DNA from: Ureibacillus acetophenoni
Lineage (GTDB): Bacteria > Bacillota > Bacilli > Bacillales_A > Planococcaceae
Reading direction: 5' to 3'
DNA: 64,000 bases
Assembly: GCF_900220965.1 (NCBI RefSeq)
Contig: NZ_OBQC01000003.1
Coordinates: forward strand, 62,001 to 126,000
The stretch's first letter is position 1, and each line of letters starts with the position of its first letter. Below the pieces are notes generated by a model. That model ran no database searches. It had not been told where the DNA came from and saw only the letters and a list, made by a program, of their open reading frames with translations. This document shows positions 1 through 64,000 of the stretch, piece by piece. The translations under genes were made by a program, and so were the position numbers.

Positions 1-1054
1 TGTTTTTGCTGTTAAGGGATTATCTAAAGCTGAAATTGGAGACGTTTTAACCGCTGATTTGACCGATTTGACCAAATTTAAGGAATATCAACTAGTACCA
101 ACTTTGCAAGCAAAGGTAGTTCATCATGGAACAGATCATATAAAAGAAGTATTAAAAACTATACGTATTTTAGAGGCTGAAGAGCCAACATTAAAAGTAA
201 TTTGGAGCGAAAAGTTCCAAGAAATACATGTACATATTATGGGAGTTATTCAGCTGGAAGTATTACAAGTGATTGCAAAAGAACGTTTTAATTTAGATAT
301 TACTTTTGATGAACCAAAAATTTTGTACTTAGAAACAATCCAATCATCGGTGACTGGTTACGGGCATTTCGAACCGCTAAAGCATTACGCTGAAGTGCAC
401 TTAAAAATGGATCCTGGCGAAAGGGATAAAGGAATCAGTTTTGAAAATGCTTGTCATGCTGACGATTTATCGTTAGGTCATCAACGATTAATAGAAAAGC
501 ATCTATTTGAAAGGGAACATAACGGATTATTAACTGGATATTCAATAACAGATATAAAATTCACTTTACTGACCGGTAGAGCTCACAATAAGCATACAAA
601 CGGCGGAGATTTTCGTGAAGCTACCTTTAGAGCAATTCGCCAAGGTTTAGAACAAGCCGAAAATATTCTATTAGAACCTTATTACCGATTCAAAATGAAA
701 GCACCTATTGAACATGTAGGTCGGATGATGACTGATATTCAAACAGCAAGTGGAACCTTTGAGCCGCCAATTATGACCGATACGTTAGTAATAATTGAAG
801 GGAAAGTTCCCGTTGCAACTTTCATGAATTACAGCACTACATTTCATGCTTTTACAAATGGGAAAGGTGTGCTTACGTTAAAATTTGCTGGTTATGATGT
901 ATGTCACAATAGTGAAGTAGTTATTGAAAAAATAGGATATGACAAAAATGCAGATCCCGAATATTCATCTTCTAGTATTTTTTGTGCAAAAGGAAAAGGG
1001 TATACGGTACCTTGGTATGAAGCAGCAGAGGCAATGCATTGCTTAAAAAAATAA
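1..1054 (+). CDS. EF-G-like translation GTPase (TetM/Otr-type family), C-terminal part
   Basis: The gene enters from the left edge: the frame is open from base 2, so the N-terminal GTPase domain lies outside the window. What remains (about 350 residues) matches EF-G domains III to V. A domain III segment contains VHIMGVIQLEVLQ, domain IV contains the TGYSITDIKFTLLTGRAH region, and domain V starts near PYYRFKMKAPIEHVGRMM. Ribosomal-protection proteins and uncharacterised EF-G paralogues of Bacillaceae share this build. The C-terminal tail (ending AMHCLKK) does not look like classical Tet(M), so tetracycline resistance should not be assumed; a housekeeping or stress role on the ribosome is equally possible. 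No terminator is obvious after it. Confidence 0.8.
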   Translation, partial: VFAVKGLSKAEIGDVLTADLTDLTKFKEYQLVPTLQAKVVHHGTDHIKEVLKTIRILEAEEPTLKVIWSEKFQEIHVHIMGVIQLEVLQVIAKERFNLDITFDEPKILYLETIQSSVTGYGHFEPLKHYAEVHLKMDPGERDKGISFENACHADDLSLGHQRLIEKHLFEREHNGLLTGYSITDIKFTLLTGRAHNKHTNGGDFREATFRAIRQGLEQAENILLEPYYRFKMKAPIEHVGRMMTDIQTASGTFEPPIMTDTLVIIEGKVPVATFMNYSTTFHAFTNGKGVLTLKFAGYDVCHNSEVVIEKIGYDKNADPEYSSSSIFCAKGKGYTVPWYEAAEAMHCLKK

Positions 1055-1217
1055 GATTAGTATAAAATAACTCCTTTATAGCTTAAAATTATTTAAAAAT
1101 AGTATTCTTAAAATTTTCACTTTTTCATTACAATTATTTAACATTTGCTAAACATAACGATTACATTTTGATAGAATAGTAAATAGTAAAACAATCTTTC
1201 TAAATACATCTTTAAAT

Positions 1218-1231
1218 CGGTAGTACTACCG
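1218..1231. promoter_or_regulatory. Perfect 14-bp palindrome before the chemoreceptor gene
   Basis: CGGTAGTACTACCG reads identically on both strands and lies about 44 bp before the start codon at 1275, inside AT-rich flanks (TTTAAAT on the left, TTTAATT on the right). It has no loop and no T-run, so it is unlikely to be a terminator. A regulator binding site in the leader or promoter of the chemoreceptor gene is the simplest reading. I do not recognise the motif. Confidence 0.45.
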
Positions 1232-1274
1232 TTTAATTTGTGTGTTTGTGAAGATTAAAGGTGGAACATATAAT

Positions 1275-2987
1275 ATGAAACTAAAAACTACATTAACTTT
1301 TCAACTTGGTACAATTATTGCAGGGATTTTAATTGTAATGATTGCTATATCTTCCGTTGCTACATATATCACTGCCTATGACAAATTATATGAAGCTGCA
1401 GGAATAGAAGCTTATGGCTGTGCCAATATTACTACAGGTTTAATTAACACTGATGATTTAAATAAAGCTTTAGATGGAGATGTACAAACGAGTGAACAAC
1501 TTGGTAAAACGATTAATTGGACAACTCAACATAAAAACATCTTTGAATCTCAATATATAGTAGATTTAAATGGGAATCTTGTAGCTTTAGATGATAACTT
1601 GAAAGATAAAGGCTTTGCTGTTGGAGATGCATTCCATGTTGACGAACAAGCGATTGCAACATTGATTGAAACAGGACACCCTACATACTCAGAACCCTAT
1701 GAGTTTGCTGGATTAAAAAGACTTTCAGGATATGCTCCAATATTTGAAGATCATGATTCTTCAAAAGAAATTATTGCAATAAGTGTAATTGACTTTGATG
1801 CAAACATTGTTTCTGAAAGAACTTGGGGAGTTGTAAGCCAAGGAATATTAATTAGTATTATTCCGATGCTACTTGCCGCAGTCGTTACAGCATTATTAAT
1901 TCGTCGCAAAACTAAACCTATTTCAGCGCTTATTCACCAAGCAAAAGAAATTGCTGGTGGAAATTTAATGGTTGGCCCGACTAAGGTTAAAAGTAAAGAT
2001 GAAATTGGTGATTTAGCAAATACGTTAAATCAACTAACATTAAACTTACAAAATATGATAGCAACTATGCGTAAAACATCACATCAATTAACTGAAAATG
2101 CAAATGAAAATGCGAGCTCATTAGAGGAAATGACTCAATCCGTTAAAACTGTTGCAAATAATATTGAAGAAGTTTCTGCTTCGATGACTGATGGGATGAA
2201 TCATGCGGATCAAGCTTCATCCGTATTAATAACACTTGCTGAAGACTTGCAAAACATGAAATTAAAAGCCGATAACACTGTAGAAGTTTCTAATAACACG
2301 ATGCAAATTGCATCTGAAGGTGAAGTTCGCGCTAAAGAAATTAGTAATGATATGGAAAAAATCCGTACTGGATCAAAAGAAGTTAGCGACACTATTCAAC
2401 AACTAGTACAATCAACAACAAAAATTCAGTCAATTACTAATGCCATTTCAGATATCGCTTCCCAAACGAACTTACTTGCACTGAACGCTTCCATTGAAGC
2501 AGCAAGAGCAGGTGAACATGGAAAAGGTTTTGCTGTTGTTGCCGAAGAAGTTCGAAAATTAGCAGAACAATCCAACAAAGAAGTTTCTCAAGTTGGGAAT
2601 TTAGTAAAAGATATTATGGATAAAATTGGGAAAGTTATGATTTCTTCGAATGAAAATGAGAAGTATATTGAAAAAGGCTCTAATACTGTCAAATTAACTG
2701 CAAAAGCACTAAATAATATTTCCATAGCGGTTTCAGACACAGTAAAAGAAATTGCCACAATTTCTGATTTACTTTCGTCTGAAACTGTTAAATCGGATAA
2801 TATTGTTGAGATGATTCAAGAATTTACACATTCCATTCATCAAATTGAAAGTACAATAACAAATATTGCGGCAGCTGCAGAAGAAACTACTGCAGGTATT
2901 GACGAAATTTCTAACAGTTCACAAGAATCCACATTAATGGCTGAAGAACTAGAAAAGTATGTACGCACATTTAAACTAAAAGAGTAA
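1275..2987 (+). CDS. Methyl-accepting chemotaxis protein
   Basis: A membrane chemoreceptor that relays ligand binding to CheA/CheW. The 570-residue protein has a first transmembrane helix at about residues 8-25, an extracellular Cache-like sensor domain to about 175, a second helix at about 176-198, a HAMP domain to about 250, and a long cytoplasmic coiled coil. The conserved hairpin tip includes [20 protein letters not shown] and [19 protein letters not shown] place the start at the ATG at 1275 because AAAGGTGG lies about 10 bp upstream; the open frame extends 11 codons further up without a binding site. The ligand cannot be read from sequence. It stands alone, followed by a terminator. Confidence 0.93.
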
Positions 2988-2996
2988 AAGACAGGG

Positions 2997-3029
2997 AATG
3001 ATCCAATCCAAAGTTGGATCGTTCTTTTT
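2997..3029 (+). terminator. Intrinsic terminator after the chemoreceptor gene
   Basis: A 10-bp stem (AATGATCCAA with TTGGATCGTT, one G-T pair), a 7-nt loop and the run CTTTTTC. It separates the chemoreceptor from the esterase gene that follows. Confidence 0.85.
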
Positions 3030-3071
3030 CTATAAAGGTTAGATTTCAACTTAGTAGGGTAGGGAGTCAAT

Positions 3072-3830
3072 ATGAACGAAATTCATCCAAATGATATATA
3101 CTTAAAAGGGAATAAAGTAGCCATCTTACTGTTACACAGTTTTACTAGTAGTGCCAAAGAGATGCGAGGTCTAGCAAACTATCTTCACGAACACGGGTTT
3201 AGCTGTTATGCTCCAAATTATAAAGGACACGGAGAATCACCTGATAGATTGTTTCAATCCTCAGTAGAAGAAGCTTGGGAAACGGCTGAAGAAGCAATTC
3301 AATTTTTACAAAAAGAAGGTTATGAAAATATAATTGTAGTAGGACAGTCTCTTGGTGGGGTAATGGCTCTAAGACTCGCTTCAAAAAGTATTTGTAAAGC
3401 TATTGTCACCATTTCCGCTCCAATTTTTGAAAGACCTATCGAAACGCTTGAAGACCGTATGAGACATTATACAAATCGATATTACCGTAAGAAAAATAAA
3501 ACAGAAGAATGGATAGAAGTTTATATAAATCAACACTTCCCGCGGCCGGTTCATAAACTTAAGGACTTGCAACAGTTTATTCTAAAAACACAAACTGTTC
3601 TAAATGGGGTTACTAAACCAATTTTATTAGCTAAAGGTGGTATGGACGATCAAGTATTCCAAGAAAGTATCGATTTAATCGAATCATCTGTACAAAGTTC
3701 ATTTAAAAGAAAAACTACATATACAAATAGTGGACATTTAATCACTATGGATAAAGATCGTGAACGATTATTTTTAGATATACAATTATTTGTTGAACAA
3801 GTACTAAAAAGTGAGAAGATATACTCTTAG
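3072..3830 (+). CDS. Carboxylesterase, Est30/YvaK type
   Basis: A soluble alpha/beta-hydrolase of 252 residues that hydrolyses short- to medium-chain carboxylic esters. The nucleophile motif GQSLGG puts the catalytic serine at residue 93. MDDQVF near residues 191-196 supplies the acid, and SGHLITMD puts the histidine at 222. These positions match the Geobacillus Est30 triad (about 94, 193, 223) nearly residue for residue. The oxyanion segment LLLHSFTSSAKEMRGLA is also typical. A ribosome binding site (AGGGAG) precedes the ATG. The gene has its own terminator, shared with the convergent gene. In B. subtilis the relative yvaK sits elsewhere, so the context gives no substrate clue. Confidence 0.88.
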   Translation: MNEIHPNDIYLKGNKVAILLLHSFTSSAKEMRGLANYLHEHGFSCYAPNYKGHGESPDRLFQSSVEEAWETAEEAIQFLQKEGYENIIVVGQSLGGVMALRLASKSICKAIVTISAPIFERPIETLEDRMRHYTNRYYRKKNKTEEWIEVYINQHFPRPVHKLKDLQQFILKTQTVLNGVTKPILLAKGGMDDQVFQESIDLIESSVQSSFKRKTTYTNSGHLITMDKDRERLFLDIQLFVEQVLKSEKIYS

Positions 3831-3935
3831 ATAAATTTCAGTAAACTTACTGTTAAACATTGATAGATTTGATTGAAATCAATGGAGATGCTACAAATAA
3901 TTGATAGTGGCCAGTCTGATAATATTAGTACTAAC

Positions 3936-3976
3936 AAGGTTGTCTAGAAGCGAATTTATACTAGACAACCTTATTC
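3936..3976. terminator. Bidirectional terminator between convergent genes
   Basis: A perfect 12-bp stem, AAGGTTGTCTAG with CTAGACAACCTT, and a 13-nt loop. It lies between the stop codon at 3830 and the end of the minus-strand gene at 3983. The T-rich tail on the plus side (TTATTCTT) is modest. Confidence 0.75.
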
Positions 3977-3982
3977 TTCATA

Positions 3983-4801
3983 TTATTGAGTAGCTCTTTC
4001 ATTTAGAATAGAATTCACGATGTGAAAGGAGTCCCATTCACCGCGGGATAATTTAATAATAGGGTATTTTTTAGGAAATAGCTTTTGACAAATTTCTTTA
4101 GCTGTATAGCCTTCACTAAACAAAGTTAGCACTTCATGTTGTAACGATTTTAAGTAGTCACGTTTCTGTTCAATGGCTGTCCGACCATCAGTTACATATC
4201 CTGCATGCTGACAGAATACTTCCTTAAAATCGAAAGTCAATACTTTATCTAATGATTCAATAATTGTTGGAATACTTTCATTCGATAATAATAACTTAGT
4301 ATGGACCTGTACAAATAAGTCACCTGTAAATAATTGACCTGTATCTCTATTTAAAAAGGAATGATGGTCAAAAGCATGTCCGGGAGTATCTATTACGTCC
4401 CAAGTTGCATATCGTGACTGAAAAGTTTTTGGTGATGGATTGGCATGAAATGGTTTTCTACGTCCCCAAAAGGCTTTTCGGTAAAAAGGGTAATCTGCTT
4501 TACCGGAGCAAACATTAATCGATTTTTCATTAATATAGATTGGTATTTTTTTCGTTTTCTCTATATACGAAGCACATCCAGTATGATCCTCGTGATGGTG
4601 GGTAATAAATACTTGATCAAAGTCTTGTTGATCGATAAATGCTTCAAAATATTTATGTAATGATCTAGCACCTGTATCTATTAGTACGCCGTCAATTTGA
4701 TAGCTATATACATTCATTGAAAATCCTTGCATACTAATATGACCGTTCATATAAGAAACGCCATGTTTTTCTCCAGTCTTTGCATTCTTTTTAAAAATCA
4801 C
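3983..4801 (-). CDS. MBL-fold metallo-hydrolase, possibly FadR-regulated
   Basis: A metallo-beta-lactamase-fold hydrolase of 272 residues. The metal motif HxHxDH appears as HHHEDH at residues 68-73, followed by DTPGHAFDHH, GDLFV and CQHAG, which supply the remaining ligands. I start it at the GTG at 4801 because AAAGGAG lies 8-9 bp upstream; the frame runs on for 18 more codons but that stretch overlaps an operator-like sequence and has no binding site. The family includes glyoxalase II-like thioesterases. The adjacent FadR-like box hints at acyl-CoA or thioester chemistry, but that is inference. It ends at a terminator shared with the esterase gene. Confidence 0.8.
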   Translation of the reverse strand: MIFKKNAKTGEKHGVSYMNGHISMQGFSMNVYSYQIDGVLIDTGARSLHKYFEAFIDQQDFDQVFITHHHEDHTGCASYIEKTKKIPIYINEKSINVCSGKADYPFYRKAFWGRRKPFHANPSPKTFQSRYATWDVIDTPGHAFDHHSFLNRDTGQLFTGDLFVQVHTKLLLSNESIPTIIESLDKVLTFDFKEVFCQHAGYVTDGRTAIEQKRDYLKSLQHEVLTLFSEGYTAKEICQKLFPKKYPIIKLSRGEWDSFHIVNSILNERATQ

Positions 4802-4840
4802 ACGATCAACTCCTTTATAAACCATATCATATACCAATAA

Positions 4841-4858
4841 TGAATGAATATTCAATCA
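4841..4858 (-). promoter_or_regulatory. FadR-like operator upstream of the MBL-fold gene
   Basis: TGAATGAATATTCAATCA differs at one position from the B. subtilis FadR consensus TGAATGAMTANTCATTCA as I recall it. It lies about 40 bp upstream of the GTG start at 4801, where a repressor of that gene would be expected. FadR of Bacillus is released by long-chain acyl-CoA and controls beta-oxidation genes. No fadR gene is in the window. Confidence 0.6.
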
Positions 4859-4941
4859 GTCAAGTAGGGGTTTTTTATAAAAAGTGAATACGACTACATA
4901 AGGTTTTTTGCTTTTAGGTGTACCTCAAGATTTTAAATGTA

Positions 4942-4982
4942 AAATAAAAAAGCATGTGAATTTTTATACGATTCACATGCTT
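4942..4982 (-). terminator. Terminator of the sigma/anti-sigma operon
   Basis: A perfect 12-bp stem, AAGCATGTGAAT with ATTCACATGCTT. Read on the minus strand it is followed by a T-rich tail (TTTTTTATTTT). It sits directly after the stop codon of the anti-sigma-like gene. Confidence 0.85.
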
Positions 4983-4987
4983 AAAAA

Positions 4988-6232
4988 CTAATTTTCTCCA
5001 AAACCTATTCCAAGATATCCTGCTAATTCAATTGAGAAATCTTCATTAATTTTTCTGTACTCACCTTTAGAAGAATAGAGGACAAATCCATCTGAATAAG
5101 ACCAAATTTCATATACAATGTCATCGACCTCAAACTTATAATTAGGAGAATTCGTAAATTCCAATTTCATTTCCTCCCAGTTTAAGATTGATACAAATGT
5201 TTTCACTCTTGAGATATTTTCTTTATCAATCGTAAGTTGAATCGTGTTATTACTTTTTGTATCGGGTTGATATGCATCAATCATTTTAACGTTCCAAATA
5301 TCAGATACAAACGGTGACCTACTGGATTCTACCGTTTTACCATATACTTCGATTAAATCACCTACATTGAGATTAGGTATTTCGTCTTGTGGATACCAGT
5401 ATGCTTCTAAATGTTTTTCAAGAATTTCTTCCGTTTGTAGGATTTGAATATCTTCAACAGTAGCATCTGGAACTACTAAAAACATATTATCTTCAAATGC
5501 AACAACACGACCTATTTTTTTTTGTCCTTCCCAAATAGGTGAGTTATACAAAGGAAGATCATGTTTTTCTTTAAATCGTTTTATTTCATCTGCAAAATGT
5601 TCACGGAAATAAGGGAGTGCGTGTTTAACTGCCAATGAATTAGCAACTGATGTATCTATTTTTGGATAAAGTTTTATATAGTGTTCTTCTAAATACCGTC
5701 TGGCTCCATCGTAGGGGCTAGTTTTACTTAAATGTTCTTCAAACTCGGCCATCGTAATATTTGCCTGTGAAAATGTATCGTTCCAAAACTTTTTTGATTC
5801 TTCACTTCCAAACATCACTTCCATGTTTCGGTTGTATATTTCATTCATTTCTGTTTCACTAATTTCATAGCCATGGGATAATGCGTATGTGTAAATTGCT
5901 AAGTCTTTCTCATAATTTTCGTAAACATGTTCTAATCTAGATTCATCACTATTAAAACCCATTACTTTATTTAATTTAATATCAAAATTGAATATTTGAT
6001 CGTCAAATAGTTCTGCTGTTGCTAATTGAAGGTCGTCGTTTTGCTGATTTATCAAGAATGATGTTACTAGAAAGAGAACTCCTATTAATGCAACTGCGCC
6101 TATACCTGAAAAGAGATTCTTTTTATAGTTCTGCTTTTTCTCATGCTGTTTATAAATATTTTCTCGTACACGAACCTTATTTTCACTAAGATCACCAGCA
6201 ACTTTTATTAAACTTTTTTTAATTTCATTCAC
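4988..6232 (-). CDS. Membrane anti-sigma-like protein with large ectodomain
   Basis: Probable partner and inhibitor of the ECF sigma factor encoded just upstream. The 414-residue protein has about 39 cytoplasmic N-terminal residues, a single membrane helix at about 40-61 (SGIGAVALIGVLFLVTSFLI), and about 350 residues outside the cell. The short cytoplasmic part has no HxxxCxxC zinc motif, so it is not a classical ZAS-type anti-sigma factor. The GTG at 6232 is chosen because GGGAGGTG precedes it by 6-7 bp, and it overlaps the sigma gene stop by 8 bp, implying translational coupling. I do not recognise the ectodomain. Anti-sigma function is inferred from position and topology. Confidence 0.65.
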   Translation of the reverse strand: MNEIKKSLIKVAGDLSENKVRVRENIYKQHEKKQNYKKNLFSGIGAVALIGVLFLVTSFLINQQNDDLQLATAELFDDQIFNFDIKLNKVMGFNSDESRLEHVYENYEKDLAIYTYALSHGYEISETEMNEIYNRNMEVMFGSEESKKFWNDTFSQANITMAEFEEHLSKTSPYDGARRYLEEHYIKLYPKIDTSVANSLAVKHALPYFREHFADEIKRFKEKHDLPLYNSPIWEGQKKIGRVVAFEDNMFLVVPDATVEDIQILQTEEILEKHLEAYWYPQDEIPNLNVGDLIEVYGKTVESSRSPFVSDIWNVKMIDAYQPDTKSNNTIQLTIDKENISRVKTFVSILNWEEMKLEFTNSPNYKFEVDDIVYEIWSYSDGFVLYSSKGEYRKINEDFSIELAGYLGIGFGEN

Positions 6233-6740
6233 TAAGTAGCACCTCCCATTCTTCATCTTGTAATAGTGGTTTTAATCGTTCTCGAGCTCTTCTTAATCGA
6301 GTTTTCACTGTGTTTTCAGGAATTTCTAAAGTTTGGGCTATTTCAGCAATACTCATCTCTTGGAAGTAGTACAAAATTATCAACTCACGGTATTCCAGTG
6401 TCAATTGTAAAATGGCTTCACCAATCATTGTACGTTCATCAATTATTAACACGTTGTCTTTCTTTTTCTTCGCTTTTAGGGAAGTCCATTTTTCCTTCAA
6501 TTGTATTTTTTTATATGCCCAACTTTTTAAGTAGTCTTTTGATTTATTAATCGTCATTCTAGAAAGAAATGCACGTAATGTTCCTTGTTCTTCATAATTA
6601 GCATCCAGAAATTTAATAAATACTTCTTGAACAATGTCTTCTGCTGCATAATGATCCTTTGTATAAAAGTAAGCAAGTTGTAATAGATGTTCTGCATGCT
6701 CATCAAAAATGAAATCTAGTTCTCTATTGATCTTGGTCAC
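6225..6740 (-). CDS. ECF RNA polymerase sigma factor
   Basis: A sigma-70 family, extracytoplasmic-function sigma factor of about 171 residues. Region 2 covers roughly residues 10-75 with YFYTKDHYAAEDIVQEVFIKF. Region 4 covers about 105-160 with the helix-turn-helix MSIAEIAQTLEIPENTVKTR. It is the first gene of a two-gene operon with the anti-sigma-like gene. An ECF-type promoter precedes it, suggesting it drives its own expression. The start is awkward: the GTG at 6740 lies inside the AGGGGGTGA that looks like the ribosome binding site, and no ATG, GTG or TTG follows at a good distance. The true start may be a rare codon a few residues in. Confidence 0.88.
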   Translation of the reverse strand: MTKINRELDFIFDEHAEHLLQLAYFYTKDHYAAEDIVQEVFIKFLDANYEEQGTLRAFLSRMTINKSKDYLKSWAYKKIQLKEKWTSLKAKKKKDNVLIIDERTMIGEAILQLTLEYRELIILYYFQEMSIAEIAQTLEIPENTVKTRLRRARERLKPLLQDEEWEVLLSE

Positions 6741-6755
6741 CCCCTAAGTACACTA

Positions 6756-6784
6756 TAAACGATTGCCAAAAGGTTCACGTTTCA
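6756..6784 (-). promoter_or_regulatory. ECF-type promoter of the sigma factor gene
   Basis: On the minus strand TGAAAC (6784-6779) is followed after 17 bp by CGTTTA (6761-6756), the pattern of SigW/SigX/SigM-type promoters (TGAAAC, 16-17 bp, CGT). Transcription would start near 6749, giving a leader of only about 10 nt. It supports autoregulation of the sigma/anti-sigma operon. Confidence 0.6.
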
Positions 6785-6970
6785 AAGTTATGAAATTTTT
6801 TCATTTCTGAGGAACATAATAATAAGTTGGGGCTTATTTTTAAGTCGTAACAAAAATGAAATACATTATGGAATAATATAATTTATAATGAAGGTAATTG
6901 GTCTTCAACAATGGAATATATATTTAATTAAACCATTTATTTAAAGACATATAGAGATGAGGATGGCAGA

Positions 6971-7789
6971 ATGATTCAATTTCAAAATGAACATTTCACT
7001 GTTTTTGAAAGTCAGTTATATAAAACAACATCGGTTGTGGCGAAAACAAAAGATTGCATTATTGTTGTTGATCCTAACTTACTTCCAAAAGAAGTGGAAG
7101 AAATTCGACAAACCGTCGATAAGATTAGAGGAAATCTCCCAGTGTATGTGATATACACCCATTCAGATTGGGACCACCTAGTAGGAAGTGGGGCATTTTT
7201 AGATGCTACCGTTATTGCTAGTCATTTATTCTCGAAGGTGGACCAACATCATGTGATTGAGCAAATTAAACAATTTGACGATAAATATTACCTAGATCGT
7301 AATTATCCAATCACATTCCCTCAAGTTGATATTCCAGTTAGTCGAGAACGACATACTGCAAAAATTGGTAGTACAACTTTAACTTTTTACCAAGCACCAG
7401 GTCATACAATCGATGGTATATTCGCCGTAATTGAGCCATTGGGAATTTTTATTGCGGGAGATTATTTGTCAGATGTAGAGTTTCCATTTATCTATGATAG
7501 TAGTTACCATTATGATTTGACATTACAAAAAGTAGATACGATATTACGAAATCATCGTGTACAATATCTTGTACCTGGTCACGGTCATATTGCGAATAAT
7601 GTTGAAGAAATTAGAAAAAGAAAAGAAGACTCAAAAAGGTATATAAAAGAAATTAGAAATAGTATTAAGGAAAATGGAAACAGTCACCATTTAATAAGTC
7701 ATTATTCCTATTGGAGAGAGTTAAGTTTTTCTCATGAAGAAAATATTGCATTAATTAGAAGAGAATTAAATAACCAACAGAAAAAGTGA
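6971..7789 (+). CDS. MBL-fold metallo-hydrolase
   Basis: A second MBL-fold hydrolase, 272 residues, unrelated in detail to the one at 3983-4801. The metal motif reads THSDWDHLVG (residues 63-72), i.e. HxDxDH instead of HxHxDH, followed by APGHTIDG, AGDYLSD and VPGHGH. The Asp in place of the second His is seen in some MBL subfamilies and may change metal preference. The ATG follows GAGGATGG. No substrate can be assigned. It stands alone between the sigma operon promoter and a bidirectional terminator. Confidence 0.8.
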   Translation: MIQFQNEHFTVFESQLYKTTSVVAKTKDCIIVVDPNLLPKEVEEIRQTVDKIRGNLPVYVIYTHSDWDHLVGSGAFLDATVIASHLFSKVDQHHVIEQIKQFDDKYYLDRNYPITFPQVDIPVSRERHTAKIGSTTLTFYQAPGHTIDGIFAVIEPLGIFIAGDYLSDVEFPFIYDSSYHYDLTLQKVDTILRNHRVQYLVPGHGHIANNVEEIRKRKEDSKRYIKEIRNSIKENGNSHHLISHYSYWRELSFSHEENIALIRRELNNQQKK

Positions 7790-7806
7790 TAGGGTTGCGT
7801 TACAGA

Positions 7807-7850
7807 AAAAGGACATTTCGTAATGTTTATAAGCGAAATGTCCTTTTATA
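7807..7850. terminator. Bidirectional terminator
   Basis: A perfect 14-bp stem, AAAAGGACATTTCG with CGAAATGTCCTTTT, and a 13-nt loop, between the MBL-fold gene and the convergent DUF3889 gene. The stem carries A and T ends, so it can work on both strands. Confidence 0.9.
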
Positions 7851-8195
7851 TTATGGAGTTGTTTCTGTGAAGGTAACATTTTGTAATTCCTCTGTATCGT
7901 TAGTAAATTCTAAATTAACAAATAATCCGAATTCACGTCCATCTTGAACTAATATAAGCTTAAATTTTTCCACTGACGTTTTTTCTCCAACCTCTCTCCC
8001 AATGTGCAAATAATCCGTAATTTGTGCTTTCGGGTATTTTTTCATTGTTTCCTGCATGGCCAATGAACCCCATTTTGCATAAGGTGGAGTTGGATTTTCT
8101 TGTACTAGTGGGGAACTTACAATATGCATAGGTGAAAATGCAGCAATTGAGAAAAATGCAACACCGACTGTTAGAAGTGCAATCATTATCTTCAT
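7851..8195 (-). CDS. DUF3889-type small secreted protein
   Basis: A 114-residue protein with an N-terminal hydrophobic signal sequence (MIALLTVGVAFFSIAAF, residues 3-19). The mature part carries PPYAKWGSLAMQETMKKYP and YLHIGRE, which I recognise as the DUF3889 family of small exported Bacillales proteins. The function of the family is not known to me. The ATG is preceded by a weak GGGGAA-like site. It ends at the shared terminator with the neighbouring MBL-fold gene. Confidence 0.7.
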   Translation of the reverse strand: MKIMIALLTVGVAFFSIAAFSPMHIVSSPLVQENPTPPYAKWGSLAMQETMKKYPKAQITDYLHIGREVGEKTSVEKFKLILVQDGREFGLFVNLEFTNDTEELQNVTFTETTP

Positions 8196-8354
8196 ATATA
8201 TATTCCCCGTTTCTTTTCTTTTATTATGGACGGGAGAAAAATCGATATGAGTATAAAATATTGGCTAAATGTCTATAATTAATAAATTCGTGCGATACAT
8301 CACATAATAAAAACATTAATTTTTAAAGATCAACGAAAATTTTGTAGGTAAGAA

Positions 8355-8383
8355 TTGTATTTATTTCGTAAATTTGATACATT
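8355..8383 (+). promoter_or_regulatory. Promoter of the proS T-box transcript
   Basis: TTGTAT (8355-8360), a 17-bp spacer, then TACATT (8378-8383), a plausible SigA promoter. It would start transcription near 8390, right at the beginning of the T-box leader. Confidence 0.5.
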
Positions 8384-8389
8384 ATATTA

Positions 8390-8643
8390 GAAATAATGAA
8401 TGAATCAGTGATGTGACCAAGTAAATAAGAATTGTGAAACAGAAAATATAGCAATTGCTGAGAGCTATATCACCGCTTCTTATTGAAACCTACCACGGAG
8501 ATGTAAGTTAAAACTTACCGAGTACGTTCTCGTTAGAAACGTTTAGAGGGTTAAAACGATCTTTGTTTTAACTGAACTAAGGTGGTACCACGTCTATTAT
8601 GCGTATAAGACGTCCTTTTATAGGATGTTTTGTACGCTTTTTT
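8390..8643 (+). promoter_or_regulatory. T-box leader controlling proS (proline specifier)
   Basis: An uncharged-tRNA-sensing leader RNA. The T-box core AAGGTGGTACCACG lies at 8579-8592. Stem I is visible as AATAAGAA pairing with TTCTTATT. On its 3' side the loop reads GAAACCTACC, so the specifier is CCT (8489-8491), a proline codon followed by A, and the 5' side carries AGTA. The terminator hairpin pairs GCGTA (8601-8605) with TACGC (8633-8637), with an inner GACGTCC/GGATGTT stem and a T-run to 8643. Scarce charged tRNA-Pro should favour the antiterminator and proS expression. Confidence 0.93.
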
Positions 8644-8667
8644 CATTTTAATAAGGAGGAAACTTAC

Positions 8668-10104
8668 ATGTCACAACAAACAAACGATTTTTCAAAATGG
8701 TACATCGATACAATTCAAAAAGCTGATTTAATGGATTATACTCCAGTGCGCGGTTGTATCGCTTTTAAACCTGATGGATACGAATTATGGGAACATATCC
8801 AATCTGAAATGGACCGCCGTTTTAAAGAAACAGGTCATAGAAATGCTTACTTCCCAATGTTAATTCCAGAAAATTTCTTCCAAAAGGAAAAAGATCATAT
8901 CGAAGGCTTCTCTCCAGAACTCCCATGGGTAACAGAAGCTGCAGGTGAAAAACTAGAAGAGCGTTTAGCTTTACGTCCAACTTCAGAAACAATGATTGGT
9001 CATTTATATTCTAACTGGATTAAATCATACCGCGATCTTCCAGTACTAATTAACCAATGGGCAAACGTATTCCGTTGGGAAAAGAAAACATTACCATTTA
9101 TCCGTACTTCTGAATTTTTATGGCAAGAAGGTCATACAGCTCATGAAAACGAAGAAGAAGCACGCACTGAAACAATGCAAATGTTAAATATTTATAAAGA
9201 AGTAGTAGAAGGTTTACTTGCAATTCCTGTTTATGATGGACAAAAAACACCATCAGAACGATTTGCAGGTGCTGTTGATACGTATTCAATCGAAGCGATG
9301 ATGAAAGACGGTAAAGCTGTTCAAGCAGGTACTTCTCACTATTTAGGTACTAAATTCGCAGAAGCATTCGATATTAAATATTTAAACCGTGAAAACAAAC
9401 ATGTTCATGTTCATACTACTTCATGGGGAACATCAACACGTTTAATCGGTTCAGTAATCATGGTTCATGGTGATGAGCAAGGTCTTGTTTTACCACCAAA
9501 AATTGCACCAACTCAAGTTGTATTAATTCCAGTTGGTCCTTGGAAAAAGAACCCGGCGATTATTGAGAAATTAGATGAAATTTTTGCAACATTGAAAGCA
9601 AAAGGCATTCGTGTTCGTCTTGATGATTCTGATCAATCACCAGGTTTCAAATTCAACGAATGGGAACTAAAAGGTGTTCCTGTACGTATTGAGCTTGGAC
9701 CACGTGATTTAGAGAACAATCAAGCACTTCTAAAAGCTCGAGATGAGTCCGAAAAAGTTACTGTACAACTAGAAAACGTTGTAGAAGCAATTGAAAAAGA
9801 GCTTGAAGTAATGCAAACACGATTATTTGAAAAAGCAAAAGCATTCCGCGATGCAAATTCACATACTCATGTTGATTCTCTTGACCAATTAAAACAACAT
9901 TTAGCGGATTCTGAACAAAATGGAACAATTCCTGGCTGGATTTTAGCTGGTTGGTGTGGTGACGATGCTTGTGAAGAACATGTAAAAGAAGAAACAAAAT
10001 TCACAACTCGTAACATCCCGTTCAACCCACCTACAACAAAACATACTTGTATTAACTGCGGTAAGGACGCAAATCATACTGTTTGGTTTGGTCGAGCATA
10101 TTAA
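8668..10104 (+). CDS. proS: Prolyl-tRNA synthetase, short archaeal/eukaryotic type
   Basis: Charges tRNA-Pro with proline (EC 6.1.1.15). At 478 residues it is the short class IIa form without the editing insert of the long bacterial ProRS. Visible motifs are RPTSE (103-107), FRWEKK, RTSEFLWQEGHTAH and GLVLPPKIAPTQV. The C-terminal extension has four cysteines (CGDDAC and CINC), as in the zinc-binding tail of archaeal-type enzymes. The ATG at 8668 follows AAGGAGGA. Some Bacillus species carry both ProRS types, the archaeal-type one being T-box regulated; whether a long-type copy exists elsewhere here cannot be seen. Confidence 0.96.
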   Translation: MSQQTNDFSKWYIDTIQKADLMDYTPVRGCIAFKPDGYELWEHIQSEMDRRFKETGHRNAYFPMLIPENFFQKEKDHIEGFSPELPWVTEAAGEKLEERLALRPTSETMIGHLYSNWIKSYRDLPVLINQWANVFRWEKKTLPFIRTSEFLWQEGHTAHENEEEARTETMQMLNIYKEVVEGLLAIPVYDGQKTPSERFAGAVDTYSIEAMMKDGKAVQAGTSHYLGTKFAEAFDIKYLNRENKHVHVHTTSWGTSTRLIGSVIMVHGDEQGLVLPPKIAPTQVVLIPVGPWKKNPAIIEKLDEIFATLKAKGIRVRLDDSDQSPGFKFNEWELKGVPVRIELGPRDLENNQALLKARDESEKVTVQLENVVEAIEKELEVMQTRLFEKAKAFRDANSHTHVDSLDQLKQHLADSEQNGTIPGWILAGWCGDDACEEHVKEETKFTTRNIPFNPPTTKHTCINCGKDANHTVWFGRAY

Positions 10105-10108
10105 TATG

Positions 10109-10140
10109 AAAAAACGCTATCGTTTGATAGCGTTTTTTAT
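10109..10140 (+). terminator. Terminator of proS
   Basis: AAAAAACGCTATC pairs with GATAGCGTTTTTT around a 4-nt loop, ending in a T-run. The near-perfect 13-bp stem starts 5 bp after the proS stop codon. Confidence 0.92.
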
Positions 10141-10263
10141 TTTATATCTAATATTTCACTTTTTAGCATTTAACCTATAAAAAATCATCTAATTTTGTAG
10201 AATGCTGTAATTTATTGACAATTATATTGATTTTTGAATTTACTTATCTTACATTTTAGTTAA

Positions 10264-10304
10264 TTCAAAATATTCTTATAAATGTTGTAAGAGCATATTT
10301 TGAA
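10264..10304 (+). repeat. Interrupted inverted repeat in the TAXI operon leader
   Basis: TTCAAAATAT (10264-10273) is perfectly complementary to ATATTTTGAA (10295-10304). Inside it TCTTATA pairs with TGTAAGA (one mismatch), leaving a 5-nt loop. It has no T-run. It sits between a possible -35 box (TTGACA, 10215-10220) and the GTG start at 10364, so it may be an operator or a structured leader. Confidence 0.5.
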
Positions 10305-10363
10305 TAATATAAATTTCTAAGAATTGTTAAATTAATTCTTGGGATTTTACAGGGGGATTGTTC

Positions 10364-11386
10364 GTGAAAAAAAGAATGTTATTTTCATCATTAGCTTTAG
10401 TTGCATTTTTAGTTGGATGCGGTGATTCTTCAGCACCAGCTCAGAATGAGACAAGTACTTCAACGAATGAAACAGAAACATCTAATGGAACAGAAACAAC
10501 AAATGGAGCAGATAGCGTTAGTTTAAATCTTGTTACTATTGGAACTGGTGGAGCTTCTGGTCCTTATAACATACTTGGGACAACATTAGCTGATATTTAT
10601 TCTACTGATTTTAGTATCAACTCAAGGACTCAAACAACTGGAGCGTCAGTAGAGAATATTAATTTAATGGAACAAGGAAAAATTGAAATGTCATTTGTAA
10701 TGAGTGATGCGTTATCTCAAGCATTAGCAGGGGAAGTAAGTTTTAAAGAACCTGTTAAGAACATTTCACAGGTTGCAACTTTATATCCTAATGTCGTACA
10801 AATCATCGCAAAAGAAGGGTCAGGAATCAATACAATTGAAGACCTAAAAGGTAAACGTGTAGCAGTAGGAGATCAAAACTCCGGTGTTGAGGTAAACGCA
10901 CGAACTTTACTTGCAGGTCATGGCATTACGTATGACGATCTACAAGTAGATTACTTAGGATATGCAGAAGCTGCAGATGGATTAAATGCAGGGACGATTG
11001 ACGCTGCATTTTTAACTAGTGGTCTTCCCAATGCATCTGTATTAGAGCTTTCTGAAACAGTAGGAATTACGTTAGTATCCATTGATCCTGCAAATGTTGA
11101 AAAAATAGCAGCTGAACACCCATATTTCGTAAGTTATGAAGTGCCTGTTGGAACATATGGTAATGACGAACCAATTAAAACAGCAGCTGTTCCGAACGCG
11201 TTAGTTGTACGTAGTGATATGGATGAAAATGATGTTTATCTCCTAACGAAAAAATTCTTTGAAAGCCAAGATAAGTTAGTAAACTCTCATCAAGCTGCTA
11301 AAGAAATTCCAGCATTAGATGCGCAAAGTGGATTTATTGCACCTGTACATCCGGGAGCTCAAAAATACTTTGATGAGCAAAAATAA
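10364..11386 (+). CDS. TAXI-family TRAP transporter solute receptor, lipoprotein
   Basis: The extracytoplasmic substrate-binding component of a TRAP transporter, 340 residues. The lipobox LVGC puts the lipidated cysteine at residue 19. It is followed by a low-complexity Thr/Asn/Glu linker, then the TAXI domain (VTIGTGGASGPYNILG, IEDLKGKRVAVGDQNSGVEVNAR, AAFLTSGLPNASV). The GTG at 10364 is chosen because AGGGGG lies 7 bp upstream; the TTG two codons earlier is too close. It is the first gene of a three-gene operon. TAXI receptors often bind glutamate or other carboxylates, but the substrate here is unknown. Confidence 0.92.
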   Translation: MKKRMLFSSLALVAFLVGCGDSSAPAQNETSTSTNETETSNGTETTNGADSVSLNLVTIGTGGASGPYNILGTTLADIYSTDFSINSRTQTTGASVENINLMEQGKIEMSFVMSDALSQALAGEVSFKEPVKNISQVATLYPNVVQIIAKEGSGINTIEDLKGKRVAVGDQNSGVEVNARTLLAGHGITYDDLQVDYLGYAEAADGLNAGTIDAAFLTSGLPNASVLELSETVGITLVSIDPANVEKIAAEHPYFVSYEVPVGTYGNDEPIKTAAVPNALVVRSDMDENDVYLLTKKFFESQDKLVNSHQAAKEIPALDAQSGFIAPVHPGAQKYFDEQK

Positions 11387-11846
11387 AAAAGGAAGATGGT
11401 TTTGGAGTATTAGCTCTATATTACTCCTAGCCATCTTTTTTATAAGATTATCGGTATTTTCATTTGTAATTGATGAACGTATTTATTATTTAGTAGACAA
11501 ATCGTTTCAATTGAAGTGGATTCATTCTGTTGAAAAAGAAGAATGGATTGAAGTATATGAAAAAAGTGGAGACGAGTTACTTCTAACTGAAACTTATTTT
11601 AAAACATTTGGTGCAGGTGTACCTAGTGATTCTAAAAATACTGAATTAGTAAATGGATTTGTAAGAATGGATATTAATTTAAAATATCCGGAGATGAACT
11701 TAACTGTATCAGAGAATGTTCAAACAACGATTATAACAGATAATCGCCTAATTCCGCTTTACTCTTATACAAGTGACTATGAGCTTGTACATATAAAAAG
11801 TGAATCGATTTATCTATGGCAACTTATTTTGGGAGGGAAGTTATGA
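11373..11846 (+). CDS. DUF1850 protein of the TAXI-TRAP operon
   Basis: A 157-residue protein with one N-terminal membrane helix (about residues 10-30) and an extracellular remainder beginning near the LKWIHSVEKEEWIEVYE segment, which is the DUF1850 signature as I know it. DUF1850 genes regularly sit between the TAXI receptor and the fused TRAP permease. It overlaps the receptor gene by 14 bp and the permease gene by ATGA, so all three are translationally linked. The binding site is weak (GGGAG about 16 bp upstream). Its role in transport is unknown; a small periplasm-facing accessory subunit is the likely reading. Confidence 0.75.
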   Translation: MSKNKKGRWFWSISSILLLAIFFIRLSVFSFVIDERIYYLVDKSFQLKWIHSVEKEEWIEVYEKSGDELLLTETYFKTFGAGVPSDSKNTELVNGFVRMDINLKYPEMNLTVSENVQTTIITDNRLIPLYSYTSDYELVHIKSESIYLWQLILGGKL

Positions 11847-13864
11847 ACGTTATAAACGAATCAAAGACAAATAATGTTTTAGTAGATGAGATTTCAGAAG
11901 AAAACGTTCAGCGGGTATTAGAGAAGTATGACACGGATTCAAATGTTCGAAAAGTTAAAAATAAGACTATAATTATATTTATTGCATTATTAGGGATTCT
12001 TTTTTCTTTATTCCATGTTTATAACACATTTAATCCAATACCCACCTTACTACTAAGGTCGATCCATTTGCTTTTTGCATTAGCCATTGTATTTTTATTA
12101 TATCCAACCTATAAAAAACAAGACCGAACGAAAATTCCTTTTTATGATTGGATTTTGTTTGGACTTTGTATTCTATCATGTGGCTATATATTTATAGAAT
12201 ATCAAGCGATTATGACAGAAAGAGGCGGAATCCCTAATACAGTAGATATCATTGTCGCTATAATGACAGTTATTCTTGTATTTGAAAGTGCAAGACGTGT
12301 AACAGGCTGGATTTTACCAATTCTAGCTTTAATATTTTTAGCTTATCCATTCTTTAGTCACGCTTCATGGCTTCCAAATATGCTAATGACCCGTCAATTT
12401 GACTTAGGTGATATTTTCGGACAGTTATATTTAAAGACGGAAGGGTTATTCTCAACAGCAATTGGGGCTTCTGTTCAATACATTTTTCTATTTATACTGT
12501 TTGGGGCCTTTTTAGCTAAGTCTGGTATGGGACAATTCTTCAACGATTTAGCATTAGCCCTTGCAGGTCATCAACAAGGTGGACCTGCAAAAGTTGCAGT
12601 AATATCAAGTGCATTTATGGGAAGTATTAACGGCTCTGCTGTTGCCAATGTTGTTGGAACTGGTGCTTTTACTATTCCTCTGATGAAAAAAATCGGGTAT
12701 GAAAAGAACTTCGCTGGAGCTGTTGAAGCAAGTTCGTCAATAGGTGGGCAAATTCTACCTCCAGTAATGGGCGCAAGTGCTTTTATAATGGCTGAAACAA
12801 CTGGGATATCATATGGAACTATTGCACTTGCAGCAGCTATCCCAGCGCTTATATTTTTCTTAGGTGTGTTAATGCAAGTTCATTTCCGCGCAGGTCGTTC
12901 AAATTTAAGAGGTATTCCAAAGCCAGATCTACCGAGAGTCAAAGAAGTATTTAAAGAGGGTGGACACCTACTAATTCCTTTAGCCGGTTTAATATTCTTC
13001 CTTGGATCAGGAACTCCTGTAGCATTTGCAGCATTATACACTATTTTATTGACAATCATTGTAGCTGCCTTTAAAAAGAATACTAGAATGAGTTTAAAAG
13101 ATATTCTCAGTGCTTTAGAAAATGGTACGAGACAATCGTTATCTACTATAGTTGCCTGTGGAGTAGTTGGTATCATTATTGGGGTAGTAAATTTAACAAG
13201 TTTCGGTTCAACTTTAACTAGCGCAATTACGCACTTAGGTGCAGGTTCCTTGTTCTTAACACTGTACTTAACTATGTTTGCATCCATTATATTAGGTATG
13301 GGGTTACCATCTATTCCAGCTTATATTATTACAGCTACAATGGTTGCACCAACTCTTGCAGAATATGGAGTACCAATACTAATAGCTCACATGTTCGTCT
13401 TCTATTTTGGTATTTTCGCAAATATTACACCTCCTGTAGCACTTGCATCATTCGCTGGGGCAGGACTTGCGGGTGGAGATCCTATGAAAACAGGTTTCAT
13501 GTCAGTCCGTTTATCCCTTGCAGGGTTTATCGTTCCTTATATTTTTGTTTATCAACCCGCTATGCTATTAATCGACCCAACTGGTTTGCCAATGAATGCA
13601 GTTGATTTCCCTATGGCATCAATTCTAGATATAGTAATCGTAGCAATAACATCAATCGTTGGTGTGATTGGATTAGGTGCTGCTATAGAAGGTTATTTTG
13701 CAACCCACATAAATGTAATACTTCGAATTGCACTTGCGATAGGGGCGTTATTGATGCTCGTACCTGAACCGCTTACGGATATAATTGGAACAATAATTGT
13801 TCTAACAATATTCGCAATAAATTTCATCGCAAATAAAAAATCAAAAAATAAAATTGCATATTAA
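11843..13864 (+). CDS. Fused TRAP transporter permease (DctQM type)
   Basis: The membrane component of the TAXI TRAP system, 673 residues, with the small (4-helix) and large (12-helix) subunits fused in one chain. The DctM-like part shows SGMGQFFNDLALALAG, GSINGSAVANVVGTGAFT, and GGQILPPVMGASAF, and later GMGLPSIPAYIITATMVAP and ITPPVALASFAGAG. It moves the receptor-bound solute inward using an ion gradient. GGGAGGG lies 5-6 bp before the ATG at 11843. The gene ends at a strong terminator, closing the operon. Confidence 0.94.
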   Translation: MNVINESKTNNVLVDEISEENVQRVLEKYDTDSNVRKVKNKTIIIFIALLGILFSLFHVYNTFNPIPTLLLRSIHLLFALAIVFLLYPTYKKQDRTKIPFYDWILFGLCILSCGYIFIEYQAIMTERGGIPNTVDIIVAIMTVILVFESARRVTGWILPILALIFLAYPFFSHASWLPNMLMTRQFDLGDIFGQLYLKTEGLFSTAIGASVQYIFLFILFGAFLAKSGMGQFFNDLALALAGHQQGGPAKVAVISSAFMGSINGSAVANVVGTGAFTIPLMKKIGYEKNFAGAVEASSSIGGQILPPVMGASAFIMAETTGISYGTIALAAAIPALIFFLGVLMQVHFRAGRSNLRGIPKPDLPRVKEVFKEGGHLLIPLAGLIFFLGSGTPVAFAALYTILLTIIVAAFKKNTRMSLKDILSALENGTRQSLSTIVACGVVGIIIGVVNLTSFGSTLTSAITHLGAGSLFLTLYLTMFASIILGMGLPSIPAYIITATMVAPTLAEYGVPILIAHMFVFYFGIFANITPPVALASFAGAGLAGGDPMKTGFMSVRLSLAGFIVPYIFVYQPAMLLIDPTGLPMNAVDFPMASILDIVIVAITSIVGVIGLGAAIEGYFATHINVILRIALAIGALLMLVPEPLTDIIGTIIVLTIFAINFIANKKSKNKIAY

Positions 13865-13871
13865 TAATTGT

Positions 13872-13914
13872 AACTGCTAACATTAATTCAATCTTAATGT
13901 TAGCAGTTTTTTGT
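13872..13914 (+). terminator. Terminator of the TAXI-TRAP operon
   Basis: A perfect 14-bp stem, AACTGCTAACATTA with TAATGTTAGCAGTT, followed by TTTTTTG. Confidence 0.92.
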
Positions 13915-14009
13915 TTTATAGAATTTACTATATTGGGAAAATTAAAATGTGAAATAACATTTTATTTATGCTACACTATGTAGGCACTATATTGTATCGG
14001 AGGATAATC

Positions 14010-14624
14010 ATGAAAAAATTTTTAAGTTTGTTCACATTAGGATTAACAGCATTTATGTTAACTGCATGTAGTGGACAAGAGGCGAAGCCAGCTGACGTTG
14101 TTACATCATTTTTAGAGGCGATTCAAGCTGGAGATTTAGAAAAAGCAGGTACTTATGTTTCTTCAGAGAATGGTTCTGATGAGTTTGACTTCACAGGTTT
14201 AAATGAGGGTGCTGAAGATCCTGCAACTGCTGCTTTAGTGAACGGTATCAGTAATAACTATCAATTTAAAAATGTAAAAGAAAATACAATTGACGAAAAT
14301 AACGCAGAGGTTACTGTAGAAATTACGTCCCTTGACTTTGCTGCAGCAATGGGTACAGCAATGGAAGAAATCTTTGGTGTTGCATTTGAATTAGCAATGG
14401 AAGACCAAACTGAAGAAGAATACAATAAAGCAATGGAAGATAAATCAAACGAAATTTTATCGAACACTATGACATCTAAAGATGCTGAAATGGTTACTCG
14501 TGATGTTACTTTAAAGTTAACAAAAGACGATGAAGGTAAATATAAAATCGTTTCGGACGAACAACTAATGGAAGCAGTATTAGGTAATGCTGCAGAAGTT
14601 GAGTCAATGTTCGAAGGGATGTAA
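14010..14624 (+). CDS. Putative lipoprotein, DUF4878/DUF5105-like
   Basis: A 204-residue exported lipoprotein: MKKFLSLFTLGLTAFMLTAC gives a lipidated cysteine at residue 20. The mature part starts KPADVVTSFLEAIQAGDLEKA, the pattern of NTF2-like DUF4878/DUF5105 lipoproteins, and is rich in Glu and Asp. CGGAGGA precedes the ATG at 14010. It stands alone, with an upstream promoter region of about 140 bp and a shared terminator downstream. Function unknown; the family assignment is from pattern memory only. Confidence 0.6.
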   Translation: MKKFLSLFTLGLTAFMLTACSGQEAKPADVVTSFLEAIQAGDLEKAGTYVSSENGSDEFDFTGLNEGAEDPATAALVNGISNNYQFKNVKENTIDENNAEVTVEITSLDFAAAMGTAMEEIFGVAFELAMEDQTEEEYNKAMEDKSNEILSNTMTSKDAEMVTRDVTLKLTKDDEGKYKIVSDEQLMEAVLGNAAEVESMFEGM

Positions 14625-14625
14625 T

Positions 14626-14665
14626 AAAAAACTGTTGTTGCAATTTATACAACAACAGTTTTTTT
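14626..14665. terminator. Bidirectional terminator
   Basis: AAAAAACTGTTGTTG pairs perfectly with CAACAACAGTTTTTT, a 15-bp stem between the lipoprotein gene and the convergent ybjQ-like gene. Confidence 0.92.
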
Positions 14666-14669
14666 GTAA

Positions 14670-14984
14670 TTAACGAACTGTAACTGCTGTCCCTGTTGCG
14701 ATACACATCATCATGCCATCACGAAGGGTTTCAAAGTCTAGATCCACACCAATAACTGCATTCGCACCGAGTCTTCGTGCCTCTTCTTGCATTTCTTGTA
14801 ATGCTAAACTACGACCTTCAGCTAACTTATTTTCATATGCCGAGCTTCGACCACCAATTAAATCTGTAACTGATGCAAAAATATCACGAACAAAATTTGC
14901 TCCCATAATAGCTTCACCAGTTACAATCCCATGATAATTTTCAATAGTCTTTCCTTCAATATTTCCTGTAGTTGTCGTTAACAT
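14670..14984 (-). CDS. YbjQ/UPF0145 family protein
   Basis: A 104-residue cytoplasmic protein of the UPF0145 (YbjQ) family. The start LTTTTGNIEGKTIENYHGIVTGEAI, ending in IMGANFVRDIFA, and the later ARRLGANAVIGVDLDFE are characteristic. The family has a small alpha/beta fold and has been described as possibly metal-binding, but its function is not established. AGGAGGAA precedes the ATG at 14984. The gene is monocistronic. Confidence 0.88.
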   Translation of the reverse strand: MLTTTTGNIEGKTIENYHGIVTGEAIMGANFVRDIFASVTDLIGGRSSAYENKLAEGRSLALQEMQEEARRLGANAVIGVDLDFETLRDGMMMCIATGTAVTVR

Positions 14985-15162
14985 TTACACATTCCTCCTA
15001 ATTTAAATACCTATTATACGATTATCTTTCAGAAAAGTTTTCAAAAATACATAACTCTTTCCATTTTTATTTATAAGTTTTGTAATAATTGAGAGAAAAC
15101 ATATATACAAACATTTAATAGTATGTTTAAAATAATGAAACTTCATAACAAAGGGGATTATA

Positions 15163-15306
15163 ATGGATTTAACACCTTTAATAGTTAGTTTTATATTTTA
15201 TGGTGTTCCAATAGCATTCATTTTATGGTTTATGATTAGCGTTATATCTGCTTTAAGAGAAAAAAACAAACTTTTAAGGGAAATTATTAAAAAGCTAGAG
15301 AAATAA
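15163..15306 (+). CDS. Small single-helix membrane protein, 47 aa
   Basis: A short gene. AAGGGG lies 7-8 bp before the ATG at 15163. The product begins MDLTPLIVSFIFYGVP, has one membrane helix at about residues 5-28, and a charged amphipathic C-terminus (REKNKLLREIIKKLEK). It lies 25 bp upstream of the NRDE gene and could be co-transcribed with it. I do not recognise a family. Good start signals, sensible composition and position support it as real. Confidence 0.6.
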   Translation: MDLTPLIVSFIFYGVPIAFILWFMISVISALREKNKLLREIIKKLEK

Positions 15307-15331
15307 TCGAACATTTAAGGGGACTAAAATC

Positions 15332-16099
15332 ATGTGTCTTATTAATTTTCATTTTCACAATCATCCAAAGTATAAACTGATTGTCGTAGCAAATCGAGAC
15401 GAAGAATATAATCGTCCAACAAAAGAAGCACATTTTTGGGAAGATGAGCCAACAATATTAGCTGGTCGGGATCTACTACAAATGGGGACATGGTTGGGGG
15501 TTTCTAAATCTGGAAGGTTTGCTGCATTAACAAATTACCGTGATCCAAGCTTACCAAATGCTCCGAAATCCCGGGGGGAAATCGTAAAAGATTTTTTAAC
15601 TTCCAATATAGAGCCAGAAGAATTTATCACAATGTTAAAAGAAAATCGACAACAATATGGTGGTTACAACGTATTATTTGGTAGTGGTGATGAACTCTAT
15701 CACTATAACAATATTTACGATGAAACAAATAAAATTAACCCAGGTACATATAGCTTAAGTAATTGTACATTAAATACTCCTTGGCCAAAAGTAGAAAAAG
15801 GGAGAAGCGCATTAGAAAAGATTATTTCCCAAACTGTAAGAGATATAGAAATTGAACAATTATTTAATATAGTTACTGATCGAACAAAAGCTCCTATGGA
15901 AGCTTTGCCTAATACAGGTGTTGGTCTTGAGTTAGAACAATTATTATCGCCTATGTTTATTCAAATGCCTCAATATGGTACACGTTGTTCAACTGTTGTT
16001 TTAATAGATCAAAATGATCAGATAACATTTGTTGAACGAACTTTTCATGAAGGAGAATTTTTATTCGATCAAACCTACGAATTCACTGCAACTAAATAA
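15332..16099 (+). CDS. NRDE family protein (TANGO2-like)
   Basis: A 255-residue protein of the NRDE/TANGO2 superfamily. The family fingerprint is visible: an N-terminal Cys at residue 2 (MCLINF), ANRDEEYNRPT near residues 23-33, the FWEDEPTILAGRD segment, GTWLGVSKSGRFAALTNYR, and SRGEIVKDFL. Cys2 exposed after Met removal suggests an Ntn-hydrolase-like fold, which is established for the superfamily only by structure comparison. In animals TANGO2 is linked to lipid or heme handling; the bacterial role is unknown. AAGGGG precedes the ATG. Confidence 0.88.
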   Translation: MCLINFHFHNHPKYKLIVVANRDEEYNRPTKEAHFWEDEPTILAGRDLLQMGTWLGVSKSGRFAALTNYRDPSLPNAPKSRGEIVKDFLTSNIEPEEFITMLKENRQQYGGYNVLFGSGDELYHYNNIYDETNKINPGTYSLSNCTLNTPWPKVEKGRSALEKIISQTVRDIEIEQLFNIVTDRTKAPMEALPNTGVGLELEQLLSPMFIQMPQYGTRCSTVVLIDQNDQITFVERTFHEGEFLFDQTYEFTATK

Positions 16100-16250
16100 A
16101 CACCTAATTTTTCACCAAAACTAAACGAATGTCACGCTTCCATTTGATTGTTTCGCATTAACTACATTAGTGATGGATTTTAGGATAAGTCAAAACGAAT
16201 ATACAAAGGATCCATTACTTCATAACCTATTCTTATAAGGAGGTAGCATT

Positions 16251-16382
16251 ATGGGATACAATCAAGTTGGTGGAGCTTATGATAACTACGGTGGAGGTTC
16301 TAAAGGTTCAGGCTTTGCACTATTAGTAGTACTATTTATTCTACTAATTATCATTGGTGCACATTTCCACAACAAATACTAA
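16251..16382 (+). CDS. YjcZ-type small sporulation protein, 43 aa
   Basis: A 43-residue protein: a Gly/Tyr/Asn-rich head (MGYNQVGGAYDNYGGG) followed by one membrane helix (FALLVVLFILLIIIGAHF). This is the pattern of the YjcZ/tiny transmembrane family annotated as sporulation proteins in Bacillales. AAGGAGGT precedes the ATG by 7 bp. It has its own terminator. Expression in the developing spore is inferred from the family. Confidence 0.8.
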   Translation: MGYNQVGGAYDNYGGGSKGSGFALLVVLFILLIIIGAHFHNKY

Positions 16383-16411
16383 TTTGTAGTTAGCTAATCA
16401 TTTAAAATGAG

Positions 16412-16446
16412 AAGGATTCTAAAGTGTTCTTTAGAGTCCTTTTTTA
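16412..16446 (+). terminator. Terminator of the YjcZ-type gene
   Basis: AAGGATTCTAAA pairs with TTTAGAGTCCTT (one T-G pair), followed by six Ts. Confidence 0.85.
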
Positions 16447-16628
16447 ATTTATTATCTATTTATATTTGAATATACTGTATAGGAAAAGGCACTGCAATTT
16501 TGTTTCTAGTGAAACTTTTCTATTTGTAATTCGTATGGTTTAATAAGAAACTTTTAGTGTACAATGTACATAGAAAAGATATCCAATTTTAGGAATGTAT
16601 TTATAATTTGTCGAACGGAGGATTGTCT

Positions 16629-17834
16629 ATGTCTGACTCGAAAAACCCATTATTTGAAGATTTAGAAGCGAAAAAGAACGAACCTGTCCTAACGCGAGTT
16701 ATGGAAGTTGAACCAGAAGTTGAAACAATTTCTCAAACCCAAGCACAAGTACCAGTCCAAGCGCAACCACAACCATTAGTATCACAAGAAGAAATGTCCC
16801 AAATTCGAAAACGCCAATTAGCTTTAAAAGAAGAGCCTCAAGTTCAAGCTTTAGCTGAGAAAATTGATACGAAAAACCAAATTGCGATTTTAGAATTTGG
16901 TAAAGAAACAGCAACAGAAATCTCAAAATTTTCGGATCGTATGCTTTCAACAATTCGCTCAAGTAAATTGGAGAAGTCTAGTGCACTTATTAATAATTTA
17001 AATAAAATTATGGACCGATTTGATCCACAAGATTTTAAAGAAGAGAAAAAAAAGAATTTTATCTCAAAATTATTTAATAAGAGTAAAGAACAATTGCAAC
17101 GGATTTTATCGAAATACGAAACAATGAATAAAGAAATTGATGCTGTTTACAATGAAATTACTAAATACGAAGTAGAAATGAAACAAAATACGATTGAATT
17201 AGAACAAATGTATGATCAAAACCTTCGTTATTTCCAAAGTTTAAGTGAACATATAGCAGCAATTGAAGTGAAAGTAGAGAAATTAACACCTCAACTTGCT
17301 AATTTGGAAGCACGTGCAAATGAAGGCGATCAAGAAGCTATAATGGAACTTGAGTCACTACGTCGTGGGATTGAATTATTAGAGCAACGTAGATATGATT
17401 TAGAAATGGCACAACAAGTTTCGTTCCAATCTGCACCACAAATACGCTTAATGCAGCAGGGGAATAATCATTTAATCGGTAAAATTAATTCAGCCTTTGT
17501 TACAACGATACCAATATTTAAACAAGGAATTATCCATGCTGTAACATTAAAACGTCAAAAATTAGTATCAGATTCAATGTCTGAATTAGATAAAAGAACA
17601 AATGAAATGTTATTAAAAAATGCAGAGAATATTCGTTCTAATAGTGTTAATATTGCTCGTATTGCTGGACAACCAAGTATTAAAATTGAAACGATTGAGA
17701 CAACTTGGCAAACGATTATGGCTGGTATTGAAGAAACGAAACAAATTCAAGCAGAGACAGTACGTAATCGTGAAGAAGGAAGAAAACGTATTGAAAAGCT
17801 ACAATTAGAATACGAAAAATTAAAAAATATGTAA
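16629..17834 (+). CDS. TelA/KlaA family toxic anion resistance protein
   Basis: A 401-residue, highly helical cytoplasmic protein of the TelA family (B. subtilis YceH type). The N-terminal 60 residues are Gln/Pro/Val-rich and probably disordered. The TelA domain follows (ILEFGKETATEISKFSDRML, NNLNKIMDRFDPQDF, LEQMYDQNLRYFQSL) with long coiled coils. Family members are linked to tellurite tolerance and membrane stress, often beside TerD-like genes, which are absent here. The ATG at 16629 has CGGAGGA 7 bp upstream; seven further codons upstream are open but carry no site. Confidence 0.9.
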   Translation: MSDSKNPLFEDLEAKKNEPVLTRVMEVEPEVETISQTQAQVPVQAQPQPLVSQEEMSQIRKRQLALKEEPQVQALAEKIDTKNQIAILEFGKETATEISKFSDRMLSTIRSSKLEKSSALINNLNKIMDRFDPQDFKEEKKKNFISKLFNKSKEQLQRILSKYETMNKEIDAVYNEITKYEVEMKQNTIELEQMYDQNLRYFQSLSEHIAAIEVKVEKLTPQLANLEARANEGDQEAIMELESLRRGIELLEQRRYDLEMAQQVSFQSAPQIRLMQQGNNHLIGKINSAFVTTIPIFKQGIIHAVTLKRQKLVSDSMSELDKRTNEMLLKNAENIRSNSVNIARIAGQPSIKIETIETTWQTIMAGIEETKQIQAETVRNREEGRKRIEKLQLEYEKLKNM

Positions 17835-17840
17835 CTTCTT

Positions 17841-17878
17841 GAGTAATCCAAATGCACTCTGTTTGGGTTACTCTTTTT
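17841..17878 (+). terminator. Terminator of the telA-like gene
   Basis: GAGTAATCCAAA pairs with TTTGGGTTACTC (one wobble pair), then TTTTTGC. Confidence 0.88.
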
Positions 17879-17902
17879 GCTTGACTAGGATCACCGAATT
17901 AA

Positions 17903-17953
17903 GAAAAAAAGTGACCACAAAAGTCGCTATTTCTAGCGACCTTTGTAAGTCAC
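17903..17953 (-). terminator. Terminator of the cotD-like gene
   Basis: Read on the minus strand, GTGAC...GGTCGCT folds onto AGCGACT...GGTCAC and is followed by seven Ts. It lies 23 bp after the cotD-like stop codon. Confidence 0.8.
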
Positions 17954-17975
17954 ATTGATGCCCTTTAATATTTAA

Positions 17976-18299
17976 TTAATAACCAAAGAATCCTCTTCTA
18001 CGCATAGGGAAACAATTCGGATTTGGATTTTCTGGTGTACCACAGTTACGTGTCGTTTCTGAGAATACGTCTTCAGTTGATTCTGTAACAGGGAAGTAGT
18101 GTTGATTATGCGTAATATGACGGTTTACATTTCTAATATGTGTTGGGTGAATATGCGGCACAACTGTATTAAAAATATTTGTGCGAACAACCTCATTAGT
18201 CGGTGATACTTGTGCTGGTGCATACTGAGTAGGCATTACATTTGGTGGACAGCAAGTGACGTGACGAGTACCATTACAACCACAATTTCTATTATACAT
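17976..18299 (-). CDS. cotD: CotD family spore coat protein
   Basis: A 107-residue inner-coat-type spore protein. The family core is visible: VVPHIHPTHIRNVNRHITHNQ followed by HYFPVTES, rich in His and Asn. The Cys-rich N-terminus (NCGCNGTRHVTCCPPNV) resembles other CotD relatives. AAGGAGGT lies about 8 bp before the ATG. It is monocistronic with its own terminator. Coat genes of this kind are made in the mother cell under SigK; I could not define a convincing SigK promoter upstream. The gene is direct evidence that the organism sporulates. Confidence 0.9.
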   Translation of the reverse strand: MYNRNCGCNGTRHVTCCPPNVMPTQYAPAQVSPTNEVVRTNIFNTVVPHIHPTHIRNVNRHITHNQHYFPVTESTEDVFSETTRNCGTPENPNPNCFPMRRRGFFGY

Positions 18300-18621
18300 A
18301 CATGTTGACCTCCTTCTTCATAGTTTGGGTTTACAGTACTAACATATTCAACACACAGATGCCTAACTAGATAGATACCTATTTTGTAAGAAAAATTATA
18401 ACGATTTTTACAACAAAAATAATAGTTAGTTGTTTACCCAAATTTTAGATAGTAGAGTTGGTTATATACCTATATACCAAGCGTTTAAAATTGAAAATAT
18501 TGGATATATACGTAGTGCTATAGTTGGTTATCATTGTTTAATTGTTAATCCACAATACTCCCTTACAGTTTTGTATCATATTTCGTTAAAATCGATACAA
18601 TACAAATGAGGAGGATTCATG
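18300..18621. other. Intergenic region between divergent genes
   Basis: About 320 bp between the cotD-like gene (leftward) and a small membrane-protein gene (rightward). It is very AT-rich and must hold both promoters. A near-palindrome of GGTTATATA/TATATACC lies at about 18460-18477. No further gene with a ribosome binding site was seen. Confidence 0.5.
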
Positions 18622-18813
18622 ATGGATTGGATAATTTATGTCATATTTTTCGTTCTCTTTATTGGTGTAACTTTTTTTGGATTAGGCCCAGTCCTATTTG
18701 CAGATGGAACGTTTAATGAACGTATGATTACATTATTAATCGTATTTCTTATATATGTAGTTCTAGTGATTTTACTAATCTTTATGATTAAAAAAATGAA
18801 TCGCCGCCACTAA
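18622..18813 (+). CDS. Small two-helix membrane protein, 63 aa
   Basis: A 63-residue membrane protein with two hydrophobic helices (DWIIYVIFFVLFIGVTFFG and MITLLIVFLIYVVLVILLIF) joined by the loop GPVLFADGTFNERM, and a basic tail (IKKMNRRH). It resembles the small DUF6954-type proteins of Bacillaceae as I remember them, but that link is tentative. GAGGAGGA precedes two consecutive ATGs; the second (18622) has the better spacing. It ends at its own terminator. Confidence 0.65.
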   Translation: MDWIIYVIFFVLFIGVTFFGLGPVLFADGTFNERMITLLIVFLIYVVLVILLIFMIKKMNRRH

Positions 18814-18814
18814 T

Positions 18815-18862
18815 AAAAAAGTGACTAACACGGGTGTAAACACTCTTGTAGTCACTTTTCCT
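18815..18862 (+). terminator. Terminator of the small membrane-protein gene
   Basis: AAAAGTGACTA pairs with TAGTCACTTTT, with an inner GTG/CAC pairing around CGGGTGTAAACACT, and a T-rich 3' end. Confidence 0.82.
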
Positions 18863-19062
18863 TTTAAAATTACTTATGTACTTAGGTTAAACAGGAGTTC
18901 AATTAGGTATTTAACTAAAAATAAAAAAAGTATTTTTGCGAATAGATTATAACCGCCCTAAAAACATACTAATTCCAACGTACTATAGAAATAGACTTGT
19001 AATTTTTAAGAAGAATATTATTTCCATAAGTAAAGTCAATGTGGATTGGGGGTGTATCGTTT

Positions 19063-19911
19063 TTGAATTTAATTACAATTAGTCCTGGTCATTATTTACC
19101 TGGAACAGGTTTCCATGATCTAATCGACGAAGTAACCGAAGCAAGAAAAGTTGTCAATCGTGTCGTTCAACTTTTACGGGTTGCTAGTGTCGGTGTAATT
19201 CAAGTCGTTGATAATACTTCAACTTCATCTGCACAAAACCTGGATTATATTATTACCCATCATAACAAAACTTCCCGAAAACTTGATGTGAGTATTCATT
19301 TTAATGCGACAAGTGGAAGGCATGATACAGGTATTGGTACAGAAGTTTTATATCAAAATGATAAAATGAGATCATTTGCAAATAAAGTAAGTCAATCTAT
19401 TTCAAATGCAAGTACTTTGAGGAACCGTGGTGGTAAGAAAAGGATTAATCTACCTTTTTTATATAATACTGATCAACCTGCAATAATAATAGAGGTTTGT
19501 TTCGTCAATTCAACGGTAGATGTAGCTATTTATAAAGAAAAGTTTGAAGAAATCTGTATTGCTATTGCCAATGAATTAATTCAATTTGTAAAACCGGGTC
19601 ATCCTATGATTAAAATGATTCCTCAAACAATGTCACTAGAAGTACCAAATGTAGAGGATGATTCAAACTCCCTTGAACTTAAAAGCATTTTGGACAAAAC
19701 AATTTCAACTGAAAATTTTACTGAATCTAATTTAATCGATCAATTGGAAGAGGTATTAACGAACCATGAAGTGATTAAAAGAATGATTGAAAAAGGGATT
19801 TCAGAAAATACGATTGATGATGTTTGGTTAGAAAAGTTTGAGAATGGTCTTCTTACTACTAGCGATTTATTCGGTTTAACTACGTTAATGGTAGCAGCTA
19901 CATTGAAATAA
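19063..19911 (+). CDS. N-acetylmuramoyl-L-alanine amidase (Amidase_3)
   Basis: Cleaves the amide bond between N-acetylmuramic acid and the stem peptide (EC 3.5.1.28). The catalytic domain fills about residues 1-180: TISPGHYLPG with the first zinc His, SIHFNAT with another, and IIEVCFVNS with the catalytic Glu. The C-terminal 100 residues are charged and unrecognised. I prefer the TTG at 19063 because GGGGGTG lies 8 bp upstream; an ATG eight codons earlier (19039) has no site. There is no signal peptide, as in phage and sporulation amidases, so release needs lysis or another route. Confidence 0.85.
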   Translation: MNLITISPGHYLPGTGFHDLIDEVTEARKVVNRVVQLLRVASVGVIQVVDNTSTSSAQNLDYIITHHNKTSRKLDVSIHFNATSGRHDTGIGTEVLYQNDKMRSFANKVSQSISNASTLRNRGGKKRINLPFLYNTDQPAIIIEVCFVNSTVDVAIYKEKFEEICIAIANELIQFVKPGHPMIKMIPQTMSLEVPNVEDDSNSLELKSILDKTISTENFTESNLIDQLEEVLTNHEVIKRMIEKGISENTIDDVWLEKFENGLLTTSDLFGLTTLMVAATLK

Positions 19912-19918
19912 CGAACTT

Positions 19919-19962
19919 AAAAACTGTTTCGTGATTAAATACTCACGAAACAGTTTTTCTTT
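19919..19962 (+). terminator. Terminator of the amidase gene
   Basis: A perfect 16-bp stem, AAAAACTGTTTCGTGA with TCACGAAACAGTTTTT, and an 8-nt loop. Confidence 0.93.
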
Positions 19963-19985
19963 TACAATAATTTACAAGAAAATCG

Positions 19986-20047
19986 TTGACATAAATATCG
20001 GCAGCTGATACATTTATATCGGCGAGTGATATATCGACTCCTGATAT
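19986..20047 (+). promoter_or_regulatory. padR promoter with three overlapping dyads
   Basis: TTGACA (19986-19991) and TACATT (20009-20014) with a 17-bp spacer form a SigA promoter. Three copies of ATATC-N7-GATAT-like dyads start at 19995, 20016 and 20031; the first has GATAC at its right arm, and the second and third share two bases. They cover the spacer, the start site (near 20021) and the leader up to the ribosome binding site. The adjacent padR-like gene is the obvious candidate regulator. Confidence 0.7.
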
Positions 20048-20066
20048 ATAACGGAGGTGAGGCAAC

Positions 20067-20384
20067 ATGTCTGAGCGTCCACCGCTTACTGAAGGTGTCT
20101 ACTATATTTTACTCTCTTTGTATGAACCTCGGCATGGATATGGAATTATACAACTAACCGAAGAAATGACAAAAGGTCGTGTAAAATTAGGTGCTGGCAC
20201 TATTTATGGGGCTATAAAAACTTTACTGGATAGAGGTTTAATTCAACCAGTAGATGACGACGGTCGTAAAAAGGAGTACGTTATTACATCAGAAGGTAAA
20301 CAAATGGTTGAGCATGAAATTTCAAGACTTATGGAACTTTTTGAAAATGGTATCCGTATAACAAGAGGTGACAAAATTGACTGA
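20067..20384 (+). CDS. PadR family transcriptional regulator
   Basis: A 105-residue winged-helix repressor. The PadR signature is clear: YYILLSLYEPRHGYGIIQ, then LGAGTIYGAIKTLLDRGLI (recognition helix) and the wing ending KKEYVITSEGKQ. The short C-terminal helix (about 85-105) should mediate dimerisation. CGGAGGTGA precedes the ATG. It is the first gene of an operon with the DUF2812 and ABC exporter genes, overlapping the next gene by 8 bp. It probably represses its own operon through the dyads upstream and is released by an exporter substrate; the inducer is unknown. Confidence 0.92.
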   Translation: MSERPPLTEGVYYILLSLYEPRHGYGIIQLTEEMTKGRVKLGAGTIYGAIKTLLDRGLIQPVDDDGRKKEYVITSEGKQMVEHEISRLMELFENGIRITRGDKID

Positions 20385-20922
20385 GAAACTAACAAAGATT
20401 CGTTTTTTCATCGATTATGAAAAAGAAGAGCAATGGGTCAATGATATGAGTCAACAAGGATGGCATTTAGTAAAATTAGGGTTTGGTTATTTTATATTTG
20501 AAAAGGGTTTACCTGGTGAATATATTTATCGAAATGAAATGTTAGCAGGATTTAGGAAGAAAGATAATAGTAAAGAATATATCGAATTTTTAAAAGATAC
20601 AGGTGTGGAATTGGTTACAAAATATATGACTTGGGTATATTTCCGTAAGAAAACAGAAGAAGGACCATTTGAATTATATACTGATTTTACATCTAAAATC
20701 CAATACATAAATCGTATTCTTTATTTATTCCTTCTATTATTCCTAGTTAATTTTTATTTTGGAATAACAAATGTATTCAATGTTTTTAATCACAATTCAA
20801 ATGTTACTTACACGATTGGGATTTTTAATTTGTTAGTATCATTAATTTTTGTATATCCATTGTTCCTTCTATTTAAAAGACGCAACGATTTGAAATCTAA
20901 ACTTACCATCTTTCATGATTAG
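20377..20922 (+). CDS. DUF2812 membrane protein
   Basis: A protein of about 181 residues. The first half is the DUF2812 domain (FIDYEKEEQWVNDMSQQGWHL, IFEKGLPGEYIYRNEM); the second half has two membrane helices (about 107-130 and 140-163). DUF2812 genes are commonly paired with padR genes, and may act as membrane sensors or co-regulators, though this is unproven. I favour the TTG at 20377, six bases after AGAGGTG; the GTG at 20368 lies in the binding site itself. It is followed after 14 bp by the ABC ATPase gene. Confidence 0.75.
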   Translation: MTEKLTKIRFFIDYEKEEQWVNDMSQQGWHLVKLGFGYFIFEKGLPGEYIYRNEMLAGFRKKDNSKEYIEFLKDTGVELVTKYMTWVYFRKKTEEGPFELYTDFTSKIQYINRILYLFLLLFLVNFYFGITNVFNVFNHNSNVTYTIGIFNLLVSLIFVYPLFLLFKRRNDLKSKLTIFHD

Positions 20923-20936
20923 AAAGGAGTTTGTCC

Positions 20937-21836
20937 ATGACTTTAAAACTAGAACATGTAGTTAAAAAGTACAAAGATTTTACAGCAGTAAATGTCTTAA
21001 ACTTTTCCATTGGGAAAGGAGAAATATTTGGTTTAATCGGTCAAAATGGTGCAGGGAAAACAACAACTTTCCGTATGATTTTAGATCTTCAAGAGCCTAC
21101 ATCAGGTACTATCACTTGGGAAGGTAAACAAATTAATAGTGTGAATCGAGATATATTAGGCTATTTACCTGAAGAAAGAGGAATCTTTCCTCAAATGAAA
21201 GTAGAGGAACAACTTTACTTCTTTGGTGAATTACGTGGTATGAAGCGTGGTGAAATAAAAAAAGAAATCGACTTTTGGATTACTCGCTTTGACTTAGAAG
21301 ATAAACGTAACAGTAAAGCTGAAACATTATCAAAAGGGAACCAACAAAAAGTACAATTAATTGCTAGCTTTATTCATAAACCGAAGTTTTTAATATTAGA
21401 TGAACCCTTTAGTGGTCTTGACCCAGTGAATCGTGATTTACTAAAAGATGCTATTCTTTTATTAAAAGATCAGGGGACTACAATTCTATTCTCAAGTCAT
21501 CAGATGGATAATGTAGAAGAGCTTTGTGATCATTTATGTTTACTTAAGCGTGGTGTTTCTTTGTTCTCTGGAAGTTTACTAGATTTAAAGAAACAGTATG
21601 GGAAAACAAAGTTAACTATTCGAACAGATATTCCAGTTGAACAGTTAGAAAGAATGAACGGTGTAAAGAGCGTTGGGAAAGATAGAGAAGATATTGTACT
21701 TACATTGCTTGATGAATCTTACGCTAAACCAATATTTGAAGTGGTTTCAAATGGTAACTATATTGAAAAATTTAGTTTAGATTATCTATCTTTAGATGAA
21801 ATTTTCAAAGACAAGGTAGGTGGAGACAATGAGTAA
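20937..21836 (+). CDS. ABC transporter ATP-binding protein, NatA/YhaQ-like
   Basis: The ATPase of a two-gene ABC-2 exporter, 299 residues. It shows Walker A GQNGAGKTT (about residues 35-43), the signature LSKGNQQKVQLIASF, Walker B FLILDEPFSGLDP and the switch SSHQMDNVEEL. The C-terminal 80 residues are the extra domain seen in NatA-type proteins. It closely resembles B. subtilis YhaQ and NatA, which with YhaP/NatB export sodium or toxic compounds. The ATG at 20937 has GAAAGGAG upstream. It overlaps the permease gene by 8 bp. Confidence 0.9.
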   Translation: MTLKLEHVVKKYKDFTAVNVLNFSIGKGEIFGLIGQNGAGKTTTFRMILDLQEPTSGTITWEGKQINSVNRDILGYLPEERGIFPQMKVEEQLYFFGELRGMKRGEIKKEIDFWITRFDLEDKRNSKAETLSKGNQQKVQLIASFIHKPKFLILDEPFSGLDPVNRDLLKDAILLLKDQGTTILFSSHQMDNVEELCDHLCLLKRGVSLFSGSLLDLKKQYGKTKLTIRTDIPVEQLERMNGVKSVGKDREDIVLTLLDESYAKPIFEVVSNGNYIEKFSLDYLSLDEIFKDKVGGDNE

Positions 21837-23079
21837 ATTTTGGATTTTAACTAAACAAGTATATAAAGAAAAGTTACTCTCGAAATCGTTTATCTCCTTG
21901 TCGTTACTATATGTTGCTATTATTGCTGTTGTAGTTTATTGGGATAATATTGCTAACCTTATTTTTAAAGAAGAACCCATTAATATTTCGTTAGTAAACG
22001 AAACAGATGTAGATATTACAAGCATATTTACATCAAATGAAGATATAAAGTTTAGCTATTCGGATGATTCAACGGATGAATTATATGAACAATTAGAGTC
22101 AGAAGAAATTGATGCAGTTGTTACAATTTCTGAATTAAATGATCAATTAAAGGCAGATATTGCAACCTATACTCCATTGCAATTAAATGCACAATCCACA
22201 ATAAATTCATACGTTGATTATGCTTCTAAAATTTATGGCATACAGTCTTTAAATTTAACAGCTGATGATGCTGAGAAAATACTAAACAGTCAACCAATAA
22301 TTACACTAACAAATTTAAATGAAAAAATGAGCGGAAAAAGTGAAGGAGAAAAAACATCTGGTTTATTTCTTTCGTACTTTATCGGTATTGTAATTTACTT
22401 CCTTGTTACAACTTTCTTATCAATGATTACTACTAACGTTGCTTCTGAAAAAGGATCACGTGCACTGGAAATGTTATTAGTTAATGTTAAACCAGGTACC
22501 CACTTCCAAGCGAAAATAACAGGCGTATTACTTTTAGCTGTTACACAATTCGCAATAATATTTGCAGCAATTATTCTTTTCCTTTATATGAAAGATACAA
22601 GTTCAACTGATTCTTCTAATTTAGGATTTGTTGAATCGATGATTGGTGATATTTCTGTTTCTTATTTGCTATATGTCATTGCCTTTGTTGGATTTACAGT
22701 TATTCTGTTCTTAATTATTGGAGCACTTTTTGGATCACTTGTTTCAAAGGTAGAAGAAGCATCACAAGCATTAACTCCTGCTATGATGCTACTATTAGTA
22801 GGTTTTTATGTAATGTTATCTGGTGTTGCAAACCCAGATACACTATTAATTAAAGTGTTCTCATACATTCCATTAACTTCTGGTATGGTTATGCCTATGC
22901 GAATTGGAGCAACTGATATTTCTCCAATTGAACCTATCCTATCTTTAGGGGTTCTTATTGCAACTGTTGTTTTAGGTTATCTATTTAGTTTATCGTTCTA
23001 CAAACGAAGTGTACTAACATATAGTTCAGGTGGTATTATTCAAAAAATTAAAACGGTATTTAAATTTACAACAAAATAA
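21829..23079 (+). CDS. ABC-2 exporter permease, NatB/YhaP-like
   Basis: The 416-residue membrane partner of the preceding ATPase. The first helix (about 20-40) is followed by an extracellular loop of roughly 130 residues containing the LYEQLESEEIDAVVTISE segment, then five to six helices with SEKGSRALEMLLVNVKPGTHFQAK, the conserved ABC-2 coupling region. The ATG at 21829 has GGTGGAG upstream. Operon partners suggest a drug, peptide or ion exporter under PadR control. It ends at a strong terminator. Confidence 0.88.
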   Translation: MSKFWILTKQVYKEKLLSKSFISLSLLYVAIIAVVVYWDNIANLIFKEEPINISLVNETDVDITSIFTSNEDIKFSYSDDSTDELYEQLESEEIDAVVTISELNDQLKADIATYTPLQLNAQSTINSYVDYASKIYGIQSLNLTADDAEKILNSQPIITLTNLNEKMSGKSEGEKTSGLFLSYFIGIVIYFLVTTFLSMITTNVASEKGSRALEMLLVNVKPGTHFQAKITGVLLLAVTQFAIIFAAIILFLYMKDTSSTDSSNLGFVESMIGDISVSYLLYVIAFVGFTVILFLIIGALFGSLVSKVEEASQALTPAMMLLLVGFYVMLSGVANPDTLLIKVFSYIPLTSGMVMPMRIGATDISPIEPILSLGVLIATVVLGYLFSLSFYKRSVLTYSSGGIIQKIKTVFKFTTK

Positions 23080-23087
23080 ATGGTTGG

Positions 23088-23137
23088 AAGAGTGGATCTA
23101 TGAACACAGTTTCAGTAGTTCCACTCTTTTTTTTTTA
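23088..23137 (+). terminator. Terminator of the padR-ABC operon
   Basis: AAGAGTGGA pairs with TCCACTCTT around a 23-nt loop, followed by a run of ten Ts. Confidence 0.85.
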
Positions 23138-23175
23138 TTAAACTGTCTAACAATCTCAGACTTTTGCCTGATTAT

Positions 23176-23271
23176 TAATTATTCAGAATTTAAACGCTTT
23201 TCAGATGTTTGAACATTTGCTAAAATAGGTTGGTCTTCTAAACTCTGGATAAATAACTATTCAGAGTTTAA
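23176..23271 (+). repeat. Repeated TTCAGARTTTA motif upstream of the bmrC-like gene
   Basis: TAATTATTCAGAATTTAA (23176-23193) and TAACTATTCAGAGTTTAA (23254-23271) match at 16 of 18 bases. A third copy in the opposite orientation (AAACTCTG, 23240-23247) forms a perfect 8-bp inverted repeat with the last one. The set ends about 40 bp before the start codon of the exporter gene and has no T-run, so it looks like operators. Confidence 0.55.
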
Positions 23272-23311
23272 TAGTATTACAACGAATTGATGATGAAATG
23301 AAGGTGATATG

Positions 23312-25072
23312 ATGAACGTATTTTTAAAGCTCGGTTGGTTTTTTAAAGAAAGGAAAAAGCAATACATTGTTGGACTTTTAGCTCTTACGTTAGTGGCCGT
23401 TTTACAATTGATTCCACCTAAAATTATCGGATATACAATTGATGAAATTGGTCAAGGTACATTAACGCTTAAGTCCTTATTAATTTGGTTAGGAATTATT
23501 CTTATTGCTTCCTTACTTATTTATGGATTACGTTATTTTTGGCGGTTAATGATTTTCGGTTCATCGAATTACATGGCTATGACGTTAAGGAAAAAGCTAT
23601 TCCTTCATTTTTCAAAAATGAGCCCGTCATTTTATCAACAACGACGTGTAGGGGATTTAATGGCTCATGCTACAAATGATGTTTCGGCGGTACAACAGAC
23701 AGCTGGTGGGGGAGTCTTAACACTATTTGACTCGATCACTACTGGTACGTTTGTCATTTTAGCAATGGCGATAACAATTGATTGGCGTTTAACGTTAATT
23801 GCATTAATACCAATGCCATTAGTTGCGATATCTTCCACTTATTATGGAAAACTTTTACACGAACGTTTCCATATTGCCCAATCCGCATTCTCCGACTTGA
23901 ATGATAAAACACAGGAAAGTATAAGTGGAATTAAAGTCATTAAAACATTCGGTCAGGAAAATGATGATATTAACGATTTTAAGAGACTTTCGTCTGAAGT
24001 AGTTTCTAAAAATATGAAAGTAGCTCGTGTTGATTCGTTGTTTGACCCTACAATTAGTTTAATAATTGGAATTTCCTTCTTTTTAAGTTTAGGCTTTGGC
24101 GCAAAATTCATCGTCGAAGGATCTATGACCATTGGAGACCTAGTCGCGTTTAATACTTACTTAGGTTTACTCGTTTGGCCAATGCTTGCTTTTGGTATGT
24201 TGTTTAACATTATGGAGCGAGGTTCTGCATCATATGACCGTATTGAGAATATCTTATCAGTCCCAGTTGAAATAGATGATAAACCGAACGCTATCGATGA
24301 GAGACCCGATGGGAATTTAGTTTTTCATGTGAATGAGTTTAAATTTCCTGGAGATGAAAGTCCGAGTTTAAAAAATGTTCACTTTGAATTACATCGTGGA
24401 GAAACTCTAGGGATTGTTGGTAAAACTGGTTCCGGTAAAACAGCTATTCTCAAATTGTTATTACGGGAATTTGAAGGTTATGATGGAGAAATCACTTTCG
24501 GTGGAGAAAAAATAGATGCATATCGAAAAATGAGATTATTAGAAGCAATTGGTTACGTTCCACAAGATCATTTCTTATTCTCAACAACTATTTATAATAA
24601 CATCGCATTCACAAACCCTGAAGCGAACACGAATCAAGTAGAATACGCAGCTAGACTAGCCCATATTCATGAAGATATTTTACGATTTTCTGATGGATAT
24701 AAAACAATTGTTGGTGAAAGAGGGGTATCCCTTTCTGGTGGTCAAAAACAACGAATTTCCATTGCTAGAGCGTTAATGCCTAACCCTGAGTTACTAATTT
24801 TAGACGATTCTCTTTCTGCTGTAGACGCAAAAACGGAAGAAGCAATTTTAAAGGCATTAAAAGAAGAACGTCAAGATAAAACAACTATTATTACTTCACA
24901 CCGTTTGAGTGCTATCCAACATGCACATGTCATTATTGTTTTACATGAAGGTACTATCGTTGAAAAAGGTACACATGAAGAGTTAATGGAATTAAAAGGC
25001 AGATATTATGAAATGTATAATCTTCAACAGTTAGAACAATTAGTAGAAAAGGGAGGGGAAGTTCATGAGTAA
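23312..25072 (+). CDS. bmrC: Heterodimeric ABC exporter subunit, BmrC/YheI-like
   Basis: One half of a heterodimeric multidrug ABC exporter, 586 residues: six-helix membrane domain (to about residue 310) fused to an ATPase. Walker A GKTGSGKTA is at about 369, signature LSGGQKQR at about 473. Walker B ends LILDDSLSAVD, with Asp in place of the catalytic Glu, so the site using this Walker B should be inactive, as expected for BmrC-type subunits. The opening LGWFFKERKKQY and PPKIIGYTIDEI also fit YheI. The second ATG (23312) has better spacing to AAGGTG. It overlaps bmrD by 8 bp. Confidence 0.88.
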   Translation: MNVFLKLGWFFKERKKQYIVGLLALTLVAVLQLIPPKIIGYTIDEIGQGTLTLKSLLIWLGIILIASLLIYGLRYFWRLMIFGSSNYMAMTLRKKLFLHFSKMSPSFYQQRRVGDLMAHATNDVSAVQQTAGGGVLTLFDSITTGTFVILAMAITIDWRLTLIALIPMPLVAISSTYYGKLLHERFHIAQSAFSDLNDKTQESISGIKVIKTFGQENDDINDFKRLSSEVVSKNMKVARVDSLFDPTISLIIGISFFLSLGFGAKFIVEGSMTIGDLVAFNTYLGLLVWPMLAFGMLFNIMERGSASYDRIENILSVPVEIDDKPNAIDERPDGNLVFHVNEFKFPGDESPSLKNVHFELHRGETLGIVGKTGSGKTAILKLLLREFEGYDGEITFGGEKIDAYRKMRLLEAIGYVPQDHFLFSTTIYNNIAFTNPEANTNQVEYAARLAHIHEDILRFSDGYKTIVGERGVSLSGGQKQRISIARALMPNPELLILDDSLSAVDAKTEEAILKALKEERQDKTTIITSHRLSAIQHAHVIIVLHEGTIVEKGTHEELMELKGRYYEMYNLQQLEQLVEKGGEVHE

Positions 25073-26849
25073 ACAGACGGCCCTTTCAGGTAAAGAACAA
25101 CGCAAAATACTGTTCAGATTGATTCGATATTTAATACCGCATAAGAAATCGGTAGCAATTGCATTATTTCTACTAATTCTTACAGTTACAGGGGATGTAA
25201 TTGGCCCTTATTTAATAAAAGTCTTTTTAGATGATCATGTAGCAGTATTAAATTTCGATTCAAATCCAATTATCTTCCTTGCTGTTTCGTATATGGTAAT
25301 TCAAATACTCAATGTCATCATCAGCTATCTCCAACTTTTAAAGTTCCAGGAGATTGCTTTAAATGTTGTTCAACAAATCAGAATTGACGTATTTTCAAAA
25401 ATACACCGACTTGGAATGCGTTATTTTGACTCAACACCGGCCGGATCTATTGTATCTCGTGCGACAAATGACACGGAAGCTATTAAAGATTTATTTGTTT
25501 CCGTATTAATCGCATATGTGCAAGCAGTATTCTTAATTGTTGGTGTTTACATTGCCATGTTTATATTAAATCCAATGCTAGCTTTATTCGCCCTTGTATT
25601 ACTCCCAATCATTTTGTTAATTATCGTTTTGTATAGAAAGTTTAGCTCTGTTGTCTATTTGACAATGCGAGAAAAGCTTAGCCAACTAAATGCAAAATTA
25701 TCAGAAACTCTTTCTGGTATGAATATTGTTCAAGTATTTCGTCAAGAAGATCGTTTTAATGAAGAATTCAACGAAATTAATGACCAACATTATCAAGCGA
25801 TGATGAACAATACAAGGTTGAATGCAGTATTACTTCGCCCAGTTATTGACTTAGTATATTTTGTAGCTATTATTTTAATTTTAAGTTTCTTCGGTATTAC
25901 AAGCTTCAATACTGCGGTTGAAGTTGGGATGATATATGCGTTTATAACATACGTTACTAGATTCTTTGATCCAATCAATCAAGTAATGGAACGTTTAGCT
26001 TTTTATCAACAAGCAATTGTTGCTGCATCCCGAGTATTTGAGCTTCTAGATGATCCAGAAATTGAACCAGCACAAATTGAAAGTAAAGCAGAGATTAATG
26101 AAGGGCATATAGAATTTAAAGATGTTACCTTTAGTTATGATGGAAAGACTGATGTATTAAAGAATATTTCCTTTACTGTTAACCCTGGGGAAACAGTTGC
26201 ACTCGTTGGTCATACGGGTAGCGGGAAGAGTTCAATTATCAATTTACTAATGAGATTTTACGAATTTGAGCATGGTGATATTATCATTGATGGCAAATCT
26301 ATAAAATCCTATAGTAAAAAGGAACTTCGTAAAAAACTTGGTCTCGTATTACAAGATTCTTTCCTTTTTTACGGAACAATTGAAAGTAACATCCGTTTGT
26401 TTAATGAAAATTTATCAGATGAAGATGTTGTGGATGCAGCGAAGTTTGTTCAGGCAGATCAATTTATCGAAAAACTACCAAATAAATATCAACAAAAAGT
26501 TACTGAACGTGGTTCAACATTTTCAAGTGGTCAACGACAATTAATTGCTTTCGCAAGAACAGTCGCCGCAAATCCAAAAATTTTAATTTTAGATGAAGCT
26601 ACTGCTGCGATAGATACAGAAACTGAAGTTGCTATTCAACAATCATTAGAAAAGATGAGAAAAGGGCGTACAACGATTGCGATCGCCCATCGACTTTCTA
26701 CAATTCAAGATGCAGAACAAATACTGGTACTACATCAAGGTGAAATTGTAGAGCGTGGTACTCATCAGCAATTACTTGAACAAAAAGGCTTATATCATAA
26801 AATGTATTTATTACAAAATGGAATCGTAGAAGAAAGTGTCGCTAAATAA
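25065..26849 (+). CDS. bmrD: Heterodimeric ABC exporter subunit, BmrD/YheH-like
   Basis: The partner subunit, 594 residues, also a membrane domain plus ATPase. Walker A GHTGSGKSS is at about 381, and Walker B LILDEATAAID keeps the catalytic Glu. The signature is SSGQRQ, not LSGGQ, so it completes the degenerate ATP site formed with BmrC's Walker motifs, while BmrC's intact signature serves the active site. This complementary pattern supports an obligate heterodimer. GGGAGGGG precedes the ATG, which overlaps the bmrC end. No clear terminator follows within 100 bp. Confidence 0.88.
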   Translation: MSKQTALSGKEQRKILFRLIRYLIPHKKSVAIALFLLILTVTGDVIGPYLIKVFLDDHVAVLNFDSNPIIFLAVSYMVIQILNVIISYLQLLKFQEIALNVVQQIRIDVFSKIHRLGMRYFDSTPAGSIVSRATNDTEAIKDLFVSVLIAYVQAVFLIVGVYIAMFILNPMLALFALVLLPIILLIIVLYRKFSSVVYLTMREKLSQLNAKLSETLSGMNIVQVFRQEDRFNEEFNEINDQHYQAMMNNTRLNAVLLRPVIDLVYFVAIILILSFFGITSFNTAVEVGMIYAFITYVTRFFDPINQVMERLAFYQQAIVAASRVFELLDDPEIEPAQIESKAEINEGHIEFKDVTFSYDGKTDVLKNISFTVNPGETVALVGHTGSGKSSIINLLMRFYEFEHGDIIIDGKSIKSYSKKELRKKLGLVLQDSFLFYGTIESNIRLFNENLSDEDVVDAAKFVQADQFIEKLPNKYQQKVTERGSTFSSGQRQLIAFARTVAANPKILILDEATAAIDTETEVAIQQSLEKMRKGRTTIAIAHRLSTIQDAEQILVLHQGEIVERGTHQQLLEQKGLYHKMYLLQNGIVEESVAK

Positions 26850-26953
26850 ATATATGATTATTCTATCATTAAAAAAAATAGAACATTTACTTTGATAAAA
26901 CCAAGTACTATAATTGGTTTAGCTTTTTGGAATAATCATAAGAAGGTGTAGGA

Positions 26954-27877
26954 ATGACAGAGGAAAAAAAGGGCGTTATATATGCCTTAACAGCTTATGT
27001 AATTTGGGGGGCATTTCCGTTATACTGGAAACTATTAGAACATGTTGAAAGTTTGGAAATACTTATTAATAGAGTAATATGGTCCTTTATATTTACAACT
27101 ATATTTATACTTTTATTAAAGCAAAGAAAACATTTAATCCAAGATATTAAATCACTATGGGAAAATAGAAAACTATTCTTTGCACTCTTGTCTGCATCTT
27201 TAGTGATCACTTGTAATTGGTATTTATATATTTGGGCAGTTAATCACGATCATGTGGTTGATGCAAGTCTTGGTTATTATATTAATCCTTTAATTACAGT
27301 TTTATTTGGTGTTATCTTTTTCAAAGAAAAGTTATCCAAAGCCCAGTTAAGTGCAGTTATCGTCGCATTTATTGGTGTATTAATAATGACAATAGGCTAT
27401 GGTCAAGTTCCGTGGATTGCATTACTTATCGCACTTTCATTTGCAACTTATAGCGCATTGAAAAAGAAGATTACCTTAGAAGCTACACGTGGTTTAGCTA
27501 TAGAGACGCTGCTAATTTTACCGATAGCTATTGGGTACTATATTTATCTGCTGAGTAGCAGTGAAACATCCTTACTACAAGTTAATTTAACTACGGACTT
27601 ACTTTTAATATTAGGTGGAATTGTAACCGCAGTACCACTTGTCCTGTTTTCCAAGGGTGCACAGCGAATACCGCAATACTTAATAGGGTTTTTCCAATAT
27701 TTTACTCCGACGGTAGCTCTTATTATTGGCGTTGTACTTTATAACGAACCATTTACAACTACAGATTTAATTGCATTTATTTTTATTTGGATAGCTGTTA
27801 TTATTTTTGCAGCTTCCACAATTACTGAAATTCGAAAACGACATTTTGCAAAACAGCAAGGAACTATTCATGTGTAA
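26954..27877 (+). CDS. rarD: RarD family EamA-type permease
   Basis: A 307-residue integral membrane protein with about ten helices, of the drug/metabolite transporter superfamily. The RarD fingerprint is visible: GVIYALTAYVIWGAFPLYWK, EILINRVIWSFIF, and NWYLYIWAVNHDHVVDASLGYY. RarD was named for chloramphenicol sensitivity in other bacteria, but the natural substrate is unknown. GAAGGTG precedes the ATG at 26954. It follows bmrD by about 100 bp and may have its own promoter. Confidence 0.9.
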   Translation: MTEEKKGVIYALTAYVIWGAFPLYWKLLEHVESLEILINRVIWSFIFTTIFILLLKQRKHLIQDIKSLWENRKLFFALLSASLVITCNWYLYIWAVNHDHVVDASLGYYINPLITVLFGVIFFKEKLSKAQLSAVIVAFIGVLIMTIGYGQVPWIALLIALSFATYSALKKKITLEATRGLAIETLLILPIAIGYYIYLLSSSETSLLQVNLTTDLLLILGGIVTAVPLVLFSKGAQRIPQYLIGFFQYFTPTVALIIGVVLYNEPFTTTDLIAFIFIWIAVIIFAASTITEIRKRHFAKQQGTIHV

Positions 27878-27896
27878 AGTATTCTAATAATAAAGT

Positions 27897-27927
27897 AAAT
27901 CGGCAAAGTTATTTGCCGATTTTTTAA
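27897..27927 (+). terminator. Terminator of the rarD-like gene
   Basis: A perfect 11-bp stem, AAATCGGCAAA with TTTGCCGATTT, a 4-nt loop and a T-run. Confidence 0.92.
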
Positions 27928-28125
27928 CGTACTGCAATTGTAATTTGTATATGAATTTCTAGTTTATATGGTAAAATATTAGTTGAATTTCAAAATTTTA
28001 TATAAGGTAGAAAAGAAATTCATACTAAATTCATAAATATGTCATAAAGAATTCATAGTCAAAGTCAAGGCTTTCTTAAGAGAAATTTGATACTATGGAG
28101 ACATTAATAGTAAGGAGCGAAAAAC

Positions 28126-28836
28126 ATGGGTACAGATATTAATGTCTTTTTAGCTTTTGGTGCAGGCTTTTTAAGTTTTATTTCACCATGTACACTCCCT
28201 TTATATCCTGCCTTTTTATCGTATATAACTGGTATGAGCTATAATGAGTTAAAAGATCCAAAAGGGATGTTACAAAAACGTGCAATTTTACATACGATCT
28301 TCTTTTTAATCGGGTTTTCAATTATTTTCATTGCAATCGGATTTGGAGCAACATTTGTTAAAGATATTTTCGTTAACTATGAAGATTTAATTAGACAAAT
28401 TGGTGCTATCTTAATCGTAATTTTCGGATTAATGATTGTAGGGTTATTACAAGTTGGTTTCTTAATGAAAGACCATAAAATCGAATTCAAAAACCGACCT
28501 TCAGGATACTTTGGTTCTGCACTAATCGGACTAGCATTTGCAGCTGGTTGGACACCTTGTACAGGACCGATCTTGGCATCAATCATTTTATTAGCTTCTT
28601 CAAATCCTGAGTCAGGAATGTGGTATATGCTTGCATATTATTTTGGATTTGCAATTCCATTCTTTGTATTATCATTCTTCATTTCAAGACTTAGCTGGAT
28701 TCGTAGGAATAGTCAGAAAATCGTTAAAGTTGGCGGATGGATCATGATTGCTGTCGGTATATTATTATTCTTTGATGGATTAGATTATATTATTCGAGTT
28801 CTAACACCGATATTTGGTGGTTTTACAGGCTTCTAA
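28126..28836 (+). CDS. ccdA: Cytochrome c biogenesis protein CcdA
   Basis: A 236-residue membrane thiol-disulfide transporter with six helices that passes electrons from thioredoxin to extracytoplasmic proteins, needed for cytochrome c maturation and for spore cortex formation in Bacillus. The two redox cysteines are visible in ISPCTLPLYP and GWTPCTGP. TAAGGAG precedes the ATG. It begins the cluster ccdA, CheY-like gene, ccdC, in the same order as B. subtilis ccdA-yneI-yneJ. Confidence 0.95.
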   Translation: MGTDINVFLAFGAGFLSFISPCTLPLYPAFLSYITGMSYNELKDPKGMLQKRAILHTIFFLIGFSIIFIAIGFGATFVKDIFVNYEDLIRQIGAILIVIFGLMIVGLLQVGFLMKDHKIEFKNRPSGYFGSALIGLAFAAGWTPCTGPILASIILLASSNPESGMWYMLAYYFGFAIPFFVLSFFISRLSWIRRNSQKIVKVGGWIMIAVGILLFFDGLDYIIRVLTPIFGGFTGF

Positions 28837-28890
28837 GCTTAATATAGCAATAAACACAAGCAATGTTTTTAGTGAGAGGGATTGAACGAT

Positions 28891-29250
28891 ATGCCAACAG
28901 TATTAGTGGTAGATGATGCTTTATTTATGAGAACTGCAGTAGGGAATATGTTTAAAGAGTGGGGATATGACGTTCATATTGCCACAAATGGAAAAGAAGC
29001 AGTGGATCTTTATCCTCAGATTTTACCTGATATAGTAACAATGGACATAACAATGCCAATTATGTCAGGCTTAGATGCAGTGAAACAAATAGTGCCTAAT
29101 TATCCCGATGCAAAAATTATTATGATTACAGCTTTGGGACAACAACGAATTATCGTTGAAGCACTTGAGTACGGTGCCAAAGATTTTATTACGAAACCTT
29201 TTGATTCAACACAATTAAAAATGGTTGTCGACAAACTACTAGATTTATAG
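28891..29250 (+). CDS. yneI: Single-domain response regulator, YneI-like (CcdB)
   Basis: A 119-residue stand-alone CheY-type receiver. The acidic pair is D8/D9, the phosphoacceptor D52 (TMDITMP), T80 and K102 (FITKPF) complete the active site. In B. subtilis the same gene lies between ccdA and ccdC. No output domain and no kinase are near, and the link to cytochrome assembly is by conserved order only. The ATG at 28891 is 10 bp from GAGGG; a TTG three codons earlier is too close. It is followed by a terminator. Confidence 0.88.
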   Translation: MPTVLVVDDALFMRTAVGNMFKEWGYDVHIATNGKEAVDLYPQILPDIVTMDITMPIMSGLDAVKQIVPNYPDAKIIMITALGQQRIIVEALEYGAKDFITKPFDSTQLKMVVDKLLDL

Positions 29251-29262
29251 TTAAAACATATT

Positions 29263-29297
29263 AAAAAATCCTGCCATGTAACAGGCAGGATTTTTTT
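29263..29297 (+). terminator. Terminator between yneI-like gene and ccdC
   Basis: AAAAAATCCTGCC pairs with GGCAGGATTTTTT, with an 8-nt loop and seven Ts, so ccdC is probably transcribed separately or by read-through. Confidence 0.92.
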
Positions 29298-29423
29298 ACG
29301 AAATAAATGATATATGCGAAATAATATTTTTTGTTTTTAACGACAAAATGTTTCAAGTGGTAATTTCGTAAAAATATAGTTATGATATAACAGATAAATA
29401 GAAGCACGGAGAGGAGGGTTCCT

Positions 29424-29912
29424 ATGTTCGCTAATATACCTTCTCAATATTTAGTAGTAGGTTCAACAGTAATGGCCATTATTATGGGATCCATTCTTAT
29501 GTTTGCTCGCATGCGTTCTCAAAAGCAACCGGTTAATCCTAAAAAAATATTAATTCCACCAGTTGCTATGTCAACAGGTGCCTTTATGTTTATTTTCGAA
29601 GAATTTCGGATTACCCCTTTACAAATATTAGAAGCCGTTGGAATAGGACTTGTTTTTTCAATTGTTTTAATAGCAACATCTAAGTTTGAAATTCGAAATA
29701 ATGATATTTATATGAAGCGATCTAAAGCATTTTTCTTTATATTAATTGGACTTCTAATTGGAAGAATTATTCTAAAAATCTTTTTATCTGAGTCCTTTGA
29801 TGTTGGGGAATTAGCAGGTATGTTTTGGACTTTAGCATTTGCTATGCTTTGGCCATGGAGAATTGTAATGTTTTTACAATATAAGAAACTTAAAAAAACT
29901 TTAATCAATTAA
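29424..29912 (+). CDS. ccdC: CcdC/YneJ membrane protein
   Basis: A 162-residue membrane protein with about five helices. The segment RSQKQPVNPKKILIPPVAMS and the following STGAFMFIFEEFRITPLQ, plus AGMFWTLAFAMLWPWRI, match CcdC (YneJ). It is encoded with ccdA but in B. subtilis is not essential for cytochrome c. GAGGAGGG precedes the ATG at 29424. It has its own upstream region of about 120 bp and ends at a bidirectional terminator. Confidence 0.88.
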   Translation: MFANIPSQYLVVGSTVMAIIMGSILMFARMRSQKQPVNPKKILIPPVAMSTGAFMFIFEEFRITPLQILEAVGIGLVFSIVLIATSKFEIRNNDIYMKRSKAFFFILIGLLIGRIILKIFLSESFDVGELAGMFWTLAFAMLWPWRIVMFLQYKKLKKTLIN

Positions 29913-29913
29913 T

Positions 29914-29955
29914 AAAAGGCTAATTTGAAAGATCAATTTCAAATTAGCCTTTTTC
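29914..29955. terminator. Bidirectional terminator
   Basis: AAAAGGCTAATTTGAAA pairs perfectly with TTTCAAATTAGCCTTTT, a 17-bp stem between ccdC and the convergent DUF2621 gene. Confidence 0.94.
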
Positions 29956-29965
29956 CATATAAGTA

Positions 29966-30394
29966 TTACTCAAAAAGATGTTCATATGGTGTTAAATCGA
30001 TGTTCATTTCTTCACATTTTTTACGTAAAAATTTATGGTCACGTTTTGGTGTAGCTTGAATATAACCACGAATAATAATGTCGTTAGAAATCTTTTTAGC
30101 TTTTTCCTCTAAAGCAAGTTGTCCTATTTTCCCTGCAATTTTTTCCTTCGCTACTTGTCGGAAAAGCTCTGGAACAGGACTTACTAATTCGTTGAGTAAC
30201 TCTTTAGCATCGTCACTCCATAATTTAATCGTTTTATCGATATAATAGTTTTGCCAATCGAGATCTGACCAACCATCTTGTTTTGGTAAAGCCTTTAAAA
30301 ACTTGCGGAACATAAAGAATCCGCCAATACCCATCATGACAGGTAGTGTTATAACCCAAAACAATATAAACCACATAAACCAACCTTCTAACAA
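29966..30394 (-). CDS. DUF2621 protein, YneK-like
   Basis: A protein of about 142 residues with one N-terminal membrane helix (FMWFILFWVITLPVMMGIGG) and a cytoplasmic remainder with the core WSDLDWQNYYIDKTIKLW and the C-terminal KISNDIIIRGYIQATPKRDH. This matches the DUF2621/YneK family, which neighbours ccdC in B. subtilis too. The frame opens with a GTG inside GAGGTGA; I prefer the TTG three codons later (30394), 6 bp after that site. Function unknown. Confidence 0.78.
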   Translation of the reverse strand: MLEGWFMWFILFWVITLPVMMGIGGFFMFRKFLKALPKQDGWSDLDWQNYYIDKTIKLWSDDAKELLNELVSPVPELFRQVAKEKIAGKIGQLALEEKAKKISNDIIIRGYIQATPKRDHKFLRKKCEEMNIDLTPYEHLFE

Positions 30395-30590
30395 AACATT
30401 CACCTCTTCTAACCCTTATCTAACAGGTACTTAAACAAGAGTTTAAAACCTAAGATTTAATCTTACTATAAAGTTCACCTATATTTTAAACACTAACTAT
30501 TATTATAAAGTGAATTTAAAAACTTTCCACTAGTATGTCTCTTTTTCTGTTAAAACGAACTATATAAATAAGTGAAAGGGGGGTGAGGAA

Positions 30591-30809
30591 ATGGCAGTTT
30601 ACAATTTTGAAGGTGCAACATTAAAAGTTCTTTTTGAAACTGGACTTGATGAATACGGTAAACCAGTAGTTACAACGAAAACCTATCAAAATATTCGTAA
30701 CAACGTAGAGGTTGAAAAAATTGCTACTGTAACACAAGCAATTGCTAGTTTATCAAAATACCAATTACATCAAGCGAAAAAAACGGAAACAAATGCTATC
30801 GAGTTTTAA
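30591..30809 (+). CDS. DUF1659 small protein
   Basis: A 72-residue soluble protein starting MAVYNFEGATLKVLFETG and containing KTYQNIRNNVEVEKIATVTQAI. It matches DUF1659, a short Bacillales family. AAGGGGGGTGAGG precedes the ATG. In many Bacillales it is followed, as here, by DUF2922 and YvrJ genes. Function is unknown. Confidence 0.8.
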   Translation: MAVYNFEGATLKVLFETGLDEYGKPVVTTKTYQNIRNNVEVEKIATVTQAIASLSKYQLHQAKKTETNAIEF

Positions 30810-30861
30810 TTTTAATCTTAGCAATGTAAGACCGAATTGATCTAAAGAAAGGAGTAGGGAA

Positions 30862-31080
30862 ATGGCATTAAACTTAGAAATGAGATTTAATACTGCCAAT
30901 GGTAAAACATTAACGCTTACAGTCAGCGAACCAAAAGAGGATATTACTCCAGCAGAAGTAGCTACAGTAATGCAAACAATTATTGACCAAGATGTATTTC
31001 ATAGCGAAGGATTCGCACTAGTAAGTATAAATCAAGCTCGCATTGTTGAAAGGAATGTCTCAGAACTCGAGCTAGTCTAG
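30862..31080 (+). CDS. DUF2922 small protein
   Basis: A 72-residue protein: MALNLEMRFNTANGKTLTLT, then EPKEDITPAEVATVMQTII and SINQARIVER. This is the DUF2922 family. AAAGGAG precedes the ATG. It follows the DUF1659 gene by 52 bp, and both predicted products share the layout of a beta-rich head followed by a VxTVMQ/VTQAI helix, so they may be distant relatives or partners. Confidence 0.82.
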   Translation: MALNLEMRFNTANGKTLTLTVSEPKEDITPAEVATVMQTIIDQDVFHSEGFALVSINQARIVERNVSELELV

Positions 31081-31103
31081 TAAAATAAATAAAAAATCTA
31101 ATG

Positions 31104-31140
31104 AATGCCGACATAATCTAAAGTTGATTATGTCGGCATT
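31104..31140 (+). terminator. Strong hairpin after the DUF2922 gene, weak T-tract
   Basis: AATGCCGACATAATC pairs perfectly with GATTATGTCGGCATT (15 bp, 7-nt loop). The bases that follow (AATCGATTATTT) are not a proper T-run, so it may be a partial terminator or an RNA-stabilising 3' end before the YvrJ gene. Confidence 0.65.
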
Positions 31141-31185
31141 AATCGATTATTTCTAAACAAAAAATACCGATAAGGAGGGTTATTT

Positions 31186-31311
31186 ATGGAGGAAGTAGTT
31201 TTGTTAATTCAAGAAATAGGATTCCCCATCGTGGTGTCATTCTATTTACTGTATAGAATTGAAACAAAATTAGAAGCAATCCATACAGCCATCATTGGTA
31301 TGAGGGAATAA
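31186..31311 (+). CDS. YvrJ family protein, 41 aa
   Basis: A 41-residue membrane peptide: MEEVVLLIQEIGFPIVVSFY and LLYRIETKLEAIHTAIIGM. The single helix followed by a short amphipathic tail is the YvrJ pattern. AAGGAGGG precedes the ATG at 31186. It completes the DUF1659/DUF2922/YvrJ trio. The small size and family have a holin-like look, but the role is not known. Confidence 0.82.
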   Translation: MEEVVLLIQEIGFPIVVSFYLLYRIETKLEAIHTAIIGMRE

Positions 31312-31420
31312 TGATTTCTGAAATTCATTTCACAAATTTGTTAATATTATGTCACTTCTAAGGTTGTACATGAATCATCTTTTTAGATAAGATTGAAGTA
31401 GATAATAGGGAGTTGATTAT

Positions 31421-32032
31421 ATGAAAAAAAGGCTACTTGGTCTTACTGGAATTATGATTCTTAGTATAATCCTTAGTGCATGTAGTAATTATAAGTTTAA
31501 AGCGGACGTAAATTACCCAATAGAGGATTTCACCATGACTGACCAGCGAGGGGATACGGTTACATTAGATGATTTAAAAGGTGAACCATGGTTAGCAATG
31601 TTTATATTTACAAATTGTACAACTGTTTGTCCGCCAATGACATTTAATATGACAGGAATCCAAGAAGAACTAATAGAACGCGGAGTAGAAGATTATAAAC
31701 TTGTTGCATTTTCAGTTGATCCAGAATTTGATACACCTGAAGTGCTTACGAGATATTTAAGTAATTATCCAGTACCAGATGATTCGAAATGGCATTTGCT
31801 AACTGGTTATGATCAAAAATTCATCGAACAATTTGCATTAAGTTCCTTTAAGTCTTTTGTTAAAAAACCAGAAGATGGTGGAGAAGTTATTCATATGAGT
31901 ACATTCCATCTTGTTGACGAAACAGGAACACTAGTTAAAAATTATGATGGTTATTCTGCTGATGGTTCTATTTCTTTTGATACGATTGCAATTGATATGA
32001 AAACGTTAATTGAAGAGAGATTAGGTAAATAA
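31421..32032 (+). CDS. SCO family copper chaperone lipoprotein
   Basis: A thioredoxin-fold, membrane-anchored protein needed to build the CuA centre of cytochrome c oxidase. The 203-residue chain has a lipobox LSAC (Cys21), the copper-binding CxxxC (Cys66 and Cys70, NCTTVCPP) and the conserved His158 in VIHMSTFHLVD. This matches B. subtilis YpmQ/BsSco. A GGGAG site precedes the ATG. It is monocistronic with a terminator. With ccdA/ccdC nearby, it forms a respiratory-chain assembly neighbourhood. Confidence 0.93.
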   Translation: MKKRLLGLTGIMILSIILSACSNYKFKADVNYPIEDFTMTDQRGDTVTLDDLKGEPWLAMFIFTNCTTVCPPMTFNMTGIQEELIERGVEDYKLVAFSVDPEFDTPEVLTRYLSNYPVPDDSKWHLLTGYDQKFIEQFALSSFKSFVKKPEDGGEVIHMSTFHLVDETGTLVKNYDGYSADGSISFDTIAIDMKTLIEERLGK

Positions 32033-32036
32033 ATTC

Positions 32037-32073
32037 AAAAAACAACAAGGAATTTCTTTCTTGTTGTTTTTTT
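32037..32073 (+). terminator. Terminator of the SCO gene
   Basis: AAAAAACAACAAG pairs with CTTGTTGTTTTTT, directly after the stop codon. Confidence 0.9.
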
Positions 32074-32132
32074 GCTTATAAATTGCCGTTTTTGTTAAAT
32101 ACTAAAATTGAATTTTGAAGGAGGTTTAACAA

Positions 32133-32567
32133 GTGAAAAAAGTATCAGAAATTATGACTAAGAACGTTCAATTTTGTACACCACACGAATCTTTAGTTAC
32201 TGCAGCAAAAATAATGCGTGATGTAGACTGTGGATCTGTTCCTGTATGTGATTCTAATAGAGTTATTGGAATGATTACAGACCGAGATATCGTTATTAAG
32301 TGTATAGCAACAGGTAATAATGTAAATGAAGTACATTGCCACGATGTAATGACTCATGATGTAGTTACTTGCTCACCAGATACAGATGTTCATGAATGTG
32401 CTCGACTAATGGCACAGCATCAAATACGGAGAATTCCAGTAGTCAATGAGAAAGGCGAACTTATGGGAATTTGCGCAATTGGGGACTTAGCACAAGAAAA
32501 CATTTACATTAATGAAGCAGGGGAAGCTTTAAGCGATATTTCTGAACCTGATAATTACCGACATTAA
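32133..32567 (+). CDS. CBS-domain protein
   Basis: A 144-residue protein made of two CBS domains (about 1-60 and 68-130): VSEIMTKNVQFCTPHESL, GMITDRDIVIKCIA, DVMTHDVVTCSPDTDV, then HQIRRIPVVNEKGELMGI. CBS pairs bind adenine nucleotides and act as energy sensors or regulators of a partner. It starts at a GTG with GAAGGAGGT upstream. It resembles B. subtilis YhcV/YlbB-type stand-alone CBS proteins. The partner is unknown. Confidence 0.88.
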   Translation: MKKVSEIMTKNVQFCTPHESLVTAAKIMRDVDCGSVPVCDSNRVIGMITDRDIVIKCIATGNNVNEVHCHDVMTHDVVTCSPDTDVHECARLMAQHQIRRIPVVNEKGELMGICAIGDLAQENIYINEAGEALSDISEPDNYRH

Positions 32568-32568
32568 T

Positions 32569-32612
32569 AAATAAACGCTTCGCGCTAATGTTAGCGCCAA
32601 GCGTTTATTTTA
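32569..32612. terminator. Bidirectional terminator
   Basis: AATAAACGCTT and GCGCTAA pair with TTAGCGC and AAGCGTTTATT around a tiny loop, forming a stem of about 18 bp between the CBS gene and the convergent metI-like gene. Confidence 0.88.
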
Positions 32613-32614
32613 TA

Positions 32615-33724
32615 TTATAAAAATTCTTTTGTTAATTGTTCAAATACTTGTTTTAAATCAGCGATAATATCATCTGCTTCTTCTAACCCTACAGAGAATC
32701 GTAATAAACGATCATCTACACCACGAGCAATTCGTTCTTCATATGGAATATCTGCATGTGTTTGAGTAGCTGGGTAGGTAATAAAGCTTTCTGCACCACC
32801 AAGACTTTCTGCAAAAGTTATTAACTGAATCTTTTGTAGGAAAGGATTAACCATGTCAGCATGTTTTACACGGAATGAAAGCATACCGCCTTTTCCTGTA
32901 TAAAGTACATCAGTAACAAGTGGTTCACTCTCTAAATAAGCAGCCACTTTTTTCGCATTAAAGTCATGTTGTTTTAAACGTAAATGTAATGTTTTTAAAC
33001 CACGAATTAATAACCAGCTATCAAATGGGGATAATACAAGCCCCATTCCGTTATGAGCAAAGGCAAGTTTTTCACTTAACTCTTGTCCTTTAGAAACGAC
33101 TAATCCAGCTAATACATCATTATGTCCACCTATATATTTTGTCGCACTATGGAAAACGATGTCTGCACCGTGTTCAATAGGGCGTTGGAAATAAGGTGTG
33201 TAGAATGTATTATCAACAATAAATAAAATATTATGTTTTTTACAAATCGCTGCGAACTTGTCCAAATCAAATTCTATCATTAGCGGATTAGTTGGTGTTT
33301 CAAGTATGATTGCTTTTGTATTTTCTGTTATTAAACTTTCTACATCTTGATCTGGTTTAAAATATTTTGGTGAAATATTATATGATTCGCTAAAAGTTTT
33401 TAATAAACGATAAGTTCCACCATAAACATCATCAGGTAAGATGATTTCATCACCTGGTCTAAATAATGAAAGTATTAATTGAATTGCTGCCATTCCTGAA
33501 CTACAAGCAAATCCTGCATCCCCAGATTCTAAATCAGCAATTCCTTTTTCCAATATTTCACGTGTAGGGTTTTTTGTTCGTGTATAGTCATAACCTGTTG
33601 ATTGACCAACACCAGCGTGTTTGTACGCAGTTGAGAAATGAATAGGTGGGTTTACTGCACCAGTTCTTGGATCACTCTGGTTACCTAGTTGAACTAATTT
33701 TGTTTCAATCGCTTTTTTCGACAT
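32615..33724 (-). CDS. metI: Cystathionine gamma-synthase / O-acetylhomoserine thiolyase, MetI-like
   Basis: A PLP enzyme of the Cys/Met-metabolism family, 369 residues, joining an activated homoserine with cysteine or sulfide on the route to methionine. The PLP lysine is in HSATKYIGGHND. STAYKH at the start and AESLGGAESFITYPATQTHAD followed by LLRFSVGLE at the end match B. subtilis MetI more closely than MetC or MccB. GAAAGAG precedes the ATG. Unlike B. subtilis, no metC follows and I see no SAM-responsive S-box leader upstream, so control must differ. Confidence 0.88.
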   Translation of the reverse strand: MSKKAIETKLVQLGNQSDPRTGAVNPPIHFSTAYKHAGVGQSTGYDYTRTKNPTREILEKGIADLESGDAGFACSSGMAAIQLILSLFRPGDEIILPDDVYGGTYRLLKTFSESYNISPKYFKPDQDVESLITENTKAIILETPTNPLMIEFDLDKFAAICKKHNILFIVDNTFYTPYFQRPIEHGADIVFHSATKYIGGHNDVLAGLVVSKGQELSEKLAFAHNGMGLVLSPFDSWLLIRGLKTLHLRLKQHDFNAKKVAAYLESEPLVTDVLYTGKGGMLSFRVKHADMVNPFLQKIQLITFAESLGGAESFITYPATQTHADIPYEERIARGVDDRLLRFSVGLEEADDIIADLKQVFEQLTKEFL

Positions 33725-33888
33725 CGTTGTTTCACTCTTTCTATCGTTACTAAACTCTTTTTTAAAAAGTATGAATATTAACTTTTATTTATACAATTTA
33801 TCACGATAAAGTGTTGAAAACAACCGAGTTTATTAGATTTTTATTAAGAACTATTGAATTATTATTAATTTTTAACTTGATGTAACTA

Positions 33889-34278
33889 TTAATTATTTTT
33901 TTCCTTTAATAAATCGCGGATTTCTTTTAATAGTTCCTCTTTGTTATCTACAACAACAGGTGCTTCTTCTTTCTCTTCTTCTTTCTTCTTACGGTTTAAC
34001 TTAGCTAGTAAACGTAAAGCCATAAAAATAGAAAAAGCAATAATTAAGAAATCAACGATAGATTGTAAAAACACTCCGAACTGGATAGTTCCTTCTCCAA
34101 CCTCAAAAACAAAACTCTTCGTTAAATCGATACCACCTAATAATATTCCAACTAATGGCATGATAATATTATCTACTAAAGAAGTAACAATCTTACCAAA
34201 TGCACCACCAATAACAACGGCTATAGCAAGATCTACGATATTACCTTTCATAGCAAATGCTTTAAAATCTTTCCACAT
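33889..34278 (-). CDS. mscL: Large-conductance mechanosensitive channel MscL
   Basis: A 129-residue channel opened by membrane tension to release solutes on osmotic downshock. The N-terminal amphipathic helix and first membrane helix read MWKDFKAFAMKGNIVDLAIA followed by VVIGGAFGKIV, the second helix lies at about 68-92, and the C-terminal helix is the charged KEELLKEIRDLLKEKNN. Length and motifs are standard. AAGGAGT precedes the ATG. Monocistronic, divergent from the transglycosylase gene. Confidence 0.97.
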   Translation of the reverse strand: MWKDFKAFAMKGNIVDLAIAVVIGGAFGKIVTSLVDNIIMPLVGILLGGIDLTKSFVFEVGEGTIQFGVFLQSIVDFLIIAFSIFMALRLLAKLNRKKKEEEKEEAPVVVDNKEELLKEIRDLLKEKNN

Positions 34279-34403
34279 ACAATCGACTCCTTGGTTTTTT
34301 TAAGTAATTTAGTATAGAATTACATTGTTATATTATCTTTTTATTTTCCTTTGATAACAAGAATTTTAATTCAAATTTAATGCAAAAATTTAAGGTGGAT
34401 TTT

Positions 34404-35123
34404 ATGGTTAGTAAAAAAAAGAAAAAAAGAAAACCTCTGCTTACTCCGGGCACTAAACTATTATTAATCATCGTTTTAATACCTATATCTATTACACTTT
34501 ATTATTCATCTTTTATTATTTGGCAACAATTGAATACGAAACTATCATTTTTAGTAGATGGAAAATCTGCAACATTAACCGAATTTGAAAAAATACAAGG
34601 TGAATTTGATCTGAAAATACCAGAGGAATACTTACCAATTTATATTTCTGCTGGTGAACAATTCGATATTCCTTGGACATTACTAGCAGCACATCATCGG
34701 GTAGAAACACGGTTTTCAACAATGAAAAGTCTTATCTCTCCAGTAGGTGCAGAAGGCCATATGCAATTTATGCCTTGTACATTTGTAGGGTGGGGTCACC
34801 CAACTTGTAGTGGTTTAGGGAAAGGGGATATTCCAGAATCCGAAAAAACTAATCCTGAAGTGATTAGAGCATATGGTGGATATGGTGTTGATGCAAATGG
34901 CGATGGTAAAGCAGATCCATTTCACATAGAAGATGCCATATACAGTGCTGCAAAATATCTTTCCGCTTCTGGAGCAAAAGATGGAAATTTAGAAAAAGCA
35001 ATTTTCCAATATAACCATAGCGAAAAATATGTTCAAGATGTTCTTCACTTTTACAATCAATATGAAGGGGTAAGTAGAGAATTAGAGACTTATGCTACAA
35101 CGAATAACAATGGTACATTTTAA
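34404..35123 (+). CDS. Membrane-anchored lytic transglycosylase
   Basis: A 239-residue protein with a basic N-terminus (MVSKKKKKRK), one membrane helix at about 18-40, and an SLT-like lysozyme-fold domain outside the cell. The catalytic Glu is probably residue 101 in AAHHRVETRFS; GAEGHMQFMPCTFVGW and AIYSAAKYLSASGA are the other family blocks. DANGDGKADP resembles a calcium-binding loop. It cleaves peptidoglycan glycan strands with 1,6-anhydro products. The ATG at 34404 follows AAGGTGG; eight earlier codons lack a site. Confidence 0.87.
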   Translation: MVSKKKKKRKPLLTPGTKLLLIIVLIPISITLYYSSFIIWQQLNTKLSFLVDGKSATLTEFEKIQGEFDLKIPEEYLPIYISAGEQFDIPWTLLAAHHRVETRFSTMKSLISPVGAEGHMQFMPCTFVGWGHPTCSGLGKGDIPESEKTNPEVIRAYGGYGVDANGDGKADPFHIEDAIYSAAKYLSASGAKDGNLEKAIFQYNHSEKYVQDVLHFYNQYEGVSRELETYATTNNNGTF

Positions 35124-35130
35124 AGTAAAA

Positions 35131-35170
35131 AGGGTCGTCATACAACAGTAAGAGACGACCCTAATTTTAT
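35131..35170. terminator. Bidirectional terminator
   Basis: AGGGTCGTC pairs with GACGACCCT, flanked by A-rich and T-rich runs, between the transglycosylase gene and the convergent small membrane-protein gene. Confidence 0.82.
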
Positions 35171-35178
35171 ATTAATGT

Positions 35179-35436
35179 TCATGTTGCTTTTTTAAATGAA
35201 CGCATAATAAACGATACAATGAAAATTAAAATGATTGCACCTACTAATGCTGGAAAAACATAAAAATCAGAGACTTGCCATCCCCAATTACCAAGTAGTG
35301 CACTACCTATCCATGAACCAATGATCCCAGCCACAATGTTCCCAATAACACCACCCGGAACATCTCTACCTAGGATTACTCCTGCCAACCATCCTAGTAC
35401 ACCACCGATAATTAAAAACCAAATGAAGCTCATCAT
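35179..35436 (-). CDS. GlsB/YeaQ/YmgE family membrane protein
   Basis: An 85-residue protein with three membrane helices and glycine-rich turns: MSFIWFLIIGGVLGWLAGVI, VIGNIVAGIIGSWIGSALLG, and VFPALVGAIILIFIV. This is the transglycosylase-associated/GlsB family, often induced by general stress; the biochemical role is not settled. AGGAG precedes two consecutive ATGs. Monocistronic. Confidence 0.92.
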   Translation of the reverse strand: MMSFIWFLIIGGVLGWLAGVILGRDVPGGVIGNIVAGIIGSWIGSALLGNWGWQVSDFYVFPALVGAIILIFIVSFIMRSFKKAT

Positions 35437-35683
35437 AGTTGTCCATCTCCTCTAAAAAAAGTAAGTACTTCATTTTGTAACTAACATGTCAAATTATGAA
35501 GTGTCTGTACTATACATTTTTTATCAAAAACAGAAAAGTATACATGATATTTAACGATTTTAGAAAAATATTTAAAAAAGAAAATTAAATGTATTTTTTC
35601 AAAATATTTAGCAAATTCAGAAAAGTATTATCATATAATTTTAAACACAAGTTCGACAAAACTAAATAAGGAGTGGGTGCTTA

Positions 35684-35791
35684 ATGGATTGGCAACGAGA
35701 AAAAAGGTTAAATCGTCAAGCTTTAATTTTTGTAGTACTTCACTCGGTCGTTCTTTTTAACTTATCATTTGATTTTATTGTTTTAATGTAA
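35684..35791 (+). CDS. Small membrane peptide, 35 aa
   Basis: A short gene. TAAGGAGTGGG precedes the ATG at 35684. The 35-residue product has a charged head (MDWQREKRLNRQ) and one hydrophobic helix (ALIFVVLHSVVLFNLSFDF). It is followed by its own terminator, which supports it as an expressed unit. No family recognised. Confidence 0.55.
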   Translation: MDWQREKRLNRQALIFVVLHSVVLFNLSFDFIVLM

Positions 35792-35805
35792 TACCTCTTC
35801 TTCCT

Positions 35806-35842
35806 GAGCCTAAGTAAAATCTTAGGCTCTTTACTTTTTTTC
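35806..35842 (+). terminator. Terminator of the 35-aa peptide gene
   Basis: GAGCCTAAG pairs perfectly with CTTAGGCTC (6-nt loop), then TTTACTTTTTTTC. Confidence 0.88.
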
Positions 35843-35972
35843 TCATAAAAACTCCACATTTTTATCCAATAAAATTTAATCAAAATATTTTAATAATTTC
35901 ATAAAAAAGCAAAAATCATTATTTACGACGTTGTAAACGATTTCAACGAGAATATAATTTCTTAATTATAAA

Positions 35973-36020
35973 AATTGTTAGAAAAATTCGGTTGACTAAA
36001 GTGTTTTCTTGTACTATGAT
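35973..36020 (+). promoter_or_regulatory. ilvD promoter with adjoining CodY-like box
   Basis: TTGACT (35992-35997), a 17-bp spacer and TATGAT (36015-36020) make a good SigA promoter. AATTGTTAGAAAAAT (35973-35987), ending 4 bp before the -35 box, matches the CodY consensus AATTTTCWGAAAATT at 12 of 15 positions. The remaining upstream DNA (35843-35972) is AT-rich with no gene. The transcript leader to the ATG is about 135 nt. Confidence 0.6.
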
Positions 36021-36163
36021 GACAACAATTTAAAAATTATTATTCTTTCAAACCACAGCAACAAAGTTTCATAGAACTAAATTGCGAATGTGTGATTCTA
36101 AGATTAATAATCTAAATGTAATATACAAATATTAATAATTAGAAAATGTGGGGCGTATCAATT

Positions 36164-37834
36164 ATGAGAAGTGATATGATTAAATTAGGAGTTGATCGTG
36201 CTCCTCACCGTAGTCTTTTATACGCTACTGGAAAAGTTAAAGCTAAAGACTTAGGAAAACCATTTATCGGTGTATGTAACTCTTATATCGATATCATTCC
36301 TGGTCACGTTCATTTACAAGAATTTGCTAAGGAAGTAAAAGAAGCAATTATCGAAGCTGGTGGAATTCCATTTGAATTCAATACAATTGGTGTAGATGAT
36401 GGAATTGCAATGGGTCATATTGGTATGCGATATTCATTACCAAGTAGAGAGCTAATTGCTGATTCAGCTGAAACAGTGATTAATGCTCACTGGTTTGATG
36501 GCGTATTTTATATTCCTAATTGCGATAAAATTACACCAGGTATGTTAATGGCGGCTGTCCGCACAAATGTACCATCAATTTTCGTTTCTGGCGGTCCGAT
36601 GGAGGCAGGTACTTCATCAACTGGTAAACAACTTTCATTAACATCCGTTTTTGAAGGTGTTGGTGCTCACAAAGCTGGTACAATGTCAGCAGAAGAGTTA
36701 CTAGATATCGAGAATAACGCTTGTCCGACTTGTGGTTCATGTTCAGGTATGTTCACAGCAAACTCTATGAACTGTTTAATGGAAATGCTAGGTGTAGCTC
36801 TTCCTGGTAACGGTACGATTGTTGCAACAAGTGAAAGACGTAAAGAACTAATTCGTGAAGCGGCAAAACAACTAATTCGTATGGTGAAAGAGGATGTTAA
36901 ACCTCGCGACATTATTACAAAAGAAGCGATTGACGATGCATTTGCTTTAGACATGGCTATGGGTGGTTCAACGAATACTGTTTTACATACTTTAGCTATT
37001 GCAAACGAAGCGGAAATCGATTATAGCATTGAAGACATTAACAAAGTTGCTGAGCGTGTACCATACTTAGCAAAAATTATGCCAGCGTCAGACATCTCAA
37101 TGGATGATATAAATAAAGCTGGTGGTGTCGAAGCTATTATTAATGAATTAACAAAAATTCCTGGAGCAATTCATCCTGATCGTATTACTGTTACTGGTAA
37201 AACAATGGGTGAATTAGTTAAAGGATTTGAAATTACAAACGATAAAGTGATAAGAACTAAAGATAATCCATATAGTCCTGTAGGCGGTTTATCTGTCTTA
37301 TTTGGAAATATCGCACCTGAAGGTTCTGTTATTAAAGTAGGGGCGGTTGATCCATCCATTAAAACTTTCACAGGTGAAGCAATTGTTTTTGATTCACAAG
37401 AGGAAGCACAAGCGGCAATTGATGACGGAAGTGTACGTGAAGGTCACGTAGTAGTAATCCGCTATGAAGGTCCTAAAGGTGGACCGGGAATGCCGGAAAT
37501 GCTTGCACCAACTTCAGCAATTATGGGTCGCGGTCTAGGAACAAAAGTTGCCTTAATTACTGATGGTAGATTTAGTGGAGCTTCTCGTGGTATTTCCATT
37601 GGCCATATTTCTCCAGAAGCTGCAGAAGGTGGACCTATTGCTTTAGTTGAAAATGGAGATATAATTGAAATAGATTTACCAAATCGAACTATTAACCTAC
37701 AAGTTTCACAAGAAGTATTAGATGAGCGTCGCAAAAATCTTAAACCATTTGAACCTAAAATCAAAAAAGGTTGGTTAGCTCGTTACTCTAAGCTTGTGAC
37801 AAATGCCTCAAAAGGCGGTATCATGAGTATATAA
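36164..37834 (+). CDS. ilvD: Dihydroxy-acid dehydratase
   Basis: Dehydrates dihydroxy-acids to the 2-keto acids of valine/leucine and isoleucine (EC 4.2.1.9). The 556-residue protein has the expected length and the cluster-binding and active-site motifs [48 protein letters not shown] and [20 protein letters not shown]. The ATG at 36164 follows a weak GGGGCG; an in-frame ATG six codons earlier lacks a site. It has its own promoter and is separated from ilvB by a T-box leader, so it can be regulated differently from the rest of the pathway. Confidence 0.97.
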
Positions 37835-37854
37835 ATTTTTAGTTTGAATAATAT

Positions 37855-38200
37855 AATCGATGATGAGGTTAAAGATTATAGAGCCTTGTATCTACCAGAG
37901 AGTCGGGATTGCTGGAACCCGGCGGTACAACTATAATCGACTTCCCCTCGGAGTGAGCTATTAAACGCTTTACGCAATTAGATAGCTCCGGGCATATTCG
38001 AAGTGCTCGTTATTAATGAATAGTGTATTCATCAATGATACACTGAATTTTCATACTATTTTGAAACATTCAGTGTAGGTGAATATTTACACACTATTCC
38101 CGAGGTAGCTTTTAGCTATAAACAAGGGTGGTACCATGAAAGTCTTTTTCATCCCTTCGCGAAAGGTCTTCTTTTGCGTGGGAGAAAAAGGCTTTTTTTT
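37855..38200 (+). promoter_or_regulatory. T-box leader controlling ilvB and downstream genes
   Basis: The T-box core AGGGTGGTACCATGA lies at 38125-38139. The terminator pairs AGTCTTTTTCATCCC (38141-38155) with GGGAGAAAAAGGCT, with an inner CGCGAAAG/CTTTTGCG stem and a run of eight Ts to 38200. Stem I is visible as GATTATA pairing with TATAATC and GAGG with CCTC. The specifier loop on the 3' side (37939-37946) is unusual: CTT (37941-37943), CTC (37947-37949) and the adjacent ATC (37936-37938) are all candidates, so leucine is likely but isoleucine cannot be excluded. A TATAAT at 37852-37857 could be its -10 box. Confidence 0.9.
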
Positions 38201-38229
38201 ATTAACAATGAATAGGAGGATTCAGAAAG

Positions 38230-39987
38230 ATGACTACGAACACTTCAACAAGTGTAAAAATAGATGATCAAATGACTCAAACAGAAGAGACATTTAAACC
38301 GAAAAACGGAGCTGATTTGTTAGTTCATGCGTTAAAGGAACAAGATGTTGATATTGTTTTTGGATACCCAGGAGGAGCAGTTTTAAATGTGTATGATGCA
38401 CTTTATAAAAATCCAATTAGACATATTTTAACACGTCATGAACAAGGTGCGATTCATGCTGCAGAAGGGTATGCTCGTGTATTAAATAAACCAGGTGTTG
38501 TTATTGCAACTTCAGGTCCAGGAGCTACGAATCTAGTAACTGGTATTACTGATGCAATGATCGACTCAATACCGTTAGTTATCTTTACAGGTCAAGTAGC
38601 TACAAGTGTTATCGGCTCAGACGCATTCCAAGAAGCAGATATTATCGGTATTACAACTCCTATTACAAAACATAACTATCAAGTTCAAGATGTTCGCGAT
38701 ATTCCTCGAATTATTAAAGAGGCTTTCCATATCGCAAACACAGGTAGAAAAGGTCCGGTATTAATCGACTTCCCTAAAAATATTTCAGCAGATTTATTTG
38801 ATGTATCTGATTTATTAGGTAATGATGAACCAATTTACTTACCAGGTTACCAACCAAATACACGACCTAATTACTTACAAATTCAAAAGGCAGCTCAAGC
38901 GATTTCTGAAGCGAAAAAACCTCTAGTTCTTGCAGGTGCTGGAGTATTATTTGCAGATGCACGTGCTGAATTAACTGAATTTGTCGAAAAGTATCAATTA
39001 CCAGTTATTAACACGCTACTTGGCTTAGGAAGTATTCATGGCGATCACGAGTTAAACTTCGGAATGGCTGGAATGCACGGAGCAGCAGTTGCCAATGATG
39101 CAATTCAAAAATGTGATTTACTAATTAATATCGGAGCTCGTTTTGACGATCGTTTAACAGGAGATACAAAACGATTTGCACCAAATGCAACAATTATTCA
39201 CATTGATATTGACCCAGCTGAAATTGGTAAAAACATCCCTACAGATATTCCGATTGTTGCTGACGCTAAAGAAGCGATTAAAGCGTTAATCAATAAAGAC
39301 TTCCAAGCACCTGATAATGCAGATTGGTTAGATTTCTTAAGACAAAAACAAAACGATTATCCATACTGGTACGTTGAAGATGAAAGTGAGATTTTACCTC
39401 AACAAATTATCGAAATGGTCCACGCAATTACTGGTGGAGATGCAATCGTAACTACGGATGTTGGTCAACATCAAATGTGGGCTGCACAATATTATAAATT
39501 AAATAACGATCATAGTTGGGTAACTTCAGGTGGTTTAGGAACTATGGGGTTCGGTTTCCCAGCAGCGATCGGTGCACAATTTGCAAAACCTAATAAAAAA
39601 GTTATTGCAATCGTTGGTGATGCAGGTTTCCAAATGACTAACCAAGAACTGGCATTATTAAATGAATATAATTTACCAGTTAAAGTTGTCATCATTAACA
39701 ACGCTGCACTAGGAATGGTTCGTCAATGGCAGGAACTATTCTATGATGGCCGATATTCTCAATCCTTAATGCCAGTACAACCTGACTTTGTAAAACTAGC
39801 AGATGCTTTTGGAGTAAAAGGATATCGCATCAATACAATCGACGAAGCAGCTTCAATTTTAGAGGAAGCAATAAATTCAAACGAACCAGCTGTGATCGAT
39901 GCAAGAGTAAAACAACATGAAAATGTATACCCAATGGTTCCTGCCGGAAAATCACTAGATGACATTGTAGGGGTGAAAAGAATATGA
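38230..39987 (+). CDS. ilvB: Acetolactate synthase, large catalytic subunit
   Basis: Condenses two pyruvates, or pyruvate and 2-oxobutyrate, using thiamine diphosphate (EC 2.2.1.6). The 585-residue chain has [15 protein letters not shown], the catalytic Glu in [25 protein letters not shown], and the ThDP/Mg site [18 protein letters not shown] followed by [22 protein letters not shown] precedes the ATG. It is the first gene after the T-box and overlaps ilvN by ATGA. Confidence 0.97.
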
Positions 39988-40499
39988 GGAGAGTTATTAC
40001 AGTAACGGTTTTAAACCAAAGTGGTGTTTTAAATCGTGTCACTGGGTTATTAATGAAACGTCAATTCAACATTGAATCCATTACAGTTGGAGTGACGGAA
40101 CAACCAAACATTTCAAAAATGACATTTGTTGTAAATATTATCGACGAAGTCAAACTTGAACAAATGATCAAACAATTGTCTAAACAAATAGATGTACTTA
40201 AAGTCAATGATATTACGGATAAATCAATTGTTACTCGTGAATTAGCATTAATAAAGGTTGTTTCACCAGCTAATTTACGATTAGAAATGAATGCAATTGT
40301 TGAACCGTTTAGACCTCAAGTTATTGACACTTCTAAAAATGTCGTAACGTATCAAGTCGTAGGTAATCCTGAAAAAATCGATGCATTTATCGAAATTATC
40401 CGACCTTATGGCATTAAAGAATTAACTCGTACGGGCGTAACTGCTACAGTACGTGAAACACAACCTATTGAAACACCGCAACTCGCTATACTGAAGTAA
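39984..40499 (+). CDS. ilvN: Acetolactate synthase, small regulatory subunit
   Basis: The 171-residue regulatory subunit. The N-terminal ACT domain (about 1-75) reads [20 protein letters not shown] and FNIESITVG, the valine feedback site in relatives; the C-terminal domain includes [15 protein letters not shown]. The start ATG overlaps the ilvB stop (ATGA), ensuring coupled translation. B. subtilis calls this gene ilvH. Confidence 0.95.
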
Positions 40500-40535
40500 G
40501 AATTTAACTTCTTACAAGGGTAGTTAGTATATAAA

Positions 40536-41623
<1,088 letters not shown>

Positions 41624-41624
<1 letters not shown>

Positions 41625-43168
41625 TGCGTAAAATAGATATTTTTGATACGACTCTGCGTGATGGTGAACAGTCAGCTGGTATTAACTTAAATACTGCAGA
41701 AAAAATTGAAATTGCAAAACAATTAGAACGTCTTGGTGTAACTGTAATTGAAGCAGGTTTTCCTGCTTCAAGCCCAGGCGATTTGGATGCAGTACAACGA
41801 ATCGCGGGAACGGTTAAAAATTCTATTGTTACAGGTTTAGCTCGTTGTGTACAAAGCGACATTGATGCTGCTTGGGAAGCATTAAAAGGTGCAGAACAAC
41901 CACATGTACATGTATTTTTAGCTACGAGCCCCATTCACATGGAGTACAAATTAAAGAAAACTCCTGACCAAGTAGTAGAGCAAGCAATTGAAGCAGTTAA
42001 ATATGCAAAAAAATTCTTCCCACTTGTTGAATGGTCTGCAGAAGACGGTTTCCGATCTGATCGCGACTTTTTAGTACGAATCATTGAACAAGTAATTGAG
42101 GCTGGAGCAACAACAATCAATGTTCCAGATACGGTAGGATATGCATCACCTCAAGAATATGGTGAACTTTTCCGATTCCTACGCGAAAATGTACGTGGGG
42201 CAGATAATGTTAAATTCTCTGCACACTGTCACGATGACTTAGGTATGGCTGTAGCAAACTCAATTGCTGCAATGGAAAACGGTGCTGATCAAATCGAATG
42301 TACAATCAACGGAATTGGTGAACGTGCTGGTAATGCGGCTCTAGAAGAAATTGCGGTTGCTCTTCACATTCGAAATGATTTCTATCCAGTTGAAACTGGA
42401 ATTAACTTAAAAGAAATTAAACGTACTTCACAATTAGTAAGTCGTTTAACTGGCTCATTAATACAGCCGAACAAAGCGGTTGTTGGTAAAAATGCATTTG
42501 CACACGAATCTGGAATCCATCAAGATGGTGTTCTAAAACATAAAGAAACGTATGAAATCATTTCACCTGCATTAATTGGTGAAGGAGAAGTTCCATTAGT
42601 TTTAGGTAAACATTCAGGCCGTGCTGCATTTAGAGATCGCGCTGTTAAAATGGGTTACGATTTATCAGACGAAAAATTAAACAAAGCATTCCAAGAGTTT
42701 AAAAAATTAGCTGACCGTAAAAAAGAAATTACGGAAGATGATTTAATTACATTGTTAACTGAACAACAAGTTTCTATTGAAGATATTGCTCTATTTGAAT
42801 TAAAGAGTGTTCAAGTTTCTTACGGAACAGATAACATTCCAACAGCAACGGCATCTGTAGCTACTCCAGATGGTGAGTTAAGAACAATTGCTGCTACTGG
42901 AGCTGGATCTGTAGAAGCAATTTTCAACACTTTAGAACAGTTAGTTAACTCAAAAGTAAATATACTTGATTTCCAAGTGAAGTCAGTGAGTAAAGGCCGA
43001 GATGCATTGGCCGATGCAGTAGTAAATGTTCGTATTAATGGTGCAGTAACAACTGGTCGAGATTCTTCACAAGATGTTCTCGATGCAACTGCGAACGCAT
43101 TTATTGATGCGATTAATCGAAATATTATTCATGAAAATATTCGACAAAAACAAACAGCGCAAGTGTAA
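41624..43168 (+). CDS. leuA: 2-isopropylmalate synthase
   Basis: First committed step of leucine synthesis: acetyl-CoA plus 2-oxoisovalerate (EC 2.3.3.13). The 514-residue protein has [28 protein letters not shown], the metal site [29 protein letters not shown], and a C-terminal LeuA dimer domain (about 395-500) that binds leucine for feedback. It starts in the stop codon of ilvC, so it is coupled to it. Confidence 0.97.
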
Positions 43169-43208
43169 GTTAATAATTAAACCTTTTTAGCATTTCAGCA
43201 TTTCATTT

Positions 43209-43242
43209 AACGCCATCAAGAGATCTCTTTGATGGCGTTTCT
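43209..43242 (+). terminator. Hairpin after leuA with weak T-tract
   Basis: AACGCCATCAA pairs with TTGATGGCGTT, and the loop region is itself nearly self-complementary, so the whole 31 nt is almost a perfect palindrome. Only TTTCT follows, so termination is probably partial and leuB may be reached by read-through. Confidence 0.6.
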
Positions 43243-43360
43243 AAAAAATTGTTTTCAATTGAACTCTTAAATTATCGTATAAAAAATAGGTTAAACTATT
43301 TTATTAAAATAAAAGTTTGCGATTTCGCTCTTCAATTAATTGAAAGAAAGGTGTTTTACA

Positions 43361-44458
43361 ATGGAAAAGAAAATTACTGTTTTACCTGGCGATGGAATTG
43401 GTCCTGAAGTTGTTGCTTCAGCTGTTAAAGTTTTACAAGCAATCGGAAAACGTTACAATCATGAGTTTCAATTAAGTTATGCAGCAATTGGTGGATCTGC
43501 TATTGATGAGTACAATAATCCACTTCCAGATGAAACGATTGCTATTTGCGAGGCAAGCGATGCAATTTTATTAGGTGCAGTAGGTGGTCCTAAATGGGAT
43601 AACAATCCACCTGAGTTACGCCCTGAAAAAGGATTGCTTAAAATTCGCAAAAGATTTGATTTATTCGCAAACCTCCGCCCAGTAAAAGCAATTCCTAGTT
43701 TACTAGGTGCTTCTCCATTGAAAAGCGAAGTAGCAGAAAACGTAGACTTAATGATTGTTCGTGAACTAACAGGTGGTATTTACTTTGGAGAAAAACATCG
43801 CGACTACGGTCAAGCAAGCGATTTAAATATATATACACGTGAAGAAATTGAACGAATTGTAGAAAATGCTTTTGAACTAGCACGTTTACGTAGAGGTAAA
43901 CTTTGTTCAGTAGATAAAGCTAATGTACTAGAAACGTCTAGACTTTGGCGTGAAGTAGTGGAAGAAAAGAAAGAACTATATCCTGATGTTGAAGTAGAGC
44001 ACAATTTAGTTGACTCAGTAGCTATGAAACTTATTACAAACCCAGGTCACTATGATGTAGTTGTAACGGATAATATGTTCGGCGACATTTTAAGTGATGA
44101 AGCTTCTGTCATTACAGGTTCACTTGGTGTACTACCATCTGCATCTATTCGAAGTGATAACTTCGGTTTATATGAACCAGTTCACGGTTCAGCTCCAGAC
44201 ATAGCAGGTCAAGGAAAAGCAAACCCTGCTGCAACAATTCTTTCGGTAGCGATGATGTTACGTTACTCATTTGGTTTACAAGAAGAAGCTGCAGAAGTAG
44301 AAAGATCAGTTAGTGCGGTATTTGATGATGGTTACTATACTGCAGATTTAGCAAAAGGGAACAGTCGTACATTAACAACAGATGAATGGACAGATCGAGT
44401 GATTGCAGAAATTGATACAAATTTTGTAGCAGATAGTATTGTAGAATCTTATATTTAA
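43361..44458 (+). CDS. leuB: 3-isopropylmalate dehydrogenase
   Basis: Oxidises and decarboxylates 3-isopropylmalate (EC 1.1.1.85). The 365-residue enzyme has LPGDGIGPEVVASAV, GAVGGPKWDN, RPEKGLLKIRK, VRELTGGIYFGEK, and TDNMFGDILSDEASVITGS. The ATG at 43361 has AAAGGTG 8-9 bp upstream; seven earlier codons are open but unsupported. The gap of 192 bp after leuA holds a hairpin and possibly a separate promoter. Confidence 0.97.
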   Translation: MEKKITVLPGDGIGPEVVASAVKVLQAIGKRYNHEFQLSYAAIGGSAIDEYNNPLPDETIAICEASDAILLGAVGGPKWDNNPPELRPEKGLLKIRKRFDLFANLRPVKAIPSLLGASPLKSEVAENVDLMIVRELTGGIYFGEKHRDYGQASDLNIYTREEIERIVENAFELARLRRGKLCSVDKANVLETSRLWREVVEEKKELYPDVEVEHNLVDSVAMKLITNPGHYDVVVTDNMFGDILSDEASVITGSLGVLPSASIRSDNFGLYEPVHGSAPDIAGQGKANPAATILSVAMMLRYSFGLQEEAAEVERSVSAVFDDGYYTADLAKGNSRTLTTDEWTDRVIAEIDTNFVADSIVESYI

Positions 44459-44475
44459 AGGGTTGGTGAAGAGTG

Positions 44476-45891
44476 ATGGCAAAAAATATTATCGAAAAAA
44501 TTTGGGACACACACATTGTACATCAAGAAGAAGGTAAACCGGATTTACTATATATCGATCTTCATTTAATTCATGAAGTAACATCTCCACAGGCTTTTGA
44601 AGGGTTACGTTTAGCTGGGCGTAAAGTACGTCGTCCAGATTTATGTTTTGCGACAATGGATCACAACGTTCCGACGAAAAATTTACCTACGATTAATGAT
44701 CCAATAGCTAAAAAACAAATTATGACTTTAGCTGAAAATGCGAAAGAATTTGGAATCGAACTAGCGGATATCGGTCACCCAGATCAAGGGATTGTACACG
44801 TAATTGGACCTGAATTAGGTTTAACACAGCCTGGGAAAACAATCGTTTGTGGTGACTCACATACATCAACTCATGGTGCCTTTGGTGCTTTAGCATTCGG
44901 TATTGGTACTTCAGAAGTTGAGCATGTATTATCTACACAAACTTTATGGCAAAACAAACCGAAAACAATGGAAATTCGCGTAAATGGCCAACTTGGTGTT
45001 GGTGTAACTGCGAAAGATATTATTTTAGCGATTATTGCTAAATGGGGAATTGGTGTAGGTACTGGCCATATCGTTGAATATACAGGTGATGCGATTCGTT
45101 CATTAACAATGGAAGAACGTATGACAATTTGTAACATGTCGATTGAAGCGGGTGCAAAAGCCGGTTTAATCTCTCCAGATGAAAAAACTGTAGAATTTTT
45201 ACGCGATCGTCGTCATGCTCCGAAAGGTGAAAAATTCGAAGAAGCTGCTGCGTACTGGTTAAGCCTCGCATCAGATCCAGGTGCATCATATGATGTATTT
45301 CTTGAAATTGATGCTGAAGAAATCGAACCAATCGTAACTTGGGGTACAAATCCATCTATGGGTACAGGAATTTCTAAAACTGTTCCTACTTCTGATCAAT
45401 ATGAATCAGAGTCAGATAAGCAGGCATTGAAAAAAGCACTTGCTTATATGGGATTAGAGGAAGGCCAACCCATTGAATCGATTGAAATTCAGCATGTATT
45501 TATCGGTTCATGCACAAACTCACGTCTTTCAGATTTAAAAGCTGCAGCAAGTATTATTGAAGGCAAAAAGATTCATCCAGGAGTTAGAGGTATTGTAGTA
45601 CCAGGGTCTTGGTCTACGAAAAAAGCTGCGGAGGAAGAAGGACTTGATAAAATCTTCCTAGATGCTGGTTTTGAGTGGCGTGAATCAGGATGTTCAGCAT
45701 GTCTTGGTATGAACGAAGATACTATTCCTGCTGGCGAGCGTTGTGCTTCTACTTCAAACCGTAACTTCGAAGGCCGTCAAGGTGCTGGAGCACGCACACA
45801 CTTAGTAAGTCCAGCTATGGCTGCTGCTGCGGCAATCGAAGGTCACTTTGTTGATGTACGTAAATACGTACAACAAGCACAAGAAGTATAA
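44476..45891 (+). CDS. leuC: 3-isopropylmalate dehydratase, large subunit
   Basis: Large subunit of isopropylmalate isomerase (EC 4.2.1.33), 471 residues, aconitase fold with a 4Fe-4S cluster. Cluster cysteines are visible in [16 protein letters not shown] and [40 protein letters not shown] is the substrate region. GTG (44473) and ATG (44476) are adjacent in frame; the ATG is more likely. It lies 17 bp after leuB. Confidence 0.97.
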
Positions 45892-45905
45892 GGAGGCATA
45901 ACAAC

Positions 45906-46496
45906 ATGGAACCTATTAATAAAATTACTAGTGTGATAACACCATTAGATCGTAAAAATGTAGATACAGACCAAATCATCTCAAAAGAATTTTTAAAACG
46001 TATTGAACGTACTGGTTTCGGACGTTTCCTATTTTATCACTGGCGTTTTGACGAACAAGGAAATGAAAACCCTGACTTCGTATTAAATAAACCAGAATAT
46101 AAAGGCTCTCATATCCTTGTTGCACAAGACAATTTCGGTTGTGGTTCTTCCCGTGAACACGCACCTTGGGCAATTTTAGATTACGGTTTCCGTGTAGTAA
46201 TCGCGCCAAGTTTTGCAGATATTTTCCACAATAACTGTTTCAAAAATGGAATTCTTCCTATTAAACTGACAGAAGAAGAGTGCGATGAAATCCTTTCAAA
46301 AGGTTTAAATGCACCATACTCAGTGGATGTGAACCTAGAAGAACAAACAGTAACAGGGGAAGATGGAAAAGTATTTAACTTCAATATTGACCCTTATTAC
46401 AAAGAAATGCTTCTAAATGGTTGGGACGAAATTGCGTTAACTTTTAAATATGAAGACAAAATTTCAGAGTACGAAGCTAAACGTATCGCATTTTAA
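45906..46496 (+). CDS. leuD: 3-isopropylmalate dehydratase, small subunit
   Basis: Small subunit of isopropylmalate isomerase, 196 residues, the swivelling domain: RKNVDTDQIISKEFLKRIER, and the conserved DNFGCGSSREHAPWAILDYG. AAGGAGGC precedes the ATG, 14 bp after leuC. It closes the leu operon and is followed by a strong terminator. Confidence 0.97.
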   Translation: MEPINKITSVITPLDRKNVDTDQIISKEFLKRIERTGFGRFLFYHWRFDEQGNENPDFVLNKPEYKGSHILVAQDNFGCGSSREHAPWAILDYGFRVVIAPSFADIFHNNCFKNGILPIKLTEEECDEILSKGLNAPYSVDVNLEEQTVTGEDGKVFNFNIDPYYKEMLLNGWDEIALTFKYEDKISEYEAKRIAF

Positions 46497-46503
46497 TAAT
46501 AAT

Positions 46504-46545
46504 AAAAGAGTTGTTCCAAAATTTTAGGAACAACTCTTTTTTTGT
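46504..46545. terminator. Bidirectional terminator after leuD
   Basis: AAAAGAGTTGTTCC pairs perfectly with GGAACAACTCTTTT, then TTTTG. It also serves the convergent MFS gene. Confidence 0.92.
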
Positions 46546-46546
46546 A

Positions 46547-47851
46547 TTATTTAACAGCTTCAAGGGTTTTAAGTTTTTCCATTCGTTTTGCCTTTAGTTC
46601 AGGATGAGCAATTTCCAACACAGAACGTCTTAAGAAGACTAATACAATGATGATTAATGTAATACTAGAAATAATTAGAATGTACTCAGCTGGAACTAAA
46701 TCATACAAAATACCGAAAATAAGTGACCCAAGAGGCATCATTCCCATCGCCATCATTTCAAGAATACCGAAAATGCGCCCACGATAATTTTCGTCTACTT
46801 CCTTTTGTAATAGCACCCCAATTGGTGTATTCGTTAATACACCTAAACTTCCAAATAAAAACATAACGATAAAGAAATAAACAAAGTTTACACCACTTGA
46901 AAAAGCGATGAGTAACGGGATCGAAATCGCACTGACTAATATAGACATCCCTAAAATCGACCGTTTAGAGAATAATAATGGGTACTTCACATTCGATCGA
47001 GCTGCAAAATAGATTGAGAATACTAGCATCCCTATCGCAGCACCTGCTTCAACAAAACCAATTAACGTATAATCCATTTTTAATTTCTCGACTAAAATAA
47101 AACTAATACCAACATTAACAGCTGTAAAGAACATATTTAACAACAACAATACCCATAACAAATTGGCAATCACTTGCTTTGTTTTTAAATATGCGAATCC
47201 TTCTTTAAAACTACCAATCATACTTTCTTCTTTTTGTTCCCTAGGTTGTTCCTGGTCTTTTGAATACAATTTAAAATTCATTGTTGACTCTAGGAAGAAT
47301 GCAGTTCCATAAGCAACAATATTAATCACTAAAAATAGTTCAATCGGTAATAGACCAAACAACATTCCACCAACGATTGGACCACCAATCCCGGCAATTG
47401 AAAGGGATAATTGGTTAAAAGACATCGCCTTTTGAAGACGCTCTTCATCGACTAGATTTGCAATCGATGCAGTAAATGCAATTCCTGTGAAAGTACTACA
47501 AATGGAATAGAAAACAGTTGTTACATAAATCGCTGGAATCGATAAACCAAAAATCAAACTATAAATAAGTAAACCGCTAATTGTAAGTACCGTTCCTGCT
47601 TGCCCAATTAGTACAATAGCTTTTCTTGGAAAACGATCAACGATAATTCCAGCAATTGGTGAAAGTATTGTACGGGGCACAATACTGAAAATTAAATTTG
47701 CCGCGAAACTTAAAGCTGAACCAGTAATCGATAAAATAAACAAACTCATACCAAAAGCATAGACATTTGCACCAAGAGAAGAAATCATTTTACTAACTAA
47801 AAATGTGTATAAATGATAAGTCGCTCTTTTTAGCTTTGCTGATTCGTTCAA
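46547..47851 (-). CDS. MFS efflux transporter
   Basis: A 12-helix major facilitator of about 434 residues, MFS_3/macrolide-efflux-like: SSLGANVYAFGMSLFILSIT at the start, the loop IAGIIVDRFPRKAIVLIGQ as motif A, and VDENYRGRIFGILEMMAMGM in the second half. It probably exports drugs or a siderophore. The frame opens with GTG inside GGGGTGA; the TTG three codons later (47851), 5 bp downstream, is the likelier start. Two 17-bp palindromes upstream suggest repression. Confidence 0.85.
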   Translation of the reverse strand: MNESAKLKRATYHLYTFLVSKMISSLGANVYAFGMSLFILSITGSALSFAANLIFSIVPRTILSPIAGIIVDRFPRKAIVLIGQAGTVLTISGLLIYSLIFGLSIPAIYVTTVFYSICSTFTGIAFTASIANLVDEERLQKAMSFNQLSLSIAGIGGPIVGGMLFGLLPIELFLVINIVAYGTAFFLESTMNFKLYSKDQEQPREQKEESMIGSFKEGFAYLKTKQVIANLLWVLLLLNMFFTAVNVGISFILVEKLKMDYTLIGFVEAGAAIGMLVFSIYFAARSNVKYPLLFSKRSILGMSILVSAISIPLLIAFSSGVNFVYFFIVMFLFGSLGVLTNTPIGVLLQKEVDENYRGRIFGILEMMAMGMMPLGSLIFGILYDLVPAEYILIISSITLIIIVLVFLRRSVLEIAHPELKAKRMEKLKTLEAVK

Positions 47852-47867
47852 CTCATTCACCCCGAAT

Positions 47868-47884
47868 GTTTAATTTGATTAAAC
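47868..47884 (-). promoter_or_regulatory. Operator-like palindrome, copy 1 (MFS side)
   Basis: GTTTAATTTGATTAAAC: 7-bp arms GTTTAAT/ATTAAAC around TTG. It lies 16 bp from the MFS start codon, overlapping its leader. It pairs with an almost identical copy 55 bp away. Confidence 0.65.
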
Positions 47885-47922
47885 TTATTGTATGGCATAT
47901 TTTTGCAAATTGCAACCGATAA

Positions 47923-47939
47923 GTTTAATTAAATTAAAC
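47923..47939. promoter_or_regulatory. Operator-like palindrome, copy 2
   Basis: GTTTAATTAAATTAAAC has the same 7-bp arms with centre TAA. It lies in the middle of the divergent region between the MFS and HTH/TPR genes. The centre-to-centre distance to copy 1 is 55 bp, about five helical turns, which would allow looping. Confidence 0.65.
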
Positions 47940-48024
47940 AATAGTGGTAATACTCTACTTGTAATGATATTATAAGATAAAATCAATGTAGTGAATTGGT
48001 TCTTAACAATTGAGGTGTGAATCA

Positions 48025-49278
48025 TTGAATGATTTAGGAAGCAGAATTAAAAAATTGCGCAAAGAGAAAAAAATGACGTTAGCTGAATTAGCAGGGGAGC
48101 GCCTTACTAAAGGGATGTTGAGCCTTATTGAAAATGGTAAGGCAAAACCATCTATGGATAGCTTACATTACATTGCTGAACAACTGAATGTAGATATTTC
48201 AACGTTAGTAAATGATAATCATATAGAAGAAATTAGGGAATTATTATTAAATGTTGAAGAACAATTTTACAATATAAAAGATCCTTATAATAAAAAAGAA
48301 ATTGAAATTATTGAACATATTTTGAAAAAAATTAATGTTTATCAAGATCAATTGCTAGGGAACAACTACGAAGAAATTCGTCTTCTTGATTTGAAAATTA
48401 GATTAGAGGCGTTAGTGAATCTCGATGAAATTCAAGAAGACGATATGTATCGAGTCATTCATTTATATGAAAAAATACATGCATACAGTCGATTAGTAAA
48501 CTGTTATCTCTTCTTAGCTTCAGTTGCTTTTAATAAAAACGATTATATAAAATCCCTTCGTTATTTGCAGCGAGCAGAGGATAGAATTGAACCATATGTA
48601 CATTTAGTCGATCATTTATCAAAATTAGATTTGCATTATTTACTAACAGTATTATATTCAGCGGTTGGTGATGTATTATATACAGAAAAACATTTAGAGG
48701 TTGCATTGGACATTGCTCAAAAATATAAAATTTACTACCGTTTAGATGACTTTTATCGTTTTATGTTAGTTCAATCGATGGGTCGTCATGATTTAGAGAA
48801 AAATTATTACTATATTACTAAATTAAAACAACATGCCGAATTTACCGAAGAGCCCATCTCAAAATTTACTTACTTGTGTTGCGAAGCTTTTTATTCAAAT
48901 ATTATTGAAAAAGACTATAATAAAACAATTGAAATCGCAAAAAAAGGGAAAGAATTTGCATCCAATGAGAATGGTATACTCATTTATTTATTAGAATTCA
49001 TTGTTGCTGAAGAAACATATGCTCTATGGGGACTAGGGTTATATAATGAGGCGCTTAAATGTAGTAAAGATTTTAAAGTTTCTGAGGCTGTTCACCATCC
49101 ATATGACCTTACAACGATGTATAAATGTTTTGCAGTAAGAGCACTATGTCACTTAGAGTTGGGGGATAGGGAAGCTGCAAAACAAGAAGTATTATATGCT
49201 GCTAATGGCGTAAAAAATTTCCCTAATACAATTGATAAAACATTTATCGATGAGGCCTATAAAAAGATTATTGAATAA
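48025..49278 (+). CDS. HTH (XRE) regulator with TPR repeats, NprR/PlcR-like architecture
   Basis: A 417-residue protein: an XRE helix-turn-helix at about 1-58 (IKKLRKEKKMTLAELA, LSLIENGKAKPSMDSL) followed by a long all-helical region of TPR-like repeats (e.g. LASVAFNKNDYIKSLRYLQR). Size and layout match RRNPP-type regulators that bind exported and re-imported peptides. No candidate pheromone gene lies beside it: the downstream side ends in a terminator after a few bases. The TTG at 48025 has GAGGTG upstream. It is divergent from the MFS gene and may or may not control it. Confidence 0.82.
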   Translation: MNDLGSRIKKLRKEKKMTLAELAGERLTKGMLSLIENGKAKPSMDSLHYIAEQLNVDISTLVNDNHIEEIRELLLNVEEQFYNIKDPYNKKEIEIIEHILKKINVYQDQLLGNNYEEIRLLDLKIRLEALVNLDEIQEDDMYRVIHLYEKIHAYSRLVNCYLFLASVAFNKNDYIKSLRYLQRAEDRIEPYVHLVDHLSKLDLHYLLTVLYSAVGDVLYTEKHLEVALDIAQKYKIYYRLDDFYRFMLVQSMGRHDLEKNYYYITKLKQHAEFTEEPISKFTYLCCEAFYSNIIEKDYNKTIEIAKKGKEFASNENGILIYLLEFIVAEETYALWGLGLYNEALKCSKDFKVSEAVHHPYDLTTMYKCFAVRALCHLELGDREAAKQEVLYAANGVKNFPNTIDKTFIDEAYKKIIE

Positions 49279-49280
49279 TA

Positions 49281-49319
49281 AAAAGAAGTGTGATCACTTA
49301 GAATCACACTTCTTTTTTT
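49281..49319. terminator. Bidirectional terminator
   Basis: AAAAGAAGTGTGAT pairs perfectly with ATCACACTTCTTTT, then more Ts, between the HTH/TPR gene and the convergent C39-like gene. Confidence 0.92.
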
Positions 49320-50346
49320 ATAGTATTGCCATTGCATGTGAGCCAAGGGATTTATACGTACTAAAGAATACATTCTCATCAATTGTTTCATATCCAGAAA
49401 GTGGGTTCATAACAGTTACTTTTCCATCAGCATAACCAATTAATACAACCGCGTGCAAATTCATAAAAATTGGGTGTTTTTTATTTGTTCCTTCAATTAC
49501 CCAATGACCATGAGTTCTAGCTTGTTTATAGTCTATAGTAGCCCATGTTAACACAGGTACACCAGAGTTCACATAGGATAAAATTTCTTCTCTAGAAGAT
49601 TGACTTAAATTTAACGCTTTAAAATTACTATTATTTTCAAACAAAACTTGATTCGCTACTTCTATAATTGGTTCGGCATATACATAATAACCACCATCTT
49701 TTTTAGAAGGATCACCTGCATATGAAACATATGGATCAGGGCCGTAAAGTTTATTTGCTTTCTTTGTGACTGGTGTCGTTGGTAGATAGTCATTTGCTAA
49801 TGTCATTTTATCGACTTCAATACCATAATAATTCATAATCGCTGTCAATGACGTTATTTCACAACCATTTGGGAGTTCCGGATTTTGCTTAACTATTGGA
49901 ACAGCTAAATTATCTGAATTTGCATTGAATGTTTCTATTGTTAAAACAGGTTCATTCGGATTGAAAACAAATTTTTCTCTTGATTGTTCCGAAAGTTCGC
50001 CTGTTAGCTCTATCTTATAAATAACTACCTCGTATGGTTTATCTGGCTCAACCATGTCAAATGTCGCTTTTCCGTCTTCAGTTACTGTCTCTGTCGCGAT
50101 TTTTTCACCAGTCTCAAAATCAAAAAGAGCGACTGAAACATTTTTCACACTTGTCTCGCTGGAAAATTCGACAGTATGAATTGTCAAAGCGTTATTGCTT
50201 ACGGGTTGTTCTGCTGACATTTGTTTACTATAAACTTTTGGTTGCTCATTTTTTATCGTATGTTCATTGGAACTGCAACCAAAAAGAATAACCGTGCAAG
50301 ATAAAGGTAATATTAATTTTGTTACGAAATTAGTTTTACCTAGCAA
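49318..50346 (-). CDS. C39-like peptidase lipoprotein
   Basis: A 342-residue lipoprotein (lipobox LFGC, Cys24) with two parts. Residues about 50-145 form a beta-rich Ig/SpaA-like domain (VSVALFDFETGEKIATETV). The C-terminal half is a papain-like C39_2 domain with the nucleophile in NPELPNGCEITSLTAIMNYYG and the histidine in NLHAVVLIGYADGKVTVMNP. The family is widespread in Bacillales and may cleave or bind cell-surface peptides; the substrate is unknown. It starts at a TTG with AAAGGATG about 13 bp upstream. Confidence 0.82.
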   Translation of the reverse strand: MLGKTNFVTKLILPLSCTVILFGCSSNEHTIKNEQPKVYSKQMSAEQPVSNNALTIHTVEFSSETSVKNVSVALFDFETGEKIATETVTEDGKATFDMVEPDKPYEVVIYKIELTGELSEQSREKFVFNPNEPVLTIETFNANSDNLAVPIVKQNPELPNGCEITSLTAIMNYYGIEVDKMTLANDYLPTTPVTKKANKLYGPDPYVSYAGDPSKKDGGYYVYAEPIIEVANQVLFENNSNFKALNLSQSSREEILSYVNSGVPVLTWATIDYKQARTHGHWVIEGTNKKHPIFMNLHAVVLIGYADGKVTVMNPLSGYETIDENVFFSTYKSLGSHAMAIL

Positions 50347-50559
50347 TTAAAATGCACATCCTTTAATTCATAATCACATGATTCAAACATATTGTCTGCA
50401 TAGTTCTAAAAACTATACGGATGTCAAAATATAGATAATCTTATTTTAATCCATTAATCGAATAGAGTAATAGTATTTAATCTAAATAGAGCAAAATAAA
50501 AAAACAAACTTGGACAAAACCATCCTTTAAAACTGAGAGCGGATCGAATTTGATATTAA

Positions 50560-50747
50560 AATAACGGTAGAATCTCCCGTTATTTATAGAATTAGGACTT
50601 TTTTAGGGAATATAAGAGTAAATTTTCCTCTTATTCTAAGAAAAGCACCTCATTTTCGCTTCTTTTAAGCAAATAAGAGTAATTTCTCCCTCTATTTAAG
50701 CGATTTTTCGGACTTTTTACTAATTAAGGGGAATTTCTCCTCTTATT
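50560..50747. repeat. Cluster of four 25-bp palindromic repeats
   Basis: Four 25-bp units start at 50560, 50611, 50672 and 50723. Each has 8-bp arms around a 9-bp centre, with consensus AATAAGAG-tarawttyc-CTCTTATT; the first is AATAACGG/CCGTTATT. The units are 51, 61 and 51 bp apart. Units 1-2 and 3-4 share GGACTTTTT in the spacer, so the set looks like an old 112-bp tandem duplication. Arms can pair but there are no consistent T-runs. Confidence 0.65.
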
Positions 50748-50858
50748 ATTAAGTGAAATTCTGCCACGAAAGTTTGACGGAAATATCACCCAGTATAGAT
50801 ATTTTATATACTTATGGCGGTAAAAGAGAATAACAGGAAAAATTACTAAATAAACGAT

Positions 50859-50892
50859 AAAAGTGAAATCGCAGTGCCGATTTCACTTTTTT
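50859..50892. terminator. Terminator of yfkAB
   Basis: AAAAGTGAAATCG pairs perfectly with CGATTTCACTTTT around a 6-nt loop. It lies just past the yfkAB stop codon on the minus strand and can act both ways. Confidence 0.88.
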
Positions 50893-50929
50893 GTTATTCA
50901 TCTAAGCAATTTTGTATCAGCCTCAAGAT

Positions 50930-52042
50930 TTATAATTTAGCACTACCACTATCAAATTTTGTGTCTTTGTAATACATGTTTTTCACTAATACATTTGGTC
51001 CTAAACATTTTACAGCTGGACAGTGACAATTTAGTGATTTTGCTAAATCAGTGTCTAGCCACTTATCAAAGATTTCAGGTAAAGAATCATTTTGTATGTT
51101 ACCAAGAGCTGGAGTATCACCAAAGTCAGTAACAATTACATCACCAGTAAAAATATTGATGTTTAAACGAGAGCGACCATCAGGATCATTACGTAATGTT
51201 ACGTTTTTAGATTCTCTTAATCTTTTTAATAATGTTTGGTCTTCCTCGTTCAAACTGCAAGGATAGAAGGGAAGTGTACCAAATAACATCCAAGTATTTT
51301 CATCTCGTATATCAAGTAGATGATGAATCGCCTCACGTGTTTCCTCTAATGATAATGCAGTTAGTTGTGATGCGAAATCAGAAGGGTACATTGGGTGAAT
51401 TTCGTGACGTGCACACTTCATTTCATTGACAATTTGATTATGAATATGCTCAATATATGGAACTGTATTCTTATTAAGCATTGTTTCAGCTGATACCATC
51501 ACACCTTGTTCTGACAGCATACGAGAATTTTCAATCATTCGATTAAAGAGTGCTGCACGTTGGTCAAATGTCGGTTTTCTTTCCATCATTGCAAATCCCG
51601 TTTCGACAAATTCCTCAACCGTTCCCCAGTTATGTGAAATATGTAATACATCTAAATAAGGAGCTATTTCTAAATAACGGTCTCCATCTAGTGTTAAGTT
51701 TGAATTCATTTGTGTACGAACGCCGCGATCATGTGCGTATTTTAAAATCGGTTTCACGTAATTTTGCACTGATTTTTTACTTAGCATCGGTTCGCCACCT
51801 GTAATACTAAGGGTTCTTAAGTTTGGTATTTCATCTAGTCTTTTAATGAGAAGCTCTAAAGGTAAAGCAACAGGATCTTTCGTTTGTAATGTATATCCAA
51901 CTGCGCAATGAGCACATCTCATATTACATAAATTTGTTGTAGTAAACTCGATATTGGAAAGTGTTAACTTTCCATGTTGTTCAATATCCATATAGGCTTC
52001 CCAAGGATCGTAATGAGGGGTAAGCTTATCTAACGTATTCAT
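50930..52042 (-). CDS. yfkAB: Radical SAM/CxCxxxxC protein YfkAB
   Basis: A 370-residue radical SAM enzyme. The cluster motif CNMRCAHC (CxxxCxxC, about residues 39-46) is followed by LRTLSITGGEPMLS. The C-terminal signature HCPAVKC, preceded by another Cys, gives CxCxxxxC (near 345), the hallmark of YfkAB, which probably binds a second cluster. Its reaction is unknown. The gene is intact here, in one frame. GGAAGT precedes the ATG. Monocistronic. Confidence 0.92.
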   Translation of the reverse strand: MNTLDKLTPHYDPWEAYMDIEQHGKLTLSNIEFTTTNLCNMRCAHCAVGYTLQTKDPVALPLELLIKRLDEIPNLRTLSITGGEPMLSKKSVQNYVKPILKYAHDRGVRTQMNSNLTLDGDRYLEIAPYLDVLHISHNWGTVEEFVETGFAMMERKPTFDQRAALFNRMIENSRMLSEQGVMVSAETMLNKNTVPYIEHIHNQIVNEMKCARHEIHPMYPSDFASQLTALSLEETREAIHHLLDIRDENTWMLFGTLPFYPCSLNEEDQTLLKRLRESKNVTLRNDPDGRSRLNINIFTGDVIVTDFGDTPALGNIQNDSLPEIFDKWLDTDLAKSLNCHCPAVKCLGPNVLVKNMYYKDTKFDSGSAKL

Positions 52043-52229
52043 AGTTTTCGATACTTCCTTTCCAAAGATTCATTTTCTCATAGAATTGTAAATTCGAAAA
52101 CTAAAAATAATAGAATTAGCACATTTTATTCATATATGGGGAAATTATTACGAAATAACTAAGAATTGAAAATACATAATATTATTATGTAAACTAACGT
52201 GGTCAAAAAAATGAAATGGATCATAACAA

Positions 52230-54164
52230 TTATGAATCCACTTCATCTAAAGTAGTCGTTATAAAACTATTATTTTCACTATAAAAGACTTCACCAAACT
52301 TATTTTCAATAATAGTTTTCTCGAGTTTTATTTTTGAATAGTTCATCGCTTGAACATTGTAGCGGTATTTATCATTTTTAATAATACTGTCAGATACATA
52401 GATCGCAGAACGATTTTGGGCCAATAAATCAGATTGATGTCCATCTGCCATTTGAACACCATCTAAGTCAACAGTAGATTCAAAATCAATCCAAATTTGA
52501 GGTTTTAAATGCTTCGCAATAAAACTGTCTCGAATAAATACCTCGCTATGATTTTGAATGAGCAGCGCATTTCGTTTACCTTCTAACAATTCACTATTAT
52601 TGATAATGAGGGAACTATCATTAACTACAATTTGCGCTAGAGCATGATTAGAAATTTGACTGTTTATGAAGTTAGAAATAGAATTTCTAGTTATTTTTAA
52701 TCCGTAAGACCCGCCATCGAAAATTTGACAATGTTCAAAAACTGCTGTGGAATGATCACTTATTTCAATTTGCACCTGGTCGCAGTTATAAAATTTACTA
52801 TCAAAGATGAAAACTTCACTTTTGTTCACTGCAAATATACTTTTTCCGTTAAATAGCTCACTTTGAGACATTGTAACGATCACATTCGTTTTACACGCTA
52901 TGTGGGGCATGTAATTATCGTAGAATCTTGAGTATTCAATATCTGCGGAAGATTTCTCAAATGCTAAAATTCCATTTCCTTTATTGTCCATTACTTCACT
53001 TTCATATAAATTTAACTGGGCACTAATAATTGTTACAGCCGAATTTTCATGTTTTGATAGTTCACATTTTACAAGGGAGGCACTTCCTTCTTTATCAACA
53101 AAAATTCCAATATAGTAGCCTTCTTTAATAATACATTGCTTCATGGAACAAATGGATTTGTCGGTAACATAGATTTGTGATAGTTTATGATATTTAATGA
53201 TTGTTTCGTTAAAATTGGCAATTGCTTCTTCTTTTAACTTTACGCCAATTGCATCTCCAGAATGGATGTGGCATTGTTCTATGTTTGCCCGGGATTTGTT
53301 TGAGATGATCATGTTTTCTTTAGGGTGATGGGAAATTTCACTATAAGTAATAGTTGCTTCTGTAAAATCAGTCATATAAATGCCAGATTCTTTACCATTT
53401 TGGATTATGCAATGATGTCCATTAAAAGTACATTTTTCGAGCCATATTTGTGGTAGTTGATGAAATCTTAACGTACTACTTGAAAGGGAGATTTCTGCCT
53501 CATTGCAGCCGTAAATGCCATTACCATTTCCGCGTTCTAAAACACTTCCGAAATCCTCAAATTCGGACTCATCGACAATGATTTGAGTTCCAGAATGTTG
53601 GTGAAAATGGTTTTTCTCTGAATACAGTTTGGAGCCGTCTTTTAGCCAAATTCCATGTTTCGCATTCGTTAACTCACACTGTTCCATAATTGCCTCAGAT
53701 TCTTGGATAAGAAGTTGCATTTTTCCGTTAGAATGAAAAATACAGTTCTTGATAAATGCTTTTGAGTGATTCATAAGCGCAATCGCGACTTCTTTTGCAT
53801 TTCTAAATTCGCAGTTTTCTAGATGGACAACACCTTCATCGACCGATAACAGAGCCTCAGATTTAACCCCAATGAGTTTACAGTTTTCTAATTTTAAATT
53901 TCCTTCAACAAATATTTGGGAAGTAGGAGAGATCGTTACATTTTGAAGTGTTACTTGAACAGATTTTGGAATGATAAAAATACCTTCCATTACTGTTTCT
54001 TCTTCACCGTTTGCTGAGATTAATACGTCTTTATCAAATTGAATGGATTCTCTATAGATTTTAGGTGATAATTTGATTTGTTCTCCTTTTCTTGATTTTT
54101 GAATGGCACGTCTCATTGTTTTCACGTTTGAAAAAAACGCAGAAAACAGTTTCATGATGGCCAT
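52230..54164 (-). CDS. Large right-handed parallel beta-helix protein
   Basis: A 644-residue protein with no signal peptide or membrane segment. After a NosD-like start (MRRAIQKSRKGEQIKLSPKI, about 17-36) it consists of more than twenty rungs of 22-24 residues, e.g. IYVTDKSICSMKQCIIKEGYYIG. From about residue 230 onward two rung types alternate: those ending before -QI (PQIWL, SQIYV, AQIVV, PQIWI) and those ending before -GI/-GV/-GL (SGIYM, IGVKL, NGILA, YGLKI). No catalytic residues of pectate lyases are evident. GGAGGGA precedes the ATG. A scaffold or binding role is plausible; function unknown. Confidence 0.85.
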   Translation of the reverse strand: MAIMKLFSAFFSNVKTMRRAIQKSRKGEQIKLSPKIYRESIQFDKDVLISANGEEETVMEGIFIIPKSVQVTLQNVTISPTSQIFVEGNLKLENCKLIGVKSEALLSVDEGVVHLENCEFRNAKEVAIALMNHSKAFIKNCIFHSNGKMQLLIQESEAIMEQCELTNAKHGIWLKDGSKLYSEKNHFHQHSGTQIIVDESEFEDFGSVLERGNGNGIYGCNEAEISLSSSTLRFHQLPQIWLEKCTFNGHHCIIQNGKESGIYMTDFTEATITYSEISHHPKENMIISNKSRANIEQCHIHSGDAIGVKLKEEAIANFNETIIKYHKLSQIYVTDKSICSMKQCIIKEGYYIGIFVDKEGSASLVKCELSKHENSAVTIISAQLNLYESEVMDNKGNGILAFEKSSADIEYSRFYDNYMPHIACKTNVIVTMSQSELFNGKSIFAVNKSEVFIFDSKFYNCDQVQIEISDHSTAVFEHCQIFDGGSYGLKITRNSISNFINSQISNHALAQIVVNDSSLIINNSELLEGKRNALLIQNHSEVFIRDSFIAKHLKPQIWIDFESTVDLDGVQMADGHQSDLLAQNRSAIYVSDSIIKNDKYRYNVQAMNYSKIKLEKTIIENKFGEVFYSENNSFITTTLDEVDS

Positions 54165-54515
54165 GGAATCCCTCCTTCACAGTCATTCTGGGTGATATTT
54201 ATATTTTTGCTAAAAAAACCAATATTTAATCGTTTATTAAACATTAATTTTTAATTAATAATGATTTTTGTATACAGTCACTCGAAAAGATTTCTCGCTA
54301 ATTGAACTTATGCTTCATAGTCAGCTCGAAAGAACGTAGGTAAACAGAAGTTTTCCGCATAAAATTGGAATGAAATAAAGGAAAAATTGATGCTATTTGT
54401 AACATTAAAAAACATTACGTCAATACAATAATTACTATTTTTACTTACTTATTAGCCATACTAGATGAGAAAGGTTAAAATTATACATGAATAAGGAAAT
54501 ACATAGGGGGACACC
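54165..54515. other. Divergent intergenic region, 351 bp
   Basis: Lies between the beta-helix gene (leftward) and the DUF2785 gene (rightward) and must hold both promoters. It is AT-rich, with no terminator and no short gene that I could support. Confidence 0.6.
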
Positions 54516-55346
54516 ATGAAAGATACATTGGAAAAGATTTTACATATGAATCAGTTAGAGAGAGAACAATACATGAGTACAAATGGGGATCAGCTATTAG
54601 AACAGATGACTAAGATCATTGGCTACCCAGAAGATGAGTTACGCGATAAATTAAACTACCGATTGTTTATCGAGCTTTTATCGACTAACGTACTTACGAA
54701 TGAGCAAATGGCTCATCTTACAATTAAACTATCTGGAAAAGATTATTTATATAGTTCCATTGGCAAAACGGAAGACGACAGTGTATTTACTCGTTCATTT
54801 TCTGCTTTATGGCTTGCGGCACTTCTTTATGCAGATGCACAACTTCGCTTTTTAACGGAAGAACAATCGACAGAAATTTTAGAAGTTGCGACACCATATT
54901 TAATGAAGGAACTTGATGTTCGTGGTTTTTTAGGTGACAAAGGATGGGCCCTTGCAATAGGGAACGGTTCAGAATTAGCAACCGCTATTGTAAGTCATCC
55001 ATCGTTCAAACTACATTTAACATCGAAACTATTAGAGGGAGTAAAGGCGAGTTTTTGGAAAGGCTCTGTTTATATTAATGATGAAGAAGAGAGTTTTGCG
55101 AAACTGATTGGGCTATTAATTTCAAAAAATGTAGCTGAAGAAGTTTTAATAGAATGGGTAGAACAAGTATTTGATAAATTAGAATTTTACCTAGTAACAA
55201 ACGGATATACACCACAATATTTCTCCGCTAGAACGAATACGCTTCATTTTATGAAACAGTTCTATTTTCTATTAAAGTTTACACGTCGAATGCCAGAACT
55301 TATGGGTGCCGTTTCGATCTTTATTGGAAAATGGTCACAGCAATAA
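54516..55346 (+). CDS. DUF2785 protein
   Basis: A 276-residue, mostly helical soluble protein. FTRSFSALWLAALLYADAQ, then YLMKELDVRGFLGDKGWALA and the following IGNGSELATAIVSH, match the DUF2785 family pattern (R-FSAL, D-RG--G-KGWAHA). The function of the family is unknown. AGGGGG precedes the ATG. The next gene follows after 19 bp, so the two probably form an operon. Confidence 0.78.
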   Translation: MKDTLEKILHMNQLEREQYMSTNGDQLLEQMTKIIGYPEDELRDKLNYRLFIELLSTNVLTNEQMAHLTIKLSGKDYLYSSIGKTEDDSVFTRSFSALWLAALLYADAQLRFLTEEQSTEILEVATPYLMKELDVRGFLGDKGWALAIGNGSELATAIVSHPSFKLHLTSKLLEGVKASFWKGSVYINDEEESFAKLIGLLISKNVAEEVLIEWVEQVFDKLEFYLVTNGYTPQYFSARTNTLHFMKQFYFLLKFTRRMPELMGAVSIFIGKWSQQ

Positions 55347-55365
55347 TGGAAACTGAGGTAAGAAT

Positions 55366-55920
55366 ATGAAAAAACGAGCAACAAGAATAGTTCTATTTGC
55401 AGGAGCAGTAATTGCCTTAGCATTCCTATTTAATTTTTATTTTACAAATATCGAAGGTGACGGTAAAAAAACACCTGAAGCGGCTTTGCCGACTGATCAG
55501 AATTATGAATGGATTGAAGGTCCTAAAACAGAAAAGGAACATCGTTATTTCTTCTTGTCGAATGGCACATATTTTGGGACAGGCACTGTAACGAAAAATT
55601 TGACTGGATGGAGCTCTAGTGATGGGGTATACGCAAAATTACCCAATTCTTTAGAATTCAACGAAATCCCAGCTGCTTATTCAGATAGTAAAATCTTATA
55701 TGGCCTAATTAAGCCAAATGGGGAAATAAGTGTAACAGTTAACGGAGTAGATGTCGAATTAATCCAATTAAGTTCACTTTCAGAAGAAGTCGTTAACTCA
55801 TATAATGTCAAAGGTTACTCCATCTGGTATATAGATTTAACAGAATTAGGGAATAGGGAAGAGTTTATTATTAAAGTACTAGACTCTAATGATGAGGTGT
55901 TAAGTGAAATATCGATATAG
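55366..55920 (+). CDS. Unknown membrane-anchored extracellular protein
   Basis: A 184-residue protein with one N-terminal membrane helix (IVLFAGAVIALAFLFNFYF, about 8-26) that may be an anchor or an uncleaved signal, and a beta-rich extracellular part (FFLSNGTYFGTGTVTKNLTG, SVTVNGVDVELIQLSS). I do not recognise a family. A GAGGTAAG site precedes the ATG. It follows the DUF2785 gene and is closed by a terminator. Confidence 0.7.
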   Translation: MKKRATRIVLFAGAVIALAFLFNFYFTNIEGDGKKTPEAALPTDQNYEWIEGPKTEKEHRYFFLSNGTYFGTGTVTKNLTGWSSSDGVYAKLPNSLEFNEIPAAYSDSKILYGLIKPNGEISVTVNGVDVELIQLSSLSEEVVNSYNVKGYSIWYIDLTELGNREEFIIKVLDSNDEVLSEISI

Positions 55921-56228
55921 CGTACCTGTGGAATGAGTTAGTATTTGTAATTAAATAGTATTGAAATGATTTATGGGCATCGAAGCTAAAAATTTCGATG
56001 CCTTTTTTGATTTCTAGAGAATTCTTTATAGAAGTTACGGTTCGATGTAGTAATTGTTTACATAATCCTCGAAGGCTTAGCCCATAAGTAATGTAAATTA
56101 TACAGTTATAAGTAGTTTGAAAAAAATTTTTGATTCAATAGTAACAATTCGACATGAAACTCCATAGCATGTGTATGAGTTGAATCTGAACGATAGAAAC
56201 TCGATAAAAAATTTAGGGGGATTCACGA
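55921..56228. other. Upstream region of the Tad pilus operon
   Basis: About 308 bp containing a terminator near its left end and then AT-rich DNA leading to the pilin gene. The pilus operon promoter must be here, but I could not pick one -10/-35 pair with confidence. No gene seen. Confidence 0.5.
55976..56009 (+). terminator. Terminator after the membrane-anchored unknown protein
   Basis: GGCATCGAA pairs perfectly with TTCGATGCC around a 9-nt loop, followed by TTTTTT. Confidence 0.88.
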
Positions 56229-56393
56229 ATGGAAATTTTAAAAAGACTTGTAGTTGAAGAAGAAGGAGCTACGATGGTTGAATATGGTCTATTAGTTGCT
56301 CTAATTGCAGCTGTTGTAATTGGAACAGTAGTCACACTAGGAGGTCAAGTACAAGAAGGATTCCAAACAATCGTAGATGCAATGCCGGAATAA
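56229..56393 (+). CDS. flp: Flp family type IVb pilin
   Basis: The 54-residue major subunit precursor of a Tad/Flp pilus. The short positive leader ends at EEEG, with cleavage expected between Gly13 and Ala14; the mature start ATMVEYGLLVALIAAVVIG carries the class IVb signature with Glu and Tyr at positions 5 and 6. AGGGGG precedes the ATG by 8 bp. It is the first gene of the Tad locus and is followed by a hairpin that may raise its expression over the rest. Confidence 0.93.
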   Translation: MEILKRLVVEEEGATMVEYGLLVALIAAVVIGTVVTLGGQVQEGFQTIVDAMPE

Positions 56394-56403
56394 TTAATTA
56401 ATG

Positions 56404-56426
56404 AGCCTCACTAAAACAGTGAGGCT
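56404..56426 (+). other. Hairpin between the pilin and prepilin peptidase genes
   Basis: AGCCTCACT pairs perfectly with AGTGAGGCT around AAAAC. Only TACTTC follows, so it should be a leaky terminator or a 3' stabiliser for the pilin message. Confidence 0.6.
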
Positions 56427-56461
56427 TACTTCAAATTAATTAAAAGGAGTAATAATTTATA

Positions 56462-56971
56462 ATGATTGAGATTGTATTATTATTGGTATTACTTATTTCC
56501 ATAGTCACTGATATCTATAGTCGAAAAATATTAAACGTTGTAACCATTCCAGCAATTTTAGTTGGACTCATTTATTACACAGTTCATTCTGGATTGAACG
56601 GATTATGGTTTAGTTTTAGTGGATTTATACTTGGTTTGGTATTGCTGTTAATTCCATTTCTTTTTGGGGGAATGGGCGCAGGAGATGTGAAATTAATGGC
56701 TGCGATTGGTGCATTGATGGGAACAGTCTTTGTATTTCATACTTTTTTATTTACAGCACTTATAGGTGGTGTAATCTCTATATTTATCCTATTACGAAGA
56801 ATGAATATAAAACAGGTTATCGCCCATATGTACATGACATTTATCGTATTTCGAGGAAAAACCAAAGAAGTACATGTTAGTACGGAACAAAAGTACAAAT
56901 TTTCATTTCCATATGGAATAGCAATAGTATTAGGGGCGTTTATAGCGTACATATGGGGAGTGATTTCATGA
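56462..56971 (+). CDS. tadV: Prepilin peptidase, A24 family (TadV/CpaA)
   Basis: A membrane aspartic protease that removes the pilin leader. The 169-residue chain is the short TadV form without the methylase domain of PilD. The two catalytic aspartates are D17 (VTDIYSRKI) and D75 (GAGDVKLM). About five to six membrane helices. AAGGAG precedes the ATG. It overlaps tadE by ATGA. Confidence 0.92.
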   Translation: MIEIVLLLVLLISIVTDIYSRKILNVVTIPAILVGLIYYTVHSGLNGLWFSFSGFILGLVLLLIPFLFGGMGAGDVKLMAAIGALMGTVFVFHTFLFTALIGGVISIFILLRRMNIKQVIAHMYMTFIVFRGKTKEVHVSTEQKYKFSFPYGIAIVLGAFIAYIWGVIS

Positions 56972-57342
56972 AATCCGAAAAAGGAGCTTCAATAGTAGAG
57001 TTTGCTTTAATACTACCACTATTGATTTTACTTGTATTTGGAATTATTGATTTTGGAAGAATATTCCATGCTTATTTAACAATTGACCATGCAGGTAGAG
57101 AAGCTGCTAGGGTCGCAAGTGTTGGTAAATTCAGTGATGTTGAAACTACCGCAGTTCAGAAGAGTGGAAATATGATCACTGCCGAAGATGTAGAGGTAAC
57201 ATACAGTGATGTTAACAAAATTAGAGGATCCATAGCCACAGTTAAAATAGATTATAAAATTACTTTTCTAACCCCAATCATTCAACCATTTTTCCCTTCC
57301 GGTTTAACGCTTTCTGACACCACAACGATGAGGATTGAATAA
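56968..57342 (+). CDS. tadE: TadE-like pseudopilin
   Basis: A 124-residue minor pilin-like protein. MKSEKGASIVEFALILPLLI is a prepilin-type start with processing likely after Gly6 and Glu at mature position 5. The rest (GIIDFGRIFHAYLTIDHAGR, then AAR) is the TadE domain. GGGGAGTG precedes the ATG at 56968, which overlaps the tadV stop. It is followed after 2 bp by the TadG-like gene. Confidence 0.9.
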   Translation: MKSEKGASIVEFALILPLLILLVFGIIDFGRIFHAYLTIDHAGREAARVASVGKFSDVETTAVQKSGNMITAEDVEVTYSDVNKIRGSIATVKIDYKITFLTPIIQPFFPSGLTLSDTTTMRIE

Positions 57343-57344
57343 AA

Positions 57345-58334
57345 ATGGAAAAAATATACAAAAGATTTCTTAGAGAAGAAAGAGGAAATGTTTTAGTTTT
57401 AGTTGCAGCCTTAATGGTTGTATTAATTGGCTTGACGGCACTAGTCATTGACGGAGGAAGATTATATTTTGAAAAAAGTACGCTTCAAAAAGCTGCTGAC
57501 GCTGCAGCACTTGCAGGTGCGCAAGAATTACCAAATGATGTAACTACGGCAGAATTGCAAGCAAAAAATATAGCAACTGCGAATAATGTAGCCACGGGGA
57601 ATTCAACAGTTCAGTTTGCAAGTGACAAAATGTGGATTCGTGTGATAACTTCCTCAAACGTAGATCTAACTTTTGGAAAAATTTTCGGTATATCAAGTGT
57701 ACCTGTTACAGCTTCTGCAAAGGTAGAGTTAAACCCACTGACTTCCGGAACAGGTGTTATTCCACTTGGGCTAGATTTTAGTGACTATGATAAATGGAAA
57801 AATTGTACAGAAATCACTTTAAAGTTACCATCACCTAGTGGGCATATGGATCCGACTGAGCAATGTGATGGAAGTAATCAGTTAGGGTCGGGGAATACAG
57901 GACCATTAAACATTACGGGATCTGGTGGAGATAATTTTCGAAGCGATTTAGCCAATGGATCACAAATTGAAGTTTGGGTTGGGAAAGAGTTGGATACAGA
58001 AACAGGAACTATGACAGGCCCAACTAAACAAGGAATAAAAGAACGAGTTGATAAATGTAAAGATATTTACACTTATAATGCCGCAACATTTGAAACAAAC
58101 CCACCCCCTGATAATTGTGCACAAATAGTTACCGTTCCTTTATACACCATTATCGAAAGCAATGGGAATCAAATAAAAAAAGTGAAGGTTGTTGGATTCG
58201 CAACACTTTTCATTATCGGTACAGATAATAGTGGGAAAGAAGTTTATGCAAGATTTATGGATTTCACTACTGGTGGTGGTAATTCTGAAGGGCAAACTGA
58301 TTACGGTACGTATGGTTTTAAATTAGTAGAGTAA
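57345..58334 (+). CDS. TadG-like pilus protein with extracellular domain
   Basis: A 329-residue protein. The N-terminal Tad domain reads ERGNVLVLVAALMVVLIG and LTALVIDGGRLYFEK, followed by LQKAADAAALAGAQEL. The large C-terminal part faces outward and has four cysteines (in KNCTE, EQCDG, DKCKD and DNCAQ), enough for two disulfides, with a Ser/Gly/Asn-rich linker. It could be a minor tip or adhesion subunit; that is inference. Start ATG is just after the tadE stop. Confidence 0.82.
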   Translation: MEKIYKRFLREERGNVLVLVAALMVVLIGLTALVIDGGRLYFEKSTLQKAADAAALAGAQELPNDVTTAELQAKNIATANNVATGNSTVQFASDKMWIRVITSSNVDLTFGKIFGISSVPVTASAKVELNPLTSGTGVIPLGLDFSDYDKWKNCTEITLKLPSPSGHMDPTEQCDGSNQLGSGNTGPLNITGSGGDNFRSDLANGSQIEVWVGKELDTETGTMTGPTKQGIKERVDKCKDIYTYNAATFETNPPPDNCAQIVTVPLYTIIESNGNQIKKVKVVGFATLFIIGTDNSGKEVYARFMDFTTGGGNSEGQTDYGTYGFKLVE

Positions 58335-58357
58335 TAGTCTATAAGTGGAGGATGAGC

Positions 58358-58957
58358 ATGAATACAAAAAGAATTTGGATTTTCGCTCTTATATTTGGCT
58401 TAATTACTACGGGAATATTATATTTTGCATATTTCTCGAACCGTTCAGAGTCTGTACCACCCCCAGTAGAAGAGCCCGTAATTTCCGAAGAGCCCGAAAT
58501 TGCTGTAAAACCTGAAGAGCCAAATGAACCGGAAGAAGAACCAAATACCATGATCCCAATTACAAAAGGGAACCGCGCAATTTCCCTCCAAGTGAGTATT
58601 GTTCAAGGGGTATCTGGATTTATTCAACCAGGTTCATACGTTGACGTGATTGTAGTGTTAACTCCTTCAGAAGAAGAATTTCAATACAAAGCAGGTCAGC
58701 ACGACGCTGCTACATTGTTATTACAAAATGTAAAAGTTCTTGCAATTGGACACTCAGCAGACACGAAAGCAGAAGCGAAAAGATATGAAACTGTCACTCT
58801 TGAAGTAACACCCATTGAGAGTTTACATTTAGGATTTGCTGCAGGAGATAATAATCCAATCTTTTTAACATTAAGGGCAGAAGGGGATTCAGAGGTTGAA
58901 CCAGAGGCAACACATATTCACGAAGATGACCTTCACAAAGGGGTGTTCAAACCATGA
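58358..58957 (+). CDS. cpaB: CpaB/RcpC-like pilus assembly protein
   Basis: A 199-residue protein with one N-terminal helix (about 8-26), a Pro/Glu-rich linker (PVEEPVISEEPEI), and a SAF/CpaB domain (IPITKGNRAISLQVSIVQGV preceded by M; GSYVDVIVVLTPSEEEFQ; VTLEVTPIESLHLGFAAG). In diderms RcpC works with the outer-membrane secretin; here no secretin exists, so its role must differ, perhaps in the cell wall. The ATG at 58358 is 6 bp from GGAGG. It overlaps tadZ by ATGA. Confidence 0.85.
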   Translation: MNTKRIWIFALIFGLITTGILYFAYFSNRSESVPPPVEEPVISEEPEIAVKPEEPNEPEEEPNTMIPITKGNRAISLQVSIVQGVSGFIQPGSYVDVIVVLTPSEEEFQYKAGQHDAATLLLQNVKVLAIGHSADTKAEAKRYETVTLEVTPIESLHLGFAAGDNNPIFLTLRAEGDSEVEPEATHIHEDDLHKGVFKP

Positions 58958-60096
58958 CAACTCAAGTCTTATTATATACACAGGATCCAACTAAGATAAA
59001 ACAAATTCATGATAGTCTAATCAATCATAACTATTTTCTTTTCTTTGCGAACAAGAGAGAAGAAATTGAAATTGTATTAAAAAATAATCGGAAGATGGCC
59101 CTATTATTAGATATAAATGAAATGAACGATGGTTATCAATATTGTGAAACACTATCCTTACTGTATCCGGAAGCATTTATTATTTTAGTTGGAGATGAAC
59201 AAGAGTTAAATCTCATAAATGCACTTCGATCCGGTGCAAACGATGTTCTTTCTTATACAGCTGAGGAAGATGCAATTGTTGAAGTTCTAAATAGAGTAGA
59301 AAAACATTTCAAACTAAAAGAAACCCAAGCAATGAATAAAGAGCAGGATCAAAATGGTCTAGTGATTACAGCTTGTAGTACAAAAGGCGGGGTAGGAAAA
59401 ACAACCCTAATTGTAAACCTTGCCTCAGTCCTCTCAAATGAAAATCTTAAAGTAGCAGTTTTAGACTTAAGCTTGCAATTTGGTGACGTGTCTTTGTATT
59501 ACGATGTCAAACCAAAAAAAACGATTTATGAATGGGTTAAGGAAGAATATGGTGTACCCAATACTGATTTAAGTAAATACATGATTAAACATAGTTCCGG
59601 TGTAGATATTTTCCCTGCGCCGATCCGACCTGAATTTTCAGAGGCAATTACTGAAGAACATATTCATGATTTAATCCAACAATGCAGACGATTATATGAC
59701 TACATTCTAATTGACACCCCACCTTATCTAACAGAACATACACTCATTTCCCTTGAAAAATCGAACGAAATTTTACTTATGACCTTTATGGATTTACCAA
59801 CATTAAAAAACAATAAAATTTTTATAGAAACACTCGAAGCTTTAAATTTAAAGTACAAAGTTAGAATTATTCTGAATCGTTATTATAAGGTGAAAGGAAT
59901 CCATCCAGAAACTGTTGAGAAAATATTTGAGTTACCCATTTTCGCTCAAATTCCAAATAAAGAAAAAGATATTACAGCTTCTATAAACGAAGGAAAACCA
60001 TATGCCCTTACGAATCCAAATAGTGCATTTTCAAAATCTATTAAGTTCCTTGCTAGAAAGTTAATTGGTAGTCCCAATGAAATTAATATAAAATGA
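58954..60096 (+). CDS. tadZ: TadZ/CpaE-like ATPase with pseudo-receiver domain
   Basis: A 380-residue localisation factor. Residues 1-120 form a receiver-like domain (MALLLDINEMNDGYQYCETL, ALRSGANDVLSYTAEED) lacking the conserved Lys, so probably not phosphorylated. Then a MinD/ParA ATPase with deviant Walker A STKGGVGKTTLIVNLAS (about 141-157) and LIDTPPYLTEHTL. In other bacteria TadZ recruits the pilus machine to its site. It overlaps cpaB. Confidence 0.9.
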   Translation: MTTQVLLYTQDPTKIKQIHDSLINHNYFLFFANKREEIEIVLKNNRKMALLLDINEMNDGYQYCETLSLLYPEAFIILVGDEQELNLINALRSGANDVLSYTAEEDAIVEVLNRVEKHFKLKETQAMNKEQDQNGLVITACSTKGGVGKTTLIVNLASVLSNENLKVAVLDLSLQFGDVSLYYDVKPKKTIYEWVKEEYGVPNTDLSKYMIKHSSGVDIFPAPIRPEFSEAITEEHIHDLIQQCRRLYDYILIDTPPYLTEHTLISLEKSNEILLMTFMDLPTLKNNKIFIETLEALNLKYKVRIILNRYYKVKGIHPETVEKIFELPIFAQIPNKEKDITASINEGKPYALTNPNSAFSKSIKFLARKLIGSPNEINIK

Positions 60097-60139
60097 AAGA
60101 TTACCCAACTATTTCATTAAATTGATTGGAGGAAGAGCG

Positions 60140-61477
60140 TTGTCGTTATTCAAGCGATTAGGCGGAAAAGAACATCCATCCATTCCATCACAAGTAAAAG
60201 GAAACGATGCTAAAAAAACAAATCGAAATACTGAATTAGAAATGCGATTGCATAATTACATCGTTGAGGAACTTAAAAATCATCCAGATCAAACAGAAGT
60301 TATAGATAAAAAACGTTTAAAAGAAATATCCGAGTCATTCTTTCAATTTGAAAGTGATTATATAACATTTGAACAAAAAACCCAGCTCATTGATGCGGTA
60401 GAATATGAACTCTTTGGATATGGCCCCATTACACAGCTTCTTTCAAATCCGCAAATAACTGAAATTATGGTAAATGGACCAAATGATGTTTATATCGAAC
60501 GGAAAGGTAAGCTCATTAAAAGTGATGTCACGTTCCACAACGATCAACATGTATTGAAAGTGATCGAACGGATTGTTTCACCATTAGGTAGGAGAATTGA
60601 TGAAAGTAACCCAATGGTAGATGCTCGGCTACCTGATGGCTCAAGGGTAAACGCCATTATACCACCTTTGGCATTAAATGGACCGACCATTACAATTCGA
60701 AAATTTTCACAAAAACCGTTCGGCATTCAAGAATTAATTCAATTCGGTACATTGAGTAAAGAAATGGCAAAGTTTATTGAAAGCTGTGTCAAAGCTAAGC
60801 TAAACATCTTTATAAGTGGTGGAACGAGTTCTGGAAAAACGACTACTCTTAATGTTTTATCGTCCTTTATTCCAAATGATGAGCGAATTATTACAATCGA
60901 AGATGCTGCGGAGTTAAAGTTACATCAACAGCATGTTGTGAAACTGGAATCCAGACCTTCCAATATTGAAGGTCAGGGTGAGGTAAAAATACGTGACTTG
61001 GTAAGGAACTCATTACGTATGAGACCTGACCGAATCATCGTTGGTGAGGTTCGTAGTGCAGAAGCACTGGATATGCTTCAAGCAATGAATACTGGCCATG
61101 AGGGAAGCTTAGGTACAGGGCATGCAAATACTCCAAGAGATATGCTAGCCCGCCTTGAAACGATGGTACTAATGGCTGGGATGGATCTCCCTGTTCGTGC
61201 GATTAGAGAACAAATTGCAGGTGCTTTAGATCTAATTATTCATCAGTCAAGACTAAAAGATGGTAGCCGGAAAATCACTCATATTACCGAAGTTGTTGGA
61301 ATGGAAGGAGATACTATTATCCTCCAAGACATATTTCTATTTAAAGAAAAAGGTCAAGGCATTGATGGAAAAGTACTTGGTGAATTTATATCTACAGGCA
61401 TCCGACCTAGTTGCGCTGACAAACTTGCACTCCAAGGTTTAAATTTTCCATCTGAATGGATAAAAGGGGAGTGGTAG
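60140..61477 (+). CDS. tadA: Tad pilus assembly/secretion ATPase (CpaF/TadA)
   Basis: The hexameric motor ATPase, 445 residues. Its N-terminal helical domain is followed by the core: ITEIMVNGPNDVYIERKGK, FISGGTSSGKTTTLNVLS (Walker A, about 224-241), RIITIEDAAELKLHQQHVV, RMRPDRIIVGEVR (Walker B) and TGHEGSLGTGHANTPRD. I choose the TTG at 60140, 6 bp after GGAGGA; the upstream TTG at 60122 has no binding site. It powers pilin polymerisation. Confidence 0.95.
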   Translation: MSLFKRLGGKEHPSIPSQVKGNDAKKTNRNTELEMRLHNYIVEELKNHPDQTEVIDKKRLKEISESFFQFESDYITFEQKTQLIDAVEYELFGYGPITQLLSNPQITEIMVNGPNDVYIERKGKLIKSDVTFHNDQHVLKVIERIVSPLGRRIDESNPMVDARLPDGSRVNAIIPPLALNGPTITIRKFSQKPFGIQELIQFGTLSKEMAKFIESCVKAKLNIFISGGTSSGKTTTLNVLSSFIPNDERIITIEDAAELKLHQQHVVKLESRPSNIEGQGEVKIRDLVRNSLRMRPDRIIVGEVRSAEALDMLQAMNTGHEGSLGTGHANTPRDMLARLETMVLMAGMDLPVRAIREQIAGALDLIIHQSRLKDGSRKITHITEVVGMEGDTIILQDIFLFKEKGQGIDGKVLGEFISTGIRPSCADKLALQGLNFPSEWIKGEW

Positions 61478-61478
61478 T

Positions 61479-62450
61479 TTGGAAAACGTTATATTATTTA
61501 TGGTCCTTTATCTTTTCTCCACTCTGTTTTTTGTATTGGTAGGAATGTTTATATTAAGACAATCCATAGTTAATAAGATTGATTTACGTATTAAAACATA
61601 TGTTCCCGAATCATTAAATGAAAGAGAATCATTAGAAGAGAAAAATAAAAAATTTAAAACTCCCACTTTGATTACTTCCATTGGAGCACTTATCAAAGGA
61701 CTCCCAATGAATACAAAATTAAAGAAAAAAATTGAAGAAGCTGGTTTACCTATTAAACTAGAAGATTTTTATGTTGTTAGGATCGGCTCAGCTGTTATAT
61801 TTTTTCTAATTTCGATTCTTTTAAAATACCACATAATAATTAGTATCATTTTCTTTGTCATTGGTTTTTGGCTCCCTATTTTGTATGTCAACCACAAAAG
61901 GAACAGACGTCTTGCTCGTTGTGTCAATCAATTAGCAGAAACACTTGGAATCATGGCAAACTCATTAAGAGCAGGTTTTAGTTTTATGCAAGCAATGCAA
62001 TTGATAGGTAAAGAAATGCCAGATCCAATTGGCACTGAATTCGAACGAACTGTTCAAGATATTGCCTATGGCGTACCGATAGAAAAAGCTTTTGAAAATA
62101 TGGTGACACGATTGCCAGATAAAAATTTAGAGATGGTACTAAGTGCATTGTTAATTCAACGAAAATCAGGTGGAAATTTAGCTGAATTACTTGAAACGAT
62201 GCAGGAAACCGTCCTTGGTAGAGTACGGATAAAGGATGAAATTAAGACGTTGACAGCTGAAGGTCGGATTTCGGGAATTATTATTACGTTAATTCCAGTT
62301 GCCTTAGGTGTTTATTTATATTTTGTGAATAGAGATTACTTTGGAATACTTTTAGAAGAACCTCTTGGCTTATTAATCTTGGGATTAAGTGTTTTCTTTC
62401 TTATAGTTGGCTGGTTCGTAATCCGGAAGATTGTTAGAATTGAGGTGTAA
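61479..62450 (+). CDS. tadB: Tad pilus platform protein TadB
   Basis: A 323-residue GspF-domain membrane protein: N-terminal helix (about 5-28), two helices at about 100-135, the T2SSF domain (LAETLGIMANSLRAGFSFMQ, LIQRKSGGNLAELLETM) and C-terminal helices. It forms the inner-membrane platform with TadC. It starts at a TTG with GGGGAGTGG upstream, 1 bp after the tadA stop. Confidence 0.92.
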   Translation: MENVILFMVLYLFSTLFFVLVGMFILRQSIVNKIDLRIKTYVPESLNERESLEEKNKKFKTPTLITSIGALIKGLPMNTKLKKKIEEAGLPIKLEDFYVVRIGSAVIFFLISILLKYHIIISIIFFVIGFWLPILYVNHKRNRRLARCVNQLAETLGIMANSLRAGFSFMQAMQLIGKEMPDPIGTEFERTVQDIAYGVPIEKAFENMVTRLPDKNLEMVLSALLIQRKSGGNLAELLETMQETVLGRVRIKDEIKTLTAEGRISGIIITLIPVALGVYLYFVNRDYFGILLEEPLGLLILGLSVFFLIVGWFVIRKIVRIEV

Positions 62451-62453
62451 CGG

Positions 62454-63386
62454 ATGGTCGTATTCTTGTTAGTATTGAGCTGTTTACTGTTTTTAATATT
62501 CGTAACTGCTGGGATTTTGTTAACTGTTTTCAGTAGCGAGATTCAGATTGAACGTCGACTAGCTGATCAATTTGGTTCAATCACTAAAATTAATAATACA
62601 AGTAAAAACGCTATTAAAAAGGACAATTTTTTAAATCGTGTCCTTCGCCCTTATTTTCTTTACATTCGAAAAAAAGTGATTGAAAAAATGTCTAGAAGTT
62701 CAATTAAAGAACTAAATAAAAGGATCCGGGATGCAGGACGTCCATTTAATTTAACCGCGATTGATTTTCGGGTTGCTCAAATAAGTATTGGGTTATCTGT
62801 ATTTTTTAGTTTTGGGTTATTTATCTACCTGTTCACGTTAAATTTATCTTCTGCAATCCTATTAGGAATTGCAATTGGGGGAATAGCGTTCATTTTACCA
62901 AGTTTCTACTTAGACTCTTTAAAGAAGAAACGCATTCAACTAATTGATAAAAATATGGCAGACTTTTTTGATATGGTGACCTTATCCATTGAGGCAGGAA
63001 TGGGATTAGAACAAGCTATTTCGAATGTATGCCGCCAAATTAGAGGTCCAATTTCAGAAGAGTTTTTAGTTACGCTAGAAGATATGAAATTGGGGAAGTC
63101 TAGAAGAGAAGCGTTATTTAATTTACGCAGTCGTGTTCCATCTGATCATTTCCAAAGTATTATAACATCCATCATTCAAGCAGGGGAATTAGGAATCGGA
63201 CTTGGTAATTTAATGCGTACTTTGACACAACGAATCCGTAATCATCAACGGGAACAAGTACGAGAAAAGGCAATGAAAATGCCTGTTAAAATATTATTTC
63301 CAATGGTTTTCTTTATGTTCCCTTCATTATTTATAGTAATTTTAGGTCCATTTGTCGTAAATCTATTAGTGAATGGATTATTTTAA
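62454..63386 (+). CDS. tadC: Tad pilus platform protein TadC
   Basis: The partner platform protein, 310 residues, again with a T2SSF domain (DFFDMVTLSIEAGMGLEQAI, FQSIITSIIQAGELGIGLGN) and four helices. It lies 3 bp after tadB. It closes the Tad locus, followed by a terminator. No tadD or rcpA secretin gene is present, as expected in a monoderm. Confidence 0.92.
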   Translation: MVVFLLVLSCLLFLIFVTAGILLTVFSSEIQIERRLADQFGSITKINNTSKNAIKKDNFLNRVLRPYFLYIRKKVIEKMSRSSIKELNKRIRDAGRPFNLTAIDFRVAQISIGLSVFFSFGLFIYLFTLNLSSAILLGIAIGGIAFILPSFYLDSLKKKRIQLIDKNMADFFDMVTLSIEAGMGLEQAISNVCRQIRGPISEEFLVTLEDMKLGKSRREALFNLRSRVPSDHFQSIITSIIQAGELGIGLGNLMRTLTQRIRNHQREQVREKAMKMPVKILFPMVFFMFPSLFIVILGPFVVNLLVNGLF

Positions 63387-63407
63387 ATGAAAATGGGTAC
63401 TATAAAA

Positions 63408-63452
63408 GATTGTAGGTCCTCTTCAATGAGTTTTCCTACAATCTATTTATTT
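63408..63452 (+). terminator. Terminator of the Tad locus
   Basis: AGATTGTAGG pairs with CCTACAATCT around a 17-nt loop, followed by the T-rich ATTTATTTTGC. Confidence 0.75.
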
Positions 63453-63516
63453 TGCTTTCGAAATAACCTTTTCTTAATATTGCAAATAATTTCTCTGTAT
63501 TTCAACATTTTAGGTC

Positions 63517-63583
63517 ATAAATATAACTTATTACAAAAGATAATTTTAATGTAATTTACTTATGTATTGAATTCGGGTATGAT
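63517..63583 (+). promoter_or_regulatory. citB promoter with CcpC-type dyad
   Basis: TTTACT (63555-63560), 17 bp, TATGAT (63578-63583) form a SigA-type promoter with a start near 63590. ATAA-N7-TTAT at 63517-63531 is the dyad bound by the citrate-responsive repressor CcpC in B. subtilis, and its centre at about -66 is where I recall the citB dyad to be. The leader to the ATG is about 55 nt. Confidence 0.6.
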
Positions 63584-63644
63584 AATCATTGAAGAAAAGA
63601 CACATTTTAAAGCCTTTTCCAATTAGAAATTAGGGGGAGTACAA

Positions 63645-64000
63645 ATGGCAAGCAACTTACACAATAGCCGTTCATCATTTGAAGTAAATGGTAAAACGTA
63701 TAACTACTACCGTTTAACTGCAATTGAAGAAGCTGGTATCGCAAACGTATCACGCCTTCCATACTCAATTAAAGTATTACTTGAATCAGTATTACGTCAA
63801 TATGATAACTATGTAATCAAAGAAGAACATGTTAACAATTTAGCGAAATTCGGTAATGGAGCAGATCCAGAAGGTGAAGTACCATTCAAACCATCTCGTG
63901 TTGTATTACAAGACTTTACTGGGGTTCCAGTAGTAGTTGACTTAGCTTCTTTACGTTCAGCTATGAAAGAGTTAGGTGGAGACCCTAACAAAATCAACCC
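63645..64000 (+). CDS. citB: Aconitate hydratase, N-terminal part
   Basis: The first 118 residues of aconitase (EC 4.2.1.3), running off the right edge. [20 protein letters not shown], then [26 protein letters not shown], and [19 protein letters not shown] are standard for AcnA/CitB of Bacillales. TAGGGGGA precedes the ATG. In B. subtilis the protein also acts as an iron-responsive RNA-binding protein. The cluster cysteines lie beyond the window. Confidence 0.96.

Follow-up and report, generated by a model that had tools for sequence, protein, structure and literature searches.

A palindrome quartet in an intergenic gap looks like one copy of a mobile repeat family, so far unrecognised, that has a dedicated predicted nuclease

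The palindrome quartet occupies a 583-bp gap between a C39-peptidase gene and a radical SAM gene, within the window (the whole 64-kb stretch of DNA analysed, positions 62001-126000 of contig 24 in a genome of 3,977,008 bases on 39 contigs, all of which was searched). The region contains the following features:

49318-50346, minus strand: gene for a Peptidase_C39_2 domain protein with a lipoprotein-like start
50526-50813, no strand assigned: greatest extent of subfamily-A homology (blastn of the window copy against the 7 other A copies of the genome, 81-83% identity)
50556-50749, minus strand: complete tetrad, matching 194 of 194 positions of tetrad model R1 at 175.9 bits, the window tetrad being itself one of R1's 41 training rows
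50560-50584, no strand assigned: palindrome unit 1, AATAACGGTAGAATCTCCCGTTATT
50611-50635, no strand assigned: palindrome unit 2
50672-50696, no strand assigned: palindrome unit 3, with asymmetric arms common to unit 3 of subfamily A
50723-50747, no strand assigned: palindrome unit 4
50859-50890, no strand assigned: 13-bp inverted repeat AAAAGTGAAATCG/CGATTTCACTTTT, resembling a terminator, following the radical SAM gene and outside the tetrad
50930-52042, minus strand: gene for a radical SAM protein with a YfkB-like domain
52230-54164, minus strand: gene next to the radical SAM gene, encoding a 644-aa protein with right-handed beta-helix repeats

The homologous stretch common to subfamily-A copies is about 290 bp, and, read on the minus strand, the window tetrad runs in the same sense as tetrads do with respect to the nuclease gene described below. 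The units lie exactly where the first-pass annotation had placed them, at 50560, 50611, 50672 and 50723 with spacings of 51, 61 and 51 bp. All four palindromes that it described stand, but they are imperfect (AATARNSGGA-5-TCCSNYTATT) with conserved mismatches, unit 3 being the most affected. The compensatory arm change it had pointed to is real and general: across 41 tetrads, 78.8% of pair cells were paired, and cells changed on both sides numbered 80 versus 44.9 ± 5.8 after shuffling (reached by 0 of 500 shuffles) and 13-36 when slid. Its proposed origin, a diverged 112-bp tandem duplication, was unsupported: the 51/61/51 arrangement is common to other subfamilies and genera, so a recent duplication is not needed to account for the geometry. 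The motif GGACTTTTT is indeed common to spacers 1 and 3 but is a trait of one subfamily. We also rejected dyad symmetry of the whole tetrad, in which units and spacing are symmetric but spacers are asymmetric.

Searching the genome for the unit consensus with up to three mismatches revealed 71 forward and 68 reverse matches, compared with 1 and 3 for a reversed control. Palindromes often match both strands, so these counts do not represent 139 separate units. Around the matches we delineated about 25 arrays in 20 loci, with at least 25 tetrads in the genome and no further unit clusters elsewhere within the 64-kb window. Nearly all arrays were quartets with spacings of 51, 61 and then 51 or 52 bp, the exceptions being one 31-bp step at L047 and a second, interrupted array at L044. 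Spacers defined four subfamilies in an alignment read by eye, with palindrome positions constant throughout, and placed the window copy in subfamily A. Array contexts could be scored in 24 of 25 cases and were all intergenic, although one array was overlapped by a doubtful 93-aa open frame. These 24 contexts were convergent in 12 cases, codirectional in 10 and divergent in 2, which represents an excess of convergent gaps over those in the window (12 of 24 versus 3 of 32; Fisher 0.0016).

Two kinds of variant were seen among the arrays. At L051:1431-1851, an expanded tetrad comprises at least seven units at 52-bp steps, with the spacers repeated. At L041, L044 and L052, elements of about 430 bp with 17-bp terminal inverted repeats (GAGACTGTCGATTAACT type) each contain an A-type tetrad and were each apparently inserted at the palindrome centre of another tetrad; 5-bp duplications are apparent for the L044 and L041 elements, while L052 is unclear. 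These are possibly an insertion-sequence-like element that targets tetrads.

We compared the window locus with six relatives in which the C39-peptidase and radical SAM genes are also side by side. The gap between the two genes was about 139 to 203 bp in five of them (G010, G018, G002, G013 and G011) and about 470 bp in G015, and none of the six gaps contained a palindrome unit (best, 6 to 9 mismatches versus 0 in the window). With the tetrad absent from all six syntenic relatives, the window copy is, on comparative grounds, an insertion. In G018 and G002 the syntenic gap was empty, yet many tetrads occurred elsewhere. A second empty syntenic site was found for the tetrad between rnr and smpB (L043), which is missing in the nearest relative, G010, where about 260 bp are absent; a 14-bp stretch of its left flank recurs imperfectly at the right. 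The nearest relative yielded no clean empty site for the L053 and L045 loci. When 120-bp flanks of 23 tetrads were tested, most lacked inverted repeats or duplications beyond those of shuffled sequences. Inverted repeats never reached by 60 shuffles occurred at three tetrads (L038, L041 and L043) and those of L048 were reached by 3, although these flanks are too short for the terminal repeats of L044 and L052. Among nine genomes, the nearest neighbour of a tetrad, excluding its own locus, came from the same genome in 61 of 85 cases (72%), compared with 21% expected and a maximum of 41% by shuffled labels, for loci that were picked by rank and not at random; allowing own-locus neighbours gave 83.5%, a figure inflated by tandem copies. 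Of the three readings in the first-pass annotation, that of REP-like elements comes nearest to these patterns, since tetrads are scattered between genes and are missing where relatives have the syntenic site.

Outside the window, the genome contains two copies, and only two, of a gene for a nuclease-winged-helix protein, at L045:1648-2310 (minus strand, contig 23; hereafter copy 1) and L039:517-1182 (minus strand, contig 11; copy 2). The encoded proteins are 88% identical, and at both loci the stop codon touches or overlaps a tetrad. The protein, of 220 aa, combines a predicted Vsr/DUF559-like PD-(D/E)XK nuclease domain with a winged helix. Pfam searches returned weak DUF559 and MTES_1575 matches at the N terminus and weak winged-helix matches at the C terminus. 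Among 55 homologues, 43 matched DUF559 and 37 matched MTES_1575 at E 0.01 or better, although these matches are partial (best E, 1e-4 and 1.3e-6) and both own copies fall below the DUF559 cut-off. An AlphaFold2 model of the Lysinibacillus composti homologue, built from the alignment of 55, reached a pLDDT of 85.1 and a pTM of 0.64. A fold search with the whole protein was filled by winged helices, so the N-terminal 145 residues of this homologue were modelled alone (pLDDT, 90.0). Their best fold match was 3hrl, a putative endonuclease-like protein (Foldseek E 3.5e-3; VIA Z 8.1, rmsd 2.6 over 84 residues), and comparison with 3r3p, the catalytic domain of I-Bth0305I, gave a VIA Z of 7.6 with an rmsd of 3.7 over 88 residues; these scores are moderate, and Z values under about 8 can be common. 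The N-terminal model thus appears to adopt a Vsr-type PD-(D/E)XK fold, while the C-terminal domain resembled winged helices of the MarR and Z-alpha types (Z of about 10). All 55 homologues have E57, D60, D69, D84 and H89, and nearly all have E82; in a wider set of 19, E82 was invariant and D84 varied. Judging from this conservation, the weak domain matches and analogy, these acidic and histidine residues may be catalytic. A role in anti-phage defence was considered and rejected, with three homologues matching PADLOC only at E 0.0035 or worse; against PHROGs, the best E was 3.5e-5, to families of unknown function.

The link between gene and tetrad extends well beyond this genome. Scanning 84,980 species genomes revealed at least 579 relatives of the protein, of which the best 80 were analysed, and 77 of these best 80 loci had at least 300 readable 3′ bases for a model-free count of TA-anchored hairpins (figures for threshold 6, one of four applied). 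Hairpins per 303 bp averaged 2.77 downstream of the gene, compared with 0.38 upstream and 0.43 in shuffled downstream sequence, and at least three hairpins were present downstream at 47 of the 77 loci, upstream at 0 and in shuffled sequence at 0.5. Requiring strict pairing reduced the counts per locus to 0.49, 0.03 and 0.01, respectively, since conserved mismatches caused most units to be missed. At the next looser threshold, steps between successive units were dominated by 51-52 bp (78) and 61-63 bp (49). In a lag spectrum, the leading lags were 51, 112 and 61 in Bacillaceae and 62, 63, 113 and 52 in Paenibacillaceae and others.

We also applied tetrad model R1, which comprises 21 own-genome tetrads and 20 gene-adjacent tetrads from other genera. 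The model placed a tetrad 3′ of the gene at 53 of 56 Bacillaceae-type homologue loci, in all 53 cases on the gene's strand, but R1 matches at loci that supplied training rows are not independent. Two loci are counted twice among the 56, leaving 51 of 54 distinct loci with a 3′ tetrad, and a stricter filter, which discarded one weak match and any tetrad overlapping the stop codon by 25 bp, gave 49 of 56. Measured from the stop codon's end, the tetrad began at -30 to +1 bp in 46 of the 53. No 3′ model tetrad was found at L064, L097 or L106, the last of which has 399 N in its next 600 bases. An additional 5′ tetrad was present at 18 of the 56 loci, on the gene's strand in 17.

Alignment of L045 to nine other gene loci indicated how far this arrangement extends as a unit. 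In four of these comparisons homology stopped no more than 10 bp from the tetrad's outer edge, and in the other five it ended within the tetrad or the gene. Towards the 5′ end, three of the nine remained homologous as far as 2588-2603 and the second own copy as far as 2588; a promoter-like TTGACA...TATTAA lies there. These limits point to a source unit of about 1.15 kb consisting of promoter, long leader, gene and tetrad, and the promoter and leader may be part of a moving unit. The promoter-like TTGACA/TATTAA and a leader of about 240 nt precede the nuclease gene (L045:2310-2600 and the 5′ regions of homologue loci) and are partly conserved among genera; the leader could be a regulatory RNA.

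Other palindromes were encountered in related settings. Downstream of the homologue at L080 is a different array, AACGGTATAAATCCCGT, with steps of about 52 bp, and downstream of that in Paenibacillus oryzisoli (L161) is an array of GTTAGTGATGTTTTTCATCACTAA with 62-63-bp steps. In G010, a different palindromic unit, AAAAGGTCTTCATACGGGTGATGATGACCTTTT, forms a tandem array after the aminotransferase gene (L342, about 2760-3280), where G000 has nuclease copy 1.

Gene and tetrads also co-occurred across 101 related genomes, 12 of which encoded a full-length homologue (any match, 19) and 12 of which contained tetrad-model matches. Within the same genus, all six gene-bearing genomes had at least 25 tetrad matches; of the 19 gene-less genomes, 16 had 0 tetrads, two had 2 and one (76% complete) had 15 (Fisher 4e-5 at a threshold of 10). 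In G004, a gene-less genome with 2 tetrads, 13 codons of a lost gene copy (residues 206-218, near its end) remain directly before a tetrad. More distant gene-bearing genomes had no R1 matches (G072, G062 and G098) or one (G092), and the palindromes behind their genes differ in sequence. The palindrome belonging to G072, which encodes three homologues, occurred at 82 forward and 97 reverse places in that genome, compared with 0 in ten other genomes and 1 in G079. Its steps were 41 bp in 86 of 100 cases, 51 or 52 bp in 10 and 40 or 42 bp in 4 (15 stretches, with one step of 153 left out).

The sequence of the half-sites varies together with that of the protein. Each tetrad contains eight half-sites, and at one base those of a given locus mostly share either C or G. 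Removing duplicates, broken frames and poor loci from an initial 49 left 40, each with an unbroken frame and five or more scorable half-sites; 31 of these were C-type, 6 G-type and 3 mixed. The most strongly associated protein column was residue 186, in the recognition helix, which was K at 30 of 31 C-type loci and R at 5 of 6 G-type loci; residue 182 was D at 31 of 31 versus 3 of 6, and residue 170 was S at 26 of 31 versus 0 of 6. The D182/K186 pair, which was chosen post hoc, was missing at all 9 loci whose share of G at this base exceeded 30%, and at 1 of the 31 others (L112). In a scan of all columns, the observed maximum was reached by 2 of 300 sets of shuffled labels, while a phylogeny-controlled test using a tree built without the winged helix was not significant (the traits change 9 and 8 times, with one supported pair). 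The two own copies differ, with copy 1 beside a G-type tetrad (6 G, 1 C) and copy 2 beside a C-type tetrad (1 G, 7 C). Two recognition-helix residues appear to go with one half-site base, as far as these alignments indicate. Across arrays and lineages, unit steps fall at 31, 41, 51-52 and 61-63 bp, about one helical turn apart, although this relies on few classes and the 31-bp step occurs once in the own genome. The first-pass suggestion of multi-site binding by one protein gained ground here, as the likely recognition mode of the enzyme encoded beside the tetrads.

With regard to how the gene has spread, Lysinibacillus homologues were intermixed with those of other Bacillaceae and Sporolactobacillus in the gene tree, with modest support, and this mixing of genera suggests transfer between them. 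Phage or plasmid origin was rejected, as the gene is practically absent from phage, plasmid and viral-contig collections: a homologue was found in 0 of 50,697 phage records, in 1 of 72,556 plasmid records (a 2.7-Mb replicon) and at one locus among viral contigs.

Taking these lines of evidence together, we consider it probable that the quartet is a non-autonomous copy of a REP-like tetrad repeat served by a dedicated Vsr/DUF559-like nuclease-winged-helix enzyme. Under this model, source loci would carry the enzyme gene immediately upstream of a tetrad, and a winged-helix dimer would bind the two half-sites (consensus AATARNSGGA) of each palindrome. With units spaced by whole helical turns, several dimers could assemble on one face of the DNA and bring their nuclease domains together. 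The nuclease might then nick or cut at or beside the tetrad, after which repair or replication would spread copies to sites between genes, occasionally taking the gene along. The observation made by the first-pass annotation was confirmed, and its interpretation was partly supported. More tentatively, and with somewhat less than an even balance of belief, we propose a class of selfish DNA in Bacillota that has gone unrecognised, in which a stand-alone Vsr-like nuclease-winged helix reads several duplex palindromes on one helix face and spreads its own site arrays with or without the gene. Enzyme and sites would co-evolve through the recognition helix, so the two 88% identical copies would serve a G-type and a C-type dialect.

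The best-surviving alternative is that the protein has been domesticated as a regulator or to structure the chromosome, with the tetrads as operators or anchor sites kept by selection. Whole-turn spacings and the preference for convergent gene ends agree with such an array, and the recognition-helix association fits binding sites. However, the site was not kept at either of the two places examined, being absent from the window position in all six relatives and from rnr-smpB in G010, and G002 and G018 lack the window tetrad though they have many elsewhere. Tetrads moreover cluster by genome, and the gene has a patchy distribution and a tree in which genera are mixed; we regard a host function of this kind as unlikely. 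Still less probable is that tetrads are miniature inverted-repeat transposons (MITEs) derived from an ordinary transposon in which palindromes happen to be present, with the nuclease gene as a passenger. The 17-bp terminal inverted repeats of the three 430-bp elements, and the apparent 5-bp duplications of two, agree with this, and L043 has flanking inverted repeats. Against this, clear inverted repeats occurred in only 3 of the 23 tetrads within 120-bp flanks, homology to L045 stops within 10 bp of the tetrad's outer edge in four of nine loci and inside the tetrad or gene in the other five, and a passenger gene leaves unexplained the presence of 3′ tetrads, with matching half-sites, at 53 of 56 loci.

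A structured RNA, the remaining reading of the first-pass annotation, would have the tetrad act as a four-hairpin RNA in the 3′ regions of transcripts. Compensatory arm changes and the position of tetrads directly after nuclease-gene stop codons are what one would expect of it. Nonetheless, G·U would be acceptable in an RNA stem and A·C should be avoided, whereas mismatches in the gene sense comprised 70 G·T and 78 A·C (p 0.57); with these equally common, there is no preference for one strand or the other to fold on its own. Fold z-scores were weak (-1.41 and -1.75), and Rfam 15 gave ten matches up to E 10 for window positions 50300-51000, the best at E 0.49 and none at the gathering score. 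The mixed gene orientations around the 24 tetrads also indicate that there is no one transcript arrangement. Together, the spacing classes and equal mismatches favour a protein reading duplex DNA over an RNA hairpin, at the level of sequence comparison, and leave the RNA reading highly improbable. Finally, although the unit is AT-rich and its four copies imperfect, chance AT-rich palindromes are refuted by the number of matches relative to the control (71 and 68 versus 1 and 3), by about 25 arrays of nearly all one geometry, and by the same geometry and hairpins behind homologue genes in other genera.

The reading of the tetrads as mobile repeats with a dedicated nuclease can be set against several known systems. 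A CRISPR array was rejected, as the repeats diverge and the spacers align across dispersed copies. Like MITEs, the small intergenic bcr repeats of Bacillus cereus and the small intergenic BOX and RUP repeats of pneumococcus, tetrads are dispersed, intergenic, non-coding and a few hundred bp long. Unlike these, most tetrads have no constant terminal inverted repeats or duplications, and a nuclease gene is linked to them instead of an insertion-sequence transposase. The terminal inverted repeats and fixed-length target duplications of a MITE moved by a DDE transposase were lacking, with the three 430-bp elements as exceptions. The encoded proteins resemble DUF559/REase_MTES_1575 proteins, with domain matches in most homologues and 3hrl as the best fold match, but differ in the weak and partial nature of these matches, in the C-terminal winged helix and in the linked repeats. 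The predicted fold of the N-terminal domain is shared with Vsr-like (EDxHD) homing endonucleases such as I-Bth0305I. In contrast to enzymes of that type, the gene at the loci read is free-standing, with a promoter-like sequence and a 3′ palindrome array, and many dispersed non-coding copies exist.

To our knowledge, dispersed palindromes with a dedicated enzyme have been recognised only for RAYT transposases, and no description of the present repeats or protein was found in the open-licence PMC literature, in line with the first-pass annotation, which knew of no described family with this pattern. The closest parallel is with REP/REPIN sequences and their RAYTs ('REPtrons'). These are likewise short intergenic palindromes in many copies, frequently arranged in ordered groups, and the chromosome encodes a dedicated enzyme whose gene adjoins its own repeat. 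As in that system, repeat sequence differs from genome to genome and the enzyme gene is nearly absent from plasmid and phage collections. The tetrad flanks its enzyme gene (3′ in 53 of 56 loci, 5′ in 18 of 56) and has dispersed, gene-less intergenic copies (about 25 arrays versus the gene at 2 loci). RAYTs are HUH/Y1 tyrosine transposases, and the stem of their repeats bears a GTAG or GGAG tag at its foot, features drawn in part from PMC3733652. By contrast, the tetrad enzyme is a predicted Vsr/DUF559-like PD-(D/E)XK nuclease with a winged helix and not an HUH/Y1 transposase; the units have no GTAG or GGAG tag, their feet being AATA... and ...TATT with GGA inside, next to the loop; and the repeat is a tetrad of 51/61/51 bp. 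PF01797 (HUH/Y1) was found neither in the two own copies nor in 25 of the 27 Pfam families matched by the 55 homologues. A RAYT/IS200 origin was rejected, as the genome's only PF01797 gene (L055) has no unit nearby (best, 4 mismatches in its 3.3-kb locus).

Tetrads thus seem to work like REP/RAYT systems but are not members of them, the enzyme class being unrelated. If our reading is correct, it bears on at least 579 protein relatives, with at least three hairpins directly behind the gene at 47 of 77 of the best 80 loci. It would assign a role to proteins so far known only as DUF559-like and account for repeats in genomes of Paenibacillus and Bacillaceae. It would also provide a natural experiment in the joint change of a nuclease and its DNA sites. 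A second, unrelated class of enzyme would then be doing in Bacillota the job that RAYTs do for REP sequences.
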